From assembly GCA_030840525.1 (NCBI GenBank), contig JAVEEI010000004.1, forward strand, positions 1 to 37,269: 37,269 nucleotides of DNA, written 5' to 3'. This document shows positions 1 to 37,269 of this stretch, one piece after another. The position numbers and the translations under genes are program-made. The DNA comes from Frankiaceae bacterium (lineage in GTDB: Bacteria; Actinomycetota; Actinomycetes; JAFAQI01). Each line of letters opens with the position of its first letter. Position 1 is the first letter of the stretch. The notes below the pieces were generated by a model. It was not told the DNA's origin. It worked only from the letters and a program-made list of their open reading frames with translations, and made no database searches.

Positions 1-904
1 CGGCCGAGATCGAGTGCGACTCGCGGGTCTGCCCGTCGTCGTCCTGCAGGACGTACGAGTGCGCGCCGTGCAGTACGCCGGGCGTGCCGCCGGTCAGCGT
101 CGCGGCGTGCCGGCCGGTGTCGACCCCGTCGCCGCCGGCCTCGAAGCCGTACAGCCGGACGCCCTCATCGGGGACGAATGCGTGGAAGATGCCGAGCGCG
201 TTCGACCCGCCGCCGACACAGGCGAGTACGGCGTCGGGCAGCCGGCCGAGCAGGTCGAGGCACTGCTGCCGCGCCTCGAACCCGATCGGCGCGGCGAAGT
301 CGCGCACCATCTCCGGGAACGGGTGCGGGCCGGCGACGGTACCGATGACGTAGTGCGTGTTGTCGACCGTCGCGACCCAGTCGCGGAACGCCTCGTTCAG
401 CGCGTCCTTCAACGTCTGCGACCCGGTCCGCACCGGGACAACGGTCGCGCCGAGCAGCCGCATCCGCGCGACGTTCAGCGCCTGTCGCTCGGTGTCGACC
501 GCGCCCATGTAGACGACGCACTCGAGCCCGAACAATGCCGCCGCGGTCGCGGTCGCGACGCCGTGTTGTCCGGCGCCGGTCTCGGCGATGACCCGCGTCT
601 TGCCCATGCGGTGCGCGAGCAGCACCTGCCCGAGGACGTTGTTGATTTTGTGCGCGCCGGTGTGGTTGAGGTCTTCGCGCTTCAGCAGGACCCGCGCGCC
701 GAGCACGGCCGAGAGACGGCGCGCGTCGTACAGCATCGACGGCCGGCCGGCGTACTCGGTGAGCAGCCGGTGGAACTCGCGCTGGAAGTCGTCGTCGGTG
801 CGCGCCTTCTCGTACGCCGCCGCGAGCTCGTCGAGGGCGGCGACCAGCGCCTCGGGGACGTAGCGGCCGCCGTACGGGCCGAACCGTCCGGCAGTCGAGC
901 TCAC
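1..904 (-). CDS. trpB: Tryptophan synthase beta subunit (partial, C-terminus beyond left edge)
   Basis: TrpB is the PLP enzyme that condenses indole with serine to give tryptophan, working with TrpA. About 301 codons are present out of the roughly 400 usual for the family. The translation starts [20 protein letters not shown] and carries the PLP-lysine motif [13 protein letters not shown], the glycine-rich [14 protein letters not shown] segment, and the phosphate-binding [12 protein letters not shown]. The GTG start at 904 overlaps the trpC stop (GTGA), so the two are probably translationally coupled. The frame is still open at base 1, so the C-terminal quarter and any trpA lie outside the window. 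A long open frame on the opposite strand here is a codon-bias shadow. Confidence 0.95.
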
Positions 905-1707
905 GGCACGTGCCCGGCGGCGGGGTGCGCGCCGGCGGCGACGAGGTCGGCGACCGCCTGCCGCGGGTTGTCCTGCTTGACCAGCCCTTCGCCGACGAGC
1001 ACCGCATCGGCACCGGCGGCGGCGTACGCGAGCAGGTCGTGCGGCCCGCGCACCCCGCTCTCCGCGACCTTCACGCAGCCCGCCGGGATGAGCGGCGCGA
1101 TCCGCGCGAACGTCTCGCGGTCGACCGACAGCGTCTTGAGGTCGCGAGCATTGACACCGATGACGCGGGCGCCCGCGTCGACCGCGCGCCGTGCTTCTTC
1201 CTCGTCGTGCACCTCGACCAATGGCGTCATGCCGATGCTCTCGGTGCGCTCGACGAGCGCGACGAGCGCATTCTGGTCGAGCGCGGCGACGATCAGGAGT
1301 ACGACGTCGGCACCGGCCGCGCGTGCCTCCCAGAGCTGGTACGCGCTAACGACGAAGTCCTTGCGCAGGATCGGTACGTCGACGCGGGTGCGGACGGCGA
1401 CGAGGTCGTCGAGACTGCCGTGGAACCTGCGTTCCTCGGTCAGCACGCTGATGACCGCGGCGCCGCCGGCCTCGTACTCAGCGGCCAGCGCGGCGGGGTC
1501 GGCGATGTCGGCGATCGGGCCCGCGGACGGGCTGTGCCGCTTCACTTCGGCGATGACCGCGACGCCGCGCCCGGTCAGCCGCGCGTACGCGTCCTTCGCC
1601 GGGTCCTGCCGGGCCGCGAGCTGCTTGAGCTCGTCGAGCGAGACGCGTTGCTGGCGAACCTCCAGGTCGGTGCGGACGCCAGCGAGGATCTCCTCCAGCA
1701 CGGACAC
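901..1707 (-). CDS. trpC: Indole-3-glycerol phosphate synthase
   Basis: TrpC closes the indole ring in tryptophan synthesis, converting CdRP to indole-3-glycerol phosphate in the cytosol. The 268-residue product is a normal-length TIM barrel. [11 protein letters not shown] holds the catalytic lysine region, LRKDFVV the second lysine, and VAESGV the phosphate-binding loop near the end. It follows the Trp-associated membrane gene by 22 bp and overlaps trpB by 4 bp. No trpF lies next to it; in actinobacteria lacking trpF, PriA supplies that step, and the hisA-like gene in this cluster probably does so here. Confidence 0.96.
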
Positions 1708-1729
1708 GGGCTGACTGTACCGAGGCCGT

Positions 1730-2275
1730 TCAGGCGGTCGGATCGTCGCCGCGGTCGAGCGCTTCCCAGGCCCCGGCGGCGGGGTCGGCCGGCCGGGTCG
1801 GCGACCGCGGCGCGTCGTACCTCGCGCCCATCCCCTGCCAGCGGCCGCCGGCTATCGCGACCGCGCCGAACCCGGCGGTCGCGACGGCGCCGCCGGCCAG
1901 CGCGACGACCCACCACCCGTTGGTGTGCGTCGGCAACGAGCGCGCCGCGACCCCGAACGCGTGTGCCGCCAACGTCTTGCCGATGTCGGCATGTGCGCGT
2001 ACGGCGGCGACGACCGCGGTCGCCGCGACGACGGTGCCGATGCCGGCGGCGAGCCGGCGCAGCACGCCACTCGCGGCGACGACCGCGACGGCGAGCGCGA
2101 GCAGCGCGACCGCGGTCGCGGGCAGCGCGGCCGTCACCTGTCGGCCGGTAACTGACACGTGCTGGCGGGCCGCGCCAGTGACACTCGCCGTGCCCCACTC
2201 GCGGCCGGCCGCGAGCAGGACGAGTAGCGCGCCCACCGCCGCGGCGCCGGCGGCCGCGAGCAGCCGCGCCCTCAC
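1730..2275 (-). CDS. Trp biosynthesis-associated membrane protein (TIGR02234-like)
   Basis: A 181-residue membrane protein of the kind found between trpE and trpC in actinobacteria; its role is unknown. There are about four hydrophobic segments (around residues 5-22, 48-68, 75-95 and 120-145). The cytosolic tail has the family-like ending [12 protein letters not shown], preceded by RYDAPRSP. I chose the GTG at 2275 because it overlaps the trpE stop as GTGA; a longer frame begins at 2344 but would run through the trpE 3' end. The family assignment rests on synteny and the tail motif. Function is not established. Confidence 0.82.
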
Positions 2276-3783
2276 CGGCCGGCCGGCCGCAACGACGCCG
2301 CCGACGCGACCGCGCCCAGCACCACCGCGGCCTTGTTGCGGCACTCCGCATCCTCGGCGGCCGGGTCGGAGTCGGCGACGATCCCCGCGCCGGCTTGGAC
2401 GTACGCGCGCCTGTCGCGCAGGACGACGGTGCGGATCGCGATCGCGGTGTCCATGTCACCGGCGACGTCGAAGTAGCCGACGATGCCGCCGTACACGCCG
2501 CGCCGGCTCGGCTCCAGCGACTCGATGATCTCCATGGCGCGGACCTTCGGCGCGCCGGACAGCGTGCCGGCCGGGAAGCACGCGCACAGCACGTCGAGCG
2601 CCGAGTGCTCCGGCGACACCTCGCCGACGACGGTCGAGACGAGATGCATGACGTGCGAGTAGCGCTCGACCTGCATGAGGTCGACGACCTCGACGGTGCC
2701 CGGCCGGCAGACCCGGCCGAGGTCGTTGCGGCCGAGGTCGACGAGCATCACGTGCTCGGCCCGCTCCTTCGGGTCGGCGAGCAGCTCGGCGGCGAGCCGG
2801 CCGTCCTCCTCGGGCGTCGCGCCGCGCGGTCGGGTGCCGGCGATCGGGTGCATCAGCGCGCGCCCGCGCTCGACCTTCACCAGCACTTCCGGCGAGCAGC
2901 CGACGACGTCGAGATCGCCGAACCGCAACAGGTACATGTACGGCGACGGGTTGCGGGCCCGCAGCGTCCGGTAGACGTCGAGCGCGTCCGCGCCGCTCGC
3001 CAGCTCGAACCGTTGCGACAGCACGACCTGGAACGCGTCGCCGGCCGCGATGTGCTCCTTCGCCGCCCGCACCGCGGCCATGTAGTCGTCGCGCGACGTG
3101 CGCTCCTCGTACGACGGCCGGACCGCTGGGTCGAGCACCGACACCGACGACTCGGCCGCCTTCGCGAGGTCGGCCTCCATCGCGTCGAGCCGCGCGACGG
3201 CGTCGTCGTACGCGCCGTCGGGGTCGTCGTCGGCGCGCGGCGTGAGCCGCCGGATCACGTTGGCGATCAACAGGATCGAGCCGTCGGCGTGGTCGAGCAC
3301 CGCGAGGTCGGTGGCGAGCAGGAACTGCAACTCGGGCACGTGCAGGTCGTCGACCGTGTCGTCCGGTAGGCGTTCCATCCGCCGGACCGCGTCGTAGCCG
3401 AGGTAGCCGACGAGACCGCCGGTGAACGGCGGCAGCGACGGGTCGCGCGGCGGCGTATGCAGCCGCGCGAGCGCGTCGCGCAGCGCGTCGAGGGGATCGT
3501 CGGGATGGTCGTCCGGCCCGATGCCGGACCACACCGCGTGCCCGCCGCGCTCGGACAGCGTCGCCGCCGCGCGTACGCCGACGATCGAGTAGCGCGACCA
3601 CACGCCGCCGTGCTCCGCCGACTCCAGCAAGAAGGTGCCCGGGCGTCCGGCGGCGAGCTTGCGGTAGGCGCCGACCGGCGTCTCGGCGTCGGCGAGCAGC
3701 TTGCGGGTCACCGGCACGACGCGGTCGGATCCGAGCCGGTCGAGAAACGCCGCGCGGTCCGGCGTCGTCGTACCGGTCGTCAC
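2272..3783 (-). CDS. trpE: Anthranilate synthase component I
   Basis: TrpE converts chorismate plus ammonia (from the TrpG amidotransferase, not in this window) to anthranilate, the first committed step to tryptophan. The 503-residue length is typical. FLLESAEHGG near the N-terminus matches the LLES feedback (tryptophan-binding) motif. The chorismate-binding core is clear: GCSPEVLVKVE, HPIAGTRPRGATPEED, LVDLGRNDLGRVC and FPAGTLSGAPKVRAMEII. The GTG start lies 10 bp after hisI, placing trpE in the his operon. I saw no leader peptide or attenuator before it, so it is probably co-transcribed with hisI. Confidence 0.97.
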   Translation of the reverse strand: MTTGTTTPDRAAFLDRLGSDRVVPVTRKLLADAETPVGAYRKLAAGRPGTFLLESAEHGGVWSRYSIVGVRAAATLSERGGHAVWSGIGPDDHPDDPLDALRDALARLHTPPRDPSLPPFTGGLVGYLGYDAVRRMERLPDDTVDDLHVPELQFLLATDLAVLDHADGSILLIANVIRRLTPRADDDPDGAYDDAVARLDAMEADLAKAAESSVSVLDPAVRPSYEERTSRDDYMAAVRAAKEHIAAGDAFQVVLSQRFELASGADALDVYRTLRARNPSPYMYLLRFGDLDVVGCSPEVLVKVERGRALMHPIAGTRPRGATPEEDGRLAAELLADPKERAEHVMLVDLGRNDLGRVCRPGTVEVVDLMQVERYSHVMHLVSTVVGEVSPEHSALDVLCACFPAGTLSGAPKVRAMEIIESLEPSRRGVYGGIVGYFDVAGDMDTAIAIRTVVLRDRRAYVQAGAGIVADSDPAAEDAECRNKAAVVLGAVASAASLRPAGR

Positions 3784-3793
3784 GGGGCGATCC

Positions 3794-4159
3794 TCACGGG
3801 GCGGGGATGCCGACGACCGCGTCGAGCACGTCGCGGTCGAAGCAGGTGCGCTCGCCGGTATGGCAGGCCGCGCCGACCTGGTCGACGCGGACGAGCACCG
3901 TGTCGCCGTCGCAGTCGAGCGCGACCGACTTGACCCACTGCTGGTGGCCGCTGGTGTCGCCCTTGACCCAGTACTCCTGCCGGCTGCGGCTCCAGTAGGT
4001 GCAGCGTCCGGTCGTCAGCGTGCGGTGCAGCGCCTCGTCGTCCATCCACCCGACCATGAGCACCTCGCCGGTGTCCCACTGTTGCGCGACGGCGGGGAAC
4101 AGGCCATCGTTGTCACGCTTGAGCCGGGCGGCGATCACCGGGTCGAGGTTGGTCGGCAT
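3794..4159 (-). CDS. hisI: Phosphoribosyl-AMP cyclohydrolase
   Basis: HisI opens the adenine ring of PR-AMP in step 3 of histidine synthesis. At 121 residues it is the stand-alone cyclohydrolase, not fused to HisE. Typical motifs are [32 protein letters not shown], the metal-binding [10 protein letters not shown], and the C-terminal cysteines in [13 protein letters not shown] start at 4159, 12 bp after hisF. The conserved cysteines are the expected zinc ligands. Confidence 0.96.
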
Positions 4160-4171
4160 GCGCCCATTCTG

Positions 4172-4933
4172 TCAGCGGATCACATGGCCGGTTTCGCGCA
4201 GCCGCTCCTTGACCGCGGCGATGGTGAGGTCGCCGAAGTGGAACACGCTGGCCGCGAGCACCGCGTCGGCACCGGCGTCGGCCGCGGCCGGGAAGTCGTC
4301 GAGCGACCCTGCGCCGCCGGAGGCGATCACCGGCACCGTGACCGCGGCCCGCACGGCGCGCAGCATCGCGACGTCGTAGCCGTCGCGGGTGCCGTCGGCG
4401 TCCATCGAGTTGAGCAGGATCTCGCCGACGCCGAGCTGCTGCCCGCGGGCCGACCACTCGACCGCGTCGATGCCGGTGCCGCGCCGGCCGCCGTGCGTCG
4501 TGACCTCGAACCCGGACGGCGGGCCGGCCGCGCGGCGCGCGTCGACCGACAGCACGATGCACTGGGATCCGAACCGGTCCGCGGCCTCGCGTAACAGTTC
4601 CGGCCGCTCGACCGCCGCGGTGTTGAGCGACACCTTGTCGGCGCCGGCCCGCAGCAACCGGTCGACGTCGTCGACGCTGCGCACCCCGCCGCCGACGGTC
4701 AGCGGGATGAACACCTGCTCCGCCGTACGGCGCACGACGTCGTACGTCGTCGACCGCTCGTCGCTCGACGCGGTGATGTCGAGGAAGACGAGCTCGTCGG
4801 CACCTTCGGCGTCGTAGACCTGCGCCATCTCGACCGGGTCGCCCGCGTCGCGGAGGCCGGTGAAGTTGACGCCTTTGACGACCCGGCCCGCGTCGACATC
4901 GAGGCACGGGATGACCCGGACGGCGACGGTCAC
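4172..4933 (-). CDS. hisF: Imidazole glycerol phosphate synthase, cyclase subunit
   Basis: HisF uses ammonia from HisH to close the imidazole ring, giving IGP and AICAR. The TIM-barrel protein is 253 residues from the chosen start. The two catalytic aspartates are visible in [17 protein letters not shown] and [23 protein letters not shown] and IASGGAG are phosphate-binding loops. The GTG at 4933 overlaps the ridA stop (GTGA) and is preferred over another GTG two codons upstream at 4939. hisH is not adjacent, which differs from the common hisBHAF order. Confidence 0.96.
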
Positions 4934-5319
4934 GCCCACTCGCCGCGGAACGCCTCGACCTCGACTTCGACCAGCATCCGCGGGTCGATCAGCCCGGCGA
5001 TGCCGAGCAGGCTCGCCGCCGGCCGGACGTCGCCGAACACCTCGCCGTGCACTACGGCGACGGCGTCACCGTTGGCCGCGACGTCGACGACGAACATGCG
5101 CGTGCGCACGACGTCGGCGCGGCCGAAGCCGGCCCGGTCGAGTGCTTGCAGCGCGACCGCGAACGCGGCGCGCGCCTGCGCCGCGGCGTCGCCCTCGTGC
5201 ACGAGCTCGCCGTCGACGACCGACGTGCAACCGGCGACCCATGCGTGCGGCCCGGTCGCGACGACGCGGGAGTAGCCGAACCGTTCCTCGTACGGCCCGC
5301 CCGACCCGAACCGGGTCAT
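4930..5319 (-). CDS. RidA/YjgF family protein
   Basis: A 129-residue protein of the RidA (YjgF/YER057c/UK114) family, whose members hydrolyse reactive enamine/imine intermediates formed by PLP enzymes. Typical features are the N-terminal [20 protein letters not shown], the central [19 protein letters not shown] and the C-terminal [13 protein letters not shown], which holds the arginine and glutamate positions that line the active site in active members. ATG at 5319 overlaps the hisA stop (ATGA) and its own stop overlaps hisF. That places it inside the his operon, where it may protect amino-acid biosynthetic enzymes; the exact substrate is not inferable. Confidence 0.88.
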
Positions 5320-6038
5320 CGCACCGCGTCCAGCGCCTCGGGCAGCGTGAACGCGCCGGCGTACAGCGCCTTGCCGACGATCGCGCCTTCGACGCCTTCG
5401 GCCGACAGCGACGCGAGCGCGCGCAGGTCGTCGAGGCTGCTCACCCCGCCGCTCGCGACGACCGGCTGGTCGGTCGCGGCGCACACCTTGCGCAGCAGGT
5501 CGACGTTGGGGCCGCCGAGGGTCCCGTCGCGGTCGACGTCGGTGACGACGTACCGCGCGCAGCCTTCGGCGTCGAGCCGGGCGAGCACCTCGAACAGCTC
5601 GCCGCCGTCCTGCGTCCAGCCGCGGGCGGCGAGCGTCGTGCCGCGTACGTCGAGACCGACCGCGACCTTGTCGCCGTACTCGCCGATGACGCGGCGCACC
5701 CACTCCGGGCTCTCCAGCGCGGCGGTGCCGATGTTGACCCGGCGCGCGCCGGTTGCGAGCGCCGCGGTCAGCGACTCGTCGTCGCGGATGCCGCCGGACA
5801 GCTCGACGTCGATGTCGAGAGTGCCGACGACCTCGGCGAGCAGGTCGCGGTTGCTGCCCCGCCCGAACGCCGCGTCGAGGTCGACGAGATGCACCCACCG
5901 GCCGCCCTGCTCCTGCCACGCGAGCGCCGCCGAGATCGGGTCGCCGTACGACGTCTCGCTGCCGGCCGCGCCGCGGACCAGCCGCACGGCTTGGCCGTCG
6001 GCGACGTCGACGGCGGGCAGCAGCACGAACTCCGGCAC
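5316..6038 (-). CDS. priA: ProFAR isomerase HisA, probably bifunctional HisA/TrpF (PriA)
   Basis: A TIM-barrel isomerase of histidine synthesis; actinobacterial homologues (PriA) also do the PRA isomerase step of tryptophan synthesis. The sequence has [18 protein letters not shown] with the first catalytic Asp, [23 protein letters not shown], the PriA-like [13 protein letters not shown] with the second catalytic Asp, and [11 protein letters not shown]. No trpF lies in the trp cluster, which supports the dual role but does not prove it. I use GTG 6038 (240 aa, starting [10 protein letters not shown]), since homologues begin just before this barrel strand. An in-frame ATG at 6122 would add 28 basic residues and crowd the divergent gene. 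Confidence 0.9.
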
Positions 6039-6146
6039 GCGGTCACGGTACTTGTCGCGTCGGCCGGGCAACGCCGGACGTGTCTCGTGCGTCACGACCG
6101 TGTGCCGATGCCCGAAACGCATACAAGTCGGACCGATACTGGCGCC

Positions 6147-7718
6147 GTGACCGACACGATCGGCTGGGGCGAGGTCGACGAGCGGCCGCGCCGGTTACCC
6201 ATGGTGCGGCTCAACCGTCGCCGCCGGGTCGCGCTGCTGGTGGTCGCCGCGCTCGTCGCCGGCGGCGTCGTAGGGTGGCCGCCGTTCCGGTCGTGGCGGG
6301 CGGACGAGGCGGCCCGCCAGGTGCAGCGGCTCTGGGCACGGATGCAGGGCCTCGACAACCAGCGGATCCAGACTCTCGCGGCCGTGCAACGCACTGCCGG
6401 CAGCCTCGACCGGGTGCCGTTCGCGCGCGCCGTCGCGGCGGTCGACACCGAAGAGGCGGCCGACCTCGACCGGCTGGTGCGGCAGGCACGTTCGATGCGC
6501 ACGTGGACGAACGACGTGACGGTCGCCCGCAAGGCGGTCGTCGCGGCGATGGTGACGCAGGCCAAGGCGCTGCGGGCACAGGCGGGCGGCCTGGTGGCGA
6601 TCTCGATCGACCTCCCGTTGACCACGTCGGTCGACGAGACCGCATCGGCGGCCGACGACGAAGCGAGCGTGGCGATCGACCGGTTGCAGAGCCACCGGCA
6701 CCTACTGCCGGTCGGGCCGGTCACCGCGCACTTCGCAGCGGCCGCCGGCGTGATCGCCGCGCTGCTCCGGCCCACCGACGAGCTGCTGCACCTGCGGCTG
6801 GTCACGTCCGGCAGCAACGCGACCGTCGTCACCGACCTCGACACCGGGAAGGTCGTGCTCGACCGCGCACTGGACACCAACGACAGCGTCGCGTGGCAAC
6901 CGGGCCGGGTCGTCGGCAACACGCTCGTCGGCGCGGTCGACGCGGACGTGCTGTTCGTGCCGCTTACCCCGGGCGGAGCGGCACACCTCGTCGCGAACGT
7001 GTCGGTGCAGTCGTCGTTGGGGTCGCCGATCTGGGTGCAGCCGTTCCTCGACCGGACGTTGCGTGCCGTCGACCTCGACGGCCGCCGCGTGGGCCGCGCG
7101 GTGACGTTGCCGCCCGGTCTCACCCTCACCGCTATGGGCACGCCGACGGTGCTGCTCGCGGCCAGCGCACCCGCCGACGCCGTGACGCAGACGGACAACC
7201 CGACGACGTACTACCTCTTCCACCCCCGGACCGGCCGCGTGACGAAACTCGCGACGGCCACGTGCCCGCAGCTGCCGTCGTTCGGCGGCGTCGTCGTCCT
7301 GCCGGGCGGACCGAAGTGCGACTACGCCACTGCCCTCGACATCTACGACCTCTCCGGCCGGCGTACCCGCACCGTGACCTTCCCGCGCAACGACGTCATG
7401 GCGTCGCCGCCGGTGTGCTCGGACGACGGCGCACACGTCGCGCTGCTCACGTCGCCGCGCCCGGCTTCGGAGAGCGTCGATCCGCCCGCGGTGCTCCGGG
7501 TGCTCGACACGCGCACCGGCGTCTGGACCGCCGTCCACGCGCCGCGGGACTGGGTCCCGCTGGAGTGGTCGAGCGACAACCGCACGCTGCTGGTGCAGCA
7601 GACGAGCAACCTGCTCGACGGTTCGCAGCAGTTCGGCGAGCTCGGCTACCTGCGGGTCGGCGACACCACGCTGCACTCGATCCGGGTGGCCCCCGACGCG
7701 GGCGACTTCCTCAGCTAG
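6147..7718 (+). CDS. Membrane-anchored probable beta-propeller protein, unknown function
   Basis: A 523-residue protein that I do not recognise. It has a basic cytosolic N-terminus ([12 protein letters not shown]), one transmembrane helix at about residues 27-47, then an extracytoplasmic region. Residues about 55-200 are helical and charged. Residues about 210-523 have repeated strand-turn patterns such as [41 protein letters not shown] and [12 protein letters not shown], which resemble propeller blades. The start GTG has no clear ribosome-binding site. A possible -10 (GATACT, 6135-6140) sits six bases upstream, so the mRNA could be leaderless. It is transcribed divergently from hisA and ends at a strong hairpin. 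No catalytic motif was seen. Confidence 0.8.
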
Positions 7719-7727
7719 CGCAGGCAT

Positions 7728-7767
7728 GCCGCGGCCCCGCCACCACGAAGGTGGGCGGGGCCGCGGC
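7728..7767. terminator. Bidirectional hairpin terminator
   Basis: GCCGCGGCCCCGCC (from 7728) pairs perfectly with GGCGGGGCCGCGGC (to 7767), with a further ACC/GGT pairing across a one-base bulge. It lies between the convergent ends of the propeller gene (7718) and the PilP-like gene (7784). There is no U-tract on either side, as is common in high-GC actinobacteria. Confidence 0.85.
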
Positions 7768-7783
7768 GTACGTGGGTGGGTGG

Positions 7784-8488
7784 TTAGCCGAGCGGGTGCC
7801 GGTGCGACGCACCCGGCAGCAGGTCGAACGGCGAGCCGTCGCCGAACTGCACGGTGGCCTCGCCGTCCTGAATCGACAGCAGCGAGAAGACGTTGCCGAA
7901 GTCGGTCCGCAGGCTGCTCGTCGGCGCGACGACGTTCTTGTACGACGTGGTCCGCAGGGACTTGCCGTTGCTGTAGCCGACCACGAACGTCGCGCTCTTG
8001 GTGCCGTCGACGCTGACCAGCCCGATCCAGACCGGCGCGTACGCCGCGGCGACCGGGGGGGTCGTGCCGCCGGTCGGGCCGCTGACCGGCACCGTCGGCG
8101 TCGTCGGGGCGGTCGCCGACTGCGCGGGTGCGGCCGGCTTCGGCGGCGGCGGGGCGTACAGCGGCTTGAACGGGTCGGTGCCGCCGGCGTCGGTGACGAT
8201 CTTGGGCAGCGTCACGGCGGCGGTGCTGCCGGGCGCCCCCGTCGCGGTCTTGGCCGCGTGGTGGTGCTGCGGGACCGTGAACGAGTCCGCGCTCGGCGAC
8301 GAGCCGCCGCCCTTCAGCAGGAAGAACGCGACGACGACGAGCACGAGCACGCCGGCGGCGGCACCCGCCATCATCAGCTTGCGTCGGTTGTCGCTGCCAC
8401 CGTCTTCGTCGTCGAAGCCCGCGGGCAGGATCGGGGCGGGCGGCTCAGCCACGGCCGTGCCCGGCCCCGAGTAAGTCTGCTGAGACAT
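7784..8488 (-). CDS. PilP-like type IV pilus inner-membrane complex protein
   Basis: Last gene of the pilMNO operon. The 234-residue product has a disordered cytosolic N-terminus, one transmembrane helix at about residues 37-60 (LMMAGAAAGVLVLVVVAFFL), a Pro/Ala/Thr-rich linker (about 95-145), and a C-terminal beta domain with VWIGLVSVDGTKSATFVVGY and VFSLLSIQDGEATVQFGDGS. Position and layout (anchor, linker, beta domain) are those of PilP, which in diderms is a lipoprotein that contacts the secretin PilQ. There is no lipobox and no secretin gene here, so this is a monoderm equivalent anchored by a helix. I infer a role in the PilM-N-O alignment complex. Ends at the 7728-7767 hairpin. Confidence 0.72.
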   Translation of the reverse strand: MSQQTYSGPGTAVAEPPAPILPAGFDDEDGGSDNRRKLMMAGAAAGVLVLVVVAFFLLKGGGSSPSADSFTVPQHHHAAKTATGAPGSTAAVTLPKIVTDAGGTDPFKPLYAPPPPKPAAPAQSATAPTTPTVPVSGPTGGTTPPVAAAYAPVWIGLVSVDGTKSATFVVGYSNGKSLRTTSYKNVVAPTSSLRTDFGNVFSLLSIQDGEATVQFGDGSPFDLLPGASHRHPLG

Positions 8489-8497
8489 CTCTCTCCC

Positions 8498-9184
8498 CTA
8501 CTTGCCCGTGGTAGCGACGACGGCGGCGTCCGGAGACATGAACACCGAGGCGGTGAGCGTGACGTTGAGCGTCCCCGGCGGGACGGTGGCGCCACCAGGA
8601 GCCGAGCCCGGCGCGAGCGGCGCGGCGGTGAACTGCGTCACGACCATGGCCCGCGGCAGCGTCTCGAGCGCCTGGAAGAACTTCTCGAGGTTGAAGTAGC
8701 CGCCCTGGATCTGGATCTGCAGCGGGATGGACGCGAGCATCGCGGCCGGCCGGCCGGCCGCCGGAGCGGTGCCGGTCGCGGGCGCCGCGGGCGACGTACC
8801 GGTCGGCGTCGTACCGCCCGGGTGCACCGCGAGCGGAGCGGCCACGAGAGCCGGCTGCCCCGGCGACAGCGACACGAGGTTGACCTTCGTGCTGTCGGCG
8901 GCGGCCGAGAGCTGACGGATCAGCGTCGGCAGCAACGGGCTGTCCGGCACCTGCGTCGCGATCTTCGCGAGCGCCCGCTGCTGCGCGGGCAGGTCCTTCG
9001 CCTGCGCCCGCAGGTGAGCGATCTCCGCCTCGAGCGCCTGGTTGCTCTGGTCGACCTGCGAGGCCTGGCTACGGAGGCTGGCGGCGTGCGTGCGCTGCGG
9101 CTTGACGAGGACGAACCACCCCGCCGCCAGTACGGCGAGGCAAGCCACCGCCGTGAGCACGGACCACTGACGAGCCCTGGTCAT
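8498..9184 (-). CDS. pilO: Type IV pilus inner-membrane protein PilO
   Basis: PilO dimerises with PilN in the T4P alignment subcomplex. The 228-residue protein has a short cytosolic start, one transmembrane helix (about residues 8-27), a coiled coil (about 35-75, LEAEIAHLRAQAKDLPAQQR) and a ferredoxin-like C-terminal domain with the typical QIQGGYFNLEKFFQALETLPRAM. A Pro/Thr/Ala-rich insertion (about 115-145) splits the domain and is longer than in proteobacterial PilO. ATG at 9184, 1 bp after the pilN stop; PilP-like follows after 9 bp. Confidence 0.9.
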   Translation of the reverse strand: MTRARQWSVLTAVACLAVLAAGWFVLVKPQRTHAASLRSQASQVDQSNQALEAEIAHLRAQAKDLPAQQRALAKIATQVPDSPLLPTLIRQLSAAADSTKVNLVSLSPGQPALVAAPLAVHPGGTTPTGTSPAAPATGTAPAAGRPAAMLASIPLQIQIQGGYFNLEKFFQALETLPRAMVVTQFTAAPLAPGSAPGGATVPPGTLNVTLTASVFMSPDAAVVATTGK

Positions 9185-9185
9185 C

Positions 9186-9926
9186 TCAGCCCTCCGTCGC
9201 GTTCAAGAAACGCCCGGACAGGGCGGCTTGAGTCAGGGTCACCTGAGACACGAAGTTGACGACCGGGCGAGTCCCGATGACGCCCTTCGTGGAGCTGGTG
9301 AAGTACACGTTCATGAAGCCCTTTTCCTTGGCGAGCGCGTCGAGCCAGGTGGCGACGTCGTCGTGGCTGAAGGCCACACCGCTGAACTGCACGGTGCCGA
9401 TCCCGGTCTGGAGCACCGGCGTGCCGCTGGTCGGCGTCGCCGCCCCCGTCGCGCCGGTCTCGGTCGCGGTCAGGTTGGTCAGCCAGACGTTGTTCGGCAC
9501 CCGCAGCGAGAGGTCCATCAGGTAGTTCGACCAGCGGATCTCGCCACCCATCGCGCGGGTCAGCATCGCGTTCTTCGCCGCGACCTGGTTGTACACGTCC
9601 TGGACGGACTGGAGGCCGGTGCGCTGCGACTGCAGCGACGTCTGCTGGTCCTGCGCCTGCGTGAGCTGGGTCTTCGCGGCGGCGACGCTGTGGTGCGCCT
9701 CGTAGGTCATGAAGCCGACGACCGCGACCGCGGCGGCGCCGACACCGGCGAGCGCGAGCTGCAGCCGGCGGAACTTCGCCGCCTCGTAGATCTCCGGCGG
9801 GAGCAGGTTGACGACGGCCAGCGAGCCGGTCTTCGCGGTACCGACCGGCTGGGTCGGCACCGCAGCGACGTTCCCGTCGATGTTTGGCCCGGTCGTGTTG
9901 GGCCCAGTCGTGTTCGGCAGGGTCAC
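9186..9926 (-). CDS. pilN: Type IV pilus inner-membrane protein PilN
   Basis: PilN links cytosolic PilM to the PilO partner in the membrane. The 246-residue product has a cytosolic tail with the PilM-binding motif VVNLLPPEI (about residues 38-46), a transmembrane helix (about 57-77), a coiled coil (about 80-125), and a ferredoxin-like domain with SNYLMDLSLRVPNNVWLTNL. The start is GTG 9926, overlapping the pilM stop (GTGA). The first 16 residues contain a tandem NTTGP repeat (five-codon duplication), an N-terminal extension not usual in PilN. A longer frame through pilM is spurious. Confidence 0.92.
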   Translation of the reverse strand: MTLPNTTGPNTTGPNIDGNVAAVPTQPVGTAKTGSLAVVNLLPPEIYEAAKFRRLQLALAGVGAAAVAVVGFMTYEAHHSVAAAKTQLTQAQDQQTSLQSQRTGLQSVQDVYNQVAAKNAMLTRAMGGEIRWSNYLMDLSLRVPNNVWLTNLTATETGATGAATPTSGTPVLQTGIGTVQFSGVAFSHDDVATWLDALAKEKGFMNVYFTSSTKGVIGTRPVVNFVSQVTLTQAALSGRFLNATEG

Positions 9927-10996
9927 GATGCCACCCCCATGGCGAGGCCGACCGGCACGGTCACCAGCGGCTCGACGTAGCTGAGCTGTTCGGACGAGAG
10001 GCCGGTCTTGCCGACCCGCAGGCTCGACAGCGGCGACGCCGGTACGACGGGCAGCCGGGTCGCGAGCGCGAGCCGCGGCAGCAGGCCGCCGAGGCGAGCG
10101 CCGCCACCGGAGATGACGACCCGGCGCAGCGGCACGGCGGCCGGCTGCGCGAGGTAGTAGTCGAGCGAGCCGCGGATCTCCTCGACCAGGCCGGCGCCGG
10201 TCGTCTCGACGACGCGGGCGGCCGGGTGGTCGACCTCGACCGCACCCGGCGAGCTGCCGAGGCTCATCTGCTGCTTCAGGCCCTCGGCCTGCTCCAGCGG
10301 GACGCCCATGCGCTCGGCGACGGCCTCGGTGACGTGGTCCCCACCCATCAGCAGCACGCGGACGAACCGCGGCACGCCGTTCTGGTGGACGACGATGTTG
10401 GTGACGCGGCCGCCGATGTCGACGACGGCTTCGGCGTCGCCGTGGGCCTGCAGGCCGACGGGGTCGATCTGGCCGGCGGCGCGGAGCACGGCGAACGGCG
10501 TGAGGTCGACCTGGCTGGTCGTCAGCCCGGCCTTGCGCACCGCCTCGATCGCGCTCATGACCATGTCGCGGACCGCGGCGACGAGCAGGACCCGGACCAT
10601 CCGCACCCCGGCGTCGGTCACGAACTCCTCGACCCGGTAGAAGTCGAGAATCGCCTGCTCGACCGGGATCGGGATGTAGTCCTGTACCTGGAACGCGAGC
10701 GACTGGCGCAGCTCGGCGTCGGGCAGCCACGGCAGGTCGACCTGGCGCACGATCACCTTCTGGTTCGCGACGCCGAGCACGACCTTCTTGCTGCCGAACT
10801 TCGCCGACGTCCAGAGGTGCCGGATGGCCTGGGCAACGGACTCGACGTCCACCACCTCGCCGTCGCGGACCGCCCCCGGCGCGATCGCCACCTGTCCGAA
10901 TTTTTCCAATGTCACGCCGTTCTTGCCGAATGAAAGCTCGGCGGCGCGCACACCGGAGGTCCCGATGTCGAGACCCACGGAGGTCCGTCCTGCCAC
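9923..10996 (-). CDS. pilM: Type IV pilus actin-like ATPase PilM
   Basis: PilM is a cytosolic actin-fold ATPase that binds the PilN tail and couples the motor to the membrane complex. The 357 residues show the actin phosphate-1 motif GLDIGTSGVRAAEL at the start, IPIPVEQAILDF in the conserved region, AVVDIGGRVTNIVV (phosphate 2) and ISGGGARLGGLLPRLA (adenosine loop). The GTG start is preceded by GAAGGA at a suitable distance. A TCAAG/GCCGA-type promoter lies about 77 bp upstream. It is the first gene of the pilM-N-O-P unit. Confidence 0.93.
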   Translation of the reverse strand: MAGRTSVGLDIGTSGVRAAELSFGKNGVTLEKFGQVAIAPGAVRDGEVVDVESVAQAIRHLWTSAKFGSKKVVLGVANQKVIVRQVDLPWLPDAELRQSLAFQVQDYIPIPVEQAILDFYRVEEFVTDAGVRMVRVLLVAAVRDMVMSAIEAVRKAGLTTSQVDLTPFAVLRAAGQIDPVGLQAHGDAEAVVDIGGRVTNIVVHQNGVPRFVRVLLMGGDHVTEAVAERMGVPLEQAEGLKQQMSLGSSPGAVEVDHPAARVVETTGAGLVEEIRGSLDYYLAQPAAVPLRRVVISGGGARLGGLLPRLALATRLPVVPASPLSSLRVGKTGLSSEQLSYVEPLVTVPVGLAMGVAS

Positions 10997-11072
10997 TGGT
11001 CCTTCGCCTGCCTTCCAAATACCGCAAGCGGTGCCCGTGGCCGGGTCGGCCGATGGGCTGTGTCAAGGACGG

Positions 11073-11101
11073 ATGTCGGCGATTTCGGACCTCTGCTTGA
11101 G
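11073..11101 (-). promoter_or_regulatory. Sigma-28-like promoter of pilMNO(P)
   Basis: On the minus strand CTCAAG (11101-11096), 15 nt, then GCCGACAT (11080-11073). It has the same spacing as the elements before pilA1, pilA2, pilT and the roadblock gene. FliA/WhiG-class promoters have a TAAA/TCAAG-like -35 and a GCCGATAA-like -10 at about 15 nt. Predicted start of transcription is near 11066, giving a leader of about 70 nt to pilM. Confidence 0.75.
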
Positions 11102-11157
11102 CAAAAGCAGCACTTTGGTTGCGCCGGAAGGCCTAGATGGAGGAGGCCAGTCCGCCG

Positions 11158-11940
11158 TCAGCCGAACGTGAGCGAGTTGTACGCCGACCCGATCGGGCCG
11201 CCGAGAAAGATGCCGATCAGCGCGCCGACCAGCATGAACGGCCCGAACGGCACCTTCGTCTTGCGCCCGCCGCCGGCGAACAGGATCAACCCGATGCCGA
11301 CGACGGCCCCCACCACGAAGGCCGCGAACGCGCCGACAGCGAGCTCGCTCCAGCCCAGCCAGGCCAGATGCAGCCCGACCACGCCGGAGAGCTTCACGTC
11401 GCCGAACCCCATTCCCTTCGGCTGGACGAATGCGACGACGTAGTAGAAGGCGAACAGCGCCGCCATCCCGATCAGCGCCCGCTCGAACGGCCAGGCGTGG
11501 TGATGGACGCCCGACGCGACCCCGAGCAGTGCGATCCCGATCGGGTACGACGGCAGCGTCAGCACGTCCGGCAGCCGCCGTACGTCCAGGTCGATCAGCG
11601 CCAGCGCGACTCCTACGGCGGCGAAGACGAGGTACGCCGGCAACTGCGCAACCGGGCCGAACCACGCGGCCAGGCCGGCCCACAGCGCGCCGGTAAGGGC
11701 CTCCACGAGCGGGTAGCGGGCCGAGATCGGGTTGTGGCAGTGCCGGCACCGGCCGCGCAGCAGCAGCCACGACACGACCGGGACGTTGTCGCGCGGCGCG
11801 ATCGGGGTGTCGCAGGTCGGGCAGTGCGACGGCGGCGACACGACCGACTCGCCGCGCGGCACCCGCCAGACGACGACGTTGAGGAACGAGCCGATGAGCA
11901 GGCCGAGGACGCCGCAGAAGACGACGACGAGCGCGCTCAC
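11158..11940 (-). CDS. pilD: Prepilin peptidase / N-methyltransferase (A24 family)
   Basis: PilD cleaves the prepilin leader at G|F and N-methylates the new terminus, in the cytoplasmic membrane. The 260-residue, about eight-helix protein has the zinc-binding cysteine pairs CPTC (about 44-47) and CRHC (about 69-72), and both catalytic aspartates, in ALIDLDVRRLPD and GMGFGDVKLSG. The start is GTG 11940. It serves the six prepilin-type genes upstream. It is preceded by a 134-bp gap holding palindromic repeats and has no TCAAG-type promoter. Confidence 0.95.
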   Translation of the reverse strand: MSALVVVFCGVLGLLIGSFLNVVVWRVPRGESVVSPPSHCPTCDTPIAPRDNVPVVSWLLLRGRCRHCHNPISARYPLVEALTGALWAGLAAWFGPVAQLPAYLVFAAVGVALALIDLDVRRLPDVLTLPSYPIGIALLGVASGVHHHAWPFERALIGMAALFAFYYVVAFVQPKGMGFGDVKLSGVVGLHLAWLGWSELAVGAFAAFVVGAVVGIGLILFAGGGRKTKVPFGPFMLVGALIGIFLGGPIGSAYNSLTFG

Positions 11941-11974
11941 CCGACGAAAGTTATCTGGTCCCGCACTCGCCGGC

Positions 11975-12045
11975 CGTGATCATGGCGTTCGCCGCGCCTT
12001 TCGGCGTGATAATGGCGTTCACAGCCGCACAACGCCATGATCACG
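11975..12045. repeat. Palindromic GTGATCATGGCGTT repeat cluster
   Basis: CGTGATCATGGCGTT (11975-11989) is repeated inverted and without mismatch as AACGCCATGATCACG (12031-12045). A third copy in direct orientation with one change, GTGATAATGGCGTTC, lies at 12006-12020. It occupies the gap between the pilD start and the 518-residue pilin-like gene. It looks like an intergenic REP-type element or a set of operators; it may also fold as a terminator. Confidence 0.75.
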
Positions 12046-12074
12046 AAACTGGGTGGCCGGAGCGGACGGGTGGG

Positions 12075-13631
12075 TCAGCCGGCGTACTCGAGCCAGAGCG
12101 TCGTGTTCACGATGTCCACGAACGGCGCGGCGACGTTGGGGTCGTAGTAGATCGACGGGTTCTTGACCTCGTTGGTGTCGACCAGCGAGCCGGACGGGTT
12201 GCACTGGTCGGCAGCGATGATCGCGCCGTACACGCCGTTGCTGCTCGTCTCCATGTCGATCTGGTCGCCGGCGATGAAGAAGCCGGAGACCGGCGTGTTG
12301 TTGATGTCCGAGCCGAACGACACGTTGTGCGTGATCTGCAGGTCCTGGTCGCCGAGCAGGAAGGTCCCCTGCAGTCCCGGGGCGGACGCGTCGGTCTGGC
12401 TCCAGCTGATGTTGCCGCCGGTCTTCGGGCACGCGGAGGAGGTCGACGAGGCGATGACGGTGAGGTTGGGCACCGGCTGGCCGGCGTTGCTCGCGTTGTC
12501 GACGACGTCCCCGCCGCTGATGTAGTAGACGCCGGAGTAGCCGCTGCCCTTGAGCGCGGAGCCGGCGTACCAGGTCGAGACGCCGTTGACGGTGCCGTGG
12601 GTCCAGCCGCGGTAGGAACCGCCGGCGGCGGTGATCTGCGTCGGCGAGCCCCCGGGCGCGTACGGGTCGTCGGACGCCGCGGCGTCACACGGCGCCGTGG
12701 TCGTCGCGGTCGGCGTGCGCACGGAGCCGTCCGAGCACAGGTCGTACCACGTGGTCGCGAGGGTCTGGCTGTTCGCGTGGTTGCGGCCCCAGACTTCGAG
12801 CGCGCTGATGAACGGGACGCCCTGTACGGCGCTACTCGTGACGGTGCCGTTGGTGTTGCCGACGAACTTCGGGTCGCTGACGAGGCTGCCGCTGCCGCTC
12901 TGCGACACGGGGCCGTAGACGGTCGGGTTGCCGGTCGCGTTCGTGAGGTTGCCGTTGGTGTGCACGGAGGCGAGCGACGTCGAGTTCGGCGGCGCGGTCG
13001 TGACGACGGTGCTGGAGCTCAGGTCGAGCGTGCCCTGCGTCAGGATCGCGTTGCTCGGCGCGTACGGCGTGAATAGGTACTCCGCCTTGAGGTAGCGCAT
13101 CTTCGCGGACGACGACGAGTAGCTCGGCGCCCAGCCCATGCCGTACACCGTCTGGTGGCCGACCGGCTTGAAGAAGGTGAACTCCCCCTTCGGCCCGCTG
13201 ATCCGGCAGCCGTTCGCGGCCAACGTCTGCAGCCAGCTCTTCGCCCACTTGCGCTCGATGGCGAGACCCGCGGCGTCGGTCGCCTGCGCACCGGGCGCGG
13301 CGGTGCCGTCGGGCGCGGCGCTGGTCGTCCAGTTGATCGTGCTGTAGCTGCCGCACGTCTCGGACGACGACGGGTAGGCGTAGCTGTCGGTGCCGAGCGT
13401 GTCGTAGATCCGCTGCGCGCGCGCCAGGCCCTCGTCGATGCCGCTCTCCGCGGCCGCAACCGCGCCTTCGAACGACACGTGCTTGGAGCTGCTCGACAAC
13501 GCCCGCGTCGCCATCGTGGTGAGGACGATCATCAGCATCGTCACGACCGTGGCGGTGCCGATGACGAGCAACAGGCCGATGCCTTCGTCGCCCTTCACGG
13601 CCGCCGTACGACGCGCGATCCACCGCAGCAT
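12075..13631 (-). CDS. PilX-like minor pilin-related protein
   Basis: A 518-residue membrane/pilus protein. The N-terminus WIARRTAAVKGDEG precedes a hydrophobic helix (about 17-43, IGLLLVIGTATVVTMLMIVL). It resembles a class III leader followed by a pilin helix, but without Glu at +5, as in PilX proteins. The helix runs into AAAESGIDEGLARAQ, a PilX-type segment. The rest is a large, Ser/Thr/Gly-rich secreted domain with several cysteines (such as ETCGSY and LCSDGS), probably disulfide-bonded. At about three times PilX length it may be a pilus-tip or adhesive subunit. ATG at 13631, 1 bp after the PilW-like gene. Confidence 0.75.
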   Translation of the reverse strand: MLRWIARRTAAVKGDEGIGLLLVIGTATVVTMLMIVLTTMATRALSSSSKHVSFEGAVAAAESGIDEGLARAQRIYDTLGTDSYAYPSSSETCGSYSTINWTTSAAPDGTAAPGAQATDAAGLAIERKWAKSWLQTLAANGCRISGPKGEFTFFKPVGHQTVYGMGWAPSYSSSSAKMRYLKAEYLFTPYAPSNAILTQGTLDLSSSTVVTTAPPNSTSLASVHTNGNLTNATGNPTVYGPVSQSGSGSLVSDPKFVGNTNGTVTSSAVQGVPFISALEVWGRNHANSQTLATTWYDLCSDGSVRTPTATTTAPCDAAASDDPYAPGGSPTQITAAGGSYRGWTHGTVNGVSTWYAGSALKGSGYSGVYYISGGDVVDNASNAGQPVPNLTVIASSTSSACPKTGGNISWSQTDASAPGLQGTFLLGDQDLQITHNVSFGSDINNTPVSGFFIAGDQIDMETSSNGVYGAIIAADQCNPSGSLVDTNEVKNPSIYYDPNVAAPFVDIVNTTLWLEYAG

Positions 13632-13632
13632 G

Positions 13633-14241
13633 TCAGCTCACATTCCGCAGCCGGCCACTGAAGACGATGGTGCGGTTGCTCGTCTTCCCGAGGCCGTAGA
13701 GGGCGTCGTAGGTCATGTTGACGTTGACCAGCTTGGTCTGTGTCGCGCCGGGCGCGGAGACCGCCGAAGCGGGCGGGTAGTCGTAGGAGAACGCGACCTG
13801 TTTCACGATCGCGGACGCCTCGACCTGCGTGTGGCTGCCGGCGGTGCGGACGAGGCTGAAGTGGCCCGCGGTAGTGCCGGCCTTCAGCTGCCACGTGACG
13901 GTCTCGTCGGACTCCTGGACGTAGTCGGAGTTGTAGTCGATCCAGACCTGCAGGTGGTAGGTGCACGAGGGGTCGGCGGCCGCGACGGCCGCGGCGGTGC
14001 CGGCCGGGTTGCACAGCACACCGCGCGCGTTCCGGATGTCGCGGGCGAGCCGCTCGGCGGCCGTCCGCACCTGCTCGAGGCCGCGGGACTGGTCGTCACC
14101 GGTGCGGATGACCTTCTGCGCACCGATCACCGCGCCGGACACGAACGCCGAGATGACGCCGATCAGCATGATGGCGACCGAGAGCTCGACCAGGGTCACG
14201 CCCTTGTCGTCGCGACGCAGCCGCTGCCACACCCAGCGCAT
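13633..14241 (-). CDS. PilW-like minor pilin (prepilin-type N-terminus)
   Basis: A 202-residue prepilin. The leader MRWVWQRLRRDDKG is followed by VTLVELSVAIMLIGVISAFV, with Glu at +5 after the Gly cleavage point. The soluble domain has SRGLEQVRTAAERLARDIRNA, typical of PilW/PilJ-type minor pilins, and one likely disulfide (GVLCNPAG and DPSCTYHL). ATG 14241 is chosen because it gives a short basic leader and sits 1 bp from the upstream stop; a longer frame to 14355 overlaps the previous gene. Minor pilins of this type prime pilus assembly. Confidence 0.82.
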   Translation of the reverse strand: MRWVWQRLRRDDKGVTLVELSVAIMLIGVISAFVSGAVIGAQKVIRTGDDQSRGLEQVRTAAERLARDIRNARGVLCNPAGTAAAVAAADPSCTYHLQVWIDYNSDYVQESDETVTWQLKAGTTAGHFSLVRTAGSHTQVEASAIVKQVAFSYDYPPASAVSAPGATQTKLVNVNMTYDALYGLGKTSNRTIVFSGRLRNVS

Positions 14242-14242
14242 G

Positions 14243-15943
14243 TCAGCCCATCCCCGCGGTCGTGTACGGCAACGAGAACTCCATCGGGAACGACGTCGTG
14301 CCGTACGCGAGATAGGTCGCCGTACTGGAGCTGATCGACAGGACGAGCGATGCATTCGCCGGCACGGTCGTGGCGCTCGACGGGAGCGACAGGTCGATCC
14401 AGACCTTGTGGAAGCCGCCGCTGCACCCCCACCCGCCCGACGGAGTCACGTAGGTGCCGGTGGCGATCGTCGTCGTGGTCGCGCCGTTGACCATCTTGAG
14501 CGTCGCGGTGAACGTCGGGGTCGCGCTCGCGTCGCCGCCGGTGGAGGCGTAGACGGAGACCTCGCCATTGCTGGCGTTGGCGCCGTTGCCGTTGGCGACG
14601 ATCGTGCTGCTGCTCGGCATGCCGTAGGTCCAGGTCGCGACGTAGCGCGCGGTGCCGTCACCGGTGCCGCCGATGAGCTTGCGGCCGGCCGAGGTCGCGT
14701 CGAGATCGGTCGAGTAGTTGTAGAGCGTCGTCTGCGTCGGCGTGGTCTTCAGCACCGGCATCGCCTGCGACGCCGCGGAGTTCGACGGCTCGTTCGGGTT
14801 GTAGAGGCTGTAGCTCACCGACGTGCCGTTCTTGCTCGACGCGGTCAGCGGGGTGCCCACCGCGGCGCAGCTGGTGCCGGGCTGGGTCGGCGTACTGATC
14901 GACGGCGTAGGAGTCGGCGTGGGCGTGACGGTCGCCGTCGCGGTCGCCGTCGGTGTCGGCGAGGCGGTCGCACCCGTGCAGGCGGCGGACTGCACCGTCG
15001 TGTTCGAGGTCAGCGTCTGCTGGTACGTGCTGATCGCGCCCGACGTCGCGGTGAAGCTCACCTGGAACAACCCGGTCGTCGAGGGCGCCGTCGCGAACGC
15101 GAAGAAGTTCAGCTTGCCGTTCGGGTCGAGCAGCCCGGTGGTCGGGAGACCGCTCGTCGGGTCCGTCGACAGCGGCAGGTCGGACGCCGCGTCGAAGACG
15201 CCGTTGTTGTTGGCGTCGATGTAATAGCTCCACGCGACGGGGGTGGCCGGCGACGTCTGGGTCGAGCTGATGAGCCACTGGTCGCGGGCGCCGTTGTTCT
15301 TCACCGTGAACGAGTAGCCGATCGTGCTGTTCGGGGCGGCGCAGCCGGTGAGGCTGGTGCCGTTCGTCGCGGTGAACTTGAAGTTGGGCAGCGGTAGGCC
15401 GCGCTTCGTCGACGAGATGAACGTCGAGTAGACCCGGCTGTGCGTCTTGCCCAGCGCCGTCCACGACGCGACGACGGTCAACCGCTTGTACGACGCGCCC
15501 TTGCTGTCGGTGGGCGTCGTAACGTACTCGCGGACGGTGTAGTTGAGGCCGTTGAGGTTGAGCTTCTTGGCGTGCGGGACGACCGTCCCGACCGTCGCGT
15601 GCGCCAGCGGCTCGGTCGTGCCGGACACGCTGTCGCCGTTGGGGTTGTAGCACTTGCACCCGTTGACGGCCGAGCCGAGCGGGTCGACCGCGTTGGCGAG
15701 GTCGCTGTCCTGCATGACGAGGCTGTCGTAGCCGATGCTGCGGGCCTGCTCGACGACCTGGTTCACGACATCGCCGGCCTGCTGGTTCTGCTGCGCGAGC
15801 AAGACCTCGTGCGCGCCGCCGATCATCGCGAACGACAGCGCCATGAAGACGATGACGGAGATGGTCAGCGCCACCACGGCTTCGATGAGGGTAAAACCGT
15901 CGTCACCGCGCAAGAGCAGGCGTCGGCGCAAACGGCTCAGCAT
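14243..15943 (-). CDS. Large minor pilin with Pro/Thr linker (possible tip adhesin)
   Basis: A 566-residue prepilin-like protein, far longer than a normal minor pilin (about 150-200). The leader MLSRLRRRLLLRGDDG precedes FTLIEAVVALTISVIVFMAL with Glu+5. A first domain (about 40-200) holds a CKC motif; a second beta-rich domain follows (about 200-360). A low-complexity linker of PT/TATA repeats (about 365-400, ASPTPTATATATVTPTPTPT) joins a C-terminal domain of about 165 residues. The linker and extra domain suggest an exposed adhesin carried at the pilus tip, an inference. ATG 15943 sets the short leader; the frame upstream to 16561 is spurious. Confidence 0.8.
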   Translation of the reverse strand: MLSRLRRRLLLRGDDGFTLIEAVVALTISVIVFMALSFAMIGGAHEVLLAQQNQQAGDVVNQVVEQARSIGYDSLVMQDSDLANAVDPLGSAVNGCKCYNPNGDSVSGTTEPLAHATVGTVVPHAKKLNLNGLNYTVREYVTTPTDSKGASYKRLTVVASWTALGKTHSRVYSTFISSTKRGLPLPNFKFTATNGTSLTGCAAPNSTIGYSFTVKNNGARDQWLISSTQTSPATPVAWSYYIDANNNGVFDAASDLPLSTDPTSGLPTTGLLDPNGKLNFFAFATAPSTTGLFQVSFTATSGAISTYQQTLTSNTTVQSAACTGATASPTPTATATATVTPTPTPTPSISTPTQPGTSCAAVGTPLTASSKNGTSVSYSLYNPNEPSNSAASQAMPVLKTTPTQTTLYNYSTDLDATSAGRKLIGGTGDGTARYVATWTYGMPSSSTIVANGNGANASNGEVSVYASTGGDASATPTFTATLKMVNGATTTTIATGTYVTPSGGWGCSGGFHKVWIDLSLPSSATTVPANASLVLSISSSTATYLAYGTTSFPMEFSLPYTTAGMG

Positions 15944-16002
15944 GTGACTCTGTTCGGCCGGTTGCACGCTGACCTTTATCCGCCGGACGGAGGACAACGG
16001 CT

Positions 16003-16437
16003 TCACCCGCTGAGCGAGTCGCCGGCGGCGCCGCTGTTGGTCACCGAGCAGTCGCTCGCGCCTTTGGGCTGCAAGCCGCCGCCCTGGCTGTCGTAGAACC
16101 ACGAGTTTGGCGACTGCGCGTTCTGCCCCTTGAGGCAGTACGCGTCGCTGCTGAGGTGGACGATCGTGATCGTGTCGCCGGGGCTCAGGTGGTTGAAGCT
16201 GATGCCGGTCGCGACCATCTGCGCGAACGTGCCGTAGGTCTGCCCGCCGGTGTAGAAGCCCTCCTCCTGCGCGGCGACGCTGCGCAGGTCGGACTTCACC
16301 CCGGTGTCGCGCGCGTTCACACGCTGGCTGAGGAACAGCGGGATGGCGATCGCGGCGAGGATGCCAATGATGATCATGACGACGAGCAGCTCGATGAGGG
16401 TGAACCCCTCCTCGGCGTTGCGAAACCGCTTCGACAC
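16003..16437 (-). CDS. Type IV pilin-like protein (minor pilin)
   Basis: A pilin of 144 residues from GTG 16437 (leader VSKRFRNAEEG, then FTLIELLVVMIIIGILAAIA with Glu+5). The N-terminal helix closely matches the two major pilins, but the globular part is different (YGTFAQMVATGISFNHLSPG, with two cysteines about 45 residues apart). I prefer GTG 16437 to a TTG at 16488, because the TTG would give an 28-residue leader and begins right against the pilA1 terminator. No strong ribosome-binding site is seen for either. It begins the minor-pilin group 54 nt past the pilA1 terminator, so it may depend on readthrough. Confidence 0.82.
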   Translation of the reverse strand: MSKRFRNAEEGFTLIELLVVMIIIGILAAIAIPLFLSQRVNARDTGVKSDLRSVAAQEEGFYTGGQTYGTFAQMVATGISFNHLSPGDTITIVHLSSDAYCLKGQNAQSPNSWFYDSQGGGLQPKGASDCSVTNSGAAGDSLSG

Positions 16438-16490
16438 GAGGTAGTTGTCGTAACGGCGAGCGCCACTCTTGAACGCGCGGAGACACAAAA

Positions 16491-16524
16491 CTGAGGGCCG
16501 GGACCAAACGGTCCCGGCCCTCAG
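16491..16524 (-). terminator. Intrinsic terminator after pilA1
   Basis: CTGAGGGCCGGGACC (16491-16505) and GGTCCCGGCCCTCAG (16510-16524) form a perfect 15-bp stem with loop AAAC. On the minus strand it is followed by TTTT. It starts 18 nt after the pilA1 stop and lies before the minor-pilin genes, so it should make pilA1 mRNA far more abundant than the downstream genes. Confidence 0.92.
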
Positions 16525-16542
16525 CGGAGGAGCTGGCTGCTA

Positions 16543-16974
16543 CTAGAAGGACGCCGGGCAAGCCGTCGTCGCGGCCGGCTGGAGGCCGCCCTGGCTCGAC
16601 ACGTAGACCCAGTTGTGGGTCGCCTTGGTGTCGGAGCCGACGAGGCAGAACGCGTCCGAGGTCGCGTTCAGCGCCAGGGTGAAGCTGTTGTTCGACGAGA
16701 CGCGCACCGACGACGTGCCGACGGTGACCGGGGCGCCGGCCGAGGCCTGCGTGATGGTCGCCGGGTACGCCTGGGTGTCGGTGTACTGGCTCTCCATCTC
16801 GTTCGCCAGCGTGCGCAGGTCGGACTTGATGGAGGCGTCGACCGCGTTCTTCCGCTGGTTCAGGAACAGCGGGATCGCGATCGCGGCCAGAATGCCGATG
16901 ATGATCATGACGACGAGGAGCTCGATGAGGGTGAAGCCCTCCTCCTCGCGCATCTTGTGCAGACGAGCGAGCAT
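16543..16974 (-). CDS. pilA: Major type IV pilin PilA1
   Basis: A 143-residue major pilin, the subunit of the pilus fibre. Leader MLARLHKMREEEG (13 residues), then FTLIELLVVMIIIGILAAIAIPLFLNQRK with Glu+5; a small beta domain ends in a disulfide loop (Cys in DAFCLVG and ACPASF). GGAAGGA lies 5 nt before the ATG. Its leader RNA of about 180 nt contains a GEMM-I type riboswitch, and a TCAAG/GCCGA promoter precedes that. It is near-identical to pilA2 through the first two thirds and differs at a handful of surface positions near the C-terminus (ALNATS/TLNATT, LVGS/LKGT, HNW/HAW). Confidence 0.95.
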   Translation of the reverse strand: MLARLHKMREEEGFTLIELLVVMIIIGILAAIAIPLFLNQRKNAVDASIKSDLRTLANEMESQYTDTQAYPATITQASAGAPVTVGTSSVRVSSNNSFTLALNATSDAFCLVGSDTKATHNWVYVSSQGGLQPAATTACPASF

Positions 16975-17047
16975 TGCGGTCCTTCCGGGACGGTGTGGCG
17001 AGCCACGCTGTGTGAAACCCTGCGCGACCCCTCCGTACGGAGGTGCC

Positions 17048-17135
17048 GGCCCAGGCAGCCGGGCTGACTCACGGGCCCTGCGAGTCCCCTAGCTTTGCGG
17101 CCCCGCCTCGCAGCGGGTGTGCCCTTCACTCGGCC
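17048..17135 (-). ncRNA. Probable GEMM-I (cyclic-di-GMP-I) riboswitch upstream of pilA1
   Basis: Read on the minus strand, the landmarks of the class I aptamer occur in order. GGCC (17135-17132) and GGGCACACC (17124-17116) open the fold. A stem CCCGCT/GGCGGG is capped by the GNRA loop GCGA (17111-17108). Then come GCAAAGCTA (17098-17090), a second hairpin with GACTC/GAGTC (17086-17066), and CCCGGCTGCC closing P1 against GGGCA and GGCC. It sits just downstream of the predicted promoter and ends 73 nt before pilA1. A CCTCCGTACGGAGG palindrome (17043-17030) may belong to the expression platform. Known family: GEMM-I, binding c-di-GMP (variants bind cGAMP). Ligand and on/off sense are not shown. 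Confidence 0.85.
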
Positions 17136-17160
17136 ATGCGGCTCATTGATGACAAGGCAA

Positions 17161-17189
17161 CTGTCGGCCCTACCTGCGGATTACTTGAG
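17161..17189 (-). promoter_or_regulatory. Sigma-28-like promoter of pilA1
   Basis: CTCAAG (17189-17184), 15 nt, GCCGACAG (17168-17161) on the minus strand. The predicted transcription start (near 17154) lies about 20 nt before the riboswitch aptamer, so the whole aptamer would be in the leader RNA. Confidence 0.78.
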
Positions 17190-17220
17190 CGGCAACCCGG
17201 TGAATTTCGTCCCGGGCAGG

Positions 17221-17255
17221 CCAAAGGCCGGGACCTTACCGGTCCCGGCCTTTGG
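17221..17255 (-). terminator. Hairpin terminator after pilA2
   Basis: CCAAAGGCCGGGACC (17221-17235) pairs with GGTCCCGGCCTTTGG (17241-17255), a perfect 15-bp stem with a 5-nt loop, 18 nt past the pilA2 stop. Its GGCCGGGACC core is the same as in the pilA1 terminator, so the duplication probably included it. It insulates the pilA1 unit from pilA2 transcription. Confidence 0.88.
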
Positions 17256-17273
17256 GTGACGCTTGGGTCGTGC

Positions 17274-17705
17274 TTAGAACGACGCCGGGCAAGCGGTCGT
17301 CGCGGCCGGCTGGAGGCCGCCCTGGCTCGACACGTAGACCCACGCGTGCGTGGCCTTGGTGTCGGTGCCCTTGAGGCAGAACGCGTCGGTCGTGGCGTTC
17401 AGCGTGAGGGTGAAGCTGTTGTTCGCGGAGACGCGGACCGACGAGGTGCCGACGGTGACCGGGGCGCCGGCCGAGGCCTGCGTGATGGTCGCCGGGTACG
17501 CCTGGGTGTCGGTGTACTGGCTCTCCATCTCGTTCGCCAGCGTGCGCAGGTCGGACTTGATGGACGCGTCGACCGCGTTCTTCCGCTGGTTCAGGAACAG
17601 CGGGATCGCGATCGCGGCCAGAATACCGATGATGATCATGACGACGAGGAGCTCGATGAGGGTGAAGCCCTCCTCCTCGCGCATCTTGTGCAGACGAGCG
17701 AGCAT
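17274..17705 (-). CDS. pilA: Major type IV pilin PilA2
   Basis: The tandem twin of the downstream pilin: 143 residues, same 13-residue leader MLARLHKMREEEG and the same helix FTLIELLVVMIIIGILAAIA. The two genes differ at only a few bases over the first 240 or so, then diverge in the last third (for example DAFCLKGTDTKATHAW here against DAFCLVGSDTKATHNW). A ribosome-binding site GGAAGGA precedes the ATG. It has its own TCAAG/GCCGA promoter and terminator but no riboswitch in its leader of about 50 nt. This suggests a constitutive member of a pair whose other member is ligand-controlled. Confidence 0.94.
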   Translation of the reverse strand: MLARLHKMREEEGFTLIELLVVMIIIGILAAIAIPLFLNQRKNAVDASIKSDLRTLANEMESQYTDTQAYPATITQASAGAPVTVGTSSVRVSANNSFTLTLNATTDAFCLKGTDTKATHAWVYVSSQGGLQPAATTACPASF

Positions 17706-17762
17706 TTCGGGTCCTTCCGAAGCAGTTGATGTGAGCCAGGGCCCGGCTCGATGACAACAAGG

Positions 17763-17791
17763 GTTTCGGCCGCAACAGGCATTGCCTTGAG
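17763..17791 (-). promoter_or_regulatory. Sigma-28-like promoter of pilA2
   Basis: CTCAAG (17791-17786), 15 nt, GCCGAAAC (17770-17763) on the minus strand. Predicted start near 17756, giving a leader of about 51 nt with no aptamer landmarks. Confidence 0.75.
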
Positions 17792-17897
17792 CATCGGTAG
17801 GACGATTGACCCGAAAGGACTAACGCCGCCTCAACCGCGAGACCGACGCTGTCGGGCAACCCGGGCAGGCGGGGCGCAATGCCCATTGCCCCCGGGG

Positions 17898-18281
17898 TCA
17901 GTCGCGGGCGGCGTCCGGCGGCTCGGGCTCGTTGCGCAGCAGCATGCCGACCCGCTGCCGGCTGACCCCGAAGACCCGGGCGATGTCGGCGTGCGACATC
18001 CCCTCCTCGACGAGCGCGTGCGCCACCGCCCGGCGTAACGCCGCCGCTGCGGCCCCGAGCCGCTCCTGGTTGCGCGCGACCGTGTCGATGATCGGGGGCG
18101 TCGTACCGTCGATCTGCATCTGGGTATAGGCGATGCCCTGGCGGCGCTGCTCGCGGATGGCCTCCACCCGCTCCATCACGCCCACCCAGGACACGATGTT
18201 GTCGCGAGCGGCGGACAGGATGCCGTCCAGGGCGTCGAGGACGGCGTCGGGCTGGGAAGCCGTAGTGGGAGGGACGGACAC
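17898..18281 (-). CDS. HTH DNA-binding protein within the pilus locus
   Basis: A 127-residue protein with a helical N-terminal region (ILSAARDNIVSWVGVMERVEAIREQRRQG) and a C-terminal helix-turn-helix, ALVEEGMSHADIARVFGVSRQRVGMLLR (about residues 89-116), of the kind seen in small actinobacterial regulators and sigma region-4 folds. GTG 18281 follows GGGAGG in the leader. A 9-bp inverted repeat GGGAGGGAC/GTCCCTCCC spans its start. It lies between pilC and pilA2, on its own, without a TCAAG promoter. I infer a local regulator of pilus genes; the family name and target are unknown. Confidence 0.78.
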   Translation of the reverse strand: MSVPPTTASQPDAVLDALDGILSAARDNIVSWVGVMERVEAIREQRRQGIAYTQMQIDGTTPPIIDTVARNQERLGAAAAALRRAVAHALVEEGMSHADIARVFGVSRQRVGMLLRNEPEPPDAARD

Positions 18282-18299
18282 GCGCCAATTGTCCCTCCC
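18267..18299. promoter_or_regulatory. Inverted repeat over the start of the HTH gene (possible operator)
   Basis: GGGAGGGAC (18267-18275) and GTCCCTCCC (18291-18299), perfect arms 15 bp apart, flank the GTG start at 18281. It could be an autoregulatory operator, or an mRNA hairpin that masks the ribosome-binding site. A similar pair with 5-bp spacing occurs at the predicted pilT transcription start. Confidence 0.55.
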
Positions 18300-18406
18300 C
18301 GCGCCCGGTGGCGGCCAAGGAGGTGGGCCTCAGTGCGGCCGGGCCATGCCGGTGCGCCGCGAGGGGTTTTCGGAAGTCACGAGCGACACGTTCGCACGGA
18401 CGGATG

Positions 18407-18440
18407 CGGAAGGCCCCGGCGTTTCCGCCGGGGCCTTCCG
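18407..18440 (-). terminator. Hairpin terminator after pilC
   Basis: CGGAAGGCCCCGGCG (18407-18421) pairs perfectly with CGCCGGGGCCTTCCG (18426-18440), 15-bp stem, loop TTTC, 17 nt beyond the pilC stop. There is no U-tract. Confidence 0.88.
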
Positions 18441-18457
18441 TCACGCGCCAGGTCAGG

Positions 18458-19693
18458 TCAGCTCTGCTTGGCGACCAGGTCGTAGATGTGGAAGATCGGC
18501 AGGTAGAGGCAGATGATCATCGAGCCGACGATGCCGCCGAGGACCGCGATCATCAGCGGCTCGATCATGGCGGTCAGCGCCTCGGTCGTCGCCTCGACCT
18601 CCTGGTCGTAGAACTCGGAGATCTTGTGCAGCATCGAGTCGAGCGCGCCGGTGTCCTCGCCGACGGCCATCATCTGCACGACCATCGGCGGGAAGACGTC
18701 GTGGTTCTTCAGCGGGCCGGCCAGCGACTCACCGCTGCGGACGCTGTCCTGCACGTCGTGCACCGCATTGGCGATGACCACGTTGCCGCTCGTGTCGGCG
18801 ACGATCTCGAGCGCCTGAAGGATCGGTACGCCGGAGTGCATCATCGTGCCGAGGTTGCGGGTGAACCGCGACAGCGCGATCTTCTGGAACAGGCTGCCGA
18901 AGATCGGCATCTTCAGCTTCATCGGGTCGACGACGTTGCGCACCTGCGGGGTGTGCTTGTACTTCTGCCACGCGATGAAGCCCACGATCGAGCCGACCAC
19001 GCCGATCGGGAACATGAACTTGAACGCGTGCGAGATGTTGACCAGCATCTGCGTCGGCGCGGGGAGCTTGCCGCCGAGCTGCTTGTAGAGGTTCGCGAAC
19101 GTCGGTACGACGAACAGCAGCATGCCGGTGACGGCCATCATCGCGATGATGAAGACGACGACGGGGTACGTCATCGCGGCCTTGACCTTGCCGCGCAGCT
19201 TGACCTCGGACTCGTAGTTCGCCGCGATCTGCAGCAGCACGGAGTCGAGGAAGCCGCCGACCTCGCCGGCCTTGCACATGTTGACCATGAGCGGCGGGAA
19301 CACCCGCGGGTGCTTGCCCATCGACGCCGACAGCGAGTTGCCGGACTCGACGTCGTTGCGGACCTCGCCGAGAATCCTTGCCAGCTCTGAGTTCTCGGTC
19401 TGCTCGGTCAGGATCGTCAGCGCGCGCAGCAGCGACAGGCCGGAGTTGATCATCGTCGCGAACTGGCGCGCGAGGATGGCCAGGTCCTTGAGCTTCACCT
19501 TCTTGCCGAAGCCCGGGATCTTGATCTCCTTCTTCAAGCCCGCGTTCGACTCGGAGATGCTCACCGGGGCATAGCCCATCGACTTCAGCCGCTGGACGAC
19601 CGCGGTCTGCGACTCACCCTCGAGGGTGCCGCTGACCAGCTTGCCGGCCTTGTCCCGGACCGAGTACTGGAACGTCGTAGTCGCTGTTGCCAT
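18458..19693 (-). CDS. pilC: Type IV pilus platform protein PilC
   Basis: PilC (GspF family) is the inner-membrane platform on which PilB and PilT act. The 411-residue length is typical. Features are an N-terminal ATTTFQYSVRDKAGKLVSG strand region, then two GspF domains (about 72-195 and 275-400), each with the family start: LARQFATMINSGLSLLRAL and FTRNLGTMMHSGVPILQALE. Three hydrophobic segments are seen (about 175-195, 220-240, 375-398). ATG 19693 has GAGG upstream and lies 13 bp after pilT, so both are driven by the pilT promoter. It ends at a strong hairpin. Confidence 0.95.
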   Translation of the reverse strand: MATATTTFQYSVRDKAGKLVSGTLEGESQTAVVQRLKSMGYAPVSISESNAGLKKEIKIPGFGKKVKLKDLAILARQFATMINSGLSLLRALTILTEQTENSELARILGEVRNDVESGNSLSASMGKHPRVFPPLMVNMCKAGEVGGFLDSVLLQIAANYESEVKLRGKVKAAMTYPVVVFIIAMMAVTGMLLFVVPTFANLYKQLGGKLPAPTQMLVNISHAFKFMFPIGVVGSIVGFIAWQKYKHTPQVRNVVDPMKLKMPIFGSLFQKIALSRFTRNLGTMMHSGVPILQALEIVADTSGNVVIANAVHDVQDSVRSGESLAGPLKNHDVFPPMVVQMMAVGEDTGALDSMLHKISEFYDQEVEATTEALTAMIEPLMIAVLGGIVGSMIICLYLPIFHIYDLVAKQS

Positions 19694-19706
19694 CTCTCAA
19701 CGCCTC

Positions 19707-21110
19707 TCAGGCCCGGCCGCAAAGCCGGTTGAAGTCCTCGACGTGGTGGCACTTCTCGAGGCCGGTGTCGTACGCGATCTTTCCGGCCTTGACGAGCTCC
19801 GAGAGGTGCTGGTCCATGGTGTGCATGCCATGCCGGCCACCGGCCTGCAGAGCGCTGTAGATCTGGTGCGTCTTGCCTTCGCGAATCAGGTTGCGGATAG
19901 CGGGTGTCGCGACGAGAACCTCGGTCGCGACGACCCGGCCCTGACCGTCGACCGACTTCGCCAGGGTCTGGCAGACGACGCCCTGGAGCGCGCCGGCGAG
20001 CTGGACCCGCACCTGCTGCTGCTGGTGCGGCGGGAACACGTCGATGACACGGTCGATCGTCTGCGCCGCGTCCTGCGTGTGCAGGGTCGCGAAGACGAGG
20101 TGGCCGGTCTCGGCCGCGGTGAGCGCGACGGAGATCGTCTCGAGGTCACGCATCTCGCCGACGAGGATGATGTCGGGGTCCTGGCGCAGCACGTGCTTCA
20201 GCGCGTTCTGGAACGACCAGGTGTCCTCGCCGACCTCGCGCTGGTTGACCAGGCACGACTTGTGCCGGTGCAGGAACTCGATCGGGTCCTCGACCGTCAT
20301 GATGTGGTCGCGGCGCTGCCGGTTGGCGAGGTCGACCAGCGACGCGAGCGTCGTCGACTTACCCGAACCGGTCGGGCCGGTGACGAGGACGAACCCGCGC
20401 GGCAGCATCGCGAAGTTGCTGATGGACGGCGGGATGCCGAGGTCTTCGAGCGCCTTGATTTCGTAGGGAATCAAACGGAAAGCGGCGCCGAGTGCGTCCC
20501 GCTGGCGGTAAAGGTTGACGCGGAAACGGGCCTTGCCGGGGACGGCGTACGCGAAGTCGAGCTCGAGCTCCTCCTCGAACTTCTCCCGCTGCCGTTGGGT
20601 GAGGATCGCGTACATCATCCGCTGGATGACCGGCGGCGTGAGGATCGGCCGGTCCTCGAGCTGGCCGAGCGAGCCGTGCAGCCGGATGGTCGGCCGGGCG
20701 CCCGCGGTGATGTGCAGGTCGGACGCCCCCTTGTCGAGCACCTCGACGAGCAGCTCGGTGAGCAGGCTCGCCTCGAACGCGCTGTCCTCCTCGATCGCCG
20801 ACCGGCCCACGCTCTCGTGCGCGTCGTGGCCGCCGGAGGCCGGCGAGGAAGGCGCCTGGCTCTGCGCCGGCGGCTCGGCCGGCACATGGGGTGCCGGCAT
20901 GGCAGCCGCGGGGTCGATGCCGTACGGCGCGGGCGGCGCCGGCACGGTGGGAGCCGGCGCGGACACCGGCGGAACGGTAGCGGCGGCCGACGTGAACGGG
21001 GACGCGCTCTGCTCGGGCACGGAGGCCGGCGCATGGGCCGCGGGCGGTGGCACCGAAGCGGCCGTAGCGGCCGTCTCCGGGCTCCAGTCGGGGTCGAGCG
21101 GGCTCACCAC
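19707..21110 (-). CDS. pilT: Type IV pilus retraction ATPase PilT with Pro/Ala-rich N-terminal extension
   Basis: PilT is the hexameric ATPase that disassembles and retracts pili. The 467-residue protein has Walker A GPTGSGKSTTLASL, the Asp box HIMTVEDPIEFLH, Walker B DIILVGEMRDLET, a His box ATLHTQDAAQTIDR, and the PilT signature AIRNLIREGKTHQI. The core begins near LLTELLVEVLDKGASDLHI; before it are about 110 Ala/Pro/Ser-rich residues not found in standard PilT (about 350 aa). GTG 21110 is chosen: AAAGGTGG lies upstream, and the other candidate (GTG 21188) falls within the predicted promoter. PilC follows after 13 bp. Confidence 0.93.
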   Translation of the reverse strand: MVSPLDPDWSPETAATAASVPPPAAHAPASVPEQSASPFTSAAATVPPVSAPAPTVPAPPAPYGIDPAAAMPAPHVPAEPPAQSQAPSSPASGGHDAHESVGRSAIEEDSAFEASLLTELLVEVLDKGASDLHITAGARPTIRLHGSLGQLEDRPILTPPVIQRMMYAILTQRQREKFEEELELDFAYAVPGKARFRVNLYRQRDALGAAFRLIPYEIKALEDLGIPPSISNFAMLPRGFVLVTGPTGSGKSTTLASLVDLANRQRRDHIMTVEDPIEFLHRHKSCLVNQREVGEDTWSFQNALKHVLRQDPDIILVGEMRDLETISVALTAAETGHLVFATLHTQDAAQTIDRVIDVFPPHQQQQVRVQLAGALQGVVCQTLAKSVDGQGRVVATEVLVATPAIRNLIREGKTHQIYSALQAGGRHGMHTMDQHLSELVKAGKIAYDTGLEKCHHVEDFNRLCGRA

Positions 21111-21152
21111 GTCGCGTCCACCTTTACGGCAAGGGGTCAAGTCGGTCTCGGT

Positions 21153-21198
21153 AGGGACGTACGGTCCCTCCTGCGGTGCATCGGTCACGTACGTCCCT
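21153..21198. promoter_or_regulatory. GGGAC/GTCCC half-sites around the pilT transcription start
   Basis: AGGGACGTACG (21153-21163) and CGTACGTCCCT (21188-21198) form an 11-bp perfect inverted repeat centred near 21175, on the predicted pilT -10/start region. The inner AGGGAC-N5-GTCCCT (21153-21169) is a second palindrome that would form a hairpin at the very 5' end of the mRNA. Candidate operator; the half-sites resemble those at the HTH gene. Confidence 0.55.
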
Positions 21199-21206
21199 GC
21201 CTTGAG
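21178..21206 (-). promoter_or_regulatory. Sigma-28-like promoter of pilT-pilC
   Basis: CTCAAG (21206-21201), 15 nt, ACCGATGC (21185-21178) on the minus strand. The -10 starts with A instead of G. Predicted start near 21171, about 60 nt before the preferred pilT GTG. Confidence 0.7.
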
Positions 21207-21264
21207 CCGTACGGCGTACGAGGCTTGCGCCGCTCAGCGGGCACCGGCGCGACCCCTCCCCCAC

Positions 21265-21325
21265 GTCGAGTGCGACGTTGTTCGTCTTCTCAGCGGCTCA
21301 GAAGACGAAGTTCGTCACACTCGAC
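21265..21325. repeat. Dispersed long hairpin element, copy 1
   Basis: A 26-nt arm starting GTCGAGTGCGACG (21265-21290) is repeated inverted, with four mismatches, at 21300-21325 (ending CACACTCGAC). The loop contains CAGCGGCTC. Nearly the same hairpin occurs at 36928-36982. It lies 27 bp past the pilB stop and upstream of the pilT promoter, so it may end pilB transcription. Confidence 0.85.
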
Positions 21326-21351
21326 GGAAAAGAACGGGAAAGCACGGGGCC

Positions 21352-23016
21352 TCAGACGACGACGCGGAGGATCTCTTCGAGGGTGGTGACGCCGTCGAGC
21401 ACCTTGGCCATGCCGTCGTCGCGCAGCGTCTTCATGCCCTGCTCGCGCGCGACCTGGCCGATGACCGCCGCCGACGCCCGTTCGACCGCGAGCCGCTCGA
21501 TCTCCTCGCTGACCGGCATCACCTCGTGCAGCGCGAGCCGGCCCTTGTAGCCGGTCTTCGCGCACGCGGAGCAGCCGACGGCGCGGTACAGCGTCGGCAG
21601 CGGCTCCCCCTCGGCCCACGGGAACCTGGCCTGCCGCAACGTCTCCGCCTCGGGCACGTAGGCCTCGCGGCACTTCGCGCACAGCCGCCGGGCGAGCCGC
21701 TGGGCGAGGATGCAGTCGAGCGCGGAGCCGACGAGGAACGGCTCGATGCCCATCTCCACCAGCCGCGTGATCGCGCTCGGCGCGTCGTTGGTGTGCAGCG
21801 TCGACAGCACCAGGTGACCGGTGAGCGCGGCCTCGATCGCGATCTGCGCGGTCTCGTGGTCGCGGACCTCGCCGATGAGGACGACGTCGGGGTCGGACCG
21901 CAGGATCGAGCGCAGCGCGCTGGCGAACGACAGGCCCGCCTTCGTATTGGTCTGCACCTGGTTGATGCCCGGGATCCGGTACTCGACCGGGTCCTCGACG
22001 GTGATGACGTTGATCTCCGGCTTGGAGACGATGTTCAGCGTCGCGTAAAGAGTCGTTGACTTACCCGAGCCGGTCGGGCCGGTGACCAGGATCATCCCGT
22101 ACGGCTTGGTGAAACTGACCGCGTAGCGCTCGTAGTTGTCGTCGCGGAAGCCGAGGTCCGACAGCTTGAGCATCGCGGTGCTGTTGTCCAGCACCCGCAT
22201 GACGACCTTCTCGCCCCACACCGTCGGCAGCGTCGCGACCCGGAGGTCGATCTTCTTCTGGTTGACCGTGACCGACAGCCGGCCGTCCTGCGGGATCCGG
22301 CGCTCGGCGATGTTGATGTCAGACATGATCTTCAGCCGGCTGATGACGCCGGACTGGATGTTCTTCGGCGAGCGCATGATCTCGTGCAGCACGCCGTCGA
22401 TCCGGAAGCGCACCCGCAGGTCGCGCTCGGTCGGCTCGATGTGGATGTCGGACGCGCGGTCCTGGATCGCCTGGGTGATCAGCAGATTGACGAACTTGAC
22501 GATCGGCGCGTCTTCGACGACGTCCTTGAGCGAGCTGAGGTCGTCGTCCTCGTCGGTGTTGTCGAGCGCCATCGTGAGGTCGTCGAGGTCGCCGTCGGCG
22601 CGGTGCACGCGGTTGAACGCGGCGGTCACGTCGGCCTTGGTCGCGACGACCGGCTTCACCTCGGCGCCGGTCAGCGAGCGGATGTCGTCGATCGCGAACA
22701 CGTTCGCGGGGTCCGACATCGCGACGAGCAGGCGGCCTTCGTCGTAACCGATGGGCAGCGCGTTGTAGCGGCGGCACACCGTCGCCGGCACGGACGCGAC
22801 CGCGGCGCCGTCGAGCGGGTAGTCGGAGAGGTCGACGAACTTCAGCCCGATCTGCTGCGCGAGCGCGGCGACGAGCTGGCTCTCGGTGAGGACGCCACGC
22901 TCGACGAGCACGCGACCGAGCGCGCGGCCGGCCCGCTGGTGCTCCTCGTACGCGGCCGACAGCTGCTCCTGCGTGACCAGCCCGCCCTCGAGCAGGATGT
23001 CACCGAGCTGCTTCAC
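21352..23016 (-). CDS. pilB: Type IV pilus extension ATPase PilB with two MshEN motifs
   Basis: PilB powers pilus assembly. The 554-residue protein opens with two MshEN-type c-di-GMP-binding motifs: QLGDILLEGGLVTQEQLSAA (3-22) and ALGRVLVERGVLTESQLVAA (32-51). The C-terminal ATPase has Walker A GPTGSGKSTTLYATLN, Asp box VITVEDPVEYRIPG, Walker B DVVLIGEVRDHETAQ, His box STLHTNDAPSAITR, and a zinc-binding tetracysteine (LCAKC and GCSACAKTGYKGR). GTG 23016 is 3 bp past the small upstream gene, within the roadblock operon. It ends just before the hairpin element. Known MshEN ATPases are c-di-GMP receptors; binding here is inferred from the motifs. Confidence 0.95.
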   Translation of the reverse strand: MKQLGDILLEGGLVTQEQLSAAYEEHQRAGRALGRVLVERGVLTESQLVAALAQQIGLKFVDLSDYPLDGAAVASVPATVCRRYNALPIGYDEGRLLVAMSDPANVFAIDDIRSLTGAEVKPVVATKADVTAAFNRVHRADGDLDDLTMALDNTDEDDDLSSLKDVVEDAPIVKFVNLLITQAIQDRASDIHIEPTERDLRVRFRIDGVLHEIMRSPKNIQSGVISRLKIMSDINIAERRIPQDGRLSVTVNQKKIDLRVATLPTVWGEKVVMRVLDNSTAMLKLSDLGFRDDNYERYAVSFTKPYGMILVTGPTGSGKSTTLYATLNIVSKPEINVITVEDPVEYRIPGINQVQTNTKAGLSFASALRSILRSDPDVVLIGEVRDHETAQIAIEAALTGHLVLSTLHTNDAPSAITRLVEMGIEPFLVGSALDCILAQRLARRLCAKCREAYVPEAETLRQARFPWAEGEPLPTLYRAVGCSACAKTGYKGRLALHEVMPVSEEIERLAVERASAAVIGQVAREQGMKTLRDDGMAKVLDGVTTLEEILRVVV

Positions 23017-23019
23017 GTC

Positions 23020-23277
23020 TTATTCCTCGGCGGAGTTGGGCGGGTCTTGAACGAGTAGGTCCGCGACGGCCCGCAACGCGACCGCATTCGGGTGCGACGC
23101 GGCGAGCTCGACCTCAGTCCCGTCGGCAAACCCGAGGCGTACGGCGGGGTCCGGCTGGGCCGGCTGGGCCGGCACCGGTGGCGGTACGGCCGGCTGCGCC
23201 CACGCCGCGGAGTGGCGCGGTGCATACGGGACGTACCCGGCGTCCGCCGTACGCCGGCGCCGACGGAACAGCCGCAT
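23020..23277 (-). CDS. Small hypothetical protein in the pilB operon
   Basis: An 85-residue protein not recognised. The N-terminus is very basic (MRLFRRRRRTADAG), followed by a Pro/Ala/Gln linker (about 27-46, with PAQPAQPDPA) and a compact C-terminal part, RLGFADGTEVELAASHPNAV. There is no transmembrane segment. ATG 23277 is 1 bp after the GTPase stop and its TAA is 3 bp before pilB, so the reading frame is well supported by tight packing. It might tether or adapt the GTPase to PilB, a guess from position. Confidence 0.68.
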   Translation of the reverse strand: MRLFRRRRRTADAGYVPYAPRHSAAWAQPAVPPPVPAQPAQPDPAVRLGFADGTEVELAASHPNAVALRAVADLLVQDPPNSAEE

Positions 23278-23278
23278 G

Positions 23279-23863
23279 TCAGGCCTGAGCTGCCGCGGCG
23301 CCGTCCAGCGTGTCCACGACGGCGTACAGCAGGGCCAGCAGCACCGACTTGACCGACTCGCGGTCGGTTGCGTCGCACGGTACGACGGGGACGTGCGGGT
23401 CGAGGTCGAGCGTCTTGCGGATCCGCTCCTCCTCGGCCTCGTCCATGCCTTCGGCCCGGTTGAGCCCGACGACGAACGGCACCCGCGCCATCCGCCGGAA
23501 CGCGTCGAGGATGCCGACGGCCTCGTCGAGCGAGTCCGGCCGGGTCGCGTCGACGAGCAGCACGTAGCCGAGCATGCCCTCGCCGAGGATCTCCCACATG
23601 AAGTCGAACCGGTCCTGCCCCGGCGTACCGAACAGGTAGAGCACGAGCTCGCGGTCGATCGTGATCCGGCCGAAGTCCATCGCGACCGTGGTGTCGGTCT
23701 TGCGCGAGCGAGTCTCGTCGGTGATGCCTTTTTCCGTTGACAGCACAGTGATTTCGCTGATCGTGCGAATGAGCGTCGTCTTGCCGGCCGCGAACGGGCC
23801 GGTGACGACGATCTTCACTGCGGTGCCCGCCGTACGGCGACGGATGCGGTTCGTTGCGCTCAT
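23279..23863 (-). CDS. Small Ras-like GTPase (CvnD/MglA-like)
   Basis: A 194-residue cytosolic GTP-binding protein. G1/P-loop is VTGPFAAGKTTLIRTI (about 19-34); a switch region includes TTVAMDFGRITID; G3 is FGTPGQDRFDFMW; G4 is atypical, GLNRAEG in place of NKxD; and PCDATDRESV is a G5-like end. Such GTPases pair with roadblock/LC7 proteins in actinobacterial Cvn operons, and MglA/MglB control T4P polarity in Myxococcus. Here it is with a roadblock gene and pilB, which suggests control of the pilus motor. ATG 23863 lies 1 bp past the DUF4388 gene. Confidence 0.87.
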   Translation of the reverse strand: MSATNRIRRRTAGTAVKIVVTGPFAAGKTTLIRTISEITVLSTEKGITDETRSRKTDTTVAMDFGRITIDRELVLYLFGTPGQDRFDFMWEILGEGMLGYVLLVDATRPDSLDEAVGILDAFRRMARVPFVVGLNRAEGMDEAEEERIRKTLDLDPHVPVVPCDATDRESVKSVLLALLYAVVDTLDGAAAAQA

Positions 23864-23864
23864 G

Positions 23865-25037
23865 TCACAACCCCCGCACGCCGGCGATGAGACGGAGGAG
23901 AAGGCTCTTGTTCACGCTCGGGTCCCGTTCGATGTACGACGCCGCCGCGGCTGTCGGTGCGGGCGCGCCGCCGGCGACGGCAGCGACTGCGGGCATCGGC
24001 TCCTCCGGGTGCTCCGGTTGGCGCGGCGGCAGGAAGGGCTCCGGCCGCTTCGGGGTGATCTCGGCTCTGCGTGCCGTCGTCGAACCGCCCGCGATGGAGC
24101 GGACCGCGGCGACCGGCTCGTCGTCGTCTTCTTCGTCCTCTTCGTCGTCGTCGTCGTCGTCGCTGCCGTCCATGACGATGTCCTCGACGACGGGGTCCTC
24201 GACAATGACGGGGTCCTCGACCGCGACCGGCGCGGCGGGCGCGGCGGGAGCAGTCGCGGGCTCCGGCGGCGCGACCGGCGCGACGCCTTCCAGCCGAGCG
24301 AGCAGCTCGTGCTTGCGGGTGAGCGAGCCGGTCTCGTCGCCTTCGGCGGTGCGCAGCAGGCCGCGCTCGACGAGGTCGGCGAGCGACGACGCGACGGTGA
24401 ACTCGCCGCGGCCGGCCAACGCGACGATGGCCGCGACGGTGCGGCGGCCGTCAACGAGCGCGAGCAGGGTCCACTCGTCGCGGCTGAGCACCGGGTCGGC
24501 GGCGGGGCTGGTGACGATCGAGAGCACGGACTGCGGCGACGGGAGCGTGGTCGCGACCTTGCCCCACTGGTCGAGCCGGCGGCGCGCCTCGGCGACGACG
24601 TCGTCGACCTGGCGGGAGATGCCGACGTCGTCGGGGTTGGGCTCGTCGACGACGAACGCGAAGTCGCCCTCGGGCCAGCGCAGCAGGTCGAAGACGGTGT
24701 CGACGACGTGCTCGCCGCCGATGTCGTGCAGCGCGCCTTCCTCGACCGCGCCGGCCTGCTGAAGCGCGCGGACGACGCCGAGACCGTCCTCGGCGAGCGA
24801 CCGGTCGACCGCGTCGGCGAGCGCGGCGTCCGCGACCAGGCCGGACCCGACGACACGGCGGGCGAACGCCTGCCGGCCTACGTCGGAGGCACCGCCGGTC
24901 AGGGCGCCGGTGGTGAACCACACGACGCCGTGCGCGCCGGCGCGACGCAGATGCAGCCCGCCGGTCTTCTTCGTCATGCTCAGCAGAGCGAAGATGTCCG
25001 GCAAGCTGAAGGCGTCGAGCGAGCCTTCGAGTCTCAC
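23865..25037 (-). CDS. DUF4388 (PATAN) domain protein
   Basis: A 390-residue cytosolic protein. The N-terminal 100 or so residues match DUF4388/PATAN: LEGSLDAFSLPDIFALLSMTKKTGGLHLRRAG, then VWFTTGALTGGASD. A middle part (about 175-260) looks like a winged-helix (DEWTLLALVDGRRTVAAIVAL). This is followed by a Pro/Val linker, a strikingly acidic run (about 292-307, only Asp and Glu), and a Pro-rich tail ending KSLLLRLIAGVRGL. PATAN domains occur in regulators of surface motility. Context implies a partner of the roadblock/GTPase pair. GTG 25037 is the only sensible start; it lies 35 bp after the roadblock gene. Confidence 0.82.
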   Translation of the reverse strand: MRLEGSLDAFSLPDIFALLSMTKKTGGLHLRRAGAHGVVWFTTGALTGGASDVGRQAFARRVVGSGLVADAALADAVDRSLAEDGLGVVRALQQAGAVEEGALHDIGGEHVVDTVFDLLRWPEGDFAFVVDEPNPDDVGISRQVDDVVAEARRRLDQWGKVATTLPSPQSVLSIVTSPAADPVLSRDEWTLLALVDGRRTVAAIVALAGRGEFTVASSLADLVERGLLRTAEGDETGSLTRKHELLARLEGVAPVAPPEPATAPAAPAAPVAVEDPVIVEDPVVEDIVMDGSDDDDDDEEDEEDDDEPVAAVRSIAGGSTTARRAEITPKRPEPFLPPRQPEHPEEPMPAVAAVAGGAPAPTAAAASYIERDPSVNKSLLLRLIAGVRGL

Positions 25038-25072
25038 AGCGGCCTCAATACGGGAACGTCAGCGGGCGGGGG

Positions 25073-25663
25073 TCAGGACCAGGTCGTCGGCTCGCCGCCG
25101 CTGCCGTTCGGCAGGTACGACGGCCAGGCCGGCTCAGCGGAACCGGCGGGCGCGTAAGTCGCGGCCGGCTCGGCGTAGGACACGGGCTCGGTGTACGCCG
25201 GGGCGGCGTCGTACGAGGGTGCGTAGGCGGGCTCGACCGGTGCCGGCGCGGGCGCGACGGGCGCGGCCTCGGCGACGTCGCTCTGGCGCAGAGCGTTCGC
25301 GACTGCCTCGGCGGCGCGGCGTACCTCGTAGAGCATCATGCCGACCTTGGCGCCCTTGGCGGCGACGGCGACCAGGACGGCCTCGTCGTCGCAGGACACC
25401 AGGAAGACGGTGCCGGAGTCGCCCTCGATGTAGACCTGGTTGAGCCCGCCGCGGCCGAGGCCTTCGGCGGCACGCTCGCCGAGGCTGAGCAGCGCGGCGC
25501 TCATCGCGGCGACGCGGTCCTCGTCCATCGTGGCGGGCAGCGCGCTGGCCATCGGCAGGCCGTCGAACGACACGACGGCGGCGGCCTCGACCTCGGGGGC
25601 CTGGGCCAGCAGGTCGGCGATCGCGCGGTCGAGCAGGCCGGAGCGGCTCGTGGGGTCGGGCAT
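25073..25663 (-). CDS. Roadblock/LC7 domain protein (MglB/CvnB-like)
   Basis: A 196-residue protein with an N-terminal roadblock/LC7 domain (about 5-115): LLDRAIADLLAQAPEVEAAAVVSFDGLPMASALP, then AAMSAALLSLGERAAEGLG and VAVAAKGAKVGMMLYEVRRA. The C-terminal 75 residues are low-complexity, rich in Ala, Pro, Glu and Tyr. Roadblock proteins act as partners or activating proteins of small GTPases, and a candidate GTPase lies two genes on. ATG 25663 has GAGAGG upstream. First gene of the operon roadblock-PATAN-GTPase-small gene-pilB, behind a TTCAAG/GCCGA promoter. Confidence 0.88.
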   Translation of the reverse strand: MPDPTSRSGLLDRAIADLLAQAPEVEAAAVVSFDGLPMASALPATMDEDRVAAMSAALLSLGERAAEGLGRGGLNQVYIEGDSGTVFLVSCDDEAVLVAVAAKGAKVGMMLYEVRRAAEAVANALRQSDVAEAAPVAPAPAPVEPAYAPSYDAAPAYTEPVSYAEPAATYAPAGSAEPAWPSYLPNGSGGEPTTWS

Positions 25664-25717
25664 GGTGGGCACCTCTCTCGACGGCCGCACAGTCGTCGGG
25701 TTTGCGGCCTGTCCATC

Positions 25718-25746
25718 CCATCGGCGCGAGGTGCCGAGGCCTTGAA
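25718..25746 (-). promoter_or_regulatory. Sigma-28-like promoter of the roadblock-pilB operon
   Basis: TTCAAG (25746-25741), 15 nt, GCCGATGG (25725-25718) on the minus strand. Predicted start near 25711, about 48 nt before the roadblock ATG. Confidence 0.73.
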
Positions 25747-25788
25747 CACCCCGATGTCCGGTTTTCGCCGTGGTGTGCCGGCCTTCGG

Positions 25789-26958
25789 TCACATGGTCGG
25801 TGCGGGCCGCGCGGCGGGCGGAGTACGGCGCGCGGCAAGCGCGGCGGCCACCGTCGTACCGGCCACGGTCAGCAACGCGGCGAGCAGCAGCGCGGCCGCT
25901 TCGCCCGGGTGCAGCAGGTGCCGCTGGGTGCCGAGCGTCACCGCAGCGATCGGTACGCCGAGCTGCGCGGCCGCGACCATGCCGAGCAGGACCGGTTGTC
26001 CGGTCACCCGCATGGCGGCGTGCGCGACGATTGCGGCGAGAGCAAGGGCGAACCCGAGCAGCAGATACTTCGGATGCGCGCCGAGCGCGCGGACATCGAT
26101 CGTTGCGCCGACCCAGACGAAGAACAGCGGCGCGAACAGTCCTTCGGTGAGACCGAACAGCTGCTTCGCCAACCGGCGCGGCTCGCCGACGCGCGCGACC
26201 GCGAGCCCGAGCGCGAAGCCGGCCAGCATGATCGAGACCTTCGCGCGTACGGCGATCGCCGCGAGGACGAAGAGGACGAGCAGGCTCACCCGCAGCTCCA
26301 GCGCGAAGTTGCGCCGCTAGCTCAACTCGTGGACCCGCCGGCGAAGACCGCGGCGCTCGGCGATGTCGAGCACGACGAACGCAATGACGGCCGCGGCGAG
26401 GACCACGACGCTGCCGATGGCGGCGCGGGCCGCGCGGGACGGCTCGATCACGAGCGGCAGCGCGACGATCGAGGCCGCGTCGGCGATCGCAATCTGCGGC
26501 AACAGGTCGAGCACGGCGTCGCCGCCCGGTCCCGGCGAACTCAGCCCGAGCGAGTCGAGCATCGGCAGGATGAGCGCGGCCGACGACGACGAGAGCACGA
26601 CGGCATAGAGCGCGCCGTGCGATGTGCCGAACGCAGCGGCGAGCGCGACGCCGAGGCCGGTGGCGACGACGCCGACAGCGACCGCCCGCGTTACGCCGAG
26701 CCGCAGCGACGCGCGCAGACGCGTGTCACGGACGGGTAGGTGCGAGCCCGCGACGAACATCACCAACGCGAAGCCGATGTTCGCGAGGAACGTGAACGTC
26801 GGGTCGGACGGGTGCAACGCGCCCGCGCCGGTGCGGCCGAGGGCGATGCCCGCGGCCAGCTCGCCGGCGAGGATCGGAACTCGCCAGCGCGACGGCGTGG
26901 CGAGCACCGGCCCCAGCAAGCCGACCGCCACGACGAGCGCGAGCGTCTGGAACGTCAT
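25789..26958 (-). pseudogene. CPA2-type cation/proton antiporter interrupted by in-frame TAG
   Basis: From ATG 26958 (MTFQTLALVVAVGLLGPVLATP) the frame encodes a polytopic transporter with GELAAGIALGRTGAG and VLSSSSAALILPML, typical of CPA2 Na+/H+ (or K+/H+) antiporters. It meets a TAG at 26319-26317 (codon 214). The very next codons continue in the same frame with RRNFALELRVSLLVLF and then the second half of the transporter to 25789, giving 388 codons plus a stop if read through, the normal core length. This is therefore a nonsense codon, not a frameshift. It may be a recent pseudogene, a sequencing error or (less likely) readthrough. An internal GTG at 26289 could start the second half. Confidence 0.85.
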
Positions 26959-26962
26959 GCGG

Positions 26963-27346
26963 TCAGCTGAGTTGCGCGAGCAGGCACGGGATGTCGGTGT
27001 TCTCGTCCGTCCAGTAGCTGGCGCACACGCGGTGGTAGCCGTCGGCGATCTGAGCCGGCCGGTCCGCCGACAGATCGCCGCGCACCAGCAGCACCGGCGG
27101 CAGCGCGTGACCCTTGCGGACCTTGTCGAGATCCGAAGCAACGTGCGCGTTGTCCCGCGGGAGTACGTCGAGCCGCGCCGCGCGCAGGATGTCCTTTGCC
27201 TTCTGGTGGACGATGCTCGCCGCGCGCCATTGCCGCACCGCTGCGTCGATGTCTTCGGGAGCGGCAAGCAGCGACAGGTACGCGACCGCGGCCGGGAAGT
27301 CGTGTGCCTCCGGCTCGGCCATCCACCTGACGGCGTGATCCCCCAC
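26963..27346 (-). CDS. ParB-like domain hypothetical protein
   Basis: A 127-residue protein. The C-terminal half, VRKGHALPPVLLVRGDLSAD then IADGYHRVCASYW, resembles a small ParB/sulfiredoxin-like fold, in which DGYHR matches the DGxHR box. The N-terminal half is helical (VAYLSLLAAPEDIDAAVRQW). The start is taken as GTG 27346; an ATG eight codons on (MAEPEAHDF) is possible. It lies 4 bp before the antiporter gene, suggesting co-transcription. Similar stand-alone proteins occur in actinobacteria, and I know of no established function. Confidence 0.72.
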   Translation of the reverse strand: MGDHAVRWMAEPEAHDFPAAVAYLSLLAAPEDIDAAVRQWRAASIVHQKAKDILRAARLDVLPRDNAHVASDLDKVRKGHALPPVLLVRGDLSADRPAQIADGYHRVCASYWTDENTDIPCLLAQLS

Positions 27347-27366
27347 AGCCGCAGGTTAGCGACACC

Positions 27367-28176
27367 TCAAGCGACGGCGGCGCGCATCGCGTCGACCGGA
27401 GCGTCCATCCCAGTCATCAGGGTGACCTGGCGCGCTGCCTGGGCGACGAGCAGCTCGAGCCCGCCGACGACGGTGCCGCCGGCCGACGACCAGGCGGCCG
27501 CGAGCGGCGTCGGCCACGGCGCGTAGACGACGTCGAACAGCACCCGGCCGGCCGCTGCGACGACCGGCACGTCATCGGCCGCACCGGCCGGCACCGTCGA
27601 CACGAGCAGGTCGGCATCAATGGGCTCAGCCGGCCACGGCTCGACGTCGACGGCCAGCCCGCGCCCCGCACCCAGCGACACCAGCTCGGCCGCGGCCGAG
27701 GATCGGCGAGCCCGTACGACGGCGCGCCGTACCCCGAGCAGGGCGAGCGCGACCACTGCGGACCGTGCCGTCGCACCGGCGCCGAGCACGGTCGCCGTGT
27801 CCGCCAGATCGAAGCCGGACAGCGCGTCGACCATCCCCGGCACGTCGGTGTTGAAGCCGCTCCACTCCCCCGCAGCGGCGCCGAACAGCACCGTGTTGGC
27901 GCCACCGACCTCGCCGACCAGCTCGTCGGCCGACGCGAGCTTCGGCACGACCGCCTGTTTCAGCGGCATCGTCAGCGAGACCCCCGCGAGCCCCTCGTCG
28001 TCGAGCGCACGCAACACCGACGCGAGCTCGTCGGCGCGGCACTCGACCGCGCGGTATGTCCACCCGGGCAACCCGAGTGCGTCGTACGCGGCCCGGTGCA
28101 GCGACGGCGACAGCGAGTGCGCAATGGGCGAGCCGAGGACCGCCGCGCCGGCCCGCGACGACGGTACGGACGTCAC
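27367..28176 (-). CDS. aroE: Shikimate dehydrogenase
   Basis: AroE reduces 3-dehydroshikimate with NADPH in chorismate synthesis. The 269-residue protein has the substrate-binding AVLGSPIAHSLSPSLHRAAY at the start, GVSLTMPLKQAVVPKL with the catalytic Lys, GANTVLF and FNTDVPGMV, the cofactor motif VLGAGATARSAVVALAL, and a C-terminal GGLELLVAQAARQ. GTG 28176 overlaps the stop of a 10-codon ORF that in turn overlaps the mltG stop, so translation is likely coupled to mltG. Confidence 0.95.
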   Translation of the reverse strand: MTSVPSSRAGAAVLGSPIAHSLSPSLHRAAYDALGLPGWTYRAVECRADELASVLRALDDEGLAGVSLTMPLKQAVVPKLASADELVGEVGGANTVLFGAAAGEWSGFNTDVPGMVDALSGFDLADTATVLGAGATARSAVVALALLGVRRAVVRARRSSAAAELVSLGAGRGLAVDVEPWPAEPIDADLLVSTVPAGAADDVPVVAAAGRVLFDVVYAPWPTPLAAAWSSAGGTVVGGLELLVAQAARQVTLMTGMDAPVDAMRAAVA

Positions 28177-28205
28177 CGGACGCCGTTCCGCCGGCTCTGC
28201 GTCAT
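28173..28205 (-). CDS. Ten-codon ORF coupling mltG to aroE
   Basis: ATG 28205 overlaps the mltG stop (ATGA); it encodes MTQSRRNGVR and ends in a TGA that overlaps the aroE start (GTGA). The sequence is a near-tandem copy (24 of 29 bp by my count) of the last codons of mltG, whose product also ends QSRRNGVR. The likely role is to carry ribosomes from mltG to aroE, not to make a working peptide. Confidence 0.5.
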   Translation of the reverse strand: MTQSRRNGVR

Positions 28206-29308
28206 CGCACGCCGTTCCGGCGACTTTGGGCGACCAGCTTCTGGAACTCCGCGTCCGTGCGCGCGAACGCCGCGTGGCCGGCCTTGTCGATCGTCACGAA
28301 GTAGAGATAGTCGCCGACAGTCGGGTGCAGCACTGCGCGGATCGCCAGCTCTCCCGGCGACACGATCGGCGTCGGCGGCAACCCCTTGTGCAGCCGGGTG
28401 TTGTAGGGCGAGTCGATCCGTAGGTCGCTCGCGGTCAGCGTGCCGTAGCCGAGCGGCTTGATGTAGTAGAGCGTCGCGTCCGAGCCGAGCGTCATGCCGC
28501 GCGCGAGCCGGTTGCGAAAGACCTGTGCGATCGTCGGGAAGTCCGCGTCGAGCCGGCCTTCGCGTTGCACGATCGACGCGAGCGTCAGTACGTCGTACGG
28601 CGTCATGTGCGCGGCGGTCGCCTGCGCGACGAGGTCGAGGCTCGACGCCGCCTGGTTGAAGCGGTGCACCATCGCGGTCAGCGACTGGACGGCGGTGGTG
28701 TTGGGCGGGAAGTCGTACGTCGCCGGGAACAGGAAGCCTTCGAGCGAGTGCCCGCGACCCCACGCCGGCACGCCGAGCGCAACCGGGTCGGCAGCCGCAC
28801 TCTTCAACGACTGCAACGAAATATGCGCCTTGGACGACAACGCCAGCAGGATCGCGTCCATCCGCATGCCCTCGGTGACGGTCACCCGGTCGGCGACCAG
28901 CGACGACGGGTTGAGCATCAGTGAAAGCGCGAGCGTCGCCTTCATGTGCTTGTGCAGCCGGTAGAAGCCCGGGCCGATCAGCCCCGCCTTGGTGTTCGCG
29001 TCGGCCGCGGCGGTGAACGCGCCGACGCTCTCGACGACGCCGGCATGTTGCAGCCGCTCGCCGATCCGCGACAGCGTGTCGCCGTCGTGCACCTCGACGA
29101 CGACGCTGCCCGACCCCGCGCCGGAGTAGTCGGCCGGTGACCCGAACAGGTTGCGCAGACCGTCGGCGCCGCGCACGATGCCTATGGCGCCGATGGCGAG
29201 CGCCGCGACGAGTACGAGCACGATGACGACCGCCGCGACCCGGCGGGCGCGGTAGTTGGGCCGTGGCTCGTCGACCGCCTCGAGGCCGATGCCGAGGTCG
29301 TCGTTCAT
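28202..29308 (-). CDS. mltG: Endolytic murein transglycosylase MltG
   Basis: MltG cuts nascent glycan strands in the peptidoglycan layer, terminating their growth. The 368 residues begin with a cytosolic tail, one transmembrane helix (about 24-46), a LysM-like region (VEVHDGDTLSRIGERL), then the YceG catalytic domain with SLEGFLFPATYDFP, LTLASIVQREGRLDAD (region of the catalytic Glu), DATLYYI and the C-terminal SPYNTRLHKGLPPTPIVSPG. ATG 29308 overlaps the ruvX stop (ATGA). The gene order alaS-ruvX-mltG-aroE is usual in actinobacteria. Confidence 0.95.
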   Translation of the reverse strand: MNDDLGIGLEAVDEPRPNYRARRVAAVVIVLVLVAALAIGAIGIVRGADGLRNLFGSPADYSGAGSGSVVVEVHDGDTLSRIGERLQHAGVVESVGAFTAAADANTKAGLIGPGFYRLHKHMKATLALSLMLNPSSLVADRVTVTEGMRMDAILLALSSKAHISLQSLKSAAADPVALGVPAWGRGHSLEGFLFPATYDFPPNTTAVQSLTAMVHRFNQAASSLDLVAQATAAHMTPYDVLTLASIVQREGRLDADFPTIAQVFRNRLARGMTLGSDATLYYIKPLGYGTLTASDLRIDSPYNTRLHKGLPPTPIVSPGELAIRAVLHPTVGDYLYFVTIDKAGHAAFARTDAEFQKLVAQSRRNGVR

Positions 29309-29790
29309 CCCGCCGGCACCGGGTCCCCGGCCGGCTCGCCGGTCGCGCGCTCGCGGTCCAGCGCGGCATCGAGAAGTACGACGGCCGCGGCCGCGTCGAC
29401 CAGCGGGCGCGACGCCTTCGCGCTCCGCCCCGCCGAGCGCAGCCCGCGGGTCGCCGTCACCGTGGTGAGCCGCTCGTCGACGCGCCGGACCGGCACCGGC
29501 GCGACCCGGCGCGCGAGCGCGGCGGCGAAGTCGCGCGCATCGGCCGTCGACGCCGAGTCGGTGTCGCGCAGCGTCCGCGGCAACCCGACGACGACCTCGA
29601 CCGCGTCGCGCTCAGTCACGAGCAGCGCGAGCTGGTCGAGGTCGGAGCCGCCGCGCCGGTCCCGTCGTACGGCCGTCACCGGGCTGGCCAGCGCACCGGT
29701 CGGGTCGCTCGCGGCCACCCCGATCCGCACCGTCCCTACGTCGACGGCGATGCGGACTCCGGCGCGAAACGCCACGGCGACGGCACTCAC
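29305..29790 (-). CDS. ruvX: Putative Holliday junction resolvase RuvX / YqgF
   Basis: A 161-residue RNase H-fold protein implicated in Holliday junction resolution or pre-16S rRNA 5' processing in other bacteria. Family motifs: [20 protein letters not shown] with the first catalytic Asp, [27 protein letters not shown], and [16 protein letters not shown] with the last acidic residue. The GTG at 29790 overlaps the alaS stop (GTGA); a longer frame into alaS is spurious. Confidence 0.93.
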
Positions 29791-32498
29791 CCCGCGCCGG
29801 TGACCCGCTCGCCGACCCGGTGCCGCACCGCGGCCAGCGCGTCGTCGACCGCGTCCGGCTTGCTCCCGCCGCCCTGCGCGACGTCGTCGCGGCCGCCACC
29901 GCCGCCGCCGAGCACGGCCGCGGCCACGCGAACCAGGTCGCCCGCGGCGATGCCCCACTCGCGACCCTTCTCGTTGACCGCGACCACGATCACCGGCCGG
30001 CCGTCGGTCACCGACGACGCGGCCACCACCACGGGCCGGTCGGCCGGCAGCCGCCCGCGCACGTCGAGGGCCAGCTTGCGCAGGTCGTCGCCGGCCGTGC
30101 CGTCGGGCGCGCGGTGCGCCACGACCGAGACGCCGAACTCGTCGGTCGCCGCCGCCGCGAGCTCGCCGGCCTGGTTCAGCACTCCCGCCGCGCGGACCCG
30201 CTCGAGCTCCTTCTCCAGCTCGCGCAGCCGGGTCAGCGTCGCGTGTACCCGCTCGACCAGCTCCTCCGGCCGCGCCTTCAGCGCCTCGGTGAGCTGGCTG
30301 ACGAGCGCGTGCTCGCGGGCGAGGTGGCCGAACGCGTCGGCGCCGACGAGACCCTCGACCCGGCGCACGCCCTGCCCGATCGACGACTCGTGCAGCAGCT
30401 TCACCAACCCGAGCTGCGTCGACCGGGCCGCGTGCGTGCCGCCGCACAGCTCGCGCGCGTAGTCGCCGACCTCGACGACCCGCACCGCCTCGCCGTACTT
30501 CTCGCCGAACAGCGCGAGCGCGCCGATCCGCCGGGCCTCGTCCTGGGTGGTGACGAACGCGCGGATCGGCAGGTCGTCGAGCAGTACGGCGTTGACCTCG
30601 GCCTCGACGTCGGCGAGCACGCTCTCCGGCACCGCGCCGGGCGAGGAGAAGTCGAACCGGAACCGGCCCGCGTCGTTGAGCGAGCCGGCCTGCGCGGCTT
30701 GCTCGCCGAGCGCGCGCCGGATCGCCTGGTGCACCAAGTGGGTGGCGGTGTGTGCCCTGGAAACCGCTTTACGGCGCTCGACGTCGACGACCGCCTCGAC
30801 CGGGCCGCCGACGACGACCTCGCCGGACACGACCCGACCCCGGTGTACGACGAGGTCCGGCAACGGTTTCTGCGCGTCGTGGATCTCGACGACCGCGCCG
30901 TCGGCGAGCCGGATCACGCCGTGGTCGGCGAGCTGCCCGCCGCCCTCGGCGTAGAACGGGGTGCGGTCGAGGACGAGCTCGACCTCCGCGCCCTCGCTCG
31001 CGATGTCGACCGCGATGCCCTCGACCAGCAGGCCGCGAACCGTCGCCTCGCTCTCGACCTCGACGTACCCGGTGAACGTGCTGGTGCCCGCGGTGTCGAG
31101 CAGCGCGCGGTAGACCGAGACGTCGGCGTGCCCGGTCTTGCGCTCCTGCGCGTCGCGCTTGGCCCGGTGCCGCTGCTCGTCCATCAACCGGCGGAAGCCG
31201 TCTTCGTCGACCGTGAGCCCCTGCTCGCGCGCCATCTCCAGCGTCAGGTCGATCGGGAAGCCGTAGGTGTCGTGCAGCGCGAACGCCTCGGCACCCGGCA
31301 GCTGCGACTCGCCGCGGCCGCGTACGTCACCGATCGCCTTGTCGAACAGCGTCGAGCCGGTGCGCAGCGTCGTCAGGAAGGCTTCTTCTTCTTGTGCCGC
31401 AACGGCTTCGATGCGTACTTGGTCGCTGCGCAGCTCGGGGTATGACTCCCCCATCGCCGCGCACGTGGTCGCGACGAGCTCGGTCAGCGCCGGCCGGTCC
31501 GCACCGAGCAGGCGCAGGTTGCGGACGACGCGGCGGAGCATCCGCCGCAGCACATACCCGCGCCCTTCGTTGCCGGGAACGACACCGTCGGCGATGAGCA
31601 TCGTCGTCGTCCGCGTGTGGTCCGCGACGACCCGCAGCCGCACGTCGGACTTGTCGGCGGCGCCGTACGCCGTGCCGGTGATCTCGCCGGCCTGGTCGAT
31701 CAGCGGCCGGAGCAGGTCGGTCTCGTAGATGTTGTCGACGCCTTGCAACAGCACGGCCATGCGCTCGAGGCCCATGCCGGTGTCGATGTTCTTCGCCGGC
31801 AGGTCACCGGCGATGTCGAAGTCGACCTTGCTGCGGACCTCGCCGAGGTCGTCCTGCATGAAGACGAGGTTCCAGACCTCGAGGTAGCGCTCCTCGTCGA
31901 CGACCGGGCCACCCTCGCGGCCGTACGCCGGCCCGCGGTCGAAGTAGATCTCGGAGCACGGGCCGCCGGGGCCGGGCACGCCCATGTGCCAGTAGTTGTC
32001 CTCGTAGCCGCGCCGCTGCACCCGCTCCGGCGGCAGCCCGACGACGCGGGTCCAGATGTCGAACGCCTCGTCGTCGTCCTGGAAGACCGTGGCCCACAGC
32101 CTGTCGGGCTCGAAGCCGTAGCCGCCGGCGTCGACCGGAGTCGTCAGCAGCTCCCACGCGAGCGGGATCGCGCCTTCCTTGAAGTAGTCGCCGAACGAGA
32201 AGTTGCCGTTCATCTGGAAGAACGACAGGTGCCGCGTCGTGGTGCCGACGATGTCGATGTCGACGGTGCGCACGACCTTCTGCACGCTCGTCGCCCGCGG
32301 GTACGGCGCCGGGGCCTGGCCGAGGAAGTACGGCTTGAACGGCACCATGCCGGCGTTCACCAGCAGCAGCGTCGGGTCGTCGGCGATCAGCGACGCGGAC
32401 GGCACGACGGTGTGACCGTTGCGCTCGAAGAAGCTCAGGAACCGCGACCGGATCTCTGCCGAGTTCATTTGGGCGGGGTTCATTTGGGCGGGGTTCAT
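29787..32498 (-). CDS. alaS: Alanyl-tRNA synthetase
   Basis: AlaRS charges tRNA-Ala and edits Ser/Gly mischarging. The 903 residues include the class II catalytic core ([51 protein letters not shown]), the editing domain zinc motifs HTATHLVHQ and [15 protein letters not shown], and the C-Ala region with a [15 protein letters not shown] stretch. The start region is repeated: [15 protein letters not shown], with ATGs at 32498, 32483 and 32468. The first overlaps the upstream stop (ATGA) and is used here. All three are in frame. Confidence 0.96.
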
Positions 32499-32758
32499 CG
32501 CGCCGACCTGACCCTCGTCGGTGCCGCGTCGTCGTCGTCCTCGACCTCGGCGTCGAGGCCGAGCGCGTGCCGCAGCTCGTCCTCCCGCGCCGCCGCGAGG
32601 GCCTGCACCTCGGCCCACCACAGCGCGATCCGCTCGCCCGCGCCGCCGAGCTGGCCGGCCACGCCTTCCGGGGTCCACCGGTTGAGCGCCGCCGACGCCC
32701 GCCGTACGGCGAGAACCCCCGCGCTCGCGCCGAGCGCGACGTAGAACAACCGCCTCAC
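32495..32758 (-). CDS. Small membrane-associated protein (DUF6167-like)
   Basis: An 87-residue protein with an N-terminal hydrophobic segment, [20 protein letters not shown], a helical part with [20 protein letters not shown], and an acidic tail ([10 protein letters not shown]). Small proteins like this commonly sit between the DUF948 gene and alaS in actinobacteria; the family name is from memory and function is unknown. GTG 32758 overlaps the DUF948 stop (GTGA), and its own stop overlaps the alaS ATG. Confidence 0.78.
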
Positions 32759-33186
32759 GCCTTCTTCCCCCGCTTCTCTGCCTTCATCTCGCGCTTCACC
32801 CGGCGCTTGACCTCGTCTTCGCGCCGCTCGCCCAGCGCCCGGCGAACGCCGTAGGAGAACGCGGCGACCTTGATGACCGGCGAGCCGAGCGTCGCGGCGA
32901 ACACCGACGTCAGCGCGGAGACGTTCGCGGACGCGGTCTGCACGTTGGCGGTGATCGCGTCGACGCGCTCGAGCTCGGTGTTGATGTGCACGACCGACGT
33001 GGTCACTTCGCCAAGCAGCGGGACCGTCTGGTCGGTCACGCCGGCGACCAGCTTGCCGGTCTCGCCGACGACCTTGCCGAGCTTGACGAGGACGTAGCCG
33101 ATGAAGCAGACGAGCACACCCCAGAAGACCGCGACGATGAGACCGGCGACCTCGCCGCCGGACAAGCCGCTCGCCAACGTCCTCAT
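32755..33186 (-). CDS. DUF948 family membrane protein
   Basis: A 143-residue protein with one N-terminal transmembrane helix (about 11-35, [20 protein letters not shown]), a long helical/coiled-coil region with [20 protein letters not shown] and [18 protein letters not shown], and a very basic tail ([17 protein letters not shown]). This pattern matches DUF948 proteins. ATG 33186 overlaps the rarA stop (ATGA). Function unknown; probably at the inner face of the membrane. Confidence 0.85.
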
Positions 33187-34529
33187 GGCTCTTCTCGCTC
33201 CCTCGTCTCGGCCTCGCCGCGCACGGCGCCGCGCAGCGCGGCCAGCCGGGCCGCGATCGTCCGCTCGGCACCCCGGTCGGCGGGGTGGTAGTAGTCCCGG
33301 CCGGCGACGGCGTCCGGTGCGTACTGCTGCTGGGCCACACCGTCCGGGAAGTCATGAGGGTATCGGTACCCCTTGCCGTGCTGTAACCGCTTTGCGCCCG
33401 GGTAGTGGGCGTCGCGCAGGTGCGCCGGGACCGGGCCGGCCAGCCCGGCCCGTACGTCGGCGCTCGCCGCCTCGATCGCGCGGATGACGGCGTTGCTCTT
33501 CGGGGCGAGCGCGAGGTAGATCGTCGCCTCGGCGAGGTTGAGCCGGCCCTCGGGCAGCCCGACGAGCTGGACGGCCTGCGCGGCGGCGACCGCGACGCCG
33601 AGCGCCTGCGGGTCGGCCAGCCCGACGTCCTCGCTGGCGAGGATCACGAGCCGGCGGGCGATGAACCGCGGGTCCTCGCCCGCCTCGACCATCCGGGCGA
33701 GGTAGTGCAGCGAGGCGTCGACGTCGCCGCCGCGGATGCTCTTGATGAAGGCGCTGGTGACGTCGTAGTGCTGGTCGCCCTCGCGGTCGTAGCGCACCGC
33801 GGCCCGGTCGATCGACTGTTCGAGCGTCGCGAGGTCGATGGCGGCCTTGCCGGTCGCGTCGGCCGCGCCGGCGCCGGCCTCGAGTGCGGTCAGCGCGCGG
33901 CGGGCGTCACCGCTGGCGACCCGGAGCAGGTGGTCGAGCGCGTCGTCGTCGAGGGTGAGCCGGCCGCCGAGCCCGCGGTCGTCCTGCAGAGCGCGCGCGA
34001 CGAGGACGCGGATGTCGTCGTCGTCCAGCGGCTCGAGGGTCAGTAGCAGCGACCGGGAGAGCAACGGCGAGATCACCGAGAAGAACGGGTTCTCGGTCGT
34101 CGCCCCGACGAACGTGACGAGCCCGGCCTCGACGCCGGGCAGCAGCGCGTCCTGCTGCGACTTGGTGAACCGGTGTACCTCGTCGACGAACAGGACGGTG
34201 CGCTCGCCGGACATCCCGAGCCGGTCCTTGGCCTCCTCGACCGCCGACCGGACGTCCTTCACGCCGGCCGTGACCGCGGACAGCTCGACGAACACCCGGC
34301 CGGCCGCGAGCAGCCGGGCGATCGTGGTTTTGCCGCTACCCGGCGGCCCCCAGAGCAGCACGCTCGTCGTTCCGCCGCCCTCGACCAGCCGCCGCAGCGG
34401 CGAGCCGGGGCCGAGCAGGTGCTCCTGGCCGACGACCTCGTCGAGCGTGGCCGGCCGCAGCCGCGCGGCCAGGGGCGCGACAGCCCGCGCGGCCTCCGCC
34501 GCGGCCGCCGCGAACAGATCGCCTGACAC
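33183..34529 (-). CDS. rarA: Replication-associated recombination protein A (RarA/MgsA)
   Basis: RarA is an AAA+ ATPase that acts at stalled replication forks. From GTG 34529 ([13 protein letters not shown]) the protein is 448 residues. It has the family start [21 protein letters not shown], Walker [17 protein letters not shown], Walker [17 protein letters not shown], sensor 1 [12 protein letters not shown] and [13 protein letters not shown], then the C-terminal MgsA domain with [20 protein letters not shown] and [14 protein letters not shown] at 34550 would add seven residues and neither start has a clear ribosome-binding site; homologues begin near DLF. Leads the rarA-DUF948-alaS chain. Confidence 0.94.
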
Positions 34530-34559
34530 CGCCGCGAGCCTATGCCGCACTCACGCGCG

Positions 34560-34666
34560 GCCGCCGGCGGGCCGAAGCGTGTGCGGCCGCGGTGGCTATA
34601 GCGACCGCCCACGCTCACACTTGCCGGGCCCACGGCAGGAATTCGCCGCCGGCGCGCCGAAGCGTG
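34560..34666 (+). repeat. Direct repeat pair upstream of the secreted Asp-box gene
   Basis: GCCGCCGGCGGGCCGAAGCGTG-type 22-mers occur at 34560-34581 and 34645-34666 with one mismatch, in the gap between the divergent rarA and surface-protein genes. The intervening 63 bp includes a TATAGC at 34598-34603. A paired operator is possible; nothing else was recognised in this gap. Confidence 0.5.
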
Positions 34667-34694
34667 GCGCGACCGACCTGGGAGGGGACCACCC

Positions 34695-36884
34695 GTGAAG
34701 CGTTCCGTCGTCCTTGCCACGACCGTTGCCACCGGCCTCGGCGCGATCACGCTGGCGCTGACGCCCGCGAGCGGCGCGTCGGTGAAGCCCGGCGCCATCC
34801 GCTTCGGCGTGCCGCGCGTCGTCGACCCGATCCACGTCTACGGCGAGCCCGACATCAAGGTCGCGCCGAACGGGACCGTCTACGTCTCCGGCCCGCAGGG
34901 CACCGGCACCCAGCGCTCGATCTGGAACGCCTCCTACGACAACGGCGACTCCTACCGCCTGGTGCAGGACAACAAGACCGGTACGGCGTACCCGTCCGCG
35001 CTCATCCCGACGAAGTCGACGATGGGCCCGGGCGGCGGCGACACCGAGATCGCGATCGACCGGCACAGCAACATCTACTACGCCGACCTTTACGCGCTGG
35101 CGTGCTTCACCGCGGGCTACTCGCACGACAACGGCCGTACCGTGCAGTCGACGCCGCTCGGCTGCTCCGCTCCCGGCGCGGACCGGCAGTGGATGGGGGT
35201 CTACGACCCGGCGCCGAGCGACCACACGATCTCGCCGTACAAGGGCGCACGTCCGTTGGTGTACCTGAAGTACTCGGCGGCGACGAACGGCTCCAAGGTC
35301 GACTACACCGACGGCTCGAACCCGACGAACTGGCACCAGGACGACGGTGCCACGACGATCGCGACCGGCGGCGGCTACAGCCCGACCGACGCGCCGATCG
35401 CGATCGACCAGCACACCGGCGACCTGCTCACCGTCGTCATGCACGGCGGTGGCATGGCGCTCGCCGTCGGCCAGCCGGCAAAGGACGGCACGGCGCACCT
35501 GACGATGAAGTACGAGCCGATCATGCCCAACGTCCTGGGCGGCGACCCCAACACGCTGTTCCCGGGCTTCGCCGAGGACGCCGGCCGCAACCTCTACGTC
35601 GTCTGGGTGGGCGGCAGCGACTACCAGCTCTACTACTCCTACGCGAAGCCGCTCGCGAACGGCCGCGACTGGGGCGCCTGGAGCCCGGCGATCAAGATCA
35701 ACCGCCCGCCGGCCGCGGTCGGCCTCATGCCGTGGGTGGCCGGCGGCCGCAACGGCATCATCGACGTCGCGTGGTACGGCACCGACATGAGCCTCGGCCA
35801 GCTCGGCAACGCCGGCCCGTCGGCGAAGAAGGGCGAGGCGTGGTGGACGTGGTTCGCGCAGATCGACAAGGCGGCGTCGAGCCGGCCGCACATCGTCGAG
35901 TCGGTCGCGAGCCAGCACCCCATGCACTACAACGACATCTGCATGCTCGGCACCGGCTGCATCACCGCGACCGGTAACCGCAACATCGCGGACTTCTTCC
36001 AGGTGACCATCGACAACCAGGGCCGCGCGCGCATCGTCTACACCGACACGTCGAACGGCCTCGCGTCCGTCCTCGGCAACGTCGAGGCGGCCGACCACCC
36101 GGGCGCCGCGGTCGTGACCGTGGCGACCCAGGAGACCGGCCTCGACGCGTGGACCGGCAAGCCGCTGAAGCCGGCGGAGACGCAGGCGCCGCTCGCGCAG
36201 GTCACCGACCCGGCCGGCGACGCCCGGTACCCGGTGCTCGGCGGTACGGCGGTGCCGGGCGCCGACATCGAGAAGGTCCAGCTCGCCCGCAACAGCAAGG
36301 AGCTCAAGATCACCGTGACGACGGCGCACGGCACGCTGGCCGACGCGGCGAAGGCCGCGGCGGCGTCGTACGGGCGGTTGGTCGTGCGCTGGCAGATGGG
36401 CAACACGCTCTACCACGCGGGCGTCGACATGGACGCGAGCGGCGCGACCCCGGCGACGTTCTACGCCGGCAAGACGGCGAGCACCGACTCGTGCTCGGTG
36501 TCGGCGTGTGACCCGCACACGCTCGACTACGTCGCGCCGCCGCTGACCGGCGCGGTCGCGGCGACCGGCACGGTGCGGGCCGGCCAGAACACGATCTACA
36601 CGATCCACGTGCCGCTGTCGGCGGTCGGCAACCCGTCGAGCAAGAGCCTGCTCGAGGAGGTCGCGGGTTACGTGTTCGCCGCGCCGGTCTCGGGCGCCAC
36701 GCCGGACAGCAAGGTGCAGAGCGACGCCGACGAGGTCCCGCTCGAGCTCGAGGGGACCAAGTCGTTCAACTTCGAGGCGGCCGCGGCGAAGCACGGCACG
36801 TTCGCCGGCGCGGTGCTGCCGGAGGCGCTGCTGCTCCCGCTGCTGGGCATCGCGTCGCTAGCCCGCCGCCGCCGCGCGGAGTAA
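34695..36884 (+). CDS. Secreted Asp-box (sialidase-like propeller) protein with C-terminal anchor
   Basis: A 729-residue exported protein. A signal peptide (about residues 1-28, ending TPASGAS) leads into a propeller-like domain (about 40-420) with Asp-box-like motifs SYDNGDSYRL and SHDNGRTVQS. A C-terminal beta domain (about 485-690) begins TDPAGDARYPVLGG. The end, LPEALLLPLLGIASLARRRR, is a short helix plus basic cluster resembling a sorting signal. No catalytic sialidase residues were confirmed, so enzyme activity is not claimed. GGGAGGGG lies before GTG 34695. A paralogue begins 168 bp after it, behind a long hairpin. Confidence 0.85.
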   Translation: MKRSVVLATTVATGLGAITLALTPASGASVKPGAIRFGVPRVVDPIHVYGEPDIKVAPNGTVYVSGPQGTGTQRSIWNASYDNGDSYRLVQDNKTGTAYPSALIPTKSTMGPGGGDTEIAIDRHSNIYYADLYALACFTAGYSHDNGRTVQSTPLGCSAPGADRQWMGVYDPAPSDHTISPYKGARPLVYLKYSAATNGSKVDYTDGSNPTNWHQDDGATTIATGGGYSPTDAPIAIDQHTGDLLTVVMHGGGMALAVGQPAKDGTAHLTMKYEPIMPNVLGGDPNTLFPGFAEDAGRNLYVVWVGGSDYQLYYSYAKPLANGRDWGAWSPAIKINRPPAAVGLMPWVAGGRNGIIDVAWYGTDMSLGQLGNAGPSAKKGEAWWTWFAQIDKAASSRPHIVESVASQHPMHYNDICMLGTGCITATGNRNIADFFQVTIDNQGRARIVYTDTSNGLASVLGNVEAADHPGAAVVTVATQETGLDAWTGKPLKPAETQAPLAQVTDPAGDARYPVLGGTAVPGADIEKVQLARNSKELKITVTTAHGTLADAAKAAAASYGRLVVRWQMGNTLYHAGVDMDASGATPATFYAGKTASTDSCSVSACDPHTLDYVAPPLTGAVAATGTVRAGQNTIYTIHVPLSAVGNPSSKSLLEEVAGYVFAAPVSGATPDSKVQSDADEVPLELEGTKSFNFEAAAAKHGTFAGAVLPEALLLPLLGIASLARRRRAE

Positions 36885-36927
36885 CCGGGTGGGGGTGGCG
36901 CGCGTAGCGCGCCCGCCCCACCCCGTC

Positions 36928-36982
36928 GAGTGTGACGAAGCTCGTCTTCTCAGCGATTGAGAAGACGAGCTTCGTCACACTC
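36928..36982. repeat. Dispersed long hairpin element, copy 2
   Basis: A perfect 25-bp inverted repeat: left arm 36928-36952 (starts GAGTGTGACGAAGC, ends TCTTCTCA), loop GCGAT, right arm 36958-36982. Almost the same arms as at 21265-21325. It lies 44 bp past the stop of the Asp-box gene, in the position of a terminator. A loose half-copy (GTGACGAAGTTCG) appears at about 37035-37047. Confidence 0.9.
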
Positions 36983-37051
36983 AAACCTCGGGCTGGGAGG
37001 GGCCGGTGGCCGGCGGGCAGGAAAGCGGACAGACGTGACGAAGTTCGCGCC

Positions 37052-37269
37052 ATGTACCCGCGCACCGTGTCCTGCCTCGCCGCCGCCGCCGCACTCGCCC
37101 TGACCGGTCTCGCCGCCGGCTCGGCCACCGCCGGAACGTCGGCGGCGACGCCCGTGTTCGGCGTACCGCGGATCGTCGACCCCATCCACGCGTACGGCGA
37201 ACCCGACCTCGCGGTCAACCCGAAGACCGGGGCGATCCACGCGTCCGGCCCGCAGGGCACCGGCACCCA
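37052..37269 (+). CDS. Paralogue of the Asp-box protein (partial, runs off right edge)
   Basis: The first 72 codons of a second secreted protein. The signal peptide (MYPRTVSCLAAAAALALTGL, then GSATAG) is followed by VFGVPRIVDPIHAYGEPDLA and ASGPQGTGT, which align closely with the neighbouring paralogue (VFGVPRIVDPIH against RFGVPRVVDPIH). ATG 37052 has no strong ribosome-binding site. The C-terminal part is outside the window. Confidence 0.88.
   Translation, partial: MYPRTVSCLAAAAALALTGLAAGSATAGTSAATPVFGVPRIVDPIHAYGEPDLAVNPKTGAIHASGPQGTGT

Follow-up and report, generated by a model that had tools for sequence, protein, structure and literature searches.

Work on c-di-GMP signalling in actinobacteria has so far centred on BldD and on WhiG/RsiG, WhiG being a transcription factor known to be turned off by c-di-GMP. 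In Rubrobacter, type IV pilus genes are transcribed from flagellar/WhiG-class promoters, with RsiG as an anti-sigma factor that depends on c-di-GMP, and the zoospore pili of Actinoplanes are driven by WhiG-like sigma factors with RsiG absent; the main text of the same study does not mention riboswitches (0 occurrences) (PMC8325347). At the RNA level, a c-di-GMP-II riboswitch (Cdi-2-4) controls the major type IV pilin gene pilA1 of C. difficile, which it turns ON by antitermination (PMC6366702).

The Frankiaceae locus analysed here, on a stretch of 37,269 nucleotides (the window), resembles both systems in part. As with Cdi-2-4, a predicted c-di-GMP riboswitch lies immediately upstream of the gene for a major type IV pilin in a monoderm (PMC6366702), but the aptamer class is unrelated. 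Moreover, Cdi-2-4 works through transcription termination and is switched ON by c-di-GMP, whereas the leader in the window lacks a U-tract terminator. As in Rubrobacter, WhiG-type promoters precede pilus genes and both WhiG and RsiG are encoded (PMC8325347); unlike there, a c-di-GMP aptamer is found on the same transcripts and RsiG has the twin-motif form.

The reading that we favour, with a probability of roughly 0.8, is that the 5' leader of pilA1 contains a c-di-GMP-I riboswitch from a lineage conserved before the major pilin gene in many actinobacterial families, transcribed from a WhiG-type promoter and with a probable double c-di-GMP input. The sequence-only reading of this locus had considered direct control of a major pilin notable in a monoderm. 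Such control is supported as a putative function, but its novelty does not hold given the class II riboswitch of C. difficile pilA1 (PMC6366702), and the surprise is lowered because riboswitch control of a monoderm major pilin was already established there. For an actinobacterial pilA riboswitch branch, we found no report in the literature searched, which was largely without subscription papers and preprints, and in the same literature the conserved coupling of such a riboswitch to a WhiG-type promoter seems to be undescribed. The finding holds up and has a broader reach than first thought, and its surprise is the conserved coupling of promoter and riboswitch, with a function that is putative.

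Twin pilin genes in a type IV pilus cluster

The pilin genes are part of a pilus cluster with the following features:

16003..16488, minus strand: third pilin, in the cluster
16543..16974, minus strand: pilA1, major-pilin-like, 143 aa (Pfam N_methyl, 33.2 bits)
16980..16986, minus strand: Shine-Dalgarno GGAAGGA of pilA1 (sequence)
17223..17253, minus strand: hairpin AAAGGCCGGGACC-GGTAA-GGTCCCGGCCTTT 3' of pilA2, likely terminator separating the twins (sequence)
17274..17705, minus strand: pilA2, twin pilin, aptamer-free, 96% identical to pilA1
18458..19693, minus strand: PilC-like protein, in the cluster
19707..21188, minus strand: second T2SSE ATPase, in the cluster
21352..23016, minus strand: PilB-like extension ATPase with MshEN domain (T2SSE 477 bits; MshEN 80.4 bits vs. 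a cut-off of 23.1)

The start of pilA1 is at 16974 (-), while pilA2 has a leader of 65 nt and its own CTCAAG-N15-GCCGA promoter. Each twin pilin gene is followed by a long hairpin. The one behind pilA1 was scored as a terminator in a U-tract scan, which did not pick up the hairpin at 17223-17253; the position of the latter, 3' of pilA2 and between the twins, suggests that pilA1 is probably transcribed from a promoter of its own.

MshEN domains are known to bind c-di-GMP in MshE. The MshEN domain of the PilB-like ATPase may represent a third c-di-GMP input; in both of its LG-x2-L-[LV] repeats the motif arginine is substituted (QLG, ALG).

Identity and anatomy of the aptamer

A cmscan search of the entire window with 4227 Rfam families at curated gathering thresholds identified a c-di-GMP-I riboswitch (RF01051) at 17133-17051 (-), with 55.2 bits vs. 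a cut-off of 35 and an E-value of 2.6e-8. The match is untruncated and fully covers model positions 1-87. No other Rfam family reached its threshold anywhere in the window, including the c-di-GMP-II riboswitch model, and the same search found RF01051 in 0 of 14 named control genomes. The covariance search thus bears out the GEMM-I/c-di-GMP-I aptamer proposed from the sequence, including the places of its named pieces, i.e. GGGCACACC, a stem capped by the GNRA loop GCGA, GCAAAGCTA, a second hairpin, and CCCGGCTGCC. The limits originally drawn (17048-17135) correspond to the aptamer plus the P1 stem, which is not part of the Rfam model. Likewise, the pilA2 leader is without an Rfam match at threshold, so that at this threshold only one of the two twin pilins has an aptamer, as the sequence-only reading had stated. 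The parts of the aptamer are:

17051..17133, minus strand: c-di-GMP-I aptamer core, RF01051 (cmscan, 55.2 bits)
17132..17135, minus strand: P1 stem, 5' strand GGCC (sequence)
17048..17051, minus strand: P1 stem, 3' strand GGCC (sequence)
17102..17117, minus strand: P2 hairpin CCCGCU-GCGA-GGCGGG, GNRA loop at 17111-17108 (cmscan alignment)
17057..17094, minus strand: P3 hairpin (cmscan alignment)
17123, minus strand: G, equivalent of ligand-contact G20 (cmscan alignment)
17096, minus strand: A, equivalent of intercalating A47 (cmscan alignment)
17055, minus strand: C, equivalent of ligand-pairing C92 (cmscan alignment)

The aptamer resembles the c-di-GMP-I family (GEMM-I, RF01051) in sequence, P2, P3, the GNRA loop, the ligand-contact positions, and a score well over the cut-off. 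In the cmscan alignment, P2 with its GNRA loop, the CGCAAAG joint, and P3 are all present and non-standard pairs are unmarked. P1 is found in 27/27 pilA leaders, with the pair types GGCC/GGCC, GGCC/GGTC, GACC/GGTC, and AGAG/CTCT. The aptamer departs from the family in reading GGCACACC where the consensus has GGCAAACC, and in being enclosed by an outer stem that riboswitch-free pilin leaders share. It also lacks the canonical tetraloop receptor, as the corresponding columns of P3 (CUAA) are deleted in the cmscan alignment, but this feature is variable and non-defining in RF01051. By score and anatomy, the aptamer is an ordinary member of the c-di-GMP-I family, predicted to bind its ligand.

Some members of this family sense 3',3'-cGAMP, as is known from Geobacter; an A at position 20 is typical of this type (GEMM-Ib), and a G of the c-di-GMP type. 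We take 17123, 17096, and 17055 to be positions G20, A47, and C92 in the numbering of the Vc2 aptamer. The model alignment places a G at 17123, and the GEMM-Ib hallmark A20 is absent. Together with the A at 17096 and the C at 17055, this leads us to expect the c-di-GMP subtype and not the cGAMP one. That the aptamer binds another cyclic dinucleotide, namely cGAMP, is therefore improbable despite the existence of such sensors in the family, also in view of the 22 GGDEF domains encoded in the genome.

A conserved promoter and outer stem

The regions flanking the aptamer contain further elements, some of which recur in the pilA2 leader:

17164..17189, minus strand: pilA1 promoter, WhiG/FliA-type, CTCAAG-N15-GCCGA (sequence; pattern scan)
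17766..17791, minus strand: pilA2 promoter, WhiG/FliA-type, CTCAAG-N15-GCCGA (pattern scan)
17138..17144, minus strand: outer stem P0, 5' strand GAGCCGC (covarying stem, 27 leaders)
17000..17006, minus strand: outer stem P0, 3' strand GUGGCUC (covarying stem, 27 leaders)
17030..17043, minus strand: H1 hairpin CCUCC-GUAC-GGAGG, directly 3' of P1 (minimum-energy fold)
17733..17749, minus strand: pilA2 leader hairpin GAGCC-GGGCCCU-GGCUC, a P0-like bracket without aptamer (sequence)

The order of a sigma-28-like promoter, the aptamer, and pilA1 proposed from the sequence stands (promoter at 17189-17164, gene start at 16974), but the promoter type is better read as WhiG, which brings in a second possible c-di-GMP input beyond the sequence-only reading. 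All 27 distinct pilA leaders have, upstream, a -35 element of the CTCAAG/CTAAAG type and a -10 element containing CGA, compared to a mean of 0.18 in shuffled upstream regions, and this CTCAAG/CTAAAG-N-CGA pattern fits WhiG/FliA sigma factors. In 18/27 leaders, the distance from the end of the -10 element to P0 is 16 nt. Genome-wide, the pattern has 27 sites, hardly more than the 19 of the reversed control. Despite this weak genome-wide pattern, the presence of the promoter in 27/27 leaders at a near-fixed distance indicates that promoter and riboswitch form one conserved unit.

P0 encloses the aptamer, the H1 hairpin, and the linker. Over the 27 leaders, 170 of 189 cells of the stem are standard pairs, compared to 58-82 with one side slid by 1-3 nt; the anchors were partly picked by complementarity, a bias that the slid control shares. 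The stem also covaries, with 10 compensatory cells vs. 3.9 after shuffling (1 of 1000 shuffles reaches 10). A GAGCC...GGCTC bracket also occurs in a pilin leader without RF01051 of a relative (G004). Together with the bracket of the pilA2 leader, this places the aptamer in the loop of a stem that can also occur on its own, so that P0 need not belong to the switch.

These properties of P0 also fit a somewhat different function, in which the whole leader including the outer stem would mainly shield the 5' end of the mRNA, and the aptamer would modulate decay rather than translation. In 18 of the 27 leaders, P0 starts some 16 nt downstream of the -10 element, and it brackets aptamer-free leaders (pilA2 of the window, relatives) as well. 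We consider this putative role a tentative alternative with clearly less than even odds.

Candidate output step

The best candidate for the moving part of the switch is a helix between the aptamer tail and the linker that would compete with P1, as suggested by folding and by comparison of the 27 leaders:

17052..17055, minus strand: aptamer tail CCUG, predicted partner of CAGG when P1 is unformed (folding)
17019..17022, minus strand: linker CAGG, candidate P1 competitor, pairs with 17055-17052 (folding; 27-leader test)

In the window, the predicted probability of this pairing is 0.88 in the free RNA vs. 0 with P1 forced. The complement is CCUG/CAGG in the window and CCUCG/CGAGG in many relatives. 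Across the leaders, a 4-mer complement is present in 13/27 compared to 6.8 after shuffling (11 of 2000 shuffles), and a 5-mer complement in 8/27 compared to 2.2 (3 of 2000 shuffles), in a test that ignores relatedness and with the pairing failing in about half of the 27 leaders.

Other candidate expression platforms were rejected. A hairpin at the Shine-Dalgarno sequence (GUCC-CGGAA-GGAC, 16991-16979) is at chance level, as 58/200 shuffled sets reach it, and pairing of an SD-mimic GGGACC with the anti-SD was a by-eye fit in few leaders and is absent from the group of the window. Intrinsic termination in the leader found no support either, as there is no U-tract terminator between the aptamer and the start codon and the sole one found lies after pilA1. 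In constrained folding with ViennaRNA, the mean exposure of the Shine-Dalgarno sequence was 0.44 in the bound and 0.44 in the free state, with 3/27 leaders more open and 2/27 less, and the leader in the window is not unusually stable (z 0.65). We infer that the output lies at translation or mRNA stability and not at intrinsic termination.

WhiG, RsiG, and c-di-GMP signalling in the genome

The genome encodes a single sigma factor over the FliA/WhiG family cut-off, and the best solved relative of this protein is S. venezuelae WhiG (6pfj_A, E 6.8e-120). RsiG, located by its motif pattern and then confirmed against solved structures, is a 181-aa protein (best solved relative 6pfj_T, E 2.3e-28) with both E-x3-S-x2-R-x3-Q-x3-D motifs, i.e. 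the twin-motif form. WhiG was found in 25 of the 27 pilA-riboswitch genomes, and so was RsiG, which is present in all 22 of those with a completeness of 90% or more and a contamination of 5% or less. As the published background of 134/673 actinobacteria with RsiG (PMC8325347) stems from another search and sample, and our counts include related genomes, these figures describe co-occurrence and are no proof of linkage.

Alternatively, the aptamer may bind c-di-GMP while the promoter is served by a FliA-like or RsiG-independent sigma factor, so that the riboswitch would be the sole c-di-GMP input. There is precedent in the zoospore pili of Actinoplanes, which use WhiG-like sigma factors without RsiG (PMC8325347), and the promoter pattern alone is weak genome-wide. 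However, the close match of the only FliA/WhiG-family sigma factor to S. venezuelae WhiG and the presence of a twin-motif RsiG make a sole RNA-level input unlikely.

A second RsiG-like protein, in which one c-di-GMP motif (EDRVSYWRRIVQARLD) is intact, is encoded at G000:C71:8320-8859 (+) (L072:1321-1860), and a CTCAAG-N15-GCCGA box at 8270-8295 of the same contig ends 25 nt upstream of its gene. Many of the searched relatives also show a second, weaker match to RsiG, whereas one genome with two copies has been reported (PMC8325347).

Distribution across actinobacteria

Among 395 genomes sampled from the class, 42 contain RF01051, representing 27 of 138 genera, as do 9/13 genomes of the order. 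A major pilin gene (MLARxRK...GFTLIELLVV) lies downstream of 30 of the 57 hits examined, and at least 12/57 precede a CAP-domain protein, often with a CTCAAG-type promoter. Before pilA, the aptamer occurs in at least 12 families (27 distinct pilA leaders). A DNA pattern for the pilA-type aptamer retrieved the same arrangement in named Frankiaceae, Frankiales, Nanopelagicales, Micrococcales, and other actinobacterial records, although some MAG titles among these are doubtful, e.g. Bifidobacterium breve.

This distribution bears on the question of whether the element could be a decayed aptamer or a chance resemblance to one, with no role in regulation. No expression platform was demonstrated among the Shine-Dalgarno hairpin, Shine-Dalgarno exposure, terminator, and fold stability examined. 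Yet the high score and low E-value, the same downstream gene in all these families, and the fixed promoter distance render such an origin highly improbable.

Several further c-di-GMP-I riboswitches precede other genes. A second RF01051 copy in the genome (G000:C123:27467-27558 (+), L074:3468-3559; 42.7 bits) is located before a secreted CAP-domain protein (66.6 bits). In three loci (L027, L030, L070), the riboswitch precedes a gene for a small secreted protein with a signal-peptidase-like gene behind it, an order that recalls TasA/SipW matrix cassettes. In another three (L031, L051, L068), it precedes secreted-looking polysaccharide-active enzymes (cellulase-like, pectate-lyase-like, sulfatase). 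In L010 (G002:C51), it lies approximately 350 nt upstream of a PAS-domain protein gene, possibly with a short reading frame in between. Finally, acidobacterial records (L096, L140, L158) have the pilA-type aptamer pattern ahead of PilM-like genes.

Proposed mechanism and implications

We propose that the pilA1 transcript begins at the WhiG-type promoter, in which case c-di-GMP probably acts twice. As a first input, c-di-GMP-armed RsiG would sequester WhiG; as a second, the aptamer on the pilA1 mRNA would read c-di-GMP. Ligand binding would stabilise P1 (GGCC/GGCC) and thereby exclude the tail-linker helix (CCUG with CAGG), while the outer stem P0 may hold the aptamer module at the 5' end. As pilA2 has the promoter and the outer stem without the aptamer, only one of the two near-identical pilins would receive the RNA-level input. 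Whether a conserved actinobacterial circuit reads a single messenger at successive steps in the expression of one gene, by RsiG/WhiG for the start of pilA, by the class I riboswitch for the transcript, and possibly by MshEN of PilB, is in our view an even bet.

Our analysis extends the c-di-GMP-I riboswitches by a widespread actinobacterial branch whose single dominant target is the major pilin. Should both layers be responsive to c-di-GMP, the locus would provide a natural example of a messenger that gates promoter and transcript of the same gene, and if the signs of promoter and riboswitch are opposite, the cell would make pilin only between a lower and an upper level of c-di-GMP. The twin pilin without an aptamer offers a built-in control, and if the aptamer indeed acts on one twin only, c-di-GMP would set the composition of the pilus.
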